A stretch of DNA of 39,894 bases from a virus: positions 1 through 39,894 of the IMG/VR virus record IMGVR_UViG_3300040770_000377; one strand, given 5' to 3'. Below the pieces are notes generated by a model. The model was not told the origin of the DNA, made no database searches, and worked only from the letters and a program-made list of their open reading frames with translations. The translations under genes were made by a program, and so were the position numbers. Below are positions 1-39,894 of the stretch, piece after piece. Position 1 is the first letter of the stretch; each line of letters begins with the position of its first letter.

Positions 1-92
1 CTCAGGAGTTGTCTCAGGAGTTGTCTCAGGAGTAGGGGCTGGCGCCGGTTCTGTTAAAGGCGTAGGTGCCGGTTCTGTTAAAGGCGTAGGTG
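1..92. repeat. Two adjacent in-frame tandem repeats (12 bp and 24 bp units)
   Basis: Bases 1-36 hold three copies of a 12-bp unit (CTCAGGAGTTGT, the last copy diverged at its end). Bases 45-92 hold two exact copies of a 24-bp unit (CCGGTTCTGTTAAAGGCGTA followed by GGTG). Both unit lengths are multiples of three, so copy-number changes keep the frame and only alter the length of the Pro/Thr/Glu linker in the gene spanning this region. The first array may continue beyond the edge. Confidence 0.85.
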
Positions 93-552
93 CCGGTGTA
101 GACTCAACAGTAACTGGCTCAGCAGGTATAGGATCAGAGTACGCTACCCAATCTTCGTAACCTGATGAATAAACAGTATCAGTCATACAAGAATATAACA
201 AGACGTCTTGCAATAACTTATCTTCTAAATCAGATCCTGTAAGTCCAGATGTATCCATAAAAAGAAAGTACGCTCTTTGATAATCGTACTCCTCGTAACT
301 TTTAATGTAGTTTTTTCTTCCAATCTCTCTTCTTCCAGGGCTATCAATATATTGCAAACGCATTGACTCCGGCATTGAGTTTCTAATTGCAATAGTTATG
401 TGGTCATTAATTGTATAATCAATGGCTACCAAACTATAGCTCTTATCTATGTCGTTTCTTTGAGTTATCTGAAAATCGATCTCGATAATCGCTAAATGAA
501 CACCTGCTCTATCAGCAGAGAAAGGTAAAGGAATAGTGCTTCTTACTTTCAT
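1..552 (-). CDS. Unknown protein with Pro/Thr/Glu tandem repeats, 3' end cut by window edge
   Basis: A reading frame starts with ATG at 552-550 and stays open for 184 codons to base 1, so the C-terminus lies outside the window. Residues 1-140 form a mixed alpha/beta region beginning MKVRSTIPLPFSADRAGVHL that I do not recognise. From about residue 147 it becomes a low-complexity Pro/Thr/Glu/Ala tail with two exact 8-residue repeats (PAPTPLTE) and then TPE(T) repeats. No signal peptide or membrane segment is visible. It follows the nuclease-like gene with an 18 bp gap and is the last visible gene of the tail operon. Such tails are common as flexible linkers, so it may be a virion protein with a further domain beyond the edge. 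The function is unknown. The frame is clear because it matches the strand and packing of its neighbours. Confidence 0.75.
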   Translation of the reverse strand, partial: MKVRSTIPLPFSADRAGVHLAIIEIDFQITQRNDIDKSYSLVAIDYTINDHITIAIRNSMPESMRLQYIDSPGRREIGRKNYIKSYEEYDYQRAYFLFMDTSGLTGSDLEDKLLQDVLLYSCMTDTVYSSGYEDWVAYSDPIPAEPVTVESTPAPTPLTEPAPTPLTEPAPAPTPETTPETTPE

Positions 553-570
553 GGTTTAGTTTGTTTGTGA

Positions 571-909
571 TTAATAAGTTTTGTAAATTGCTAATCCTTC
601 TGTTACTAAAAGGTCATTGACATTAATCTCAACACCATCTACAGTAACAAGTACTTCAGCAAGGTATCTACCATACTTTTCAGTATTGTCTTTTTGAGTT
701 TTTATAATTACCTCTTTGTCCATTATAAGTTCTCTCAGTCTGTCTCTGCTTTTTAATCCTTCTTCTCTTGACTCGCCTCTTACCTCTGGACAGTTAATCC
801 TGAGCAGTCTAAAAGAGTTTGTGAATTTGAAAGAAAATCCTAAATCTACTTCTACTGTTATGGTGTCTCCATCATAAACTTTGGTAACTTTTGATTTATA
901 CGTGTACAT
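571..909 (-). CDS. Staphylococcal nuclease-like (thermonuclease, SNase fold) protein
   Basis: This 112-residue protein matches the core of the SNase family (PF00565), Ca-dependent nucleases that cut DNA and RNA. The motif YDGDT is at 12-16, FRLLRINCPE at 33-42 and KYGR at 78-81. By alignment to S. aureus nuclease, D15, R34, E42 and R81 correspond to D21, R35, E43 and R87. The usual D40-T41 pair is N39-C40 here, a change at the calcium site, although Asn at this position does occur in some phage and bacterial homologues. There is no signal peptide, so it acts inside the cell or in the virion. It sits among tail genes (18-20 bp gaps on each side), so a role in host DNA breakdown or DNA entry is possible but inferred. 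Family confidence is high; activity is uncertain. Confidence 0.85.
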   Translation of the reverse strand: MYTYKSKVTKVYDGDTITVEVDLGFSFKFTNSFRLLRINCPEVRGESREEGLKSRDRLRELIMDKEVIIKTQKDNTEKYGRYLAEVLVTVDGVEINVNDLLVTEGLAIYKTY

Positions 910-929
910 AATTTATATTTAGTTGTTAT

Positions 930-2426
930 TTACGCTATTTCTAGACCACCACCACCACCACCACCATAAGTAGTTGCAAATACTGCACTACTTCGTGCGG
1001 AATAATTAGCTCCAGAATAAGCCAGTACTTGGTAATAGTATGTAATACCCGGTGTTAAAAAATTATCCATATAGTTTATGCTAGTTGTATCTATTACAAC
1101 ATCATAAATTCCATTAGCCCTAGTAGAACGATACAAGACATACCCCGTTGCTCCTGCTGTTGCATTCCACCCTGTAGATATTTCTGTGTCACTAAAAGTG
1201 TTTGCATACAATCCTGTTGGTGTAGCTGGTCCTGCCGGTGCAGCAGCAGTATTAATTGTAGCAGACTGTCCTGGAGCAGAAAAGTTACCATCAATATCTC
1301 TTGCAAATATTCTGAAATAGTATGATGTTGAAGGAGAAAGTCCCGTAACATTATAAGTAACTGTTCCAGTACTTTGTGTTGAATTGATAACTACTAATGC
1401 TGTTGTGGAGGAATTTGCAAATATGTGATACTGACTTATGCCATAATCATCTGTAGAAGCTGTCCAACTTATGGTTAAAGCATTAGAAGTTATATTACTT
1501 ATAACTATATTTGAAGGAGTTGATGGCGGTACATCAGTAGCCCTAGTTGTTGTTGCAGTAGCAGTATTACTTACAGCTGATATATTACCAGCAGCATCTC
1601 TAGCATAAACTGTAAAATTATACGCCGTGCTAGGAGTAAGACCATAAACAGTGTAATTTGTCGTATTACCTATAGTATCAATCAAACTTCCATTTCTATA
1701 AATAAGATAATTAGTTACACCAACAGCATCGGTGGAAGCTGTCCAAAGTAAATTTAACTGATTGCTTAAAATAGTATTTGTTGAAAGTGATGTAGGGGCT
1801 GATGGTGCCGTACTATCTGCCACAGCATTTGCACCTAAAAATTGTACTGTTAAATTTCGACCGTCCGTAGTGCCTAATATATTTGATGGTGTACTAATTA
1901 TAAAAGTCCACCAACCAGCACCGGCATCATAACTCATCATCATCGCGGTTCTGTTATAACCATTTCCGTCTACGAGTATTGTAGCCCAATCAATTGGTGG
2001 TGTACTTTCAGGCACCCCTGATACAGTAAATGAGAATGCATTGCTATACCATTTTATTCCTGCTATGTTACCATTTTTAAGTGGTGCAACTCCTAGATAA
2101 GGAGTAAGACTTCCATACAAAAGAGTACCAGTGGTACTTCTTTGGTATCCCCACTCTTTAAATGTACCTCCACTATTTCCGACAATAAGATTTCCTTGAT
2201 ATTGTATATTTGAAGCTACTAACCAAAAACTTTTTTGCATTAACTGATTGCCTAAAATATCATTTGATCCCGTAGTAGGTGACAAATTATACATAGCAAA
2301 TGCCATATCTTTAGTCATCATTTGTAATGTGTTAGGATTTGTTTGCCCACTTTTCAATGTAAACCCGCCACTTGATGCTTGATTGTATGCAACCATTTGA
2401 TTTGCTGCTAAGTCGTTAAATGCCAT
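930..2426 (-). CDS. Fibronectin type III repeat virion protein
   Basis: This 498-residue protein has three fibronectin type III domains at about 206-294, 302-394 and 401-487. They are recognisable from the repeated pattern of Trp near strand B (LLWTAS, ISWTAS), a Tyr-containing strand C (YLIY, YHIF, YVLY) and the LTPSTAYNF / LSPSTSYYF turn. The N-terminal 200 residues are unassigned. Residues 1-70 are rich in Asn/Gln/Met and could be an attachment region. The C-terminus is a seven-glycine run followed by LEIA. FN3 domains in phages usually occur on surface proteins of tails or heads and bind glycans or extend the particle. The start overlaps the end of the upstream S74 fibre gene by 11 bp, which suggests translational coupling. 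It is probably a tail or fibre accessory protein. Confidence 0.8.
   Translation of the reverse strand: MAFNDLAANQMVAYNQASSGGFTLKSGQTNPNTLQMMTKDMAFAMYNLSPTTGSNDILGNQLMQKSFWLVASNIQYQGNLIVGNSGGTFKEWGYQRSTTGTLLYGSLTPYLGVAPLKNGNIAGIKWYSNAFSFTVSGVPESTPPIDWATILVDGNGYNRTAMMMSYDAGAGWWTFIISTPSNILGTTDGRNLTVQFLGANAVADSTAPSAPTSLSTNTILSNQLNLLWTASTDAVGVTNYLIYRNGSLIDTIGNTTNYTVYGLTPSTAYNFTVYARDAAGNISAVSNTATATTTRATDVPPSTPSNIVISNITSNALTISWTASTDDYGISQYHIFANSSTTALVVINSTQSTGTVTYNVTGLSPSTSYYFRIFARDIDGNFSAPGQSATINTAAAPAGPATPTGLYANTFSDTEISTGWNATAGATGYVLYRSTRANGIYDVVIDTTSINYMDNFLTPGITYYYQVLAYSGANYSARSSAVFATTYGGGGGGGLEIA
944..966. repeat. (CCA)n microsatellite encoding poly-Gly
   Basis: About seven tandem CCA units on the plus strand read as seven GGT-type Gly codons near the C-terminus of the FN3 protein. 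Changes by whole units keep the frame and alter only the length of a flexible tail. Confidence 0.8.
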
Positions 2427-5400
2427 TTTGTAATTGTTTAAGTTGTTTCTCCAAAGAAGCCACCTTAGCCACTAGAACTTGAATGTAGTTTACAGACATA
2501 AATCCTTTATCGTCAATATTTACTGCATTAGGCATGTGTTCTTTAACTTTACTTGCATCATAACCCACTTGAATCACTCCTCCCATAGAGTTGTCTTTCC
2601 AAAGATAGGATATTTCTTCTATGTTTAATACGGAGCTTGTATGAACTTTATCTACAAGAGTTTTCAATCTCATATCCGATGGACCGTAAAAAGCTGTAGC
2701 CGTAACACTAGATGAAAAAGTAGATGTACCATCCGTATTTAATGTTAATCTATCACCTCCGTTTACTGCAAAGGCTAAAGGCTGAACTATTTCTACTGAT
2801 ATTCTAGAAGCAGCTCCAGCATTAAATTGTATATATCCAGTTCTAGCTGTATTTGCTGCATTATAAAAAGAAATATATGCAGAAGTACTTACCCCTCTAA
2901 AAAATTCTGTACTAGTAGACTGAATTAAGCCACTCATTATTCCTCCTGCTAAAGGTAGCTTTGTTGGATCAGTCGCAAACCCTGCTGTAGTTGCATAGTT
3001 TACAGATTGACCACCTATGTTACCTGAATGAATAATCTGCCTCCATTCTGCAAAAGTACTACCTGTTAATCTTCTAATATATAAGTCGTCATTATCAACA
3101 AAGGCAATTTGCTTACCATACTGCGAACCATGATTTGTTGTAAAAGTAATTACACCATTAGCATTGTTTCCACTAGCTGGTTTATTTGTAGCTGTAGTCA
3201 CAAAAGTGTCAAATCTAACAGCGTTGTCATTTGGTACTATATTTAAATCAGAAATACTTGAAGTTGTACCTATGTTAATCAGTCTTGACGAGCCACCAAT
3301 ATTAAGTGCTAAAGCTGTGCCTGTTAAACCTGTTCCAGGTCCACTAAATATTCCACCAGATGAGATAACATCTTTAGCTATAAAGTTTTCATAACCTGTG
3401 CCCGGATTATTAAATATTCCAATTCTACCACTACTTTCCATGGCTATACTTGAAGCAACAACACTTTGCCAATGGAAAGCCAGTCTAGGTGCTGCTGACA
3501 TTACACCACCCTGACCACCACCCGCGTTTTTTTCTAAGATTTGAACTGATTGTTGATAAGATGTACCTTGTGTAGTAGAATAAATTACAGGTACAGCACC
3601 AATTATATTAGTTGAATTAGATGAATTTCCAGAGATACTAATTGGCCAAGTACCAGTAGGAGTCCCTCCTAAAACAACAGTCGCTGCGGTTGGTCCAGTT
3701 GAACCTGTCAATGTTAATCCACCATAACTACCTGAGGAAGTTACAGAAGTCACACCTGGGTTATCTCCTGTATTTGTACCTGAAAGGTTAGAACCAAGTA
3801 CACTACCACTAACCGTTAAATTTGAAATCCCGTTAGCTACAGGTTTCAGTGTCATTGCATCATAAACAACACTACCTGAAGGTGTAAATCTCCATCTCCA
3901 CCAGTCGTTGTTATTGTCATCCGTTAAATTAAAATCAAAATATGTACCGTTTGCATTTATAGTGGTAGATATTGATGCTGAATCACTTGGATCAGTAGCA
4001 AATGAAATTGATGTTACACCAGTTAATGTAATGTGATTATGTGCTAAAGGAGTTCTTGCATCACTTAACCTACTATCCGTAGATGAAATCAGTGTTGCAT
4101 CTGAAACTAAAGTACTTAATTGAGCAATTGTAATTGCTGTGTGAGAAAGTAGACTATGAGAAAGAGGTGTTCTTGCATCTGTAAACCTGGAGTCATCTGT
4201 AAAAGCAACATCCTTAAAAGTTGCATATGCAGTAGCTGACCCGTAAGCTTGCTGCCAAACCCTCATTCCTATTCCTGACTTTAAAAATGTAACTAAATTG
4301 TCTGACCCACCTGTTCCATCTTGGTAACTTCTTAAATGTAAAAAGTCAGCATAAGGACCTGTATTATTATTATTCCAAGAAGTAAATCCAAATTGTAGCC
4401 TGTTTGCAGTACCGCTTGATGGTGAAATTGTTCTTTGATCTACGTTTGTTAAAAGACCTGCTATTGTAGCTGATGCTGAACTACCTGTTACGTTAATTCC
4501 CCACGAACCTATTGCTCCTGTGCCATTTGGTTGAACGGGAGTGTACGTCAACGCATTTGTAACATCAGCACTACTTAAAGTAACAGGCCCTGTTCTTGTG
4601 TTAAAACTATCTACTTTAGTACCTGTCAGGTAAGAGCCTGCAGGTTGCTTATTGTTAAAGGTGTTCCAGTCCGCAGCAGTTAAATGTCCGGCTACAGATG
4701 TCGTTGCTGCAGGCATGCTTATAACTGGTGTTAAACCTCCACTAGACAAAACAGGCCCTGCTGCACCAACTGAAGTTAAAGGAGCAAACCAATCTGTACT
4801 ATACACTTTAAACCAAGGCATAACCGTAGTACCTAAAGTATCGCTGCTCTTAAACTTGTTAGTAAAAATAGAACCTGTATTGACAGTTCCTAAGTCTATT
4901 GTAACAATAGCTGTGTTTATTTCTGAAGAAACATTTGCTCCTACTGATCTTACCCAAGCTCCTGCAGAGGCAATATATATACCATTATTCTGCGATGCTG
5001 TTTGGTCTTTAACTAACACTCTGTCGTTCGCAACAAGAACAATACCGTCGATTGTCAGAAGCCCTGAAAGCGTGGTAATATTTGCTGTCGAAGCAACACG
5101 ACAAGTAGCCTTATAAGCCGCGCCTGGTATATCAGTCATTTCTAACGTCTTCCAAATAGGGGCTGCTCCAGCTGCGGATTGTAATACTTGTCCGGCTATT
5201 CCCACCGGTGTATAAGCGTGAGCAGATCCTGTTCCATATCCGACTCCTCCTAGTGTAGCAGCAGCTGTACTATTAGTTCCTCCATTTGCTATTGCTAAGA
5301 CTCCCGCCATGGTTATTACTCCACTACCTGTAATGGAAGCAGAAAAAGTCATTCCTGTTGTTCCACCACTCAGTCCTATAGAAGTTACTGTCCCTAAATT

Positions 5401-6258
5401 TGAAGTATATCCCGCAGGGTTAGATGAGTTATATGGTGTATAACCTAAATTACCTTCTGCTATAGACCAGCTACCTACAACTTGAACAGGTGCATCAGAG
5501 AGTGCTCTGACAGTATCTCCTAAACTAACGGCAACACCGCCTAGAGTTCCTACTGCAGATATTGTCCAAATATCTCCTTTAAGAATTGCACCTCCTGCAC
5601 CGGACCCTCCAGCAGATGGAAATACATTTGTAGCAGCGCTGTAATTTCCTCTATCATCCCATAAACCCACTACTAATCCATCTGCGTATGTCTTTGCAGA
5701 ATTTAAAGTATTAGTATCAGCTGCAGCTTGTGCAGTAGAAACCGGTTTATTTGCATCAGAAGTATTATCTACATTATTTATTAATAATGAAGTCCTTGCT
5801 GTACCAACAACTAAATTTAAAGTTCCACCATCCCATTGTCTTCTCTCATTAAAAGCAGTGTTCCAAGTTGCAGCACTAGTTATCCTAGCATCAGCTAAAG
5901 TACCGGCCCAACCAACTGTAATAGTTGTAGCAGCTAATAAAGCAATTAACGGAGAACCTCCAAGGGCGAGTGTTATATTTATGTCATCCACTTTAGACAA
6001 AGCAGCTGCAATAACGTCTCCAGAGTTAGTTCCAACTAAACCAAGATCTGCTTTAAGAGTAGCCAATGTCTGCACTTCAGGAACACCTGTAGCCGCAGTT
6101 TTTCTATAAAAAACAGATGCAGTAGGCACATCAGCCATTTTAGCTAATGTAACCGCTTTATCCGCTACTTTGGAAGTGATTACAGCCAAGTCGGCAATAT
6201 CCACTGTCTGGATATCACCGTCTTTTACCTGTAAAGTACCAACTCTAGTTTGAGCCAT
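2416..6258 (-). CDS. Large tail fibre/spike with C-terminal S74 intramolecular chaperone
   Basis: This 1280-residue modular fibre carries many standard fibre motifs: NVDNTSDANKPVSTA at 162-175, a NDRVLVKDQTASQNNGIYI module at about 382-490 shared with the 679-residue neighbour, IANGGTN at 323-329, FNTRTGPVTLSSADV at 553-567, and two SR-(L/F)-x-DARTPL-x-H motifs at 689-701 and 728-742, the second followed by an HNH triplet. The C-terminal 87 residues are a peptidase S74 / endosialidase-type chaperone domain starting at S1194-D1195 (SDMRLK) and ending in a short coiled coil (VASLEKQLKQL). In this family the chaperone assists trimer formation and cleaves itself off just before the Ser. No enzyme domain is evident, so it is probably a receptor-binding or structural fibre. 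The stop overlaps the FN3 gene start; a 19 bp gap separates it from the gene upstream. Confidence 0.88.
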   Translation of the reverse strand: MAQTRVGTLQVKDGDIQTVDIADLAVITSKVADKAVTLAKMADVPTASVFYRKTAATGVPEVQTLATLKADLGLVGTNSGDVIAAALSKVDDINITLALGGSPLIALLAATTITVGWAGTLADARITSAATWNTAFNERRQWDGGTLNLVVGTARTSLLINNVDNTSDANKPVSTAQAAADTNTLNSAKTYADGLVVGLWDDRGNYSAATNVFPSAGGSGAGGAILKGDIWTISAVGTLGGVAVSLGDTVRALSDAPVQVVGSWSIAEGNLGYTPYNSSNPAGYTSNLGTVTSIGLSGGTTGMTFSASITGSGVITMAGVLAIANGGTNSTAAATLGGVGYGTGSAHAYTPVGIAGQVLQSAAGAAPIWKTLEMTDIPGAAYKATCRVASTANITTLSGLLTIDGIVLVANDRVLVKDQTASQNNGIYIASAGAWVRSVGANVSSEINTAIVTIDLGTVNTGSIFTNKFKSSDTLGTTVMPWFKVYSTDWFAPLTSVGAAGPVLSSGGLTPVISMPAATTSVAGHLTAADWNTFNNKQPAGSYLTGTKVDSFNTRTGPVTLSSADVTNALTYTPVQPNGTGAIGSWGINVTGSSASATIAGLLTNVDQRTISPSSGTANRLQFGFTSWNNNNTGPYADFLHLRSYQDGTGGSDNLVTFLKSGIGMRVWQQAYGSATAYATFKDVAFTDDSRFTDARTPLSHSLLSHTAITIAQLSTLVSDATLISSTDSRLSDARTPLAHNHITLTGVTSISFATDPSDSASISTTINANGTYFDFNLTDDNNNDWWRWRFTPSGSVVYDAMTLKPVANGISNLTVSGSVLGSNLSGTNTGDNPGVTSVTSSGSYGGLTLTGSTGPTAATVVLGGTPTGTWPISISGNSSNSTNIIGAVPVIYSTTQGTSYQQSVQILEKNAGGGQGGVMSAAPRLAFHWQSVVASSIAMESSGRIGIFNNPGTGYENFIAKDVISSGGIFSGPGTGLTGTALALNIGGSSRLINIGTTSSISDLNIVPNDNAVRFDTFVTTATNKPASGNNANGVITFTTNHGSQYGKQIAFVDNDDLYIRRLTGSTFAEWRQIIHSGNIGGQSVNYATTAGFATDPTKLPLAGGIMSGLIQSTSTEFFRGVSTSAYISFYNAANTARTGYIQFNAGAASRISVEIVQPLAFAVNGGDRLTLNTDGTSTFSSSVTATAFYGPSDMRLKTLVDKVHTSSVLNIEEISYLWKDNSMGGVIQVGYDASKVKEHMPNAVNIDDKGFMSVNYIQVLVAKVASLEKQLKQLQNGI

Positions 6259-6277
6259 TTGTCAGTGTTTTAAATTA

Positions 6278-8317
6278 TTATACGAAATAAGTTGCAATTA
6301 CATTTGAAGCAGTGAGCGGTGAGTTTCCAGCCTCGAAAGTAACTGTAGCCCCAGTAATTTGGTAATCGTTACCTGCTCCTCTTTGTTGCAAAACTCCATT
6401 CACAAAAATCATCTCTGTTGAAGCTACTGGTGTATTAGGAAGTGTGAATACAAGGTTAATTCCATTCGCTACTCCTGCAGCAGTTACACCAGCTTTATAA
6501 TTCGCGGCAGTTACTGCATCCATTTTAAGGGCAGTATTCCCGTTTAATTTTTGTATTGCAGCTAAGATAGAATCTGTAGCAGCTACAACACCTGGACCTG
6601 AAGCATACCCAGTTAACACTTTGCTTATTACAGCAGAGTTAAGTAATGTCACAGCGCCTGAAACGTTTCCTGTTCCATCAAAAGCACCTGTAGTAAACGT
6701 AGCTTCACCTGTTCCAGAAATTGTTCTACCTGCTGCTAAAGCTGTAGCCGTAGAAGCATTTCCAGTTAAAGCACCAACAAAAGATGTCGAAGTGATTGAC
6801 ACCATTCCAGCAATTGTACTTACTGTTGAAAGAGCAGCAATTGCTGTTGTTCCTAATGTAAACAATGTACCTGTTAATGCACTAGTCGCAACTTTACCTG
6901 CAGTAGTTATCTGTAACAATTTAGAATCTGCAATAGAGCCAGCAAGCATTGTGTTTGTCACAGTACCAGTATCACCAGAAGTAATCAATATTCCAGAAGT
7001 TGCAGGCATAGTAAGTGTAGTCGCTCCAGCAACTGCTGACGGTACTAATGTTACGGTACCAGAAGTAGATCCAGGAAAAACAATCGATAAAATTCCAGTT
7101 AAAGCTTGGTTAGCTGATGCTCTATTTAAAGCAACTGCTGTAGTACCAATAAAAAACGTGCTGTTACCTAAAACTGCAGCAGAGATAGTACCTGTTAAGT
7201 TAGCTGCTGTAAGAGATGTTAGTGCAGCACCATTTCCTGAGAATCCTGTTGCTGATAAAATACCAGTAGAAGGAACAAAAGATAAATTAGCACTTGAAAC
7301 TTTGGTAGGCTGATTTCCTGAAGCAGCACTTACCCAAGATAAAAATACCGGAGTAGCAGTAGCCGCGTCGTTTGTAACACCTACGTTAACTGTATTTGTA
7401 GCATTAGTTGCATTAGTTGCGTTTGTAACAAACGTTGCCCCTATAGCAGCAACAATATCTGCAGCAGAAGCCACTGATAACGCTCCAACATTATTACCTC
7501 TAAGTAAACCACCAGAAGTAAATGATACAGCTCCTGTACCACCATTCCCTACTGCAAGAGTTCCAGAAACTTCCGCCCCACCAAGAGCAATTGCTTGCGA
7601 TATAAACGCTCCAGCTCCGTTACTCTTAACAGGACCAGCAGCCAGCGTAGTGCTCAATGTTATTACAGGACTATTTCCACCTGAAGAAGAGCCTTGTAAT
7701 CCGTTTACCGTAGCTATAGAGATAGCTGAAATACCTACGCCTGCACCTGCGAATTGCGTAAATGTCATAGCAGTACCTGCAGCCCCACCAACAGTAATTG
7801 AATCATTTGTAGTTAAAACCCATGCAGTATCAGCAAGAGTAGTTCCTTCTTCTATGAACATAAAAGCATTGGCAGTCACCTCAGTATCTGCGTCAAAATC
7901 AGTAGCTCTATCCCATACACCGTTAGCTCCAGTACCGGCTGTAGTAACTACATATATACCGTTAGCAGCGCCGTTAGTTGAGTTCTTTACTAAGATTCTA
8001 TTTGTTGCAATAAGCGTAACTCCGTCAAGTACGTTAGGTGCCCCAGTTATCTGACCTCTTGTAGAAGCCCCTGCAGTTGCAGTATAAGTACCGACGTTAG
8101 CCGTTGTAGCAGTTCTCACAGATTGCTTAACATCAAGCCCTGCAGCAGAAGCTACTACAGCAAAATTTATTTGATCATCAACATACTTTTTACTAGATAC
8201 ATCTGCATCTACTAAAGGAGTAATTGGAACCTGAGGAAGCACAGAAAAAACCGCTGGCTCGTCTTTAAAGACTGAAGTAAACGGGAGCTGCTTTTTGTGT
8301 AAGATAGTATTTGCCAT
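6278..8317 (-). CDS. Tail fibre protein with NGGTG repeats and C-terminal VNG domain
   Basis: This 679-residue, Ala/Thr/Gly-rich protein has low aromatic content, typical of a trimeric beta fibre. Residues 37-50 (VDADVSSKKYVDDQ) form the common fibre motif that precedes the shaft. Residues 58-190 contain NRILVKNSTNGAANGIYVV, a module also present in the 1280-residue fibre downstream. NGNGGTGAV-type repeats (VGNGGTGAV) are near residue 255, and NATNATNATN is near 300. The last 56 residues (624-679) form a small beta domain with FVNG, QRG-x-G-NDY and a C-terminal ATY strand, also found in three other proteins of this cluster. It lacks an S74 chaperone. It lies between the S74 fibre and a 135-residue adaptor and is probably a fibre or fibre-base component. 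Confidence 0.8.
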   Translation of the reverse strand: MANTILHKKQLPFTSVFKDEPAVFSVLPQVPITPLVDADVSSKKYVDDQINFAVVASAAGLDVKQSVRTATTANVGTYTATAGASTRGQITGAPNVLDGVTLIATNRILVKNSTNGAANGIYVVTTAGTGANGVWDRATDFDADTEVTANAFMFIEEGTTLADTAWVLTTNDSITVGGAAGTAMTFTQFAGAGVGISAISIATVNGLQGSSSGGNSPVITLSTTLAAGPVKSNGAGAFISQAIALGGAEVSGTLAVGNGGTGAVSFTSGGLLRGNNVGALSVASAADIVAAIGATFVTNATNATNATNTVNVGVTNDAATATPVFLSWVSAASGNQPTKVSSANLSFVPSTGILSATGFSGNGAALTSLTAANLTGTISAAVLGNSTFFIGTTAVALNRASANQALTGILSIVFPGSTSGTVTLVPSAVAGATTLTMPATSGILITSGDTGTVTNTMLAGSIADSKLLQITTAGKVATSALTGTLFTLGTTAIAALSTVSTIAGMVSITSTSFVGALTGNASTATALAAGRTISGTGEATFTTGAFDGTGNVSGAVTLLNSAVISKVLTGYASGPGVVAATDSILAAIQKLNGNTALKMDAVTAANYKAGVTAAGVANGINLVFTLPNTPVASTEMIFVNGVLQQRGAGNDYQITGATVTFEAGNSPLTASNVIATYFV

Positions 8318-8331
8318 TTTAGTTTAATTTT

Positions 8332-8379
8332 AGTTATTAAGTTATTAAGTTATTGAGTTATTGAGTTATTGAGTTATTG
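8332..8379. repeat. Six tandem copies of an 8-bp unit across a gene end
   Basis: Six uninterrupted copies of AGTTATTR are present (two with A, four with G at the last base). The array covers the last codons and the TAA stop (8366-8368) of the 135-residue protein and extends into the leader of the next gene. Since 8 is not a multiple of 3, gain or loss of a unit inside the coding part would change the frame, but stops in other frames lie within the array, so the effect is limited to the last residues. Confidence 0.9.
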
Positions 8380-8773
8380 TAGGTGTAACCTTTATTTTAT
8401 AGTCTACTACCAGTAAGTCATCCGGATCTAACGGCGAGTTCATCACCAACACGTTTCCAGTACCCTCTCTGTAGTCATAATAATTACCTCTTGTTAAACG
8501 CATACCATTAAGGTATACTTTAAGAGTACCAAGAACATACTCATGTGTTAAGTACATAAATGGAGTGTAATCATTTCTCTCTCCTGTTATATTGTAATTG
8601 TAATCAGTAAAGTCCTCAGTAAGAGCGTTCATCACATTTGATAACTCGTCTCTAGTCACAAATGGGTTATCAGCCTCAGGCAAATTCGCCGCGTCCATAG
8701 CTGCTTTTTGTCCAAGTGTGGGTAACGTGGGTAATTTTAATTGCCCTGCTTTTAACTTTTTAGTTGACTTCAT
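8366..8773 (-). CDS. Small tail adaptor protein with VNG-type beta domain
   Basis: This 135-residue protein has a basic N-terminus, a NPFVTRDEL motif at 36-44 (a fibre-anchoring type motif, also present as NPFVTLGDL in the 348-residue protein) and a C-terminal beta domain at about 68-126. That domain has the pattern VYLNGMRLTRGNYYDY followed by DDLLVVDY. The same small domain recurs in three other tail genes here and is widespread in tail-fibre proteins of unrelated phages. It could be a stand-alone copy of a fibre attachment or capping domain. The start overlaps the end of the 1018-residue gene by one base (TAATG), indicating coupled translation. The stop lies within an 8-bp tandem repeat array. 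The exact role is unknown. Confidence 0.7.
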   Translation of the reverse strand: MKSTKKLKAGQLKLPTLPTLGQKAAMDAANLPEADNPFVTRDELSNVMNALTEDFTDYNYNITGERNDYTPFMYLTHEYVLGTLKVYLNGMRLTRGNYYDYREGTGNVLVMNSPLDPDDLLVVDYKIKVTPTITQ

Positions 8774-11700
8774 TAGTAATCGGTTTCAATATAAATTCGA
8801 TTAATACCTAGTTGTATTGATGTTACCACTGCCACTGCTGCATTGCTTGCCAATACTCCTGCTGTAAGCAGTGTTGTAGCCGCAGGCAAATTTAAAGTAG
8901 CTACACCTGATGTTTCTGCTCCTGTATTTATTTCTACAATCCGCCAAGAAACCGTCGTACTATTTGGCGGGCAAAACATATAAAAGTCAAAGCCTTTAGC
9001 ACTAGCCATAGTTAACCCAGTAGCCGCTTTTGTAGCAGCGGTTCCTCTTGTTAAAAAACTAATTGCTCCTAAATCACCTGCATCAATGCAAAACCCTACG
9101 GTGTTGTTTAAAGCAGAAGGGTCCGCTGATACTACTGTAGTTGCTGTGTGCATTCCAACAAAAAGGCGCCCTCCGTTAGTCCAAACATCCATTCCTGCCC
9201 TGGCATAAAAAAAGAAACCCCCTTGTAACGCAATACTTCCTCTCGTGTACATAAGCTCTGTATTCCTTGCGCCTAATATTTGATTGGCAGTATTAACTAC
9301 ATTAGAGTATCTAGAACGAGTTACAGAAGTATAAACTGTAGTAGTAGTAGGTAATCCCCTTGCATAAGTTCCTGTTGTAGCACCAACGGTACCAAGCCAA
9401 ACACCTGCCGTGGCGTTAGTTGGATTCCACATTACAATGTTATTCTGCCAAAAAGCGTTTTGAAGAGGTGTGTCTAGCCCAGAAGGGCCTTTAATCTTCG
9501 GCACCATTTTTCCAGCTACAGACTTAGCATATATTGTAAGAAAGTTTGCTGCAGGCGACGCTGGTTCGTTAGTTATACCTCCCATTAATATAGAAGGATT
9601 TGCTCCCGCTATAGTTTGAGTTTGAGTTAAAGCGTCCCAAAGAAAATTAACGTCGCCTTCAATATTTACACCGGATGTCCAAACTCCAATTTGGTTGTTT
9701 AAAGACAATGTATCAGTAGTCACATTTCCACCACCAACTGCAGAGACCCACCTCAAACCTGTAGCTTGAGTAGAGTCAGCCGATAATACCTGGCCATTTG
9801 TACCTACAGCCAGTCTTGCGTCAACTGTACTAAACCCATAAAGATCTCCTTTAGTAGTAAGTGGAGAAGCCCCTCCTGCTTGTTGATCTAATTGGTATCT
9901 AGGCCCGCCATTAACAGCTGTAAAATAAACATGCCCTGCAGCCATTTCTATAGCCCCTTGTTCTGATGTAGTCATCAAAACCCCTGTAGTCAGTTTAATT
10001 GGAGCTGTCCCTACAGAAGCAGTACCCGCTTTAAAATGCATCGCTGCAGTAGGAAGACTTACTCCTATACCTATATTTCCTGTGTTTGTTCTTATTCTTA
10101 AAGGGTTTATCCAACTAACACCTGTCCAATGATAAAAACCAAAATCACCCTCATCTCCAGGAAAACTTTTATGTGCAAACTGCCACTTCTTAGTCCCTGT
10201 AGAATTCCACAGTTCTAAAGCGGCGTAGTTATCCCCGTCAGAAACTCCTTGTAACCTTAAATAAATAGCTTCAGATGTACTTGAAGCGTGTACAGTACAA
10301 TCAGGTACCAAAGTACCTATACCAAATCTTTTTAAAGTTTCATTATATGCTGCACTTGCGCCAAAAATAATTCTACCTTTAGTTGCATTAGAAGTTGAAG
10401 AAATTGTAACGTCTCCTGAGACAGAAGCCCCTCCTAAAATTAAAGGCGTAGTTATGCTTGTTGTAAATACAGGCGAATCTATGGGAGCTAAGACTATGTT
10501 TCCAGACCCTAAAATAGATACAGAGTTAATGGTTTTAATATTTGTAGCCGAAACCAAGGTGTCTTGTTTACTAGCAGCAAGCCCAGAATAAAGCGTGTTT
10601 ACTGCATTATTCCCAGTATTAGTTCCAGATGTTGCCTGAACTATAGCTAGCTCTGCAGCAGACAAGTGAAAATATTCAGCTAGTATTCCTCCTTGAAGTC
10701 CTGAAAGACTGTTATGAGACGTTACCGCTGAACCCGAAAAAGCAACATTAAAAGCAGACTGTACTTGATCTATAGAGGCAACTCCTGATACTAACGTAAC
10801 AACAGCTCTTCCTATAAGCAGTGCACCTACTTGAAGCCTTAATGGTAAGTCAGCTGGCGGATTGGCGGATAATACAGCAGCAAGTGTATTAATGTTTTCT
10901 CTACCATAAACCATAACAATATTTCCTGCTGGCCCTAAATAAAACCAGTAGTTACCAAAGTTTCTGTTTCCTATTGTTGCAAGAGTACCTGATCCATTAT
11001 CAAACTGACCTTCAGGTACAGCAATTTGAGTAGCCTCTCTTGTCCATCCTCCAGATCCGTTTCTGTAGTACCTGTCAAAATTATCAGTAGCATTAGAATC
11101 AAAAGAATTAAAAGTTTCTCTAATACCTCTGTACCAAGTAACAGCAGCAGTAACTGCAATTCTTTTTACTCCCGACTGAGATATAATCAATCCGCCAAGC
11201 GCGTTTGCTCGGCTTCTTCCTGAAATTTCAAAGTCCATTCTAGACAACCTTCCAACTCCTCTACCAGAAGAATGAGGAACATCATTTATATAGAGAATAC
11301 CGCCTTCATTAACTACATATCCAAGAACAAATGACATTCTATAATCAGTAGTATTACTAGCAACAATACTGACTATTGGAGTCCCTGCGTTATAATCTAC
11401 AATTACGTAAGAAAGGCTGTTAAGAGGAATTGAAGCTCCATTTATTCCTAGCCATTCAAAAGGAAAAAGTGTTGAAGTATCATCCGAAGAACCTCTAATG
11501 AAGCCTTTTCCTGCTGATACATTAACAGTCTGACCCCCGCCGTTAACTATATTTCCACCATCTAGATGCCCTGCACTTCTAGTAAGGTCATGAATTTGTT
11601 GTAAATTTTTAAAAGTAGTAGAACCTAATGCTATTGTGCTAATCTGCGCTGCTGTTGTAGCGCCTCCACCTACTACGTCGTCTGTATTAAGAAGTCTTTT

Positions 11701-11829
11701 TTCAACTCCTGATTCAGTACGACTATAAATACCGTCAGCTTTAGCGCCAATAGCAACAAACCCCGCTGCTGGAACGGAGATTGCTGATTGTGTTTTAAGA
11801 TCTCTTTGAGACAGTACTTGTTTAGCCAT
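8773..11829 (-). CDS. Large tail fibre / receptor-binding-like protein
   Basis: This is a 1018-residue modular fibre. Residues 60-360 form an N-terminal beta-rich region with a GGGQTVNVSAGKGFI strand typical of tail-associated N-domains. Then comes HNSLSGLQGG...EYFHLS at 372-390, and the classical KQDTLVSATNIKTINS...LGSG fibre motif at 421-443. Two GIGT/GIG-type strands follow (FGIGTLVP near 503 and IGIGVSLP near 585), as seen upstream of fibre tips. The last ~240 residues form an aromatic- and Gly-rich globular domain ending in INRIYIETDY. This C-terminal type is widespread in phage structural proteins and is a candidate host-binding head, although that is inference. There is no S74 domain. 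It is translationally coupled to the 135-residue gene and begins 3 bp after the stop of the gene upstream. Confidence 0.8.
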   Translation of the reverse strand: MAKQVLSQRDLKTQSAISVPAAGFVAIGAKADGIYSRTESGVEKRLLNTDDVVGGGATTAAQISTIALGSTTFKNLQQIHDLTRSAGHLDGGNIVNGGGQTVNVSAGKGFIRGSSDDTSTLFPFEWLGINGASIPLNSLSYVIVDYNAGTPIVSIVASNTTDYRMSFVLGYVVNEGGILYINDVPHSSGRGVGRLSRMDFEISGRSRANALGGLIISQSGVKRIAVTAAVTWYRGIRETFNSFDSNATDNFDRYYRNGSGGWTREATQIAVPEGQFDNGSGTLATIGNRNFGNYWFYLGPAGNIVMVYGRENINTLAAVLSANPPADLPLRLQVGALLIGRAVVTLVSGVASIDQVQSAFNVAFSGSAVTSHNSLSGLQGGILAEYFHLSAAELAIVQATSGTNTGNNAVNTLYSGLAASKQDTLVSATNIKTINSVSILGSGNIVLAPIDSPVFTTSITTPLILGGASVSGDVTISSTSNATKGRIIFGASAAYNETLKRFGIGTLVPDCTVHASSTSEAIYLRLQGVSDGDNYAALELWNSTGTKKWQFAHKSFPGDEGDFGFYHWTGVSWINPLRIRTNTGNIGIGVSLPTAAMHFKAGTASVGTAPIKLTTGVLMTTSEQGAIEMAAGHVYFTAVNGGPRYQLDQQAGGASPLTTKGDLYGFSTVDARLAVGTNGQVLSADSTQATGLRWVSAVGGGNVTTDTLSLNNQIGVWTSGVNIEGDVNFLWDALTQTQTIAGANPSILMGGITNEPASPAANFLTIYAKSVAGKMVPKIKGPSGLDTPLQNAFWQNNIVMWNPTNATAGVWLGTVGATTGTYARGLPTTTTVYTSVTRSRYSNVVNTANQILGARNTELMYTRGSIALQGGFFFYARAGMDVWTNGGRLFVGMHTATTVVSADPSALNNTVGFCIDAGDLGAISFLTRGTAATKAATGLTMASAKGFDFYMFCPPNSTTVSWRIVEINTGAETSGVATLNLPAATTLLTAGVLASNAAVAVVTSIQLGINRIYIETDY

Positions 11830-11832
11830 GGG

Positions 11833-12909
11833 TTATCCTTTAAGAGATACTACGTATTGATTCAAAGTAGGTGCAGTGTTAAATAAAACAGTAACACTTC
11901 CCGTACTAGTTTTTTGTACCTCTGTTTCTACCTCATCGTATGGAGCAGCGTTTCTGTGAATTGAAACAAGTACAGCTCTGGTATTTAGACCATGGTTAAT
12001 CACAAAAGAAGTAGCAGCTGCATCTCCTATGATAGCAAATTCGTTTCTAGTTACAGTCTGTGATCCAGATAAATTAAGCTTAGCTTGAAGTGTTACTGGA
12101 GTAACTGCTTTATTTGCATCTACTCCTGCGTTTACTTCTGCTTGAGTAGCTAAAGTTATAATACCAGCTACTGTTGTAGTAGCAGGAAGAATAGCCGGGA
12201 TGTTTTTGTTAACTACAGTGTAATGTGCTAAAGTAGTAGGCGCATTTTGTTTCGAGATAATTAAATCTCCTGCTTCTACATCTTCTGTAAAAAAGGTACC
12301 AGCAACTGTAACTACATACGTCCAACCTTGTTGAATTGCTCCAGCAGGAGCTACATCTAAATCAGGTGTGTTAGTTGCAGCATCATAGCCTCCTTTAAAA
12401 ATAAGTGTTCCGGCAATTGCTCCGTTTACACCAGCAATCAATGCTAGCACTTTAGATGCTGAGAACAATTCTATAGTACTTGTTCCAGAGTCATTTATTA
12501 ATCTGTGTTGAGCAAGATCTGCGATGTGAGCGTCTATTTGCGAGTGCGTATTTACTCCAACTGCTCCAAGATCCGAGTGTAGTAATTGTTGGAAGTTAGC
12601 TGCAGATGCTCCAGAAGCTCTAAGAACCATTCCTGCAGCAGCGCCTGAAATAGTATGCTCAGCTCCTAAGGCCAGGTTAGTGGCAATTACGTGAGAAGTA
12701 GGTGTTCTTGAATTAGTCAAACGCGTATCTAAATCATCAACTACAGTAAGCCAAACTGTACCATTAAAGTACTTTACTTTTTTAATAGTTGTATTGTAAT
12801 AAAGCCTAGACTCCGAGTTAGCCGGGTCAGTGGCAAGATTTTCAAGCTTAGCTTTAAGTAACTGATTCAGGTCTAAATCTAAGTTAGACAGTATAATTTT
12901 TGTAGGCAT
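11833..12909 (-). CDS. Tail fibre protein
   Basis: This 358-residue protein shows several fibre signatures. Residues 28-53 contain RLYYNTTIKKVKYFNGTVW (the surface-patch motif seen in many fibres), and 60-73 contain DTRLTNSRTPTSH, related to the DARTP motifs of the S74 fibre. HSDLGAVGVNTHSQIDAHI is at about 111-129, and LATQAEVNAGVDANKAVTP is at about 254-272. The C-terminus (about 288-358) is a small beta domain with FVINHGLNTRAVLVSI, resembling the C-terminal domain of the 348-residue protein upstream. The regularly spaced His residues could bind metal as in other trimeric fibres. It is flanked by 3 bp and 19 bp gaps inside the tail operon. It is probably a short fibre or fibre connector. 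Confidence 0.78.
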   Translation of the reverse strand: MPTKIILSNLDLDLNQLLKAKLENLATDPANSESRLYYNTTIKKVKYFNGTVWLTVVDDLDTRLTNSRTPTSHVIATNLALGAEHTISGAAAGMVLRASGASAANFQQLLHSDLGAVGVNTHSQIDAHIADLAQHRLINDSGTSTIELFSASKVLALIAGVNGAIAGTLIFKGGYDAATNTPDLDVAPAGAIQQGWTYVVTVAGTFFTEDVEAGDLIISKQNAPTTLAHYTVVNKNIPAILPATTTVAGIITLATQAEVNAGVDANKAVTPVTLQAKLNLSGSQTVTRNEFAIIGDAAATSFVINHGLNTRAVLVSIHRNAAPYDEVETEVQKTSTGSVTVLFNTAPTLNQYVVSLKG

Positions 12910-12928
12910 AATAAGTTAGTTTATAGTT

Positions 12929-13975
12929 TTAATTAAATGTTGCTGTTCCTCTTAAAGGGGCGGAAAAAAGAATAGCCAAGTTGTTCTTGTCTATATGTCT
13001 TACTTCGCCCTCATATTCCGCACCGTCAATTCCTATTACAGTTACTGAAGGATACTTTTGCATTCCGTGTCTTATCAACCAATTGTAAGCAAGCTCCGTT
13101 TGTATGTGTTCAAAATTACCTTCTAGCCTCAAGACGTTAATAGCCTGCTGTGCTGCATTTGATATTGGTTTATTAATATCAGAAGTATTGTTTACATTTC
13201 CCAACCCTATATTTGCCGGCGTAATAGCTATATTTCCATCTACAGGAGTGATGTAATTTACTGTGACATTAGTGCTGGTTCCGGTAGAACTCCCTAGAGC
13301 AGCTTTCAAATTGTAAGTTGCTATAATATGATCTTCAGGATCTAACTCGTCCAGTATATTAAGCTGACGTAAGTCTGTAATGCTATACTGGCTTTCATCG
13401 ATAACTTGCCCGTTAACAGTAATAATAAAAATTCTAACAACATCTGTTGACAACATAAAGCTTTGTGCTCCTATATAATCAAAGCTGTCTCTAACAAATT
13501 GGGCCCCTTCTAAAACAGGATCTACTAACGTAGTGTATATCACTAGTACCCCGTCTTCAAATTGAGAGTACCCTGTTACGTCTCCAACCATTCTAAGCTC
13601 AGAAAAATTACTTTGCAGATCTCCAAGGGTTACAAAAGGATTAGTAATAGAAGGACTATTTGCTAAATTAATAGCATCTCGCTGCTCCTGAGTCAACGCG
13701 TCACTTCCTATTAGTCGTTTCCATATATAGGGATTGGAGTAAGAAGAACCACTTGCTTTATTTACAAGAGAAAAATAAACCGCACCGTTATGAGTAACTA
13801 ATGCTCCCTTATCTGGATACGTTAAATTTAAGTCCAATGGAAGTATCAGTAAATTACCCCATTGCAGATTACCCTCTGCATCCGATAGCGCAACTAATCC
13901 TTTAGAAGGAGTGGTTCCACCGGGATTAGGCAGGGTTAAATCTTTCGTTATCGATAATGAACCGCGTACTCGCAT
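12929..13975 (-). CDS. Tail fibre/collar protein with VNG domain and capping beta domain
   Basis: This 348-residue protein has four recognisable segments. Residues 42-92 hold a carbohydrate-binding-like segment (PDKGALVTHNGAVYFSLVNK...YIWKRL), and 109-120 hold TNPFVTLGDL. A VNG-type beta domain spans about 168-222 (IITVNGQVIDESQYSITD ... IIATY), followed by NVNNTSDINKPISNAA at 260-275. The C-terminal 50 residues (WLIRHGMQKYPSVTVIGIDG...NNLAILFSAPLRGTATFN) match a very common phage C-terminal beta domain. This mixture is typical of adaptor proteins linking fibres to the tail. It lies one base before the 178-residue gene's stop, within a continuous operon. The role as adaptor is inferred from context and domain composition. 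Confidence 0.75.
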   Translation of the reverse strand: MRVRGSLSITKDLTLPNPGGTTPSKGLVALSDAEGNLQWGNLLILPLDLNLTYPDKGALVTHNGAVYFSLVNKASGSSYSNPYIWKRLIGSDALTQEQRDAINLANSPSITNPFVTLGDLQSNFSELRMVGDVTGYSQFEDGVLVIYTTLVDPVLEGAQFVRDSFDYIGAQSFMLSTDVVRIFIITVNGQVIDESQYSITDLRQLNILDELDPEDHIIATYNLKAALGSSTGTSTNVTVNYITPVDGNIAITPANIGLGNVNNTSDINKPISNAAQQAINVLRLEGNFEHIQTELAYNWLIRHGMQKYPSVTVIGIDGAEYEGEVRHIDKNNLAILFSAPLRGTATFN

Positions 13976-13976
13976 T

Positions 13977-14513
13977 TTATACTATTGTTATTTTAAATAC
14001 TTCATTGATCTCCGGTATCGGATCGATGATAATTAAAAGACCTTCTGTTGTATTTTCAATGCGATCAGGAAACTCCATTCGCTTAAAATCTGAGCTACTG
14101 GATTTCATTGTTACTGATGCGCTATCCATATCTTTTAAAATATGGAATGGTAGCTTGCTCTTTGGAACAAGAAGTCCTGCTCCAAACAAGTACCTCATTT
14201 CTAATTTACAAACCATGTCAAAAAGCACAAAATTATACAGCTTTCCTGCATAGTTCTGCCCTTGAATATCATCATACCACTCAGGGTACGTGTATCCAGT
14301 TGCCATAAGACCTTGTTGAGATTCTAACCAAATAAACGTTCTTTTGGAATCTGCAAAAGTAACCACCATACCATCGTACATTACGCTAGGCATTGGCTCC
14401 TTGTTTACCAAAATAGCGATCTCCTGTTCTGTACTTATAATTAATCTGTCATCTACGGGTGACGCCTCTGTAATGTGTATCCCAGCGGCGTTTGTTTTAT
14501 TTATGTACTTCAT
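13977..14513 (-). CDS. Tail-associated protein of unknown function
   Basis: This 178-residue, beta-rich protein opens with MKYINKTNAAGIHITEASPV, then DDRLIISTEQEIAIL and a segment with VMYDGMVVTFADSKRTFIWL (44-63). The PVDDRL...MYDGMVV pattern is the small N-terminal fold often found at the base of crAss-like tail proteins, where a value-versus-prompt type beta hairpin attaches to the tail. I recognise it only by resemblance. There is no signal peptide or membrane segment. Its start overlaps the stop of the 478-residue gene by one to two bases (TAATG), so the two are probably made in fixed proportion and may act together at the tail end. Confidence 0.6.
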   Translation of the reverse strand: MKYINKTNAAGIHITEASPVDDRLIISTEQEIAILVNKEPMPSVMYDGMVVTFADSKRTFIWLESQQGLMATGYTYPEWYDDIQGQNYAGKLYNFVLFDMVCKLEMRYLFGAGLLVPKSKLPFHILKDMDSASVTMKSSSSDFKRMEFPDRIENTTEGLLIIIDPIPEINEVFKITIV

Positions 14514-15949
14514 TAGGCTTTCGGTTTAAGGTAATAATCAGATGGAGTTCCTACTGCTGAAGGCGCTATGTTATACAGATATGCTGTATACCCATTTCCT
14601 AAAGATATCTTGTTAAATGCTGAAGCGTTTACTAAACCTAAAGTCTGGTAGAAGTTAACTGGACCCCAAGCATCTGGCAATTCAATTACAAAGTAAACAG
14701 CTGCAACAGTACCTTCAAAAGTATTTACTGGAGCTGATATAAATTCAAAAGAAGTTAAGTAAGATTTAGCTACATCCTTAGTGAATATTTCTCTAGGCAC
14801 TCTGTTGGCGTATTCTACGGCATCTCTTGCGGTACCCAAAGAACCTATTTTCTTTCTCACATTATCAAACACATCTACAAAACTCATTATTGAAGCATCA
14901 AGATAACCGGCCTTAGCAAACAATGCTGCAGCTGGCACAGCAACAGTAACCTTATCGTTTGATATCATAGTATAAGTAGTAGCATTATTTTCTTTAATGT
15001 TCAAAGAGTATCTAATATCAAAGCTATCCCCTTCTTTTGTAGCTACAATTTCAGAATAAGTCCCAGATAGAAGCGTACTGGCTTGATTTCCCTGACGAAC
15101 TACTGTAGGAGCAGCTCCACTTATAGACTTAGTAATAGTCCAATCGAAAAGGCCTAAAGCGTCTGGTCCACTATTAATTGTATAAGACACTCCTATAGTA
15201 TTGTATGCACTAATAGTACTAATCGCTGCTGGAGTTGCTGTTAAGAACCCAGTAACAGCTTGCTGATTAGATACTTTGTATACCGCAGTATTTAGTATTT
15301 TCTCATCAAGTCTACTTCCATCTTCTGTTAGATCGTACACTACAACTAATGTAAAAAGAATATCCTGACCTTCTTTTGTAAGGAAGTCTTGCTCTGTAAT
15401 AAAATGATTTAGCATAGTGCTTACATTACCTACAGTTGACACACCATTTACAGTCTGCAAAGAGTTACCAGAAAACAAAGGTGTTTTGCTTCCTTCTCTA
15501 AGTATGGACCAGAAAATATTCTTACCTCCGTTAGCAGTAATGCTGAAGTTAAAAATAAGCTCTGTATTCTTACCTGCATATTTGTTTAGAGTAAAAGAGT
15601 TTACCACAGGCGCTATTCTCACAGCGTTTGTTTTAAGAGGTCCTGCATAGTAGCTTACCAGGACAGTAGTAGTAAGACTTGGGTTCTTTCTCACAGGAGC
15701 CCCGCTATTACTAATTCTAACTGTTCCCTTGTCCGCTCCTAGCACGTAATGAACTCCTTCTGTTAAGACAAGACCATTTACTGTAACGTAGTTTATCTCT
15801 CTAATCACCGCTTTTGTGGTAAAGATTGTAGTGGTTCCATCAGCAGAAATACTTTCTGATGTGCCTACCTCTCCGAATTCTTGACGAAGTCTGTGATTGT
15901 TGGTTCTGAGAATTAACTCACTGTCGATAATATTATAGATTTTCTTCAT
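14513..15949 (-). CDS. Tail protein with N-terminal VNG domain and beta-sandwich repeats
   Basis: This 478-residue protein carries a VNG-type beta domain at about 37-101 (IFTTKAVIREINYVTVNGLV, then LTEGVHY, then TTTVLVSYYAG). Two or three Ig-like/beta-sandwich segments follow (about 110-215 and 235-330), with strands such as IGVSYTINSGPDALGLFDW. A C-terminal region contains FVIELPDAWGPVNFYQTLG. It lies directly after the muzzle-like gene (TAATG overlap at 15949) and before the 178-residue gene, the position of tail hub or collar fibre components in crAss-like phages. It has no enzyme motif. The assignment to the tail is firm from context; the exact position in the particle is inference. Confidence 0.65.
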   Translation of the reverse strand: MKKIYNIIDSELILRTNNHRLRQEFGEVGTSESISADGTTTIFTTKAVIREINYVTVNGLVLTEGVHYVLGADKGTVRISNSGAPVRKNPSLTTTVLVSYYAGPLKTNAVRIAPVVNSFTLNKYAGKNTELIFNFSITANGGKNIFWSILREGSKTPLFSGNSLQTVNGVSTVGNVSTMLNHFITEQDFLTKEGQDILFTLVVVYDLTEDGSRLDEKILNTAVYKVSNQQAVTGFLTATPAAISTISAYNTIGVSYTINSGPDALGLFDWTITKSISGAAPTVVRQGNQASTLLSGTYSEIVATKEGDSFDIRYSLNIKENNATTYTMISNDKVTVAVPAAALFAKAGYLDASIMSFVDVFDNVRKKIGSLGTARDAVEYANRVPREIFTKDVAKSYLTSFEFISAPVNTFEGTVAAVYFVIELPDAWGPVNFYQTLGLVNASAFNKISLGNGYTAYLYNIAPSAVGTPSDYYLKPKA

Positions 15950-18900
15950 TAGTTGTAGCTTATACTTAACATTGATATTATTGCTTGTAAAAACGTCTCG
16001 TCGTTACCTTTATAAATAAATTTCACCTTGATACTTTTATCTCTTACTCTCTTAAACCCAGCTGCTTTTCTAAGGCTTGGAGATATTCTTCCTACCTCAA
16101 TATACAATCCGCTGTTTTTATAATACGCGTTTTCATCTAGAATACCAAGACGGGGAGAAATTCGTCCACTTTTATTTCGAGTAATTATTTTTTGTCTCAA
16201 AACTCTATCTCCTGGAACGCTTCCCCAGATGTTTACAGCAGCATCGTTTTCGTCTTCAGATGTAGTATAAACAATCTCAAAAGGCAAGCTCTTATTGGTA
16301 ATCATCCTAATGTTGTCTAGCACTTTTTCAAGCGCAGGCTCTTTATTCAGTACAATTTCAAACCCGTATTCATAATCAACTCCTCGAAGTCTGGCACGGA
16401 TAAATTTACCTGTAACAGGATCTGTAAGCTCGTCTTCTTTCCATATACCTGCTCTTGCCGAGTCATAGAACCCTGTTGTATAAGTACCAGATCCAATTGC
16501 CATAGAGAATTTATTTCCCTCAGATATCTCAGACATCCATTTTTGAAGTACAGTATTGTATGTTATTGTACCTACGTGGTACTGTTCTTTTGTTTGACTG
16601 TTCTCTGCAACATAAGAAATGTACATCGTATGTTTAGAGTGGTTAAAAGTAGCGTATACTCTAGATCTATAGCTAACAGCCTCATCATAAGGAGTATGGC
16701 CTCCTTTTTCAATAGCCATTTTAAATTTCTCTAGTACTGTTTTAACAGCAAATTCACTTATCACCGTTAGCTTGTCCCCTTCAAAAACCCACACAGCGCT
16801 GGAGTTGTAATCCACTCCTGCTATTGTAGTGTCTGTTCTTACTATGGCCTCAGGATGAGATGCGCCAAACAAGTCAGATATTGTTTTAGAAGTAGGGCTT
16901 AAAGCTTGAGCAGTATTAACAAATACATCGCTTCCTTCCGCTACAAGAGTTCTGTCATCTACTCCAATAGCCAACACCCCTGTAGGATGTATAGACAGAA
17001 GTATATTTTTAATTCCTATCAGCTTTATAATAGGACCAAATTCTACACCGTAATCCCTGTAATTAAATCCCTTGAGGTCTCTGAAGGCATTGAAAAACCC
17101 TTGCGTCTTGTTTCTTTCTGACAAAAGAATTCTGTTAGGAAACTCAGTGTTATATGAAGGAGAGTTTTCTGCAATTCTGCTATAAGATACCGGGTTTACA
17201 TCACCTGTATACCCATGGTTGTATCCTGTAGAGTCTGGTCTACTGTCACCAAAAACATTCTGCGTGTTAGGATAAAAATCTCTATCTCCTCCGTACATCA
17301 AGCTGTCTTCAGGACTAAAGACTTCAATAGATCTGATATCAGCATTTATGTTTGAAAAAGAAACTAATTCTACTACCTGACCTACATCAAACAAGCCACG
17401 CCCTAAGTCATCCTGCTCATTCTCATTGATATCTGAGGTTTTAGTATTATCAGCTATCTCGGTCAATAACCCCAAGCCAAAATCAGCAGCATCAGCAGAT
17501 GTTGCAGATCTAGATGTCGGTATCCCGTTTTTATACACAGCCTTTTTATATATCTTAGATATAAACCCATCTCCCCTAAATACAGGTATTGAGACTTTAG
17601 ACAATGGAAATCTGTTACTCACTGCATGGTAAACCTTGTTGCTGTCATACTTATAAATATTTATAATGTCTTTTTCTTCCCATCGACCTGTCGACGATCT
17701 GAAAATATTTGCAAGATGTCCTGTATTAGTAAACTTCCTATTGTTAAGGTCTCCTGTAGTATCTAGCATTATACCGGCCAAATTAGGAAGCTCTGATGAT
17801 GCTGACACCAGAGATCTCATGTAATTAAACAATGCTGATGGAATATTTGAACCACTAGGAATAGTTACTTCAATTCCTATGTATCTTGAATAAGACTGCG
17901 CTATCACAGAGCTTACTTTAAGCTTTCCGTCCAACCTTGTGTTTGACAACATTATACTGGCGTCCATGGTTTTATCCGATACTCTTCTAGTATCAGTTGC
18001 AAAAGGCTGTGTGTAATTTATTTTCTGAGTAGTTTCAATTAAGTTCTCAGCAGAGACGCTTATATTACTAGATATAAATCCAAGAGGTCTGTCTGCTTTT
18101 GCAGTAAAGCTGTCTTTAGAAAAAGAAGCTCTACCGCTTTCCATAATAGTAGCCCTTACATTTAAAGAAGGAAAAATAGTCCATCCTGATTTACTCATAG
18201 ATATTTTTTCCGCATGTCTAATTATTAAATTAGGCTCGCTCTTAAACAATGGAAGACCTGCCTTTAGTTCCGTGTATGTGTAAGCCACAGGTGAAGCGTT
18301 TCCAAAAAGTTGCTGCACACGTATTTCAGGATTAATGCCATTGAGGTTTCCTTTAATAGCAGAAAAATTTAATTCTAATTCACAAGAATAAAAAGCCAGG
18401 TGCATTTTATTTGTTTCCTTTCCAGTATCCTTATCCACAGTGCGCCCATAAACTGTAGAAGACACTTTCTGTCCTATACTACCTGCAACAAACCAGGATT
18501 TCTCGGAAGTGACTACATTGATTAAAGGAGTAGGCTGAGGTACAAAAACTGTATCAAAGTCATCGTTAAACAGGGCCTCATTATTACGATCAAATTTAGC
18601 TCTGTACTTAGTATTCAATCCTAAAGTAGGGTTTGTAACCGGGTAGTGTTTCAACATGTATCTTCTACCAGCAGCAAGCCCTGCTTGATTCTTAGCCATG
18701 CCCTCAGGCAAAGAAGGGTACTTAGAAGGAAGTCTCAAAGTAGGTACAGCCATTCCCTGTAACAATATGTTTTTTATTCTCTTGCGTCTAACTATAAAAA
18801 ACCCAGAAGCTATCTTAGCAAGATCTGCATTAATTGCTGTAGCTGAGCAGTTTACTTCTATGTACGTCACATGTCTTCTTCCTTTTCCACCCGGTAATGG

Positions 18901-20421
18901 TTCGTAGATATCGCCTTCAGCAGAAGTTCTAAAAATACCTTTATTGTTAATCAATAAAGTACTTCCAAACCCATCAGTGATAACTCCAGCAGGCGGGTAT
19001 TTACCACCTGTAATATTAGCCTGAGATCCAAAAAGGTTGTCCATACCTGTAACTGGAAAAGCTGGCGAAAGGCCTTTATTCAATAATAAAAATACCGCAG
19101 CAAATTCATATACCTCACCCTTCCAAAGACCTAAATATTTTGAAGCCATTTCAGGATCAGCATAAGATTCAGTTATTATCTTAGTCTTTTCCCAAAGAGT
19201 CATGCTTAGCGCAGCATTCTCCAGAGTTGATATATCTGATTCACTGATAGTAGCAGATGCTCCTGCAAGGGCTAGTCTGTCGTTTATAATAGTGGCTGTC
19301 GTTATTGTATCTATAGGAGTAAACCCGGAGTTTATCTCAGAGGAGTCTACTAAAGAAACATCTTCTAGACCTGTGTGGCTTATAACTATACTATCAGTGT
19401 CCCCATAAGAGAATACATAGTTAATTTTAAAGACCTCCATGGTTGCCTCGTCTCGGCCGTCAAAGTGCGCAAAATAAACGCGAATTCCAGCATACGAAGA
19501 GTCAAGCTCTGTTAATGTAAACTGAATCATTCTATCAGAAACCTGGTCTTTGTTTAGACCAAGCCCAGCATTAGAAATAGGAATCAAAGGCGACTCATAA
19601 AGAATCTCAGTAGTGTTCCCTTCTTGAGTTGAATATTTAAAATAATAACGGTATCCCCCTCCTCTTAAGTAACCCCCTTCCAATACCTTAAAAGTCTCTT
19701 CGCCAAAAGCATCGACTACTTTTACAGGGTAGTTAGTGTTTTGTATTAAAGCTACTCTATCCCAGTCATCGTCAGAATAAATGTTACTGTCTTTTGTACC
19801 GGTACGATCAGCAATACTTACTAACCTACTTGAGTCAATCCTTTTAAATCTAGAGTTAATTATACCTGGGTTATTCTTGTCATCAGTAAATATAATGTTC
19901 ACAGAACCGTCAAAATCCCCTTGGATATCCATATCAATAAACCTATTCTTTTCGAAGTTAAATTTATTGGTGATAAAAGGAGAGTTTGATAAAGGGTTGT
20001 TAACTACTCTAAAATTATGAAGAAAAGAAAACTTCTCTTCAAGCAAAGATGTGCGAGGAGCTCCTACTACTTGGCTATTAAGCTCAGTCCAGTTAGGGCT
20101 TGGAAAAGTACCTATACCTCCTGTAACAAAAGTACCGTCTCCTCTAAAGGCACCAACAAGAATGTATGCAATATTGTTATTTATCTTTATTCCTAAGGGA
20201 ATGAACCGGCGCTTCTTGTTGCCGTCATAAAACTCCGGAAGATCTAATACATGCTTCTGCCCTTTTATATTTTGAAAAATATACTGGTTTTCACCCACGG
20301 TGATAAGCTCCATGTTAAGAGCGTTAGTAACCGTATTTGAAGGGCTGGATCCTACATGTAAATCGGACACCATTCCTCCCTCAAACGAATTCATTGCTGA
20401 TATGTTACTACCTCTTCCCAT
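15949..20421 (-). CDS. Muzzle / phage stabilisation-type tail protein
   Basis: At 1490 residues this is the largest gene here. Its N-terminus has the NSFEGGMVSDLHVGSSPSNT element (11-30) followed by a run of beta strands with ..NIKGQKHVLDLPEF.., the pattern of the P22 gp10-like 'stabilisation protein' family. In crAss-like phages this family is greatly enlarged and forms the muzzle that closes the tail barrel below the connector rings. The body is rich in beta strands with few Cys. A late segment (about 1280-1420: TYNTVLQKWMSEISEGNKF, SARAGIWKEDELT) looks propeller-like, as in that family. It overlaps the 99-residue gene by 14 bp at its start and the 478-residue gene at its end. The size, position after the connector genes and N-terminal motif support the call; the exact name depends on homology searches. 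Confidence 0.78.
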   Translation of the reverse strand: MGRGSNISAMNSFEGGMVSDLHVGSSPSNTVTNALNMELITVGENQYIFQNIKGQKHVLDLPEFYDGNKKRRFIPLGIKINNNIAYILVGAFRGDGTFVTGGIGTFPSPNWTELNSQVVGAPRTSLLEEKFSFLHNFRVVNNPLSNSPFITNKFNFEKNRFIDMDIQGDFDGSVNIIFTDDKNNPGIINSRFKRIDSSRLVSIADRTGTKDSNIYSDDDWDRVALIQNTNYPVKVVDAFGEETFKVLEGGYLRGGGYRYYFKYSTQEGNTTEILYESPLIPISNAGLGLNKDQVSDRMIQFTLTELDSSYAGIRVYFAHFDGRDEATMEVFKINYVFSYGDTDSIVISHTGLEDVSLVDSSEINSGFTPIDTITTATIINDRLALAGASATISESDISTLENAALSMTLWEKTKIITESYADPEMASKYLGLWKGEVYEFAAVFLLLNKGLSPAFPVTGMDNLFGSQANITGGKYPPAGVITDGFGSTLLINNKGIFRTSAEGDIYEPLPGGKGRRHVTYIEVNCSATAINADLAKIASGFFIVRRKRIKNILLQGMAVPTLRLPSKYPSLPEGMAKNQAGLAAGRRYMLKHYPVTNPTLGLNTKYRAKFDRNNEALFNDDFDTVFVPQPTPLINVVTSEKSWFVAGSIGQKVSSTVYGRTVDKDTGKETNKMHLAFYSCELELNFSAIKGNLNGINPEIRVQQLFGNASPVAYTYTELKAGLPLFKSEPNLIIRHAEKISMSKSGWTIFPSLNVRATIMESGRASFSKDSFTAKADRPLGFISSNISVSAENLIETTQKINYTQPFATDTRRVSDKTMDASIMLSNTRLDGKLKVSSVIAQSYSRYIGIEVTIPSGSNIPSALFNYMRSLVSASSELPNLAGIMLDTTGDLNNRKFTNTGHLANIFRSSTGRWEEKDIINIYKYDSNKVYHAVSNRFPLSKVSIPVFRGDGFISKIYKKAVYKNGIPTSRSATSADAADFGLGLLTEIADNTKTSDINENEQDDLGRGLFDVGQVVELVSFSNINADIRSIEVFSPEDSLMYGGDRDFYPNTQNVFGDSRPDSTGYNHGYTGDVNPVSYSRIAENSPSYNTEFPNRILLSERNKTQGFFNAFRDLKGFNYRDYGVEFGPIIKLIGIKNILLSIHPTGVLAIGVDDRTLVAEGSDVFVNTAQALSPTSKTISDLFGASHPEAIVRTDTTIAGVDYNSSAVWVFEGDKLTVISEFAVKTVLEKFKMAIEKGGHTPYDEAVSYRSRVYATFNHSKHTMYISYVAENSQTKEQYHVGTITYNTVLQKWMSEISEGNKFSMAIGSGTYTTGFYDSARAGIWKEDELTDPVTGKFIRARLRGVDYEYGFEIVLNKEPALEKVLDNIRMITNKSLPFEIVYTTSEDENDAAVNIWGSVPGDRVLRQKIITRNKSGRISPRLGILDENAYYKNSGLYIEVGRISPSLRKAAGFKRVRDKSIKVKFIYKGNDETFLQAIISMLSISYN

Positions 20422-20707
20422 CTTTTATTTCTTTTACTTTTTTACCGGCTGTTCTCATGTTTGTCAAATGTTTTCGGCTGTAAATCCTAGCCACGATAAA
20501 CCTATTCAATTTACCATTTTCCAGAAAAGATTTCTTTGACCGTATGGTGAACCCTCTGTACCATACTCTCATATAACTACTAAGTTCCCCAGTTAAGCTT
20601 TTAACCATTCTGCGTAGCTCCTTTTTTTCTATCTCAGGAAAATATATCTCCAGTTCATCTACGTATTGATCAGCGTATTTTTCTGTCATTGCTTTTTGTT
20701 TTTCCAA
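20408..20707 (-). CDS. Small basic helical protein of the connector region
   Basis: This 99-residue, Lys/Arg-rich protein is predicted helical in its first half (MTEKYADQYVDELEIYFPEI, then EKKELRRMVKSL). Its stop is TAG. It overlaps the upstream 164-residue gene by 22 bp and the muzzle-like gene by 14 bp, so its product is probably co-translated with connector and muzzle proteins. The basic charge could suit DNA or internal virion contact. I do not recognise a family. It is kept as a real gene because it has a perfect operon fit on the coding strand and no better frame in this interval. Confidence 0.65.
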   Translation of the reverse strand: MEKQKAMTEKYADQYVDELEIYFPEIEKKELRRMVKSLTGELSSYMRVWYRGFTIRSKKSFLENGKLNRFIVARIYSRKHLTNMRTAGKKVKEIKDGKR

Positions 20708-21180
20708 AATACCTTATTACTTTTTGGATACTTCTTTCCTTTGTTCACCTCATCTATTAACATAGAGTATAAGTAAGGAGGAATAAAGCACTCACACACA
20801 GTTGAAGCTTTATATCCCGGGTCAAAAAGTATTATTGGCATTCTGTAATTAGTTACTTTAAAGTCTACCAATGGAATTTTCATGTTCTCTTTTATACCCT
20901 TACCCGATATAATTTCTTGTGATGCAGGTTTGTAATCTACGTAAAACATAGACTTTACATTTCGATCGAAGTATACTACATGCCCTGCAATAACGTCCAT
21001 AATTATGAGCTCGAGTAATCGAAACAACACAGTGCTGTACACCCTGGAAGTACCTCCATCAGATGTAATAGTCCTAGAACCGTGGCCTGGTTTATACGTA
21101 ATATTCTCAAGACGATCCTGCAGCAAATCTGCTACGGATACTATTACCCGCTGATCAGTCTCAAATCTCTTGTAACCCAT
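20686..21180 (-). CDS. Conserved-position neck protein of unknown function
   Basis: This 164-residue protein lies between a connector-type gene and the muzzle region. It has mixed alpha/beta composition, with a hydrophobic helix at about 50-70 (VLFRLLELIIMDVIAGHVVY), too mixed to be a clear membrane anchor. A motif ILFDPGYKASTVCECFIPPY at about 116-135 contains two Cys. The C-terminal 20 residues are strongly basic (KGKKYPKSNKVFWKNKKQ). It starts directly after the stop of the 249-residue gene (no gap). The position fits a head-tail joining or ring component of crAss-like phages, but no family is recognised from sequence alone. Confidence 0.6.
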   Translation of the reverse strand: MGYKRFETDQRVIVSVADLLQDRLENITYKPGHGSRTITSDGGTSRVYSTVLFRLLELIIMDVIAGHVVYFDRNVKSMFYVDYKPASQEIISGKGIKENMKIPLVDFKVTNYRMPIILFDPGYKASTVCECFIPPYLYSMLIDEVNKGKKYPKSNKVFWKNKKQ

Positions 21181-21930
21181 TTATCTGCTGTATTTTGTAG
21201 GTCTGTTATAACTCTTTTTATTAAAGGATGTCTTAGCATTTAACACCTCATCTAGCTCATTGTCCGTTAAATCCTCTGGAATTGACGCGGCTTGTGTAAG
21301 ACGGGCAGCAACGCCAGTATAATATTCTACCATAGCAGAAAGGCCTTTGTCTCCTCTGTTGGCACCTCTTACAGCAAGCACTCTCGCCGTAACTGCGGCC
21401 AGGGCATTTGCCTGCTTTCTTGTTATAATTGGAAGCCCTTCTAAATCCGTGGTAATCCCTGTAAAAGCCAAAGCAATTTTATGGCCTGCATACTGCTTAC
21501 CTACACTAATGTGTTTTCCTTCCAGCTGGTAAGAGATGTATCCTTTGCCTGCAGCACCTGCAAGTCCAGGGCGACCGCCTCTTCCCAAAGAAGTCATTAT
21601 ACCTTCCATAGTATAATAAGTATCTGTATTTAAAATTCCATCCATTTCAAAATCAACTCTAGTAGCATACGCTTTTCTGCCCATTTCCTGAGTAGTAACC
21701 GCATCTATGGTGTCAATATTACATGGAAGATGTGCTTTTCCAGAAGGATCTACAGTAATGTAGCTTACATATTCTGTAGCTCCAAAATGCTTTATATTTC
21801 TAAGTGTATCTACCGCTATGTCAATGTAATCGTATTCGTCCATATGCATACTGTACATGGTCTTTAAAACTGCAAGACCTGCCCTGATGTTCATGGTATG
21901 TTCGTTTTTAGCTACGTCTCTCTGTTCCAT
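21181..21930 (-). CDS. Head-tail connector / tail tubular-like protein
   Basis: This 249-residue protein has a helical N-terminus (RAGLAVLKTMYSMHMDEYDY, 16-35) and an ITVDPSGKAHLPCNIDTIDA stretch at 58-77, the 'lp.di..i..v' pattern seen in T7 gp11/P22 gp4-type tail tubular and ring proteins. A Gly-rich loop follows at about 114-130, then a segment of beta strands, and a helical region at about 175-215 (ANALAAVTARVLAVRGANRG). Crassviral genomes carry such proteins as stacked connector rings between portal and muzzle, consistent with this position. Its start overlaps the 224-residue gene by one base (TAATG). The family placement is by pattern resemblance, so moderate. Confidence 0.6.
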   Translation of the reverse strand: MEQRDVAKNEHTMNIRAGLAVLKTMYSMHMDEYDYIDIAVDTLRNIKHFGATEYVSYITVDPSGKAHLPCNIDTIDAVTTQEMGRKAYATRVDFEMDGILNTDTYYTMEGIMTSLGRGGRPGLAGAAGKGYISYQLEGKHISVGKQYAGHKIALAFTGITTDLEGLPIITRKQANALAAVTARVLAVRGANRGDKGLSAMVEYYTGVAARLTQAASIPEDLTDNELDEVLNAKTSFNKKSYNRPTKYSR

Positions 21931-22604
21931 TATGCTTGCTGGGTGTTAGGTTTTGGATTCATGTGCATCTGTCTGTAATAGTTAACATACTTTTGCGTCA
22001 AAGTGTCTATTACTTCCATCTGTACATAGCTTGGAGCATAGAATTCAGCCGAGGCAAATTGATCGTAATATTCCGTGTTAAGTAAATCATACGGATTGTC
22101 AAATAAAGCGTCCATCGATATAAACTGAAGTGCATTGTATTTCCCCATATTAAAAAGAAAAACATCGTGCATGCCATCAGAGTTAGGAGTAGAGCTCACC
22201 CATGCAAAAGGCATTCTTGAAGTAGCCAGCCTGTATTTATGATACCTGTAGTCTCTGTCAAAGTAAACTTTAAAAGACAGCTCTCCATCCATTGTCCCTA
22301 AAAACTGAATAGGATCAGCAATAGCCCTGTTGATGTTTGGAATTAAAAAATGCGGGGCGCCTATAGAAGACTCTACAGAGCAATTTGCTGATAAGTCCTT
22401 ACATTCTATTCTGATACCATCGATTCTCTGGGTCAATTTATTAATATCCAATAACCCCTGAGCAGATAGTTTTACAATTACTGCTGAGGTAGTTAGAAGT
22501 ATTTCGTCTTGTAGCTGCTCCAGAGAAAAAGATGTTGAAGATATGCCATTAAGGCCATCGGCAACATGGTTTCTAACTGCGCTTGCCATTTCGGAGAGTG
22601 TCAT
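21930..22604 (-). CDS. Connector/ring-type head-tail protein
   Basis: This 224-residue protein has an N-terminal helical region (about 1-60), then a beta-rich core containing IPNINRAIADPIQFLGTMDG and FKVYFDRDYRYHKYRLATSR, and a C-terminal helical stretch (about 190-215, YVQMEVIDTLTQKYVNYYRQ). Helix-core-helix organisation and location between a decoration/head gene and the tubular-like gene resemble the stacked ring proteins of crAss-like necks. It is the first gene after a transcription terminator. A GTATTAT motif lies 24 bp before the start, so this gene may open a new transcript for the neck and tail genes. Tail/neck assignment is good; the specific ring is not determined. Confidence 0.6.
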   Translation of the reverse strand: MTLSEMASAVRNHVADGLNGISSTSFSLEQLQDEILLTTSAVIVKLSAQGLLDINKLTQRIDGIRIECKDLSANCSVESSIGAPHFLIPNINRAIADPIQFLGTMDGELSFKVYFDRDYRYHKYRLATSRMPFAWVSSTPNSDGMHDVFLFNMGKYNALQFISMDALFDNPYDLLNTEYYDQFASAEFYAPSYVQMEVIDTLTQKYVNYYRQMHMNPKPNTQQA

Positions 22605-22624
22605 ACGTTTAGTGTTTAAGCTAT

Positions 22625-22645
22625 TATTATAATACTAATTATACT
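22625..22645 (-). promoter_or_regulatory. Candidate promoter, GTATTAT motif
   Basis: On the minus strand AATTA-GTATTAT-AATAAT lies 24 bp before the ATG at 22604, just after the terminator of the preceding gene. The same core occurs in four other leaders here. It does not match the host TAnnTTTG consensus. Confidence 0.4.
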
Positions 22646-22650
22646 TAAAT

Positions 22651-22682
22651 AAAAAAAGCAATCAAATTAATGATTGCTTTTA
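22651..22682 (-). terminator. Rho-independent terminator after the head/decoration candidate gene
   Basis: A perfect 11-bp stem (AAAAGCAATCA at 22654-22664 paired with TGATTGCTTTT at 22671-22681) closes a 6-nt loop. Read on the minus strand it is followed by a run of seven U. It begins about 25 bp after the stop of the 271-residue gene. The A/T symmetry also gives a weaker plus-strand terminator. Confidence 0.85.
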
Positions 22683-22706
22683 GTTTGGTCTTAAAAAAGG
22701 TTTGGC

Positions 22707-23522
22707 TTATACTGGTGTTACCCCTGTTACCAATTTTGATAAAATCACGATTGCTGCTGCTGCAGATGCTTCGTTCATGTATGCAGAGAACATTACGTTT
22801 CCGTATCTTGTCTCAGTGTTAGCATCTCCATAACCAAGCATTTCATGAGGAGCCCATCCTGGAGAAACATCTCCGGCTGCACTTGACCATGTAATCTCAG
22901 TATACTTACCTCTAACATCTACGGTGTCATTTCCACCTCTGCTTCCGTAAGGATCAAGGTTTTCTCCTGTAGAGTTCTGAACGCTTTCTTCAATATGACG
23001 GCCTAAACCAACACCTTCAGAAGGAGCAGTAGTGATTGCCCAAGTGTATTTTTGAGATACTCCTGTGTTCACATCACGAATTTCAATTGACTCAATTGAA
23101 ACCCCTTCGTAACCTGGTTGGAATGTAGCAATTAAAGTAGTAGTTCCAGAGAACTTAACTACCTGATCGTTAAATCCTGCAATTTGAGCTGCAGCAAACG
23201 CCCCACCAATGTTAGTACTACCTGCTTTAGATTGGAAAGTCCATACATCAATATCACTAAAGATATTAGACAATACTCTTTCTGAGCGAATACCAAGTAC
23301 AATGTCGTACGTTTTAGTATCGTCATAAGGTGTAACCGGAGTGATTGTGTACACACCTGCCACTGCATTTTTTGCAACAGAAATTCCCCCTTGTCTTCCT
23401 GCCGCAGCAGCAACTGTTGGGATTGCAAAAGTTCCGAATCCTGCGATGGAGATTACTCCATTTGCTTCTGTAACGTTCGCGTTACTGTTAAGCACAACTG
23501 TTTTTGTTCCTAAGTTAAACAT
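22707..23522 (-). CDS. Probable abundant head protein (auxiliary capsid/decoration candidate)
   Basis: This 271-residue protein is Ala/Gly/Thr/Val-rich with dense beta strands and no enzyme motif. Its beginning (LGTKTVVLNSNANVTEANG) and middle (TLIATFQPGYEGVSIESIEI) fit a compact beta structural protein. The strand-rich middle, the HIEESVQNSTGE segment (around 183) and a C-terminal Ala-rich helix do not match a family I can name. It is the only gene in the head block, apart from the MCP, that has its own long leader (81 bp) and a strong terminator after it, as expected for a protein needed in many copies. That makes a capsid accessory protein likely, by inference. Alternatives are an internal or cargo protein. 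Confidence 0.55.
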   Translation of the reverse strand: MFNLGTKTVVLNSNANVTEANGVISIAGFGTFAIPTVAAAAGRQGGISVAKNAVAGVYTITPVTPYDDTKTYDIVLGIRSERVLSNIFSDIDVWTFQSKAGSTNIGGAFAAAQIAGFNDQVVKFSGTTTLIATFQPGYEGVSIESIEIRDVNTGVSQKYTWAITTAPSEGVGLGRHIEESVQNSTGENLDPYGSRGGNDTVDVRGKYTEITWSSAAGDVSPGWAPHEMLGYGDANTETRYGNVMFSAYMNEASAAAAIVILSKLVTGVTPV

Positions 23523-23575
23523 AATCTTTAAGTTTTTGCGAATAGCCTTGTACCAGTATAGACTACTCTAGTTTA

Positions 23576-23603
23576 TAAAAAACCTTGGAGCTGGTGTCCC
23601 CAA
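23576..23603 (-). terminator. Possible weak terminator after the 248-residue gene
   Basis: On the minus strand UUGGGG pairs with CUCCAA (one G-U pair, 7-nt loop) directly after the stop codon. Two G follow, then six U. On the plus strand the same stem contains an A-C mismatch, so it favours minus-strand transcription. It would isolate the next gene's leader. Confidence 0.4.
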
Positions 23604-24350
23604 TTATCTTCCGCCCTTTAAGCCTGTTGATACGTCACTAATACTTTGGTTTACCGCCATATTAGATTGTAATCTAGGATTAGAGCCTCTTTCTAATATT
23701 AATTTCAAGGCAACCTTTATAATCTCTTCTCCTACTTCCTTAGAGAATTCCAGTACCTGGCTCGTGTCAGCATCGCTTTCTATCTCGTCCTCCTGTAAAT
23801 CAACTAATATGGGTTGAGAAAGGTATTCTATGGTTATAGTACTAATTTTTACTCGCTTAGGATCGATATCACCGATATTAATTTTTATCTTATTATCTAT
23901 GATCTCAAAATAAGGTCTATAAAACTTAGCCTCCAAATATTTATTGCCTAGTAATCCTGCTTTTATTTCAGACGACATTCTAGTGACTTTATAGGAAGTA
24001 GTTGTTCCTGGACGTTGGTCGCATTTGGTTATAGGCCTGCTAATAGCTACGTCTATAATGCAACTCAAAAGGTGTCTGTATTCGTCTATCTTCACTGCTG
24101 TGCCCGGTATACTTTTGTATATACTGCTGATGGGAGTCTCTAAAGAGGATGCCTGGAAGGACTTCTTCCAGGACCTCATATCATCTGCCAGCTGCTGGTT
24201 TGTTTCAAACACCTCATACCTAGTTTTCATATACTCACTGATCGCTTTATTAAAATAATAAAGGTAATCCTCAAGATACAAAGTAGGTGCCTCCTCTTTT
24301 ACAAGTTCGGTCAAGATGTCGATGTAAGCCTGTCTAGCTGTTAATTGCAT
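23604..24350 (-). CDS. Head-neck structural protein (ring/connector candidate)
   Basis: This 248-residue protein has an N-terminal helical part (about 1-65, with ARQAYIDILTELVKEEAPTL and YYFNKAISEYMKTRYEVF), a beta core with ISTITIEYLSQPILVDLQED at about 169-188, and a C-terminal helix VLEFSKEVGEEIIKVALKLI (about 200-219) leading to an LKGGR end. The combined helix, 'YLSQP' strand and acidic helix is found in crAss-like connector/ring proteins, as far as I can recognise by pattern. It begins 3 bp after the previous gene's stop and ends at a possible terminator. It is assigned to head completion or the neck, moderate confidence. Confidence 0.55.
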   Translation of the reverse strand: MQLTARQAYIDILTELVKEEAPTLYLEDYLYYFNKAISEYMKTRYEVFETNQQLADDMRSWKKSFQASSLETPISSIYKSIPGTAVKIDEYRHLLSCIIDVAISRPITKCDQRPGTTTSYKVTRMSSEIKAGLLGNKYLEAKFYRPYFEIIDNKIKINIGDIDPKRVKISTITIEYLSQPILVDLQEDEIESDADTSQVLEFSKEVGEEIIKVALKLILERGSNPRLQSNMAVNQSISDVSTGLKGGR

Positions 24351-24353
24351 GGT

Positions 24354-25352
24354 TTATTGTTTGTTTCTTAAGTTTGCTTCTCTTGTCGCAAGACCTTTTT
24401 GATAAGGTGTCATTGCTTGCATACTCTCCAACGTAGGAGTAAGAATACCTAGCTTAGAATCAGAAGTGTTTTCTGTATCAGTAGTATCTACATCCAGAGT
24501 TGTGCTCTTGATAGTATCCTCTCCGCTGTACGTGTCACTGTCTTCGTCTTCATTACTACGCGCTTCATTTTCCAATGGATTTTGAACTAATTTTTTAGCT
24601 CCGTAAGTCACCGCCTCAATAGCTTTTGTAGTGATGTGGTTCTTAGGATTTGCAAAGAATGCTATTACAGCTCTATCCTCAACTCCTAACAGTATCTCTC
24701 CAAAAGTAAACACACCGTTGCGGTTAGTGATCACGTTTTTCTTCATTGCATGCATAAACATAAGCTCAAGAGAGAAAGTCTTACTTTCGTATACCGCTCT
24801 TACTTTAGCAGGCTCAGTGTTTACCATTAGAAGTAAAAATTCTTTTACATCCGAGATAACTGCATCTGACATATCCACACCTAAAATGCTTACTCTGTTG
24901 TATAAATTCTCTGGAGTATCTTGAAGAATGTAATTCATCAATTCCACTCTCTGTTCTGTTTCGCTAACCTTCTTAGCAGATTCAAACCCTGGTCTGAAAA
25001 TGTAGAAATAAGCTCCTGGAGTCCCTTGCCCTGATTGAAAATCTTCTGCGATCTCAACACAGTGCTGCATCCACTCCCAGTCCTTAGCCCATGTAGTATT
25101 ATTAAGGTCTATTTCTATTCCGTCATAAAGCTTTAGTCGGCTTTCAACTGAAGGCACATACCCCATTTCAAGTTTCTTAATCTCTGGGATGTTCATATTG
25201 AGTCCCAAGTACCTTCCATTAATATCCTTAGTAGGAGAGATGGTACACTTGTCATCTTTAAAGAAAGATTTCAAAATTAATACTCTGTCTGAAGGCGTAC
25301 CGTTTGCTAACTGAGCAGCTGAGTACCCATTAGTGTTTTTATTAAATTCCAT
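24354..25352 (-). CDS. Head protein directly following the MCP, acidic C-terminal tail
   Basis: This 332-residue protein has a folded N-terminal region (about 1-265, with YFYIFRPGFESAKKVSETEQ and VSILGVDMSDAVISDVKEFL) and a disordered Asp/Glu/Ser/Thr-rich stretch at about 268-310. It ends with a short conserved-looking motif (TPYQKGLATREANLRNKQ). The gene directly after the MCP is conserved in crAss-like phages but its function there is not one I can state. The acidic linker with a terminal basic motif could be a flexible tether to the capsid. It starts after the MCP terminator, so its expression depends on readthrough or a separate promoter in the 79 bp gap. No family function is claimed. 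Confidence 0.55.
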   Translation of the reverse strand: MEFNKNTNGYSAAQLANGTPSDRVLILKSFFKDDKCTISPTKDINGRYLGLNMNIPEIKKLEMGYVPSVESRLKLYDGIEIDLNNTTWAKDWEWMQHCVEIAEDFQSGQGTPGAYFYIFRPGFESAKKVSETEQRVELMNYILQDTPENLYNRVSILGVDMSDAVISDVKEFLLLMVNTEPAKVRAVYESKTFSLELMFMHAMKKNVITNRNGVFTFGEILLGVEDRAVIAFFANPKNHITTKAIEAVTYGAKKLVQNPLENEARSNEDEDSDTYSGEDTIKSTTLDVDTTDTENTSDSKLGILTPTLESMQAMTPYQKGLATREANLRNKQ

Positions 25353-25386
25353 AATGTTTTATTGTTATTGTTCCTATTTTCATCTA

Positions 25387-25416
25387 ATTAAAAAAGGGAG
25401 GGTTTTAAACCTCCCC
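25387..25416 (-). terminator. Rho-independent terminator after the MCP
   Basis: A GGGAGG/CCTCCC stem (25396-25401 with 25410-25415) encloses an A/T loop that can extend the stem. On the minus strand it runs directly into UUUUUU-AAUU. It lies 16 bp beyond the MCP stop, so it probably limits readthrough and keeps MCP mRNA in excess. Confidence 0.88.
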
Positions 25417-25431
25417 TATTTCTATTCTACC

Positions 25432-26859
25432 TTATGATGGTGTCACTGAAGAGTAAGCCTCTTTAACGATTGCAGCATTGTAAGGGTTAAAAACTACAGC
25501 AGCAGAATATCCTAACAAGTGGTACTCACTTCCATCAACAGATGTAGCCAAGTCCGTATTGTTTTCTTTTCCGCTGAAACCGCCCATACCTTTCAATTTA
25601 CCAGAAAGCATTTCACGCCCTTCTAATGTAAACATTGAGATACCAGAGTTTGCAGTTGTTTGATCAACACCCACGTTGATACAGAAACCGTATCCTGAGT
25701 AAGGATATTCATCAGACAAGATTTTGTCGACCATGAATACAACTGTATTCCCTTGGAAAGTATAACTGTCATAATGAGCTCCTACCTTAATTTTGCTACC
25801 ACCGTTATTGGTCCAGTAGTATTCACCATTTGCGTTTGCATTGAAACGTAAATCATCTTTCAACAATCTACCTAATTGGTCATACAATCTTTCGTTCACT
25901 ACAAACGCGTATGTATTTCCGATAGAGTTTGCAGATTTCTCTCTCATAGACGCCATGATATCTTCTAACCAACGAGTAGTTAAAACAGAGTAAGCGAATT
26001 TCTCACAGTATCTTTCGATCTGCTTGATAACACCATCTCCAATTGGAATATCCTGACCTTTTTCGTCTTGCATAGTACATTTACCATTAGCATCGAAGTT
26101 AGTTTCTCCGAAAAGTAAATGATTCTCACGTGCCCATAAGTACGATTCCAAAACATCTTTTTCAAGTTTTTGTAATCTGAAGTACTCATATTCTAACTTA
26201 CCGTTCATTGCGTTTTTAGCGCCTCTCTCGATGTAGAATTCTTGTGAAGCTGAATACTCAGCAGACTGAACATCACTTGATCTGTGTTTAGACAAGTAGT
26301 TACGGTGCGTCTCTGTGTTGAATTGATACTTAACATATCCTCTTACAGAAAGCTCTGGATGGTAGTTAGAGCGGAAACGTGTAGTACGTCCTTTCTTTAA
26401 CATAGAAGCATCCGGGATTCCACCGTTGTTAGATACCATTTTAACTTTGTGCTCAAAGTTTTTGGCTCCTTTGTAGATCGGAGGCGCTACAATAAACAAT
26501 TGAGTTCCATTCTCTAAAGCGAAAGTCTCATTTTTGTTGTAGTACTTCTCCTCAAGACTTACAGTAAATACACCTGCAGTAGGCGTAGCATCAGCTGTAA
26601 TCTTAACTTTTTTAATGAAGTTCACATCGATTCTCCATTGGATTGCATAAGAGTTGATTGGCGTAAACTGCCCTTCAGACTTCTTATTAGTGTACACGTT
26701 TCTTAAACCTTCAGTAAGATTACTGATAGTCAAACGTGGATACATACGTACTACTTGCCCCATTACGTGTGGCTTTTCTCCTAAGAGAGCCCCGAAGTGT
26801 TGGCGAGTTCTAGTCGTGTGTATGTTTTTGTCGACAAACTTGCGATCTACAATTCTCAT
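25432..26859 (-). CDS. Major capsid protein, crAss-like type
   Basis: This 475-residue protein is placed as MCP by its length (crAss-like MCPs are close to 490), its position a few genes after the portal, and its sequence style. The N-terminus runs MRIVDRKFVDKNIHTTRTRQ, with LTEGLRNVYTNKKSEGQFTP around 50-69. A long helical stretch lies in the middle (ARENHLLFGETNF then YCEKFAYSVLTTRWLEDIMA), and the end is beta-rich (YWTNNGGSKIKVGAHYDSYT). I see no N-terminal scaffold-like cleavage region, consistent with HK97-fold capsids that lack an attached scaffold domain. A separate acidic protein precedes it. A strong terminator follows its stop. It forms the icosahedral shell. Confidence 0.85.
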   Translation of the reverse strand: MRIVDRKFVDKNIHTTRTRQHFGALLGEKPHVMGQVVRMYPRLTISNLTEGLRNVYTNKKSEGQFTPINSYAIQWRIDVNFIKKVKITADATPTAGVFTVSLEEKYYNKNETFALENGTQLFIVAPPIYKGAKNFEHKVKMVSNNGGIPDASMLKKGRTTRFRSNYHPELSVRGYVKYQFNTETHRNYLSKHRSSDVQSAEYSASQEFYIERGAKNAMNGKLEYEYFRLQKLEKDVLESYLWARENHLLFGETNFDANGKCTMQDEKGQDIPIGDGVIKQIERYCEKFAYSVLTTRWLEDIMASMREKSANSIGNTYAFVVNERLYDQLGRLLKDDLRFNANANGEYYWTNNGGSKIKVGAHYDSYTFQGNTVVFMVDKILSDEYPYSGYGFCINVGVDQTTANSGISMFTLEGREMLSGKLKGMGGFSGKENNTDLATSVDGSEYHLLGYSAAVVFNPYNAAIVKEAYSSVTPS

Positions 26860-26896
26860 ATTCTAGAAATTTATAATTAATATTTGGGTTAGTTGT

Positions 26897-28039
26897 TTAT
26901 TCTGATTGTGCTCTTTCAAAAAGTTCTTCTTCAGTCAATTCTTTTCCGTAGGTCTGATTACCCTGCGCTACTCTCTGACCGTTTTTGTTAACTCCTGCAA
27001 TGTTTACAGGGTTTCCTGGCATACCATTTGTGGCTTGCATGTACCCTTCTTTACGAGCTTTGGATACTTCGTTTTTCCAATAGCTATTTGTCTCTGTCAT
27101 GTAAGCCTCACCGTAATTTAAAAACCAGTTGGCTTTAAACATAGCCTCAGGACTTCCAAATAATTTCTCCATCAATATAGGATCTCTGTTATCATTGAGT
27201 TCCATTATATCATGCAGCAAATATTCTTTCATCTCAGAGGAGATACTAGCACCGCCAATATCGTTTATGTCCTCTACAGTCTCAACAATCTCATGCCTTT
27301 GTGCTTCCAGCTGCTCGCTGAATACTTTATTGTTTTCTTCTTGCTTGTAGTAGTTGTCTTCCGCTTGTTGCGTCATGTACAGCTGTCTCATCGCTTCTGT
27401 TGTAGTAGCGTAGCTCGATAGATCTTTTGCTTTAAATAATTCGTCTGCAATCTCCTCATCAGTAATTTCAGGGTAAGAATCACGAAGACTCTTTACAAAA
27501 ATACCGTCGTCAGATACTGCTTCATAATCGGTAGTGCTCAGTTCTCTTTGTGCCGAAACGGCTTGCATTCTGTAATCAACTAAGCTGTTGATAAACTCCT
27601 CAGAAGTCATGTCGCTATCGCGCAGTGTGTTGAGTAAATTTACCTCGTCTTCGTCTAGATTGTATTTCTCTTCTATTGAAGGGACACTTTCTGATACCAA
27701 AGAACTTAATATTTCCGCCTGCTCAGCAGAATCAAGTTCTGAAAAACGTGCTGAAGACCCATCTTCATAAGTAATTACACCTCCTTGAACACCGTAAGCT
27801 GTTAAAAACTGCTCCACTCCTGTAAGGTCAGAACTCTCAAGAGGTGCTACATATCCTGCAGGTTCGTCAAGGTCAGTAATTTCTGGAGGATCTTGCGCAA
27901 AATTATCTGTTCCTCCTACTAACTCTCCGTCTAAAGCGCCGCCTGAAACTGGTTCTTGCCCTTGAGCAACAGACCCGTCTTCAAACAATTCATCCTCGTC
28001 GATGATCGGACCACCGCTTTGAAATATTTTCTTTTCCAT
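26897..28039 (-). CDS. Acidic helical protein before the MCP (scaffold/prohead candidate)
   Basis: I place the start at ATG 28039 (MEKKIFQSGGPIIDEDELFE), giving 380 residues. An ATG at 28081 would add 14 residues encoded by an A/T-only leader that overlaps a promoter-like motif, so it is less likely. Residues 1-80 are very acidic and disordered. The rest is mainly helical (about 120-330) with many Glu/Gln runs (MYMTQQAEDNYYKQEENN type) and a C-terminal basic patch (KEGYMQATNGMPGN, NGQRVAQGNQ). A soluble, acidic, helical protein directly upstream of the MCP is the classical place and style for a scaffolding protein. Sequence alone does not prove it; an internal or connector protein is possible. 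No protease motif is visible. Confidence 0.6.
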   Translation of the reverse strand: MEKKIFQSGGPIIDEDELFEDGSVAQGQEPVSGGALDGELVGGTDNFAQDPPEITDLDEPAGYVAPLESSDLTGVEQFLTAYGVQGGVITYEDGSSARFSELDSAEQAEILSSLVSESVPSIEEKYNLDEDEVNLLNTLRDSDMTSEEFINSLVDYRMQAVSAQRELSTTDYEAVSDDGIFVKSLRDSYPEITDEEIADELFKAKDLSSYATTTEAMRQLYMTQQAEDNYYKQEENNKVFSEQLEAQRHEIVETVEDINDIGGASISSEMKEYLLHDIMELNDNRDPILMEKLFGSPEAMFKANWFLNYGEAYMTETNSYWKNEVSKARKEGYMQATNGMPGNPVNIAGVNKNGQRVAQGNQTYGKELTEEELFERAQSE

Positions 28040-28068
28040 ATTATTCTTATTTATTATTTTATTCTTAA

Positions 28069-28092
28069 TTCTATAATACACTTAATTTATTT
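28069..28092 (-). promoter_or_regulatory. Candidate promoter, GTATTAT motif
   Basis: On the minus strand AATTAAGT-GTATTAT-AGAATT lies 33 bp before the chosen ATG at 28039, in the A/T-rich gap after the 133-residue gene. It shares its core and A/T-rich upstream stretch with four other leaders here and could start the scaffold-MCP transcript. Confidence 0.4.
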
Positions 28093-28106
28093 AAACGTAA
28101 AGCGGA

Positions 28107-28508
28107 CTACACATTTCTCTTATCCTGAGATCCTTTTCTCATAGTAAAGACTAAGTTATTCTCCACCAGTGATGCTGTGCAGTAGAAGTGCGCAGATCCT
28201 TGAGGACCTAAAAGTACTTCCTGCTCATCAATCGAATCTGAATCCGGCAAGGAATAGATGCTAGAAAACTTTATTGCCTTTGCAGTATTGTTGTTATTGA
28301 CAATAGTGATCTCATGCAAGCTTCTGTCTTCTAAAGTAACTCCTTTCCATTTACGCACTTCTACAGAAGCCACTGAACTCACGTCCCATACTTGAATTGT
28401 GTTTCTGTTATAGAAATCCGGTACAAAATCTGCAGGTACTGTTACTCTTTTTTCATAGCCCTCATCGTGGAATTCATCTTTGTACGGTCTGTATTTTCCT
28501 AGTCCCAT
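28107..28508 (-). CDS. Small beta-rich head protein
   Basis: This 133-residue protein is mostly short beta strands (NRNTIQVWDVSSVASVEVRK around 34-53; ITIVNNNNTAKAIKFSS around 67-83) with a LLGPQGSAHFYCTA stretch around 98-111. It begins with a charged segment (MGLGKYRPYKDEFHDEGYEK). A compact beta protein between portal-proximal genes and the scaffold candidate is likely a head accessory or decoration protein. No family is recognised. It overlaps the 88-residue gene by 10 bp and ends with a TAG stop. Confidence 0.6.
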   Translation of the reverse strand: MGLGKYRPYKDEFHDEGYEKRVTVPADFVPDFYNRNTIQVWDVSSVASVEVRKWKGVTLEDRSLHEITIVNNNNTAKAIKFSSIYSLPDSDSIDEQEVLLGPQGSAHFYCTASLVENNLVFTMRKGSQDKRNV

Positions 28509-28765
28509 TGTCTTAGATCTTTAGTTATTAATTTAATGCTGTTATACAAGCGAGCTACCACCAAATTATCTGCTGGATTATGATTAAACGGTACTTCAGT
28601 TATTGCTGTGATAAACGCATACAATTTAGTAGACAGCATCTGTTTCTTGTTGAAAATAGTTACGTCACCACTTACACGGGATCTTTTAGCAATGCTCAAC
28701 TGAAGGCTCGCAATTTCTTCGTAGCCTTTATTTATTGCAGTATCTATGTTGTTTATTTGTAGCAT
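28499..28765 (-). CDS. Small helical protein of the head region
   Basis: This 88-residue protein is predicted nearly all helical (TAINKGYEEIASLQLSIAKR and ARLYNSIKLITKDLRQWD), with a Pro/Asn break near the middle (EVPFNHNPADN). It overlaps the next gene by 10 bp and starts 3 bp after the 341-residue gene, so it is part of the same transcript. I know no family. It may be a small head-joining protein by location only. Confidence 0.6.
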   Translation of the reverse strand: MLQINNIDTAINKGYEEIASLQLSIAKRSRVSGDVTIFNKKQMLSTKLYAFITAITEVPFNHNPADNLVVARLYNSIKLITKDLRQWD

Positions 28766-28768
28766 GTC

Positions 28769-29794
28769 TTAGCAGTTTGAATTATACTTGCCTGGTGAGC
28801 AGATCTCTCTAGCAGATTCCATAATAATTTGAGCGTTCTCAAAAAGCCCGTTCTGAAACATAACCGATGCGGCCATTCTTTTTAAAGTAAGTTTCTGCCA
28901 GTTTTGAAAATCTACATAGTCAGTAGGCTCAGCAAAAGCAGCGGACACAGCCTCTGCAGTAATAGCGTCTCTAATTTGATCCGTTACCAAAAGCTGCGAA
29001 TGTATAAATACATTGTTTCCATGGGCCCCGGTTCCTGTAGTCTCGTTAAGTTGAAACAACAGTTGTGTGTAATCTTCATTCTTTTGTTGCACAGCCGCCT
29101 GAGCAGTTGTGTTATCTCCAGGCCTTAAAATTACCTTGTTGTTTGTAGCAGCATCTATGTACAGTTGACCGTTATCAGAAGCTTTGAATATAAACTCGTT
29201 CAAAGCATAAAAAGTATCCTTAACTACTGTAGCTCCCTCAGCTATATTTCGAAAAATAATTGCTGTATATGAATACCACCCATCCATAATTACCTTGTCG
29301 CCCACCATGTTTGGCATGCCTGTAATTTGAGTAGGATAAGCGCGGGACTCTTTTACGTAGTATGTTTTTTCTCCGTTATGCAACTCTCCCTGCGCATACC
29401 TTAGTACATCAACAGAACCGTTAAACATTTTGATATCAATTACAACTTCATCCAGCATCTCACGACTAGGACGAGAAACCATCCCAGGATCAAACGAAAG
29501 CACTGGGATATTTGACGAATCGAAAGTCCCTTTGATTTCTTTTACCACTGTAGTGAATACTTTATTGGAGTACCCAAGAGTGCCATTATAGGCTAAGAAT
29601 ATTTTGTATGTCGAGTTGTGGATGTTAGGTACTGAGTCCAGCCTAACATTATCTAAAGCCACTGTAAGCATCCTGCTCTTTGACACTTCGTCTGTAAGGC
29701 TAGCTGAGATGGTAGGATTATCTACGTGGATCTTGAATAGATCTGAAGCGAGGCTTCCGTTAGTATCTGAAATCAATACGCTTGGTATGTCCAT
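28769..29794 (-). CDS. Portal-proximal virion protein of unknown function
   Basis: This 341-residue protein follows the portal by 10 bp. It has an N-terminal beta region (VLISDTNGSLASDLFKIHVD, 6-25) and a long central stretch of beta strands (FTTVVKEIKGTFDSSNIPVL around 80-99; DEVVIDIKMFNGSVDVLRYA around 114-133). A C-terminal helical part (about 270-330, with NWQKLTLKRMAASVMFQNGL) ends in SPGKYNSNC. The combination looks like a structural protein with a trimer- or oligomer-type helical end. It might be a head fibre or a portal-associated protein. No enzyme motif is visible. The assignment to the virion is by location. Confidence 0.5.
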   Translation of the reverse strand: MDIPSVLISDTNGSLASDLFKIHVDNPTISASLTDEVSKSRMLTVALDNVRLDSVPNIHNSTYKIFLAYNGTLGYSNKVFTTVVKEIKGTFDSSNIPVLSFDPGMVSRPSREMLDEVVIDIKMFNGSVDVLRYAQGELHNGEKTYYVKESRAYPTQITGMPNMVGDKVIMDGWYSYTAIIFRNIAEGATVVKDTFYALNEFIFKASDNGQLYIDAATNNKVILRPGDNTTAQAAVQQKNEDYTQLLFQLNETTGTGAHGNNVFIHSQLLVTDQIRDAITAEAVSAAFAEPTDYVDFQNWQKLTLKRMAASVMFQNGLFENAQIIMESAREICSPGKYNSNC

Positions 29795-29804
29795 TATCGT
29801 CTAA

Positions 29805-32093
29805 TTAAAAGTTATTTTTTATTTCCTTTGCGTTTCCGGAATCAAACAACAGCTGCTCTTTTTCAAGCTCAACAGTTTGTTTCTTAAGCACCACTTCTTG
29901 TTGGCTTATTTTATCTTCCTTCTTGTTCTTTTCTTCAGTAATGGTAAGCTCTCTAGCACGTAATGCTTCGTCAGCTTTAGCCATATTCTTATCCAATTCA
30001 AGGCGCTCCTTACTGGCCATAGAAGCGTTGTTTTCCAATCTAGCTATCTCAGCTTGTAGCTTAGAAATTTCTTCTTGAGCCTGATCAAGGGCCTGTTGCA
30101 TTTTCTGTATGCTGGCCATTTCTTCTTTCTTAGCAGCTAAAGCTACCTTAAGAATATTCTCTACTTCATGAACAGACTTCTTGTTCATAATACCCACAAG
30201 GACATCAGGATCAATAGCTTGAGCTTTTACAAACTCAGCCGCTAAAGCCTGAATTTTAAGCAGCTTCGCATTCTCAATTCCTGAAGATATAACAGTTACT
30301 CTGTAGTCTGTCAAAGAAAATTTAGTCGGTGAAACTATAAAAGGCACCATAGCAAATCCATTGTTATAGATGCCTTGCTTAGGTTTATTCCTGTAAGCCC
30401 ATTTAAAATTGTCAAGGGTTTCTTGTACGCCGCTGTTAAGACACCTGTCAATATCTCTAAACATCTCCAGGGAAAGTACAGATACCTGATTAATTCCCAC
30501 CTTTACATTTTCAACTGCGTCTCTCTGCTCGATTACACCTAGCATTTGTCTGGGCACCCCAGAGACAATGTCTGCTTGAACAGCAAGGGATTCTAAAATA
30601 GCATTGACTGCATTAATAGCATCTCCTTGAATAGAGGCGTTAAAGTCACCGTAGTGTTGAAACAAGTTTGCGCCATCTTCCGTAGGGTCTACAAGCTCAA
30701 GTCCTTGCTTTCTGAGCGTAACCCATTTCGTCAACCTGGTCATGAAAGTTTTACCTAACGCTTTTGGTATAGCAGCGATGTTTACTCTAGATCCGGATAC
30801 GCCAGAGTTGGCTACAGTATTATTTCTGAAAAACATCATGATGTCATACAAATCCTGAAGCTCTCTCATGCTATTTACCATAGAATCGATAACTCCGTTA
30901 GGAGCAACATTGATAAGGGCTTTGTAACTCAGAGTAGTTTTCCATGGAGTATCTCTTCTTCTTGGTGCTTCTTCGCAACGACGTCCTCCCATGTGAAGTT
31001 CAGTACCTACTCTGTAACACTCATATCGATCTTCTCTGTAAACACTTCCGCCTTTTCCGTCTGGAATTCTGGTTGAAGCCAGCCACTCAATATGATAAAA
31101 GTCTACTAGATCTCCCGTCAATCCCCCAGTACTGTTAGAGTACCCTGTGCCCAGTTTTGTATCCATTTCATGATTGCCTTCAGTTTGTATCATTACATCT
31201 GCAGGACCATTCATTAGATCTATATCAGAACTAAGATTAGCGTAAGAATTGAAAAGAATTTCCGCTTGCTCTTTTGTTATTTTGTCCCCAAGTTCTTTGA
31301 GGATATTATGTACAGAAACGCGCTTGTGATTTACCACCACATCCGTGTTCTTAAGGTCTCTGTCATACCTTGGTTTGTTTGTGTATATGTACTCCGGGCG
31401 TACAGACTCCTTTTTAGGATCCTTGCCTTCCCCCATATACCGCTCACGTGTGTAAGCTTCTCCTGTAATAAAGTAATCTTTGGAAATTTCTTTTTTAATA
31501 TTGGACAAGTCAATATCTGAATCAGTTTGAATCAGATTTAAAATGTGCTGCGCCGCTACCTCGTAAGACGATTTGTAGTTTTCCCCGTATTTAGCGGTTA
31601 GTTTTTTCAGCCAGTCCTTGGTTCCTTCAGAAGGTGCCGCGTTCTCTGCAGGTTTAGGGCCGTCCGGGTTATTAGCAGCGTTATTGCTATTCTGCGTCAT
31701 AACCCGACCCATTTCGGTTTTTAATTCCGACAACACTCCTTCGAGCTTTTCTTCTGCAACCGCCTTTATTGTATCAGCATCGGTGTAAGCCACCCTGAAA
31801 TCAGGCTCAGATAGTAAGCTGAGTCCGACCAAGGCATCAACCCGAGGCTTAATTATGTTTGTAAAACCTAGATCTATAGGATTTTGCATACCGTAAATAT
31901 CTTCCAGGTATTGAAAATCAAGCTCGTCCCTAGTACTTGAATAGTAGTTTCTAGCGGCTGCTATATGGCCCTTGGTTCTCACCAAAGCAGCAATATAAAA
32001 GTCCGCCAAATCGTGAAAGTACGTATCGCTAAGCTTTTCTTTATCGGAAAGGAATACCTCTTTTTGTAGAGATAAATAATTATTGATATACAT
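29805..32093 (-). CDS. Portal protein
   Basis: The protein has 762 residues. Location directly after the terminase block, length and motifs fit the crAss-like portal: DLGFTNIIKPRVDALVGLSL at 74-93 in the first third, and SVLSLEMFRDIDRCLNSG later in the core. A low-complexity Asn/Pro/Ala stretch (about 132-158) sits in a probable surface loop. The last ~100 residues (about 657-752) are a highly charged coiled coil (ALDQAQEEISKLQAEIARLE), likely the barrel/crown helices projecting into the head. The portal forms the dodecameric ring through which DNA enters and leaves. The gene lies 17 bp after the GroES-like gene. Confidence 0.82.
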   Translation of the reverse strand: MYINNYLSLQKEVFLSDKEKLSDTYFHDLADFYIAALVRTKGHIAAARNYYSSTRDELDFQYLEDIYGMQNPIDLGFTNIIKPRVDALVGLSLLSEPDFRVAYTDADTIKAVAEEKLEGVLSELKTEMGRVMTQNSNNAANNPDGPKPAENAAPSEGTKDWLKKLTAKYGENYKSSYEVAAQHILNLIQTDSDIDLSNIKKEISKDYFITGEAYTRERYMGEGKDPKKESVRPEYIYTNKPRYDRDLKNTDVVVNHKRVSVHNILKELGDKITKEQAEILFNSYANLSSDIDLMNGPADVMIQTEGNHEMDTKLGTGYSNSTGGLTGDLVDFYHIEWLASTRIPDGKGGSVYREDRYECYRVGTELHMGGRRCEEAPRRRDTPWKTTLSYKALINVAPNGVIDSMVNSMRELQDLYDIMMFFRNNTVANSGVSGSRVNIAAIPKALGKTFMTRLTKWVTLRKQGLELVDPTEDGANLFQHYGDFNASIQGDAINAVNAILESLAVQADIVSGVPRQMLGVIEQRDAVENVKVGINQVSVLSLEMFRDIDRCLNSGVQETLDNFKWAYRNKPKQGIYNNGFAMVPFIVSPTKFSLTDYRVTVISSGIENAKLLKIQALAAEFVKAQAIDPDVLVGIMNKKSVHEVENILKVALAAKKEEMASIQKMQQALDQAQEEISKLQAEIARLENNASMASKERLELDKNMAKADEALRARELTITEEKNKKEDKISQQEVVLKKQTVELEKEQLLFDSGNAKEIKNNF

Positions 32094-32110
32094 AGTCTAC
32101 TTTAGATTAA

Positions 32111-32866
32111 TTATTTCTGTATAATGAATCCCAAGATATCGTTTGAGAACATTATACGGTATTTTTCTGAATCGGTAACTTCGTTAGCATTCATGGCCAT
32201 TCCAACATAGGCGTCAAATATTATTACAGAACCTATTTTAATATCCTTATACGTCTTGCCGTATTCGTTAGTTGGTCCAACAGCTACAACTTTAGCCGTT
32301 TTTGTTGCTACATCAGTGGTATTCATGGCGTCATCTTCACCTACCTGCATGATAATACCACCATCACTTTTTACTGTTTTCTTTTCTATCATCTCCACCA
32401 AGATGTAGTTTATTCCCGGCTGAAATGTCTTCGGGTCAAATGATAATGTCTTTTTCATTTCTGCTGCTTTTTTATAATTTAGAATGTCTCCTTCAGAGAT
32501 GATTTTTGCGTGCCCTGTTTTTGTTGTTACGTGATGTCCAGAATACATTGACACTACGGCCACGTCTCCTTTTTCCACTAGCTTCACATCTTCTCCAACA
32601 GCTATTACTTCAGTAACATACTGCTGACCTCTGATCACCGTGTAACTCTCTGGCATAAAGATTCCCTTTATACTCTGTGCAGGCCAAGCCTTAAGGGCTA
32701 CTACAATCCTATCTCCTACAGGAATGATGTCTTCTAAATTGTTGTTGGCAGTCAGGTTTTTAGCATACTCCATGCTTCTGATTTGTCCAAGACCTTCGTG
32801 TGTTGCGCGAATTTGTTCCTTCACTGCACCTAAGTCCATGCTCTTTTGATTGTCCATATTATTCAT
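32111..32866 (-). CDS. Tandem GroES-like co-chaperonin domain protein
   Basis: This 251-residue protein has two copies of the Cpn10/GroES fold. Copy 1 spans about 46-130 (IPVGDRIVVALKAWPAQSIK, then GIFMPES; later VGEDVKLVEKGDVAVVSMY). Copy 2 spans about 150-250 (GINYILVEMIEKKTVKSDGG, then IIMQVGED; later VVAVGPTNE, KIGSVIIFDAYVGM). In each copy the loop between the first strand and the I(F/I)M hydrophobic patch is where the mobile loop that contacts GroEL sits. Host GroES is a single ~95-residue domain, so a fused pair is unusual. Phages such as T4 (gp31) encode GroES substitutes needed to fold their capsid protein with host GroEL. Its place between terminase and portal suggests help in folding capsid proteins. 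The N-terminal 45 residues are unassigned. Confidence 0.75.
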   Translation of the reverse strand: MNNMDNQKSMDLGAVKEQIRATHEGLGQIRSMEYAKNLTANNNLEDIIPVGDRIVVALKAWPAQSIKGIFMPESYTVIRGQQYVTEVIAVGEDVKLVEKGDVAVVSMYSGHHVTTKTGHAKIISEGDILNYKKAAEMKKTLSFDPKTFQPGINYILVEMIEKKTVKSDGGIIMQVGEDDAMNTTDVATKTAKVVAVGPTNEYGKTYKDIKIGSVIIFDAYVGMAMNANEVTDSEKYRIMFSNDILGFIIQK

Positions 32867-32884
32867 ATTAATTATTAAATCTGT

Positions 32885-32905
32885 TTATATAATACTAATT
32901 AATTT
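32885..32905 (-). promoter_or_regulatory. Candidate promoter, GTATTAT motif
   Basis: On the minus strand AATTAATTA-GTATTAT-ATAAAC lies 22 bp before the ATG at 32866 of the GroES-like gene, in the 46 bp gap after the terminase stop. Of the five copies in this window, this one and the copy at 22.63 kb share the longest identity (TAATTAGTATTATA). Confidence 0.45.
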
Positions 32906-32912
32906 TCGGTTT

Positions 32913-35093
32913 CTACTGCTGCGTCGGATCTATCCAACTAAATGCATTACTTTGTATTTCTTCTACTTCTTCCAAGGCTATTGACTTAAGTTCTGCCTGG
33001 CTGCTTACAGGTATCTCGCCCCATCTTTTTCGACCGCTTGCGTCTTTGTATATTCCAAACATGGTCAGTTCCTTCGAAGCAGAACCTGATCCTGAAGCAG
33101 GCCTTCCCATTCCATCCTCATCCGCCAGCTCTGCCAATCCACAGGCTACTACGAAATCGAATTTAGTTCGATTGTCAGAAGAGTAATCTCTCATCTGCTC
33201 TAACACAGGAGGGTACAGTATCTGGTAGTAGTAGTCATCAATATAATCTGCTAGCTTCTGATCCTGATGGGCAATCACAGCTGAAGTAGCCGGTGTTCCA
33301 AGTAGTGTGCTAGCCTTATCTCCGCTTACATTGGATCCAATAGCAATCGATGGTCGTTGCAAAATTCTCCAAAACTGTTTCTTCATTCTGAAAAAAGCAA
33401 TAATATTTATCTTAGTGTATTCCACGTTAAGCCTGGCATGGTAAAGCATTGAAATCTTTAGCACGTTTTCATAATCCCATCGCACGTCATCTGATCTCTC
33501 GTTATAAAAGCAAACGTATAGGTTGCTGGTTCTGGAAAACATGTTGTTAGAGAATCGTTTCTTTATAGCACAAGCGAGCTTAGAGCCGTCCTTCACTAGC
33601 GAATCCTTTTGACCCTGGTCAATGCTGTCGACCCCGCCGACATACAGATTGTTGCTTATAGATCCGTCAGGCTCCTTATCAGGCAGCTCAATTATTATAA
33701 TTTTTCCACCGGCACATTCTACAAAGTTTACCCCTGTAATTGTTCCATCAGGCAACATGGTATACTCTAAGCGCCCTTCCATCCAAGGCTTCTTCACCAT
33801 GGTCTTTAGCTTGGTGAGCTGCTCGGCAATTTTATCTTGGTTGAATATGTTGGATCCTTTGATGGTAAACACCTCTTCCAGAGTAATTGGGAATTCCTGT
33901 AGTTCCTGCATGTAAGCGATAGGGTCTGTTTCCAAAGCTTTTCTAGAGTGGATAAGCTGCATCATTGCTAGCTCAATGTTAGGCACACCGCTAGATTCCC
34001 AGGTTCCCCCGTACTTTAAGAAAGCTGGAATAAAGATCCCTGTTTCCTGTCCCCATTCGTTGATCACGAGTAAGTTAAAACCTCTTGGATTAGTAAAAAC
34101 ATCCTCGGCATCCTTGTTGTTTACAGATCCACCGGTACCTGTCATCATCACGAAGGCCTTCTTAATTGCCCCCATCACTTTCCAAGATCCTTTAGATTGT
34201 CCTAAACAGTTTTTCAGTGAGCCTTTTCCCGGGTGAGAAGGAAAAGATGCAAACTCTTCAATATGCTGGAAGTGCGGACGACGCCCCCTTGTAACGTTGG
34301 GATTGTCTGCATAAGTAATTCTTCTAATTTCATTTTCAGATCCTCTTACTTGAAGGTCATTATTGGTATCGTAGTATTCAGTACCAGCAACAATCTTCTT
34401 GTTAGACTTCACCATCTGGTGTTGCTTAAGCCCCGGGTACTCTTTCTCTATGGCCTTAATAGTGTCTACCACTTTGTCCCAAGCTTCCTCGACAATTGGG
34501 TCAGAAGTTGCAGAGACTATAATTTCCTGCTTGTCAAATATCATGTAGTACCAAGCCAGCACAGAGTCAGTGATAAAGGATTTACCAATACCCCTTCCAC
34601 CCATAATAGCGGCGTACTCTTTCAGCTTATACCCTTTCCAAAGCAGATCAAAAATATATCTATCAATAGTAGAATACAATGGACGCCCTGTTTCAAAACC
34701 TTCCATTGGGTTACCGTTGTCATCGTACACAGGGATTTCAAAAATAAACATGATCACCCAAAAACAAAACATAGGATTGTAGTATTCTGCCCCTATATAA
34801 ATACCTTCTTTCATGACCTTCATGAGCTTTGTATAATAAAGCTGCATCTCGTAACTTTCCGGATGCACATCAGGCTTGTCTCTCAAAGCAAGTATAGCCT
34901 TGGGTATTGGACGGTATACTAAATAATCTTTTAAGCGCACCTCTTCCTGGCCCGTACGAATGCCCTCTAGAAACTCCTTGGTCTCAGTGACATCCCAGTG
35001 GCCATTCATAATAGTGCCATCCTCTCCATAAGTAAGAAAAGGAAGTTTTGTTTTGCTATATCTCTCGTAAGAAGTCTTTGCGCTAATTCTCAT
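32913..35093 (-). CDS. Terminase large subunit (packaging ATPase and nuclease)
   Basis: The protein has 726 residues. ATPase domain: Walker A GGRGIGKS at 165-172, Walker B region HFQHIEEF at 274-281 with the catalytic Glu pair, and a coupling motif TGT at 318-320. Nuclease domain: strand with acidic GGVDSID at 483-489, further acidic residues about 553-560 (NVEYTKIN) and a late KFDFVVACGLAELAD segment, consistent with the RNase H-like nuclease that cuts headful DNA. It packages phage DNA into the capsid through the portal. It is somewhat longer than typical (~500-650), as in crAss-like terminases. It begins 9 bp after the 189-residue gene and ends with a TAG stop. Confidence 0.9.
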   Translation of the reverse strand: MRISAKTSYERYSKTKLPFLTYGEDGTIMNGHWDVTETKEFLEGIRTGQEEVRLKDYLVYRPIPKAILALRDKPDVHPESYEMQLYYTKLMKVMKEGIYIGAEYYNPMFCFWVIMFIFEIPVYDDNGNPMEGFETGRPLYSTIDRYIFDLLWKGYKLKEYAAIMGGRGIGKSFITDSVLAWYYMIFDKQEIIVSATSDPIVEEAWDKVVDTIKAIEKEYPGLKQHQMVKSNKKIVAGTEYYDTNNDLQVRGSENEIRRITYADNPNVTRGRRPHFQHIEEFASFPSHPGKGSLKNCLGQSKGSWKVMGAIKKAFVMMTGTGGSVNNKDAEDVFTNPRGFNLLVINEWGQETGIFIPAFLKYGGTWESSGVPNIELAMMQLIHSRKALETDPIAYMQELQEFPITLEEVFTIKGSNIFNQDKIAEQLTKLKTMVKKPWMEGRLEYTMLPDGTITGVNFVECAGGKIIIIELPDKEPDGSISNNLYVGGVDSIDQGQKDSLVKDGSKLACAIKKRFSNNMFSRTSNLYVCFYNERSDDVRWDYENVLKISMLYHARLNVEYTKINIIAFFRMKKQFWRILQRPSIAIGSNVSGDKASTLLGTPATSAVIAHQDQKLADYIDDYYYQILYPPVLEQMRDYSSDNRTKFDFVVACGLAELADEDGMGRPASGSGSASKELTMFGIYKDASGRKRWGEIPVSSQAELKSIALEEVEEIQSNAFSWIDPTQQ

Positions 35094-35102
35094 ACGTGTC
35101 TG

Positions 35103-35672
35103 TTAAACGGCTCCTCTCTCCCTAAAACTGGTTGAGACATCCCCTTTGTTTCTACCTGCTCCAACCGTTTTGGCAATAGCGCTCTGCAACAATACCTTAC
35201 TCTTCATAATGGTCTCCAGCTTAGCGAAGGCATTAAGCATGATAGGTAAGTTAGAGTTGAACTTTGTTTCTCCTGAATTAGTCACAGACTCCTCTATGAT
35301 AGGAATGTTATCATCTAGCATCGTAGATATCTCGTCTATTTTTTTATCGATAGACTTAAGCATACGTATTTCAGGAGTACTGTTGTACATCAGGAAAAGG
35401 TCTGTAGCCAATTTGAATTTATCTTCAGTTGCCTTAGGAACTTTGAGCTCCTTCCAAGTGCTTTTGTTAAACACCGCCCGCAAGATATTCTCTTCCAGTA
35501 CTCTAGCATCCAGCCCAGTGAAAGGGTTGTCTGGCTCTGTAGAATGGGTGTAGTAAATCACCTGAAGGAACTTGGGTCCGTCAGCACAATTAAATAAATC
35601 CTGCAAGTCCTTGAACAGAACAATGTTGGGGTCGAGAACTAGCTTTCCACTTGTTATGGTGAATCTAATCAT
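35103..35672 (-). CDS. Unknown protein in the small-terminase position
   Basis: This 189-residue protein precedes the large terminase by 9 bp. A beta-alpha N-terminal part (MIRFTITSGKLVLDPNIVLF; FLQVIYYTHSTEPDNPFTG) is followed by helical segments including a probable short coiled coil (IRMLKSIDKKIDEISTMLDD around 102-121) and a Lys/Arg-containing end. No helix-turn-helix is obvious. Position directly before the large subunit is where small terminases commonly lie, but crAss-like small terminases are poorly recognised and there is no diagnostic motif. It overlaps the 88-residue gene by 8 bp. The identity as small terminase is inference only. Confidence 0.55.
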   Translation of the reverse strand: MIRFTITSGKLVLDPNIVLFKDLQDLFNCADGPKFLQVIYYTHSTEPDNPFTGLDARVLEENILRAVFNKSTWKELKVPKATEDKFKLATDLFLMYNSTPEIRMLKSIDKKIDEISTMLDDNIPIIEESVTNSGETKFNSNLPIMLNAFAKLETIMKSKVLLQSAIAKTVGAGRNKGDVSTSFRERGAV

Positions 35673-35931
35673 TGATTGGTTTTTTCATAATGTCCTTTGT
35701 GGAAAACCTGCTTTTCTGAAGTTTCAGATCAGAGGAAAACCATATACAAGTTACTCCTAGCAAAGCCACTCGATCGCCTGAGGCAACCGGAAGTTTATCT
35801 ATAGATTGTACAATCATAAAAGGCCTGTTTGGTATGTCGTGTTTTACCATTACGATGTCTCCTGAGGAGAAGAATATTTTTTCAATTCTAGGTCTGAGGG
35901 CCTTCTCCTCTACGGCTGTAGTATTTTCCAT
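35665..35931 (-). CDS. Small beta-barrel protein, YodC/DUF2158-like pattern
   Basis: The 88-residue protein fits the pattern of the small YodC-like family (DUF2158): GDIVMVKHDIPNRPFMIV at about 24-41 ('GDvV-K...p-m-V') and TCIWFSSDLKLQKSRF at about 61-76 ('vxCqWF......lxxxxF'). The Cys-x-Trp-Phe element is the strongest part of the match. Such proteins are SH3-like and of uncertain function. There is no nuclease or membrane feature. It sits between the PD-(D/E)XK gene (6 bp gap) and the small-terminase-position gene (8 bp overlap). The domain assignment is by pattern and remains tentative. Confidence 0.5.
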   Translation of the reverse strand: MENTTAVEEKALRPRIEKIFFSSGDIVMVKHDIPNRPFMIVQSIDKLPVASGDRVALLGVTCIWFSSDLKLQKSRFSTKDIMKKPIND

Positions 35932-35937
35932 ATCATA

Positions 35938-36831
35938 TTAAATTAGTCTGTAAGGGTTCTCCAGGTAGACGGGGTCTTTGGATGAATCGTATATTTTATC
36001 TTTGTAATGTTTATATTTTGCATGCAGCACGCCGTCGGTAGTAACCCAGATCTTCATCGGGATCGTGTGAACAAGCTCGTAGCCTTCTGGAGTAACAACC
36101 ATAAGTCGTTTTGTTTTCACCTTCCTGCCAACGGCGCCCATCAAGTACCTGTATATCTCAAGCTGTATGCTGTAATGAGAGTAGTTTGTGTCCATCAATC
36201 TAGAGAACGGCCCGCTCATCATTTTATACTTCCGAGTAAATCTGTTGTAGTAACTCTTTCTCTCTAGCGGTTCTTTAATGAATTTGTAATCTAGAATGTG
36301 GTACTCTGTAGAGTCTTCATTACGCATCAGTAGATCCACCTGTCCCGCCATTCTAAGCTCTAGAGAGTATACTAGAAGCTCTGTTTTCGCCAACACATAT
36401 TTTGATGTCAGCTCTTTGTGTAGATCCTCCACAAAGCGTGTCTTGGCCAAGTCAGGCGCCTGCATTCCCCATTTATTAAACAAGGACTCACCGTAGCCGT
36501 GCAGGGTTGTCCCCTCAAAAGAAGCCATATCCCCAAGCATGTCCCAGGCAAAAACAAGCTGCTCCCACGTAATGGAGAGCTTGTGACGTATCACATACTT
36601 CTTAGCCTCTGGTATAGTATCAAACTCCTCATGAAAATCCTTGATCAATCCTGTCGGAGATCTGAAAGCATACTTGCTATTTTCAAAAGGTAAAACTGTA
36701 TTGTCCTGCGCATCATCCTCATGATAATACTTATGTCCTTCTTCAAGAAAGAAAACCCGTCCGTTTATGGACAGGTTTTGGCACTCTATATCTTTGCAGA
36801 ACATTTTGGGTCTCCAGTCTTCTATTAACAT
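35938..36831 (-). CDS. PD-(D/E)XK superfamily nuclease (RecB/Cas4-like)
   Basis: The 297-residue protein carries the RecB-type nuclease motifs in order: GTTLHGYGE at 107-115 (His 111 motif), an acidic E151 in TELLVYSLELRMAG, D166 in GQVDLLM, and D181-Y-K183 in HILDYKF. This family cleaves DNA, often as an exonuclease, in phage recombination, host DNA degradation and DNA end processing. Proteins of this type are a conserved part of crAss-like genomes near the terminase. The gene is transcribed with the YodC-like and terminase genes, so it may act in late DNA processing before packaging. The active-site residues all look intact. Other possible roles are host takeover or recombination. Confidence 0.85.
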   Translation of the reverse strand: MLIEDWRPKMFCKDIECQNLSINGRVFFLEEGHKYYHEDDAQDNTVLPFENSKYAFRSPTGLIKDFHEEFDTIPEAKKYVIRHKLSITWEQLVFAWDMLGDMASFEGTTLHGYGESLFNKWGMQAPDLAKTRFVEDLHKELTSKYVLAKTELLVYSLELRMAGQVDLLMRNEDSTEYHILDYKFIKEPLERKSYYNRFTRKYKMMSGPFSRLMDTNYSHYSIQLEIYRYLMGAVGRKVKTKRLMVVTPEGYELVHTIPMKIWVTTDGVLHAKYKHYKDKIYDSSKDPVYLENPYRLI

Positions 36832-36875
36832 ATCTTCTTATTTTATTCTTATTTACCAGCTAATCTTAGCTTAGT

Positions 36876-37919
36876 TTATTTTGTTGGGCAATAAAAAATA
36901 CCGCCATTTCTTTTGTAGTCAAATTCAACTGGGGCTTTGTCAAGCTCTCTTTGTGCTTTTCTGTACGCTCTTTTCTCCTGTCTCATCTCTTGCCTAGATT
37001 GCTCTGGACGAGCAATTCTTATAGGGTCCATAGATCTATCAGTAGTAGCTGGCTTTTTTAGTGCCATAATCTGAGCAGACACTTCTTTATCCCTTGCATT
37101 AATTGCAGCAGTGGTTTTGATTCCTCTAATTCCGTCAACGTCTTTGTCGGTAAATCCAAGACTAATCTGTGTTTGTTTCATGGCCTCAAGTGCCGCCATA
37201 GATTTAGTTCCCATGATTCCGTCTACTTTCACACCTAGCGTACGTTGTATCATTTTGTTTCTAGCAACCTCAGGAGAATCTTTACCGGCTCCCTCAGTTT
37301 TTAGTTTCCCAGCAGCGGTCTTTTCTTTAGATCCAGTAGGCATATTTTTTCTAACAATCTCTTCTTTTGCCGCATCTACTACAGCTTTACGATTAGCCGG
37401 ATCTACATATGAAGGTATCTTAGCGATAAAATCTTTAGTGGCCTGTCTGTCAACCGGTGCTACATAGCTAGGAATTTTATTTATGAAGTCTTTAGTAGCC
37501 TGTCTGTCAATCGGTGCCACATACTTAGGGATCTTAGCAATAAAATCTTTAGTAGACTGCCTATCAACAGGATTTACATACTTAGGTATTTTATCTATAT
37601 ATGCCTGGGAAGCTAAAGCCTGCTTTTCTTTACCGTCTTTATAAGAAGGTATCTTAGCAATAAAATCCTTAGTAACTTTACGATTAACTGGTGCTACATA
37701 GCTAGGAATTTTATCTATATAGGCCTTAGCGGCGGCAGCTTCTTTGCTAGATTTTTTGGCCCCAACAGGTGTGATCGATATTGGATTAGAATCTTGTGAA
37801 AGATCCTCCGGCTGATAAACAAGAGGCCTGCCTTTACCACCAAAATTACGGGGAGCTATTGGAATGATATTTCCCAATTGAAATGCCTGGACAGTTTTAA
37901 TATGTTTATAATAACTCAT
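36876..37919 (-). CDS. Repeat protein with peptidoglycan-binding-like motifs
   Basis: The 347-residue protein has three parts. (1) Six tandem repeats of ~19 residues at 66-180, built on (K)xF/YI-x-KIP-x-Y and ending P-x-(D/N)R-(Q/K); copy two is the most diverged. (2) Two half-repeats with peptidoglycan-binding style patterns, MIQRTLGVKVDGIMGTKSMA at 223-242 and LGFTDKDVDGIRGIKTTAAI at 254-273 (the 'Q-x-LGxxVDGxxGxxTxxA' pattern of PG_binding_1). (3) A basic, charged helix at 306-330 and a C-terminus ending in NGGIFYCPTK. There is no catalytic domain, signal peptide or membrane segment. It could be a virion protein that contacts cell wall during entry, or an internal protein. The function is not established. 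Confidence 0.7.
   Translation of the reverse strand: MSYYKHIKTVQAFQLGNIIPIAPRNFGGKGRPLVYQPEDLSQDSNPISITPVGAKKSSKEAAAAKAYIDKIPSYVAPVNRKVTKDFIAKIPSYKDGKEKQALASQAYIDKIPKYVNPVDRQSTKDFIAKIPKYVAPIDRQATKDFINKIPSYVAPVDRQATKDFIAKIPSYVDPANRKAVVDAAKEEIVRKNMPTGSKEKTAAGKLKTEGAGKDSPEVARNKMIQRTLGVKVDGIMGTKSMAALEAMKQTQISLGFTDKDVDGIRGIKTTAAINARDKEVSAQIMALKKPATTDRSMDPIRIARPEQSRQEMRQEKRAYRKAQRELDKAPVEFDYKRNGGIFYCPTK
37380..37724 (-). repeat. Six in-frame ~57-bp direct repeats
   Basis: These encode residues 66-180 of the repeat protein, six ~19-residue units. Nearly identical stretches recur (for example GCTACATAGCTAGGAATTTT near 37459 and 37692). The repeats are diverged at synonymous sites in places, so they are a protein repeat under selection, not a fresh duplication or a CRISPR array. 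Confidence 0.85.
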
Positions 37920-37959
37920 CTTGAATACATGTATTGATTAAAATTATTTTTTTATATAC

Positions 37960-37982
37960 TATCATAATACTTTATTTAGTAA
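37960..37982 (-). promoter_or_regulatory. Candidate promoter, GTATTAT motif
   Basis: On the minus strand CTAAATAAA-GTATTAT-GATAGT lies 44 bp before the ATG at 37919 and overlaps the last codons and TGA stop of the T5orf172-like gene. It shares its core with four other leaders in this window. A 12-bp palindrome (AATACATGTATT at 37924-37935) lies between it and the start codon. Confidence 0.35.
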
Positions 37983-38768
37983 TAAAAATACCTCTGAGCT
38001 AAACTCCTTGCTCTTTAAATCCACCTTTCTTAATCTAGAGTCTTTATTTTTATTTTCTTTTATGATACTAGAACCCAAGGTAGTAGACAAATAAATTATA
38101 TAATTGTTCTTAATATCGTCAACAGCGCGCTCAGAAACAGACAGCTTGCTGCCTATTAAGAGCACGTCTTCTTTATTGCCAGGAAGTATAACAGACTTAG
38201 TTCGCTGCACATATCCCAACATAACTAGGACTTCAAGGCCTACAAAATAGTACCCAAACTTGTTCTGTGATAGCTCCCATTCTGTGGTGGGGTCGTTAAG
38301 TCTAATGTTTTTGTTTTCAAGAAGGTCTTGCACCAAAGAATGCAGGGTGACGTAAGGAAGGAATACTCCTTTGTCCACGGAGGCAATAAACTCGTCAAAC
38401 TTCCCTCCAGGGCGAAACCATTCAGTTGCCCCGTTTAGTTTATAGTCTTCGTTAACTATTCTGTTATCAGCGTACTTCGCGTGCAGAATATCTTCAACGT
38501 CTTTGTTGACTAAGGCTATTGGAAGTACTTTGCCCCTAACACACAGGCTCTTAAACCTGGCATGAGGGTCAGCGGTCTTGCCTATCTTATAAATATTTTT
38601 TTGAATGTCTTTAAGAACGTAGGTGTATACAAGCTTGTTTTCGTGTGATTCGTAAATAGCTTTCTCCTGGATATCGATAATATCCTTCTTTAATCCTTTG
38701 TTCTTTGCGCGTTCTGCAGACTTCTTTCTTTCGTATGAATCTGCGCTATATGTTTTTGGTTTCTTCAC
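37962..38768 (-). CDS. T5orf172/GIY-YIG-type domain protein
   Basis: The 268-residue protein has a T5orf172 (MUG113-like, GIY-YIG superfamily) domain at about 46-132: VYTYVLKD followed by IYKIGKTADPHARFKSL (59-75, the YIG-like signature with R71), LHAKYA at 95-100, and the TEWF motif at 115-118 with candidate catalytic Glu 116. The N-terminal 40 residues are Lys-rich and the C-terminal half is helical and unassigned. Domains of this type occur in phage and mobile-element nucleases or regulators, often fused to DNA-binding or antirepressor parts. Expected acts are DNA cleavage or binding; which of these applies here is not determined. It overlaps the winged-helix gene by 23 bp, so the two are co-expressed and may be partners. 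Confidence 0.75.
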   Translation of the reverse strand: MKKPKTYSADSYERKKSAERAKNKGLKKDIIDIQEKAIYESHENKLVYTYVLKDIQKNIYKIGKTADPHARFKSLCVRGKVLPIALVNKDVEDILHAKYADNRIVNEDYKLNGATEWFRPGGKFDEFIASVDKGVFLPYVTLHSLVQDLLENKNIRLNDPTTEWELSQNKFGYYFVGLEVLVMLGYVQRTKSVILPGNKEDVLLIGSKLSVSERAVDDIKNNYIIYLSTTLGSSIIKENKNKDSRLRKVDLKSKEFSSEVFLLLNKVL

Positions 38769-39528
38769 TTGAGTCGTGCTTTAGCATCTCAATCTTTTTA
38801 AGCAACACTTCAATACGTTTGTTAAGCACTACGATCTCTTCCTCAAAAGAAGCAAAGTTTTCGAAGATGTTAACTTTCGCACGAAGTTCCCTGTGCTCTA
38901 AGAGAAGTTTTTCTTCAGAATCCAACATAATGCTAGACACGTCTAGGATCTGAATCCCTTCGCCTATAGCACTATCTAACAAGTATCCCTTGGAATCTAA
39001 GTCTTCCAGAATTAGGTTTAAAGCCCTTCTCGATACACCAGTTTCTTTAACAAGAGCGGTAATGTTGCTGATGTTTGAAATTCTTTTTTCTCCTAGCATG
39101 ATGACTTTTATTATAAAAGCCTTCACGGAATGGGAGAGGTCCGGTCGAGAAATGAATGAGTAGGTTATGATTTGGTATTTGATTCGTAATTTGAGAATAT
39201 TGGAAACGTAAGAAGTGCCTATTTTGTTTCTGAAAAAGGAAGTTATTATCCCTTTATCCTCCAGGTCTTTAATGCATTTTCTTACAGTGTTCTTGCTCAA
39301 CCCCAGTACGGTAGTAAATGTTTCTAGTGAAAGAATTCTCCTGTCACCTCCTAATTTATAAGTAGAATCCAGAAACTGGTCTATATCTATAAAAGCCAAA
39401 ACGATTAGGCTTTTTGAGTCTATGTTATCGAGCTGGAAAGGAACCCTGGAATGTTTTCCAAAAGCTGTGTCTTCCTTACCTCTGTGGGTTTCTATCTTTA
39501 TCTTGTTGGTCTTATTTACTGCTGTCAT
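38746..39528 (-). CDS. Tandem winged-helix DNA-binding protein with C-terminal coiled coil
   Basis: The 260-residue protein has two winged-helix/helix-turn-helix units. HTH1 is at about 66-98 (LSLETFTTVLGLSKNTVRKC then IKDLEDKGII) and HTH2 at about 153-185 (ISNITALVKETGVSRRALNL then ILEDLDSKGYLL). Each has the classic 'recognition helix, linker, xLexxGxI wing' layout. A charged coiled coil at about 203-250 suggests dimerisation. Tandem wHTH proteins are known as plasmid/phage replication initiators (RepL-like) and as transcription regulators. It is the first gene of the minus-strand cluster, next to the divergence region, so it might control late transcription or replication. Which of these is correct is not visible. 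It overlaps the following gene by 23 bp. Confidence 0.75.
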   Translation of the reverse strand: MTAVNKTNKIKIETHRGKEDTAFGKHSRVPFQLDNIDSKSLIVLAFIDIDQFLDSTYKLGGDRRILSLETFTTVLGLSKNTVRKCIKDLEDKGIITSFFRNKIGTSYVSNILKLRIKYQIITYSFISRPDLSHSVKAFIIKVIMLGEKRISNISNITALVKETGVSRRALNLILEDLDSKGYLLDSAIGEGIQILDVSSIMLDSEEKLLLEHRELRAKVNIFENFASFEEEIVVLNKRIEVLLKKIEMLKHDSSEETKNI

Positions 39529-39579
39529 TTCTTATATATCTAGTGGATAAATGTACTGAAAATATGCATGATCCCTCTC

Positions 39580-39600
39580 TAATAATACACTATTTTAATG
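39580..39600 (-). promoter_or_regulatory. Candidate promoter, GTATTAT motif
   Basis: On the minus strand TTAAAATAGT-GTATTAT-TAGAGA lies 53 bp before the ATG at 39528 and could drive the minus-strand operon that begins with the winged-helix gene. No host-type TAnnTTTG element with a correct -33 was found for this strand. Confidence 0.4.
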
Positions 39601-39658
39601 TAATGCACCCTCTGGATAAAGTTCCATGAAAAACTCTGAAAAATAAATACTGCTTTTG

Positions 39659-39688
39659 TTGCAAGGCAGCATATTTTTGCTATATTTG
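39659..39688 (+). promoter_or_regulatory. Bacteroidetes-type promoter (TTG-N19-TATATTTG)
   Basis: TTG at 39659-39661 and TATATTTG at 39681-39688 match the -33/-7 consensus of Bacteroidetes primary-sigma promoters (TTTG, 19-21 bp spacer, TAnnTTTG); the last base of the -33 box could also be read within TTTTG at 39654-39658 with a 22 bp spacer. The expected start of RNA is near 39693-39697, just at the following ATG. It points into the tRNA direction. Confidence 0.65.
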
Positions 39689-39693
39689 TAATC

Positions 39694-39762
39694 ATGAAAG
39701 CAATACTACTTCATATAGAACAACCACGACCGCTACTTTGTAACGGAGGAACTTCTGTATGA
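39694..39762 (+). CDS. Possible 22-codon leader ORF (speculative)
   Basis: The ATG at 39694 opens MKAILLHIEQPRPLLCNGGT followed by SV and a TGA at 39760-39762. It has no Shine-Dalgarno upstream, and the ATG lies at the predicted transcription start, so if translated it would be leaderless. It contains two Pro codons (CCA, CCG) two codons apart and lies before a terminator and a tRNA-Pro. A GGAGG at 39745-39749 sits near a second ATG at 39759 that opens only three codons. A chance ORF is quite possible. Confidence 0.25.
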   Translation: MKAILLHIEQPRPLLCNGGTSV

Positions 39763-39800
39763 TAGGCTGATTAAATAAAAATCGTCTTAGACACATATAC

Positions 39801-39829
39801 AAAATCCTTCTAGCAATAGAGGGATTTTT
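39801..39829 (+). terminator. Stem-loop terminator or attenuator before tRNA-Pro
   Basis: A 12-bp stem (AAAATCCTTCTA at 39801-39812 with TAGAGGGATTTT at 39817-39828, one T-G pair) closes a GCAA tetraloop of the stable GNRA class. On the plus strand it ends in a TTTTT run. It lies 6 bp before the tRNA, with no further promoter between, so full tRNA transcription from the upstream promoter needs readthrough. Confidence 0.75.
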
Positions 39830-39835
39830 GCATTT

Positions 39836-39894
39836 CGGGGTGTAGCGTAGCCCGGTCTATCGCGCCTGCTTTGGGAGCAGGAGGTCGCAGGTTC
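39836..39894 (+). tRNA. tRNA-Pro(UGG), 5' portion (cut at window edge)
   Basis: The visible 59 nt have the standard cloverleaf: acceptor 5' strand CGGGGTG (39836-39842), D-stem GCG/CGC, anticodon stem CCTGC (39865-39869) with GCAGG (39877-39881), 7-nt loop TTTGGGA giving anticodon TGG at 39872-39874, then variable region, T-stem GCAGG and the start of the TTC loop. The 3' half of the T-arm and acceptor are beyond the edge. It closely resembles normal bacterial tRNA-Pro. Whether it is phage- or host-derived cannot be judged from half a gene. Confidence 0.93.

Follow-up and report, generated by a model that had tools for sequence, protein, structure and literature searches.

The right end of the window, by which we mean the whole 39,894-base linear IMG/VR record that was analysed, carries an element that is very probably a ribosome-mediated transcription attenuator of a phage tRNA operon, in which a missing tRNA would turn on its own genes. 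Twenty such leader-terminator-tRNA elements were found in about nine phage lineages, mostly in phages infecting Bacteroidota bacteria.

The window element and the tRNA array behind it

Within 240 bases at the right end, all on the plus strand, the following parts are encoded: (i) a promoter of the Bacteroidota type (-33/-7) (39659..39688), composed of TTG (39659-39661), a 19-nt spacer and TATATTTG (39681-39688), (ii) a 22-codon leader ORF, MKAILLHIEQPRPLLCNGGTSV (39694..39762; ATG at 39694, TGA at 39762), whose core codons read LLHIEQPRPLL and include the Pro codons CCA and CCG, (iii) an intrinsic terminator, AAAATCCTTCTA-GCAA-TAGAGGGATTTT (39801..39828), forming a 12-bp stem-loop of -13.1 kcal/mol followed by a T run, and (iv) a tRNA-Pro(UGG) (39836..39894), which starts 7 nt after the stem, is cut at its 3' end by the contig end and matches the Rfam tRNA family with 33.3 bits; ARAGORN did not report this truncated gene. 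A sequence-only reading had already described a promoter, a tiny ORF with two Pro codons, a stem-loop with a T run and a tRNA-Pro here, and all of them were recovered in place. The divergent neighbour is a DnaD-like helicase loader or replication initiator-like gene (38746..39528, minus strand), which also adjoins the array in the relative IMGVR_UViG_3300024348_000029 (62% identity). Further upstream, a minus-strand ORF with a T5orf172/MUG113 domain (37962-38768) and a 57-bp tandem repeat of 3.1 copies (37426-37599), located in a 347-aa ORF with a weak peptidoglycan-binding match, were also observed.

The window phage is a distant crAss-like phage: its terminase is 20-31% identical to the terminases of crAss-like phages, and its terminase, portal and capsid proteins match head-and-packaging PHROGs. 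Contig IMGVR_UViG_3300040771_000296 matches the window at 100% identity in the last 4,894 bases that were compared, and it extends beyond the window; there the tRNA-Pro is complete and is the first of 21 tRNAs, all on the plus strand. These are arranged in three blocks, namely Pro Pro Glu Gln His Leu (block 1), Ala Ile Gly Met Asp Thr Val Met (block 2) and Tyr Ser Ser Asn Cys Trp Phe (block 3), where Rfam recognises the Cys gene as a tRNA and its Cys identity comes from inspection of the sequence. All three blocks are headed by a Bacteroidota-type promoter, an ORF of 22-26 codons and a terminator. The idea that the tRNA serves as a prophage attachment site was dropped, the array being visible in the identical contig. 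An HNH endonuclease gene (Pfam HNH_3; positions 7119-7598 of the L005 locus of this contig) lies within the array, at a place where the relative IMGVR_UViG_3300024348_000029 carries a tRNA-Leu(UAA) and a tRNA-Arg(ACG).

Agreement between leader codons and the tRNAs that follow

The window leader contains Leu, His, Glu, Gln and Pro codons, and the block behind it encodes tRNA-Pro, -Glu, -Gln, -His and -Leu. The layout of attenuation, previously suggested on the basis of a shortage of Pro-tRNA, is supported and extended by this agreement, but the restriction to Pro did not hold: the leader carries codons for the tRNAs of its whole block. A single CGA codon has no matching Arg tRNA in the block, possibly because the HNH gene occupies the position of the tRNA-Leu(UAA) and tRNA-Arg(ACG) of the relative. 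The leaders of blocks 1-3, MKAILLHIEQPRPLLCNGGTSV, (GTG)VNTAINIAVVIMTGADMALEGSTWYG and MKTLSCSYNSFNSWFFGPSKTIV, largely use the amino acids of their own block. The same three blocks are present in the relative IMGVR_UViG_3300024348_000029 (initiator 62% and terminase 78% identical), where their leaders are MIKVLRHIELLEQPLQCNGRNPVFGVDGL, VNSVMDIATIVRVGGIDKISSGGTVAG and MKAIVCSYSNYNFWSIRSGGTSTV. The cultured Cellulophaga phages phi4:1 and phi38:1 obey the same rule, and phage Calle_1 is close to phi38:1. Furthermore, Cellulophaga phage phi10:1 and Tenacibaculum phage Gundel_1 carry one element each, of the Tyr/Trp/Phe/Ser/Cys type; an otherwise different phage (L007) carries two in the locus of it that was read first; and one each is found in the huge phages LR745206, LR756502 and LR756501. 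Phages of 634-735 kb are among the carriers. Conservation of the Pro codons, whose loss in close relatives would have counted against the earlier proposal, was borne out in three divergent counterparts of the window leader (R.1 in the relative, p4.1 in phi4:1 and p38.1 in phi38:1).

In the four three-block phages, the own block was the best match for all 12 leaders. The core score of 11 of 18 leaders was not matched by any background ORF (3,246 other short ORFs; empirical floor 1/3247), and the window leader alone shows a modest codon match (empirical p about 0.009 against background short ORFs). Over the 18-20 elements the evidence for a codon match beyond chance is very strong, the codon and pairing tests being not fully independent owing to the homology of same-type elements across phages. 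For blocks that span nearly all amino acids, such as those of Myrna and KVP40, the codon test is without power. Neither a tRNA-Lys nor a tRNA-Arg(UCU) is encoded in block 2 of the window phage, and Lys and Arg codons are missing from the leader of that block; in three relatives both tRNAs and both kinds of codon are present. In split codon boxes, 19/21 Arg and Ser codons suit the isoacceptor present in the block (Fisher p = 3.7e-4, restricted to codons that a single isoacceptor class of the block could read).

A third array of the L007 phage came to light after the rule had been formed, through a tRNA search of the phage record. It encodes 18 tRNAs and is preceded by the leader MKFCSKHNINRTISQNKGYQGMAFWAVKEPDRS and a terminator, in this order. 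Each of the 27 codons that directly follow the start codon is cognate (27/27), and 16/16 of the block's amino acids are used; E, D, P and L are absent from the core, and their tRNAs are found in the other two blocks. For this block of 39 codons, an equal score was reached by 8/5,568 background ORFs. Short leader ORFs enriched in codons of the controlled tRNAs are a hallmark of attenuators, and the phage elements have them; in the L007 element preceding Glu-Asp (L7.B) the codon match is weak and the antiterminator strong.

Pairing between leader tails and terminators

An intrinsic terminator separates the leader ORF from the first tRNA in 20/20 elements, and a TANNTTT-type box lies upstream of 17/18 leaders. 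In most elements 3-37 nt lie between the terminator and the first tRNA, which leaves little room for another promoter. In each case the 5' arm of the terminator can pair with the last part of the leader ORF or a segment just 3' of it, through sequences that differ among elements (e.g. GGAAGGAUCU/AGAUCCUUCU, GCAAGACU/AGUCUUGC and CUGAGGGUU/AACCCUCAG). In the window, a competing antiterminator, which the sequence-only reading had failed to find, does exist in the computed pairing: GGAGGA inside the ORF end (39745..39750) pairs with UCCUUC (39805-39810). The same reading had counted it against attenuation that the ORF begins at the RNA start; a near-leaderless start is indeed present, and it recurs in other elements, with the -7 box 4-5 nt before the ATG in 7/18 elements (W.1 in the window, R.1, R.3, p4.1, p38.1, p38.3 and that of Gundel_1). 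With both findings, these objections to attenuation are weakened.

Leader tails prefer their own terminator over those of other elements (n=20, permutation p = 5e-6, z = -7.5), and single-element shuffles of the pairing of tail with terminator gave a Fisher p = 1.5e-14, the window element being among the singly weaker ones (p 0.10-0.18). Folding of the nascent RNA minus a ribosome footprint, whose size was chosen by hand, predicted that the 5' arm of the terminator is sequestered to 0.73 on average with the ribosome in mid-core and to 0.07 with the ribosome at the stop codon, in the same direction in 20/20 elements; with shuffled tails the value was 0.44 versus 0.73. The limits of the core were set by hand for four elements in these mask-folding and shuffled-tail runs. 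For the window element the predicted values are 0.63 in mid-core, 0.12 at the stop codon and 0.24 without ribosome, and in its free RNA UCAUAUAGAA is predicted to pair with UUCUGUAUGA. This protector hairpin, predicted for a leader free of ribosomes, joins segment 1, TCATATAGAA (39711..39720), and TTCTGTATGA (39753-39762) (p = 0.014); such protector (1:2) pairing in the untranslated RNA is significant in 11/20 elements, in a test for which the core limits of all elements were set by hand. In these models the antiterminator would be exclusive with the terminator and would be freed by a stalled ribosome, as in an attenuator. The codon match, the position of the terminator, the leader-specific pairing and the geometry are established at the level of sequence.

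Two other explanations of this arrangement were weighed. The layout of promoter, stem-loop and tRNA alone would permit a short terminated RNA, with the tRNAs produced by constitutive partial readthrough and the ORF incidental, which the earlier reading had offered as the simpler account. This is quite unlikely, as it predicts neither the spelling of the own block in the leaders of many phages nor the leader-specific pairing with the terminator, and leaves both unexplained. Secondly, the leader triplets match the anticodons of the block tRNAs by complementarity and could bind uncharged tRNA directly without translation, in the manner of a T-box. This is extremely unlikely: no T-box or other leader family was matched in Rfam, and the triplets lie in one frame between a start and a stop codon, a frame that is kept by leader indels between two huge phages. 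Identity with the T-box riboswitch itself, a consensus RNA with a specifier loop, was dropped for want of an Rfam match. Between two of the huge phages the leader indels located before the tail are of 3 nt, and the antiterminator and terminator are kept.

Proposed mechanism, known systems and distribution

In the attenuator proposed here, RNA polymerase would start just 5' of the leader ORF and a ribosome would follow on the leader. As long as every tRNA named by the core is available, the ribosome would reach the stop codon and cover the antiterminator arm, so that the terminator forms and the tRNA genes stay off. If any of these tRNAs is scarce, the ribosome would stall in the core, and the exposed arm (GGAGGA in the window) would pair with the 5' arm of the terminator; the resulting antiterminator would allow readthrough and transcription of that tRNA block. 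Each of the three blocks has a leader of its own, and the product would relieve the signal, which amounts to homeostatic feedback. We infer leader translation, stalling, readthrough and the direction of the response from sequence and predicted structure. The direction being derived from structure, the opposite sign could also be considered, in which ribosome passage promotes readthrough and tRNA sufficiency turns the block on; this is very unlikely, since the antiterminator arm lies at the ORF end, where a terminating ribosome would cover it.

The trp, his and multivalent ilv and thr leaders of enterobacteria are ribosome-mediated attenuators of amino-acid operons. The phage elements appear to have the sequence features of the trp, his and ilv attenuators. 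As in the enterobacterial leaders, the leader ORF is rich in regulatory codons, antiterminator and intrinsic terminator exclude each other and, for about half of the phage elements, a protector hairpin is predicted. However, the enterobacterial attenuators control enzymes for one or a few amino acids, whereas the phage elements would control the sensed tRNA itself; one phage leader surveys up to 16 amino acids, the leaders split the codon table among them, and the carrier is a phage. T-box riboswitches also let tRNA availability decide between terminator and antiterminator, but they bind the tRNA directly without translation of a leader, and the phage elements have no T-box match in Rfam.

It appears somewhat probable that several attenuators jointly survey most of the codon table as a distributed sensor of tRNA shortage, and that each turns on its replacement tRNAs only when the host counterparts vanish, for instance through tRNA-cleaving defences or host tRNA decay during infection. 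If so, phage tRNA arrays would be inducible repair operons and not constitutive supplements to codon usage. Phage tRNA arrays are described that counter the tRNA-cleaving defences retron-Eco7 and PrrC (PMC11555353, PMC10264068), and in both situations phage tRNAs would replace host tRNAs lost in infection. In the T5 case the authors report a strong promoter for tRNA-Tyr, whereas expression from the present elements would depend on the shortage itself; PMC10264068 mentions no leader or attenuation. Full-text searches of an open-access library turned up no account of tRNA genes controlled by a leader peptide, and subscription journals may hold one. To our knowledge, there is no earlier case of leader-peptide attenuation controlling tRNA genes. 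The regulatory DNA itself would state what the phage monitors, namely the availability of the tRNAs that it encodes, which makes the question directly testable in the cultured phages phi4:1, phi38:1, phi10:1 and Gundel_1. The elements would also provide a natural and compact collection of multi-codon tRNA sensors.

The carrier phages were picked by similarity and are not a random sample. A megablast search of phage records with the end of the window gave no match; alignment scans with terminase and initiator returned only the known array-bearing relatives; and genome contigs contained no terminase relative and no match to the type-3 leader pattern. Among terminase relatives of phi4:1, no tRNA genes were found in four loci (L047-L050) and at most one isolated tRNA in the three whole records searched, while the L006 locus has a single near-identical tRNA-Pro with no leader seen. 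A detector requiring a strong terminator near a tRNA found no terminator-headed block with leader in the control arrays of T4, Myrna, Syn30, Vibrio 1.244, Goe8, Phendrix, ZC08, PAU, crAss001 and LR756504, and one terminator, not significant, in KVP40; as far as this detector shows, crAss001 and the non-Bacteroidota arrays examined have tRNA arrays without the device.

Several additional features were observed in the other phages. In IMGVR_UViG_3300024348_000029 (L004:1380-1950, minus strand), a truncated tRNA-Tyr start follows the third terminator and precedes an HNH-like ORF and then a complete tRNA-Tyr, which looks like a homing-type gene insertion with partial tRNA duplication. In Gundel_1 (L031:5138-6733), the leader names Tyr, Ser, Cys, Phe and Trp, and an extra set, Pro Gln Met Asn Leu, for which no leader of its own was detected, lies 3' of an HNH gene. 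Finally, the L007 phage encodes a TROVE/vWA (Ro60-like) protein (5261-6889; Pfam TROVE E 2e-10), around which tRNA-like RNAs with the repeated motif TAGCAA...GTTACTTC are present (4620-7700); one region (7233-7344) has a weak Rfam match to YrlA (Y RNA-like), under the gathering score, and these RNAs are possibly phage Y RNAs.
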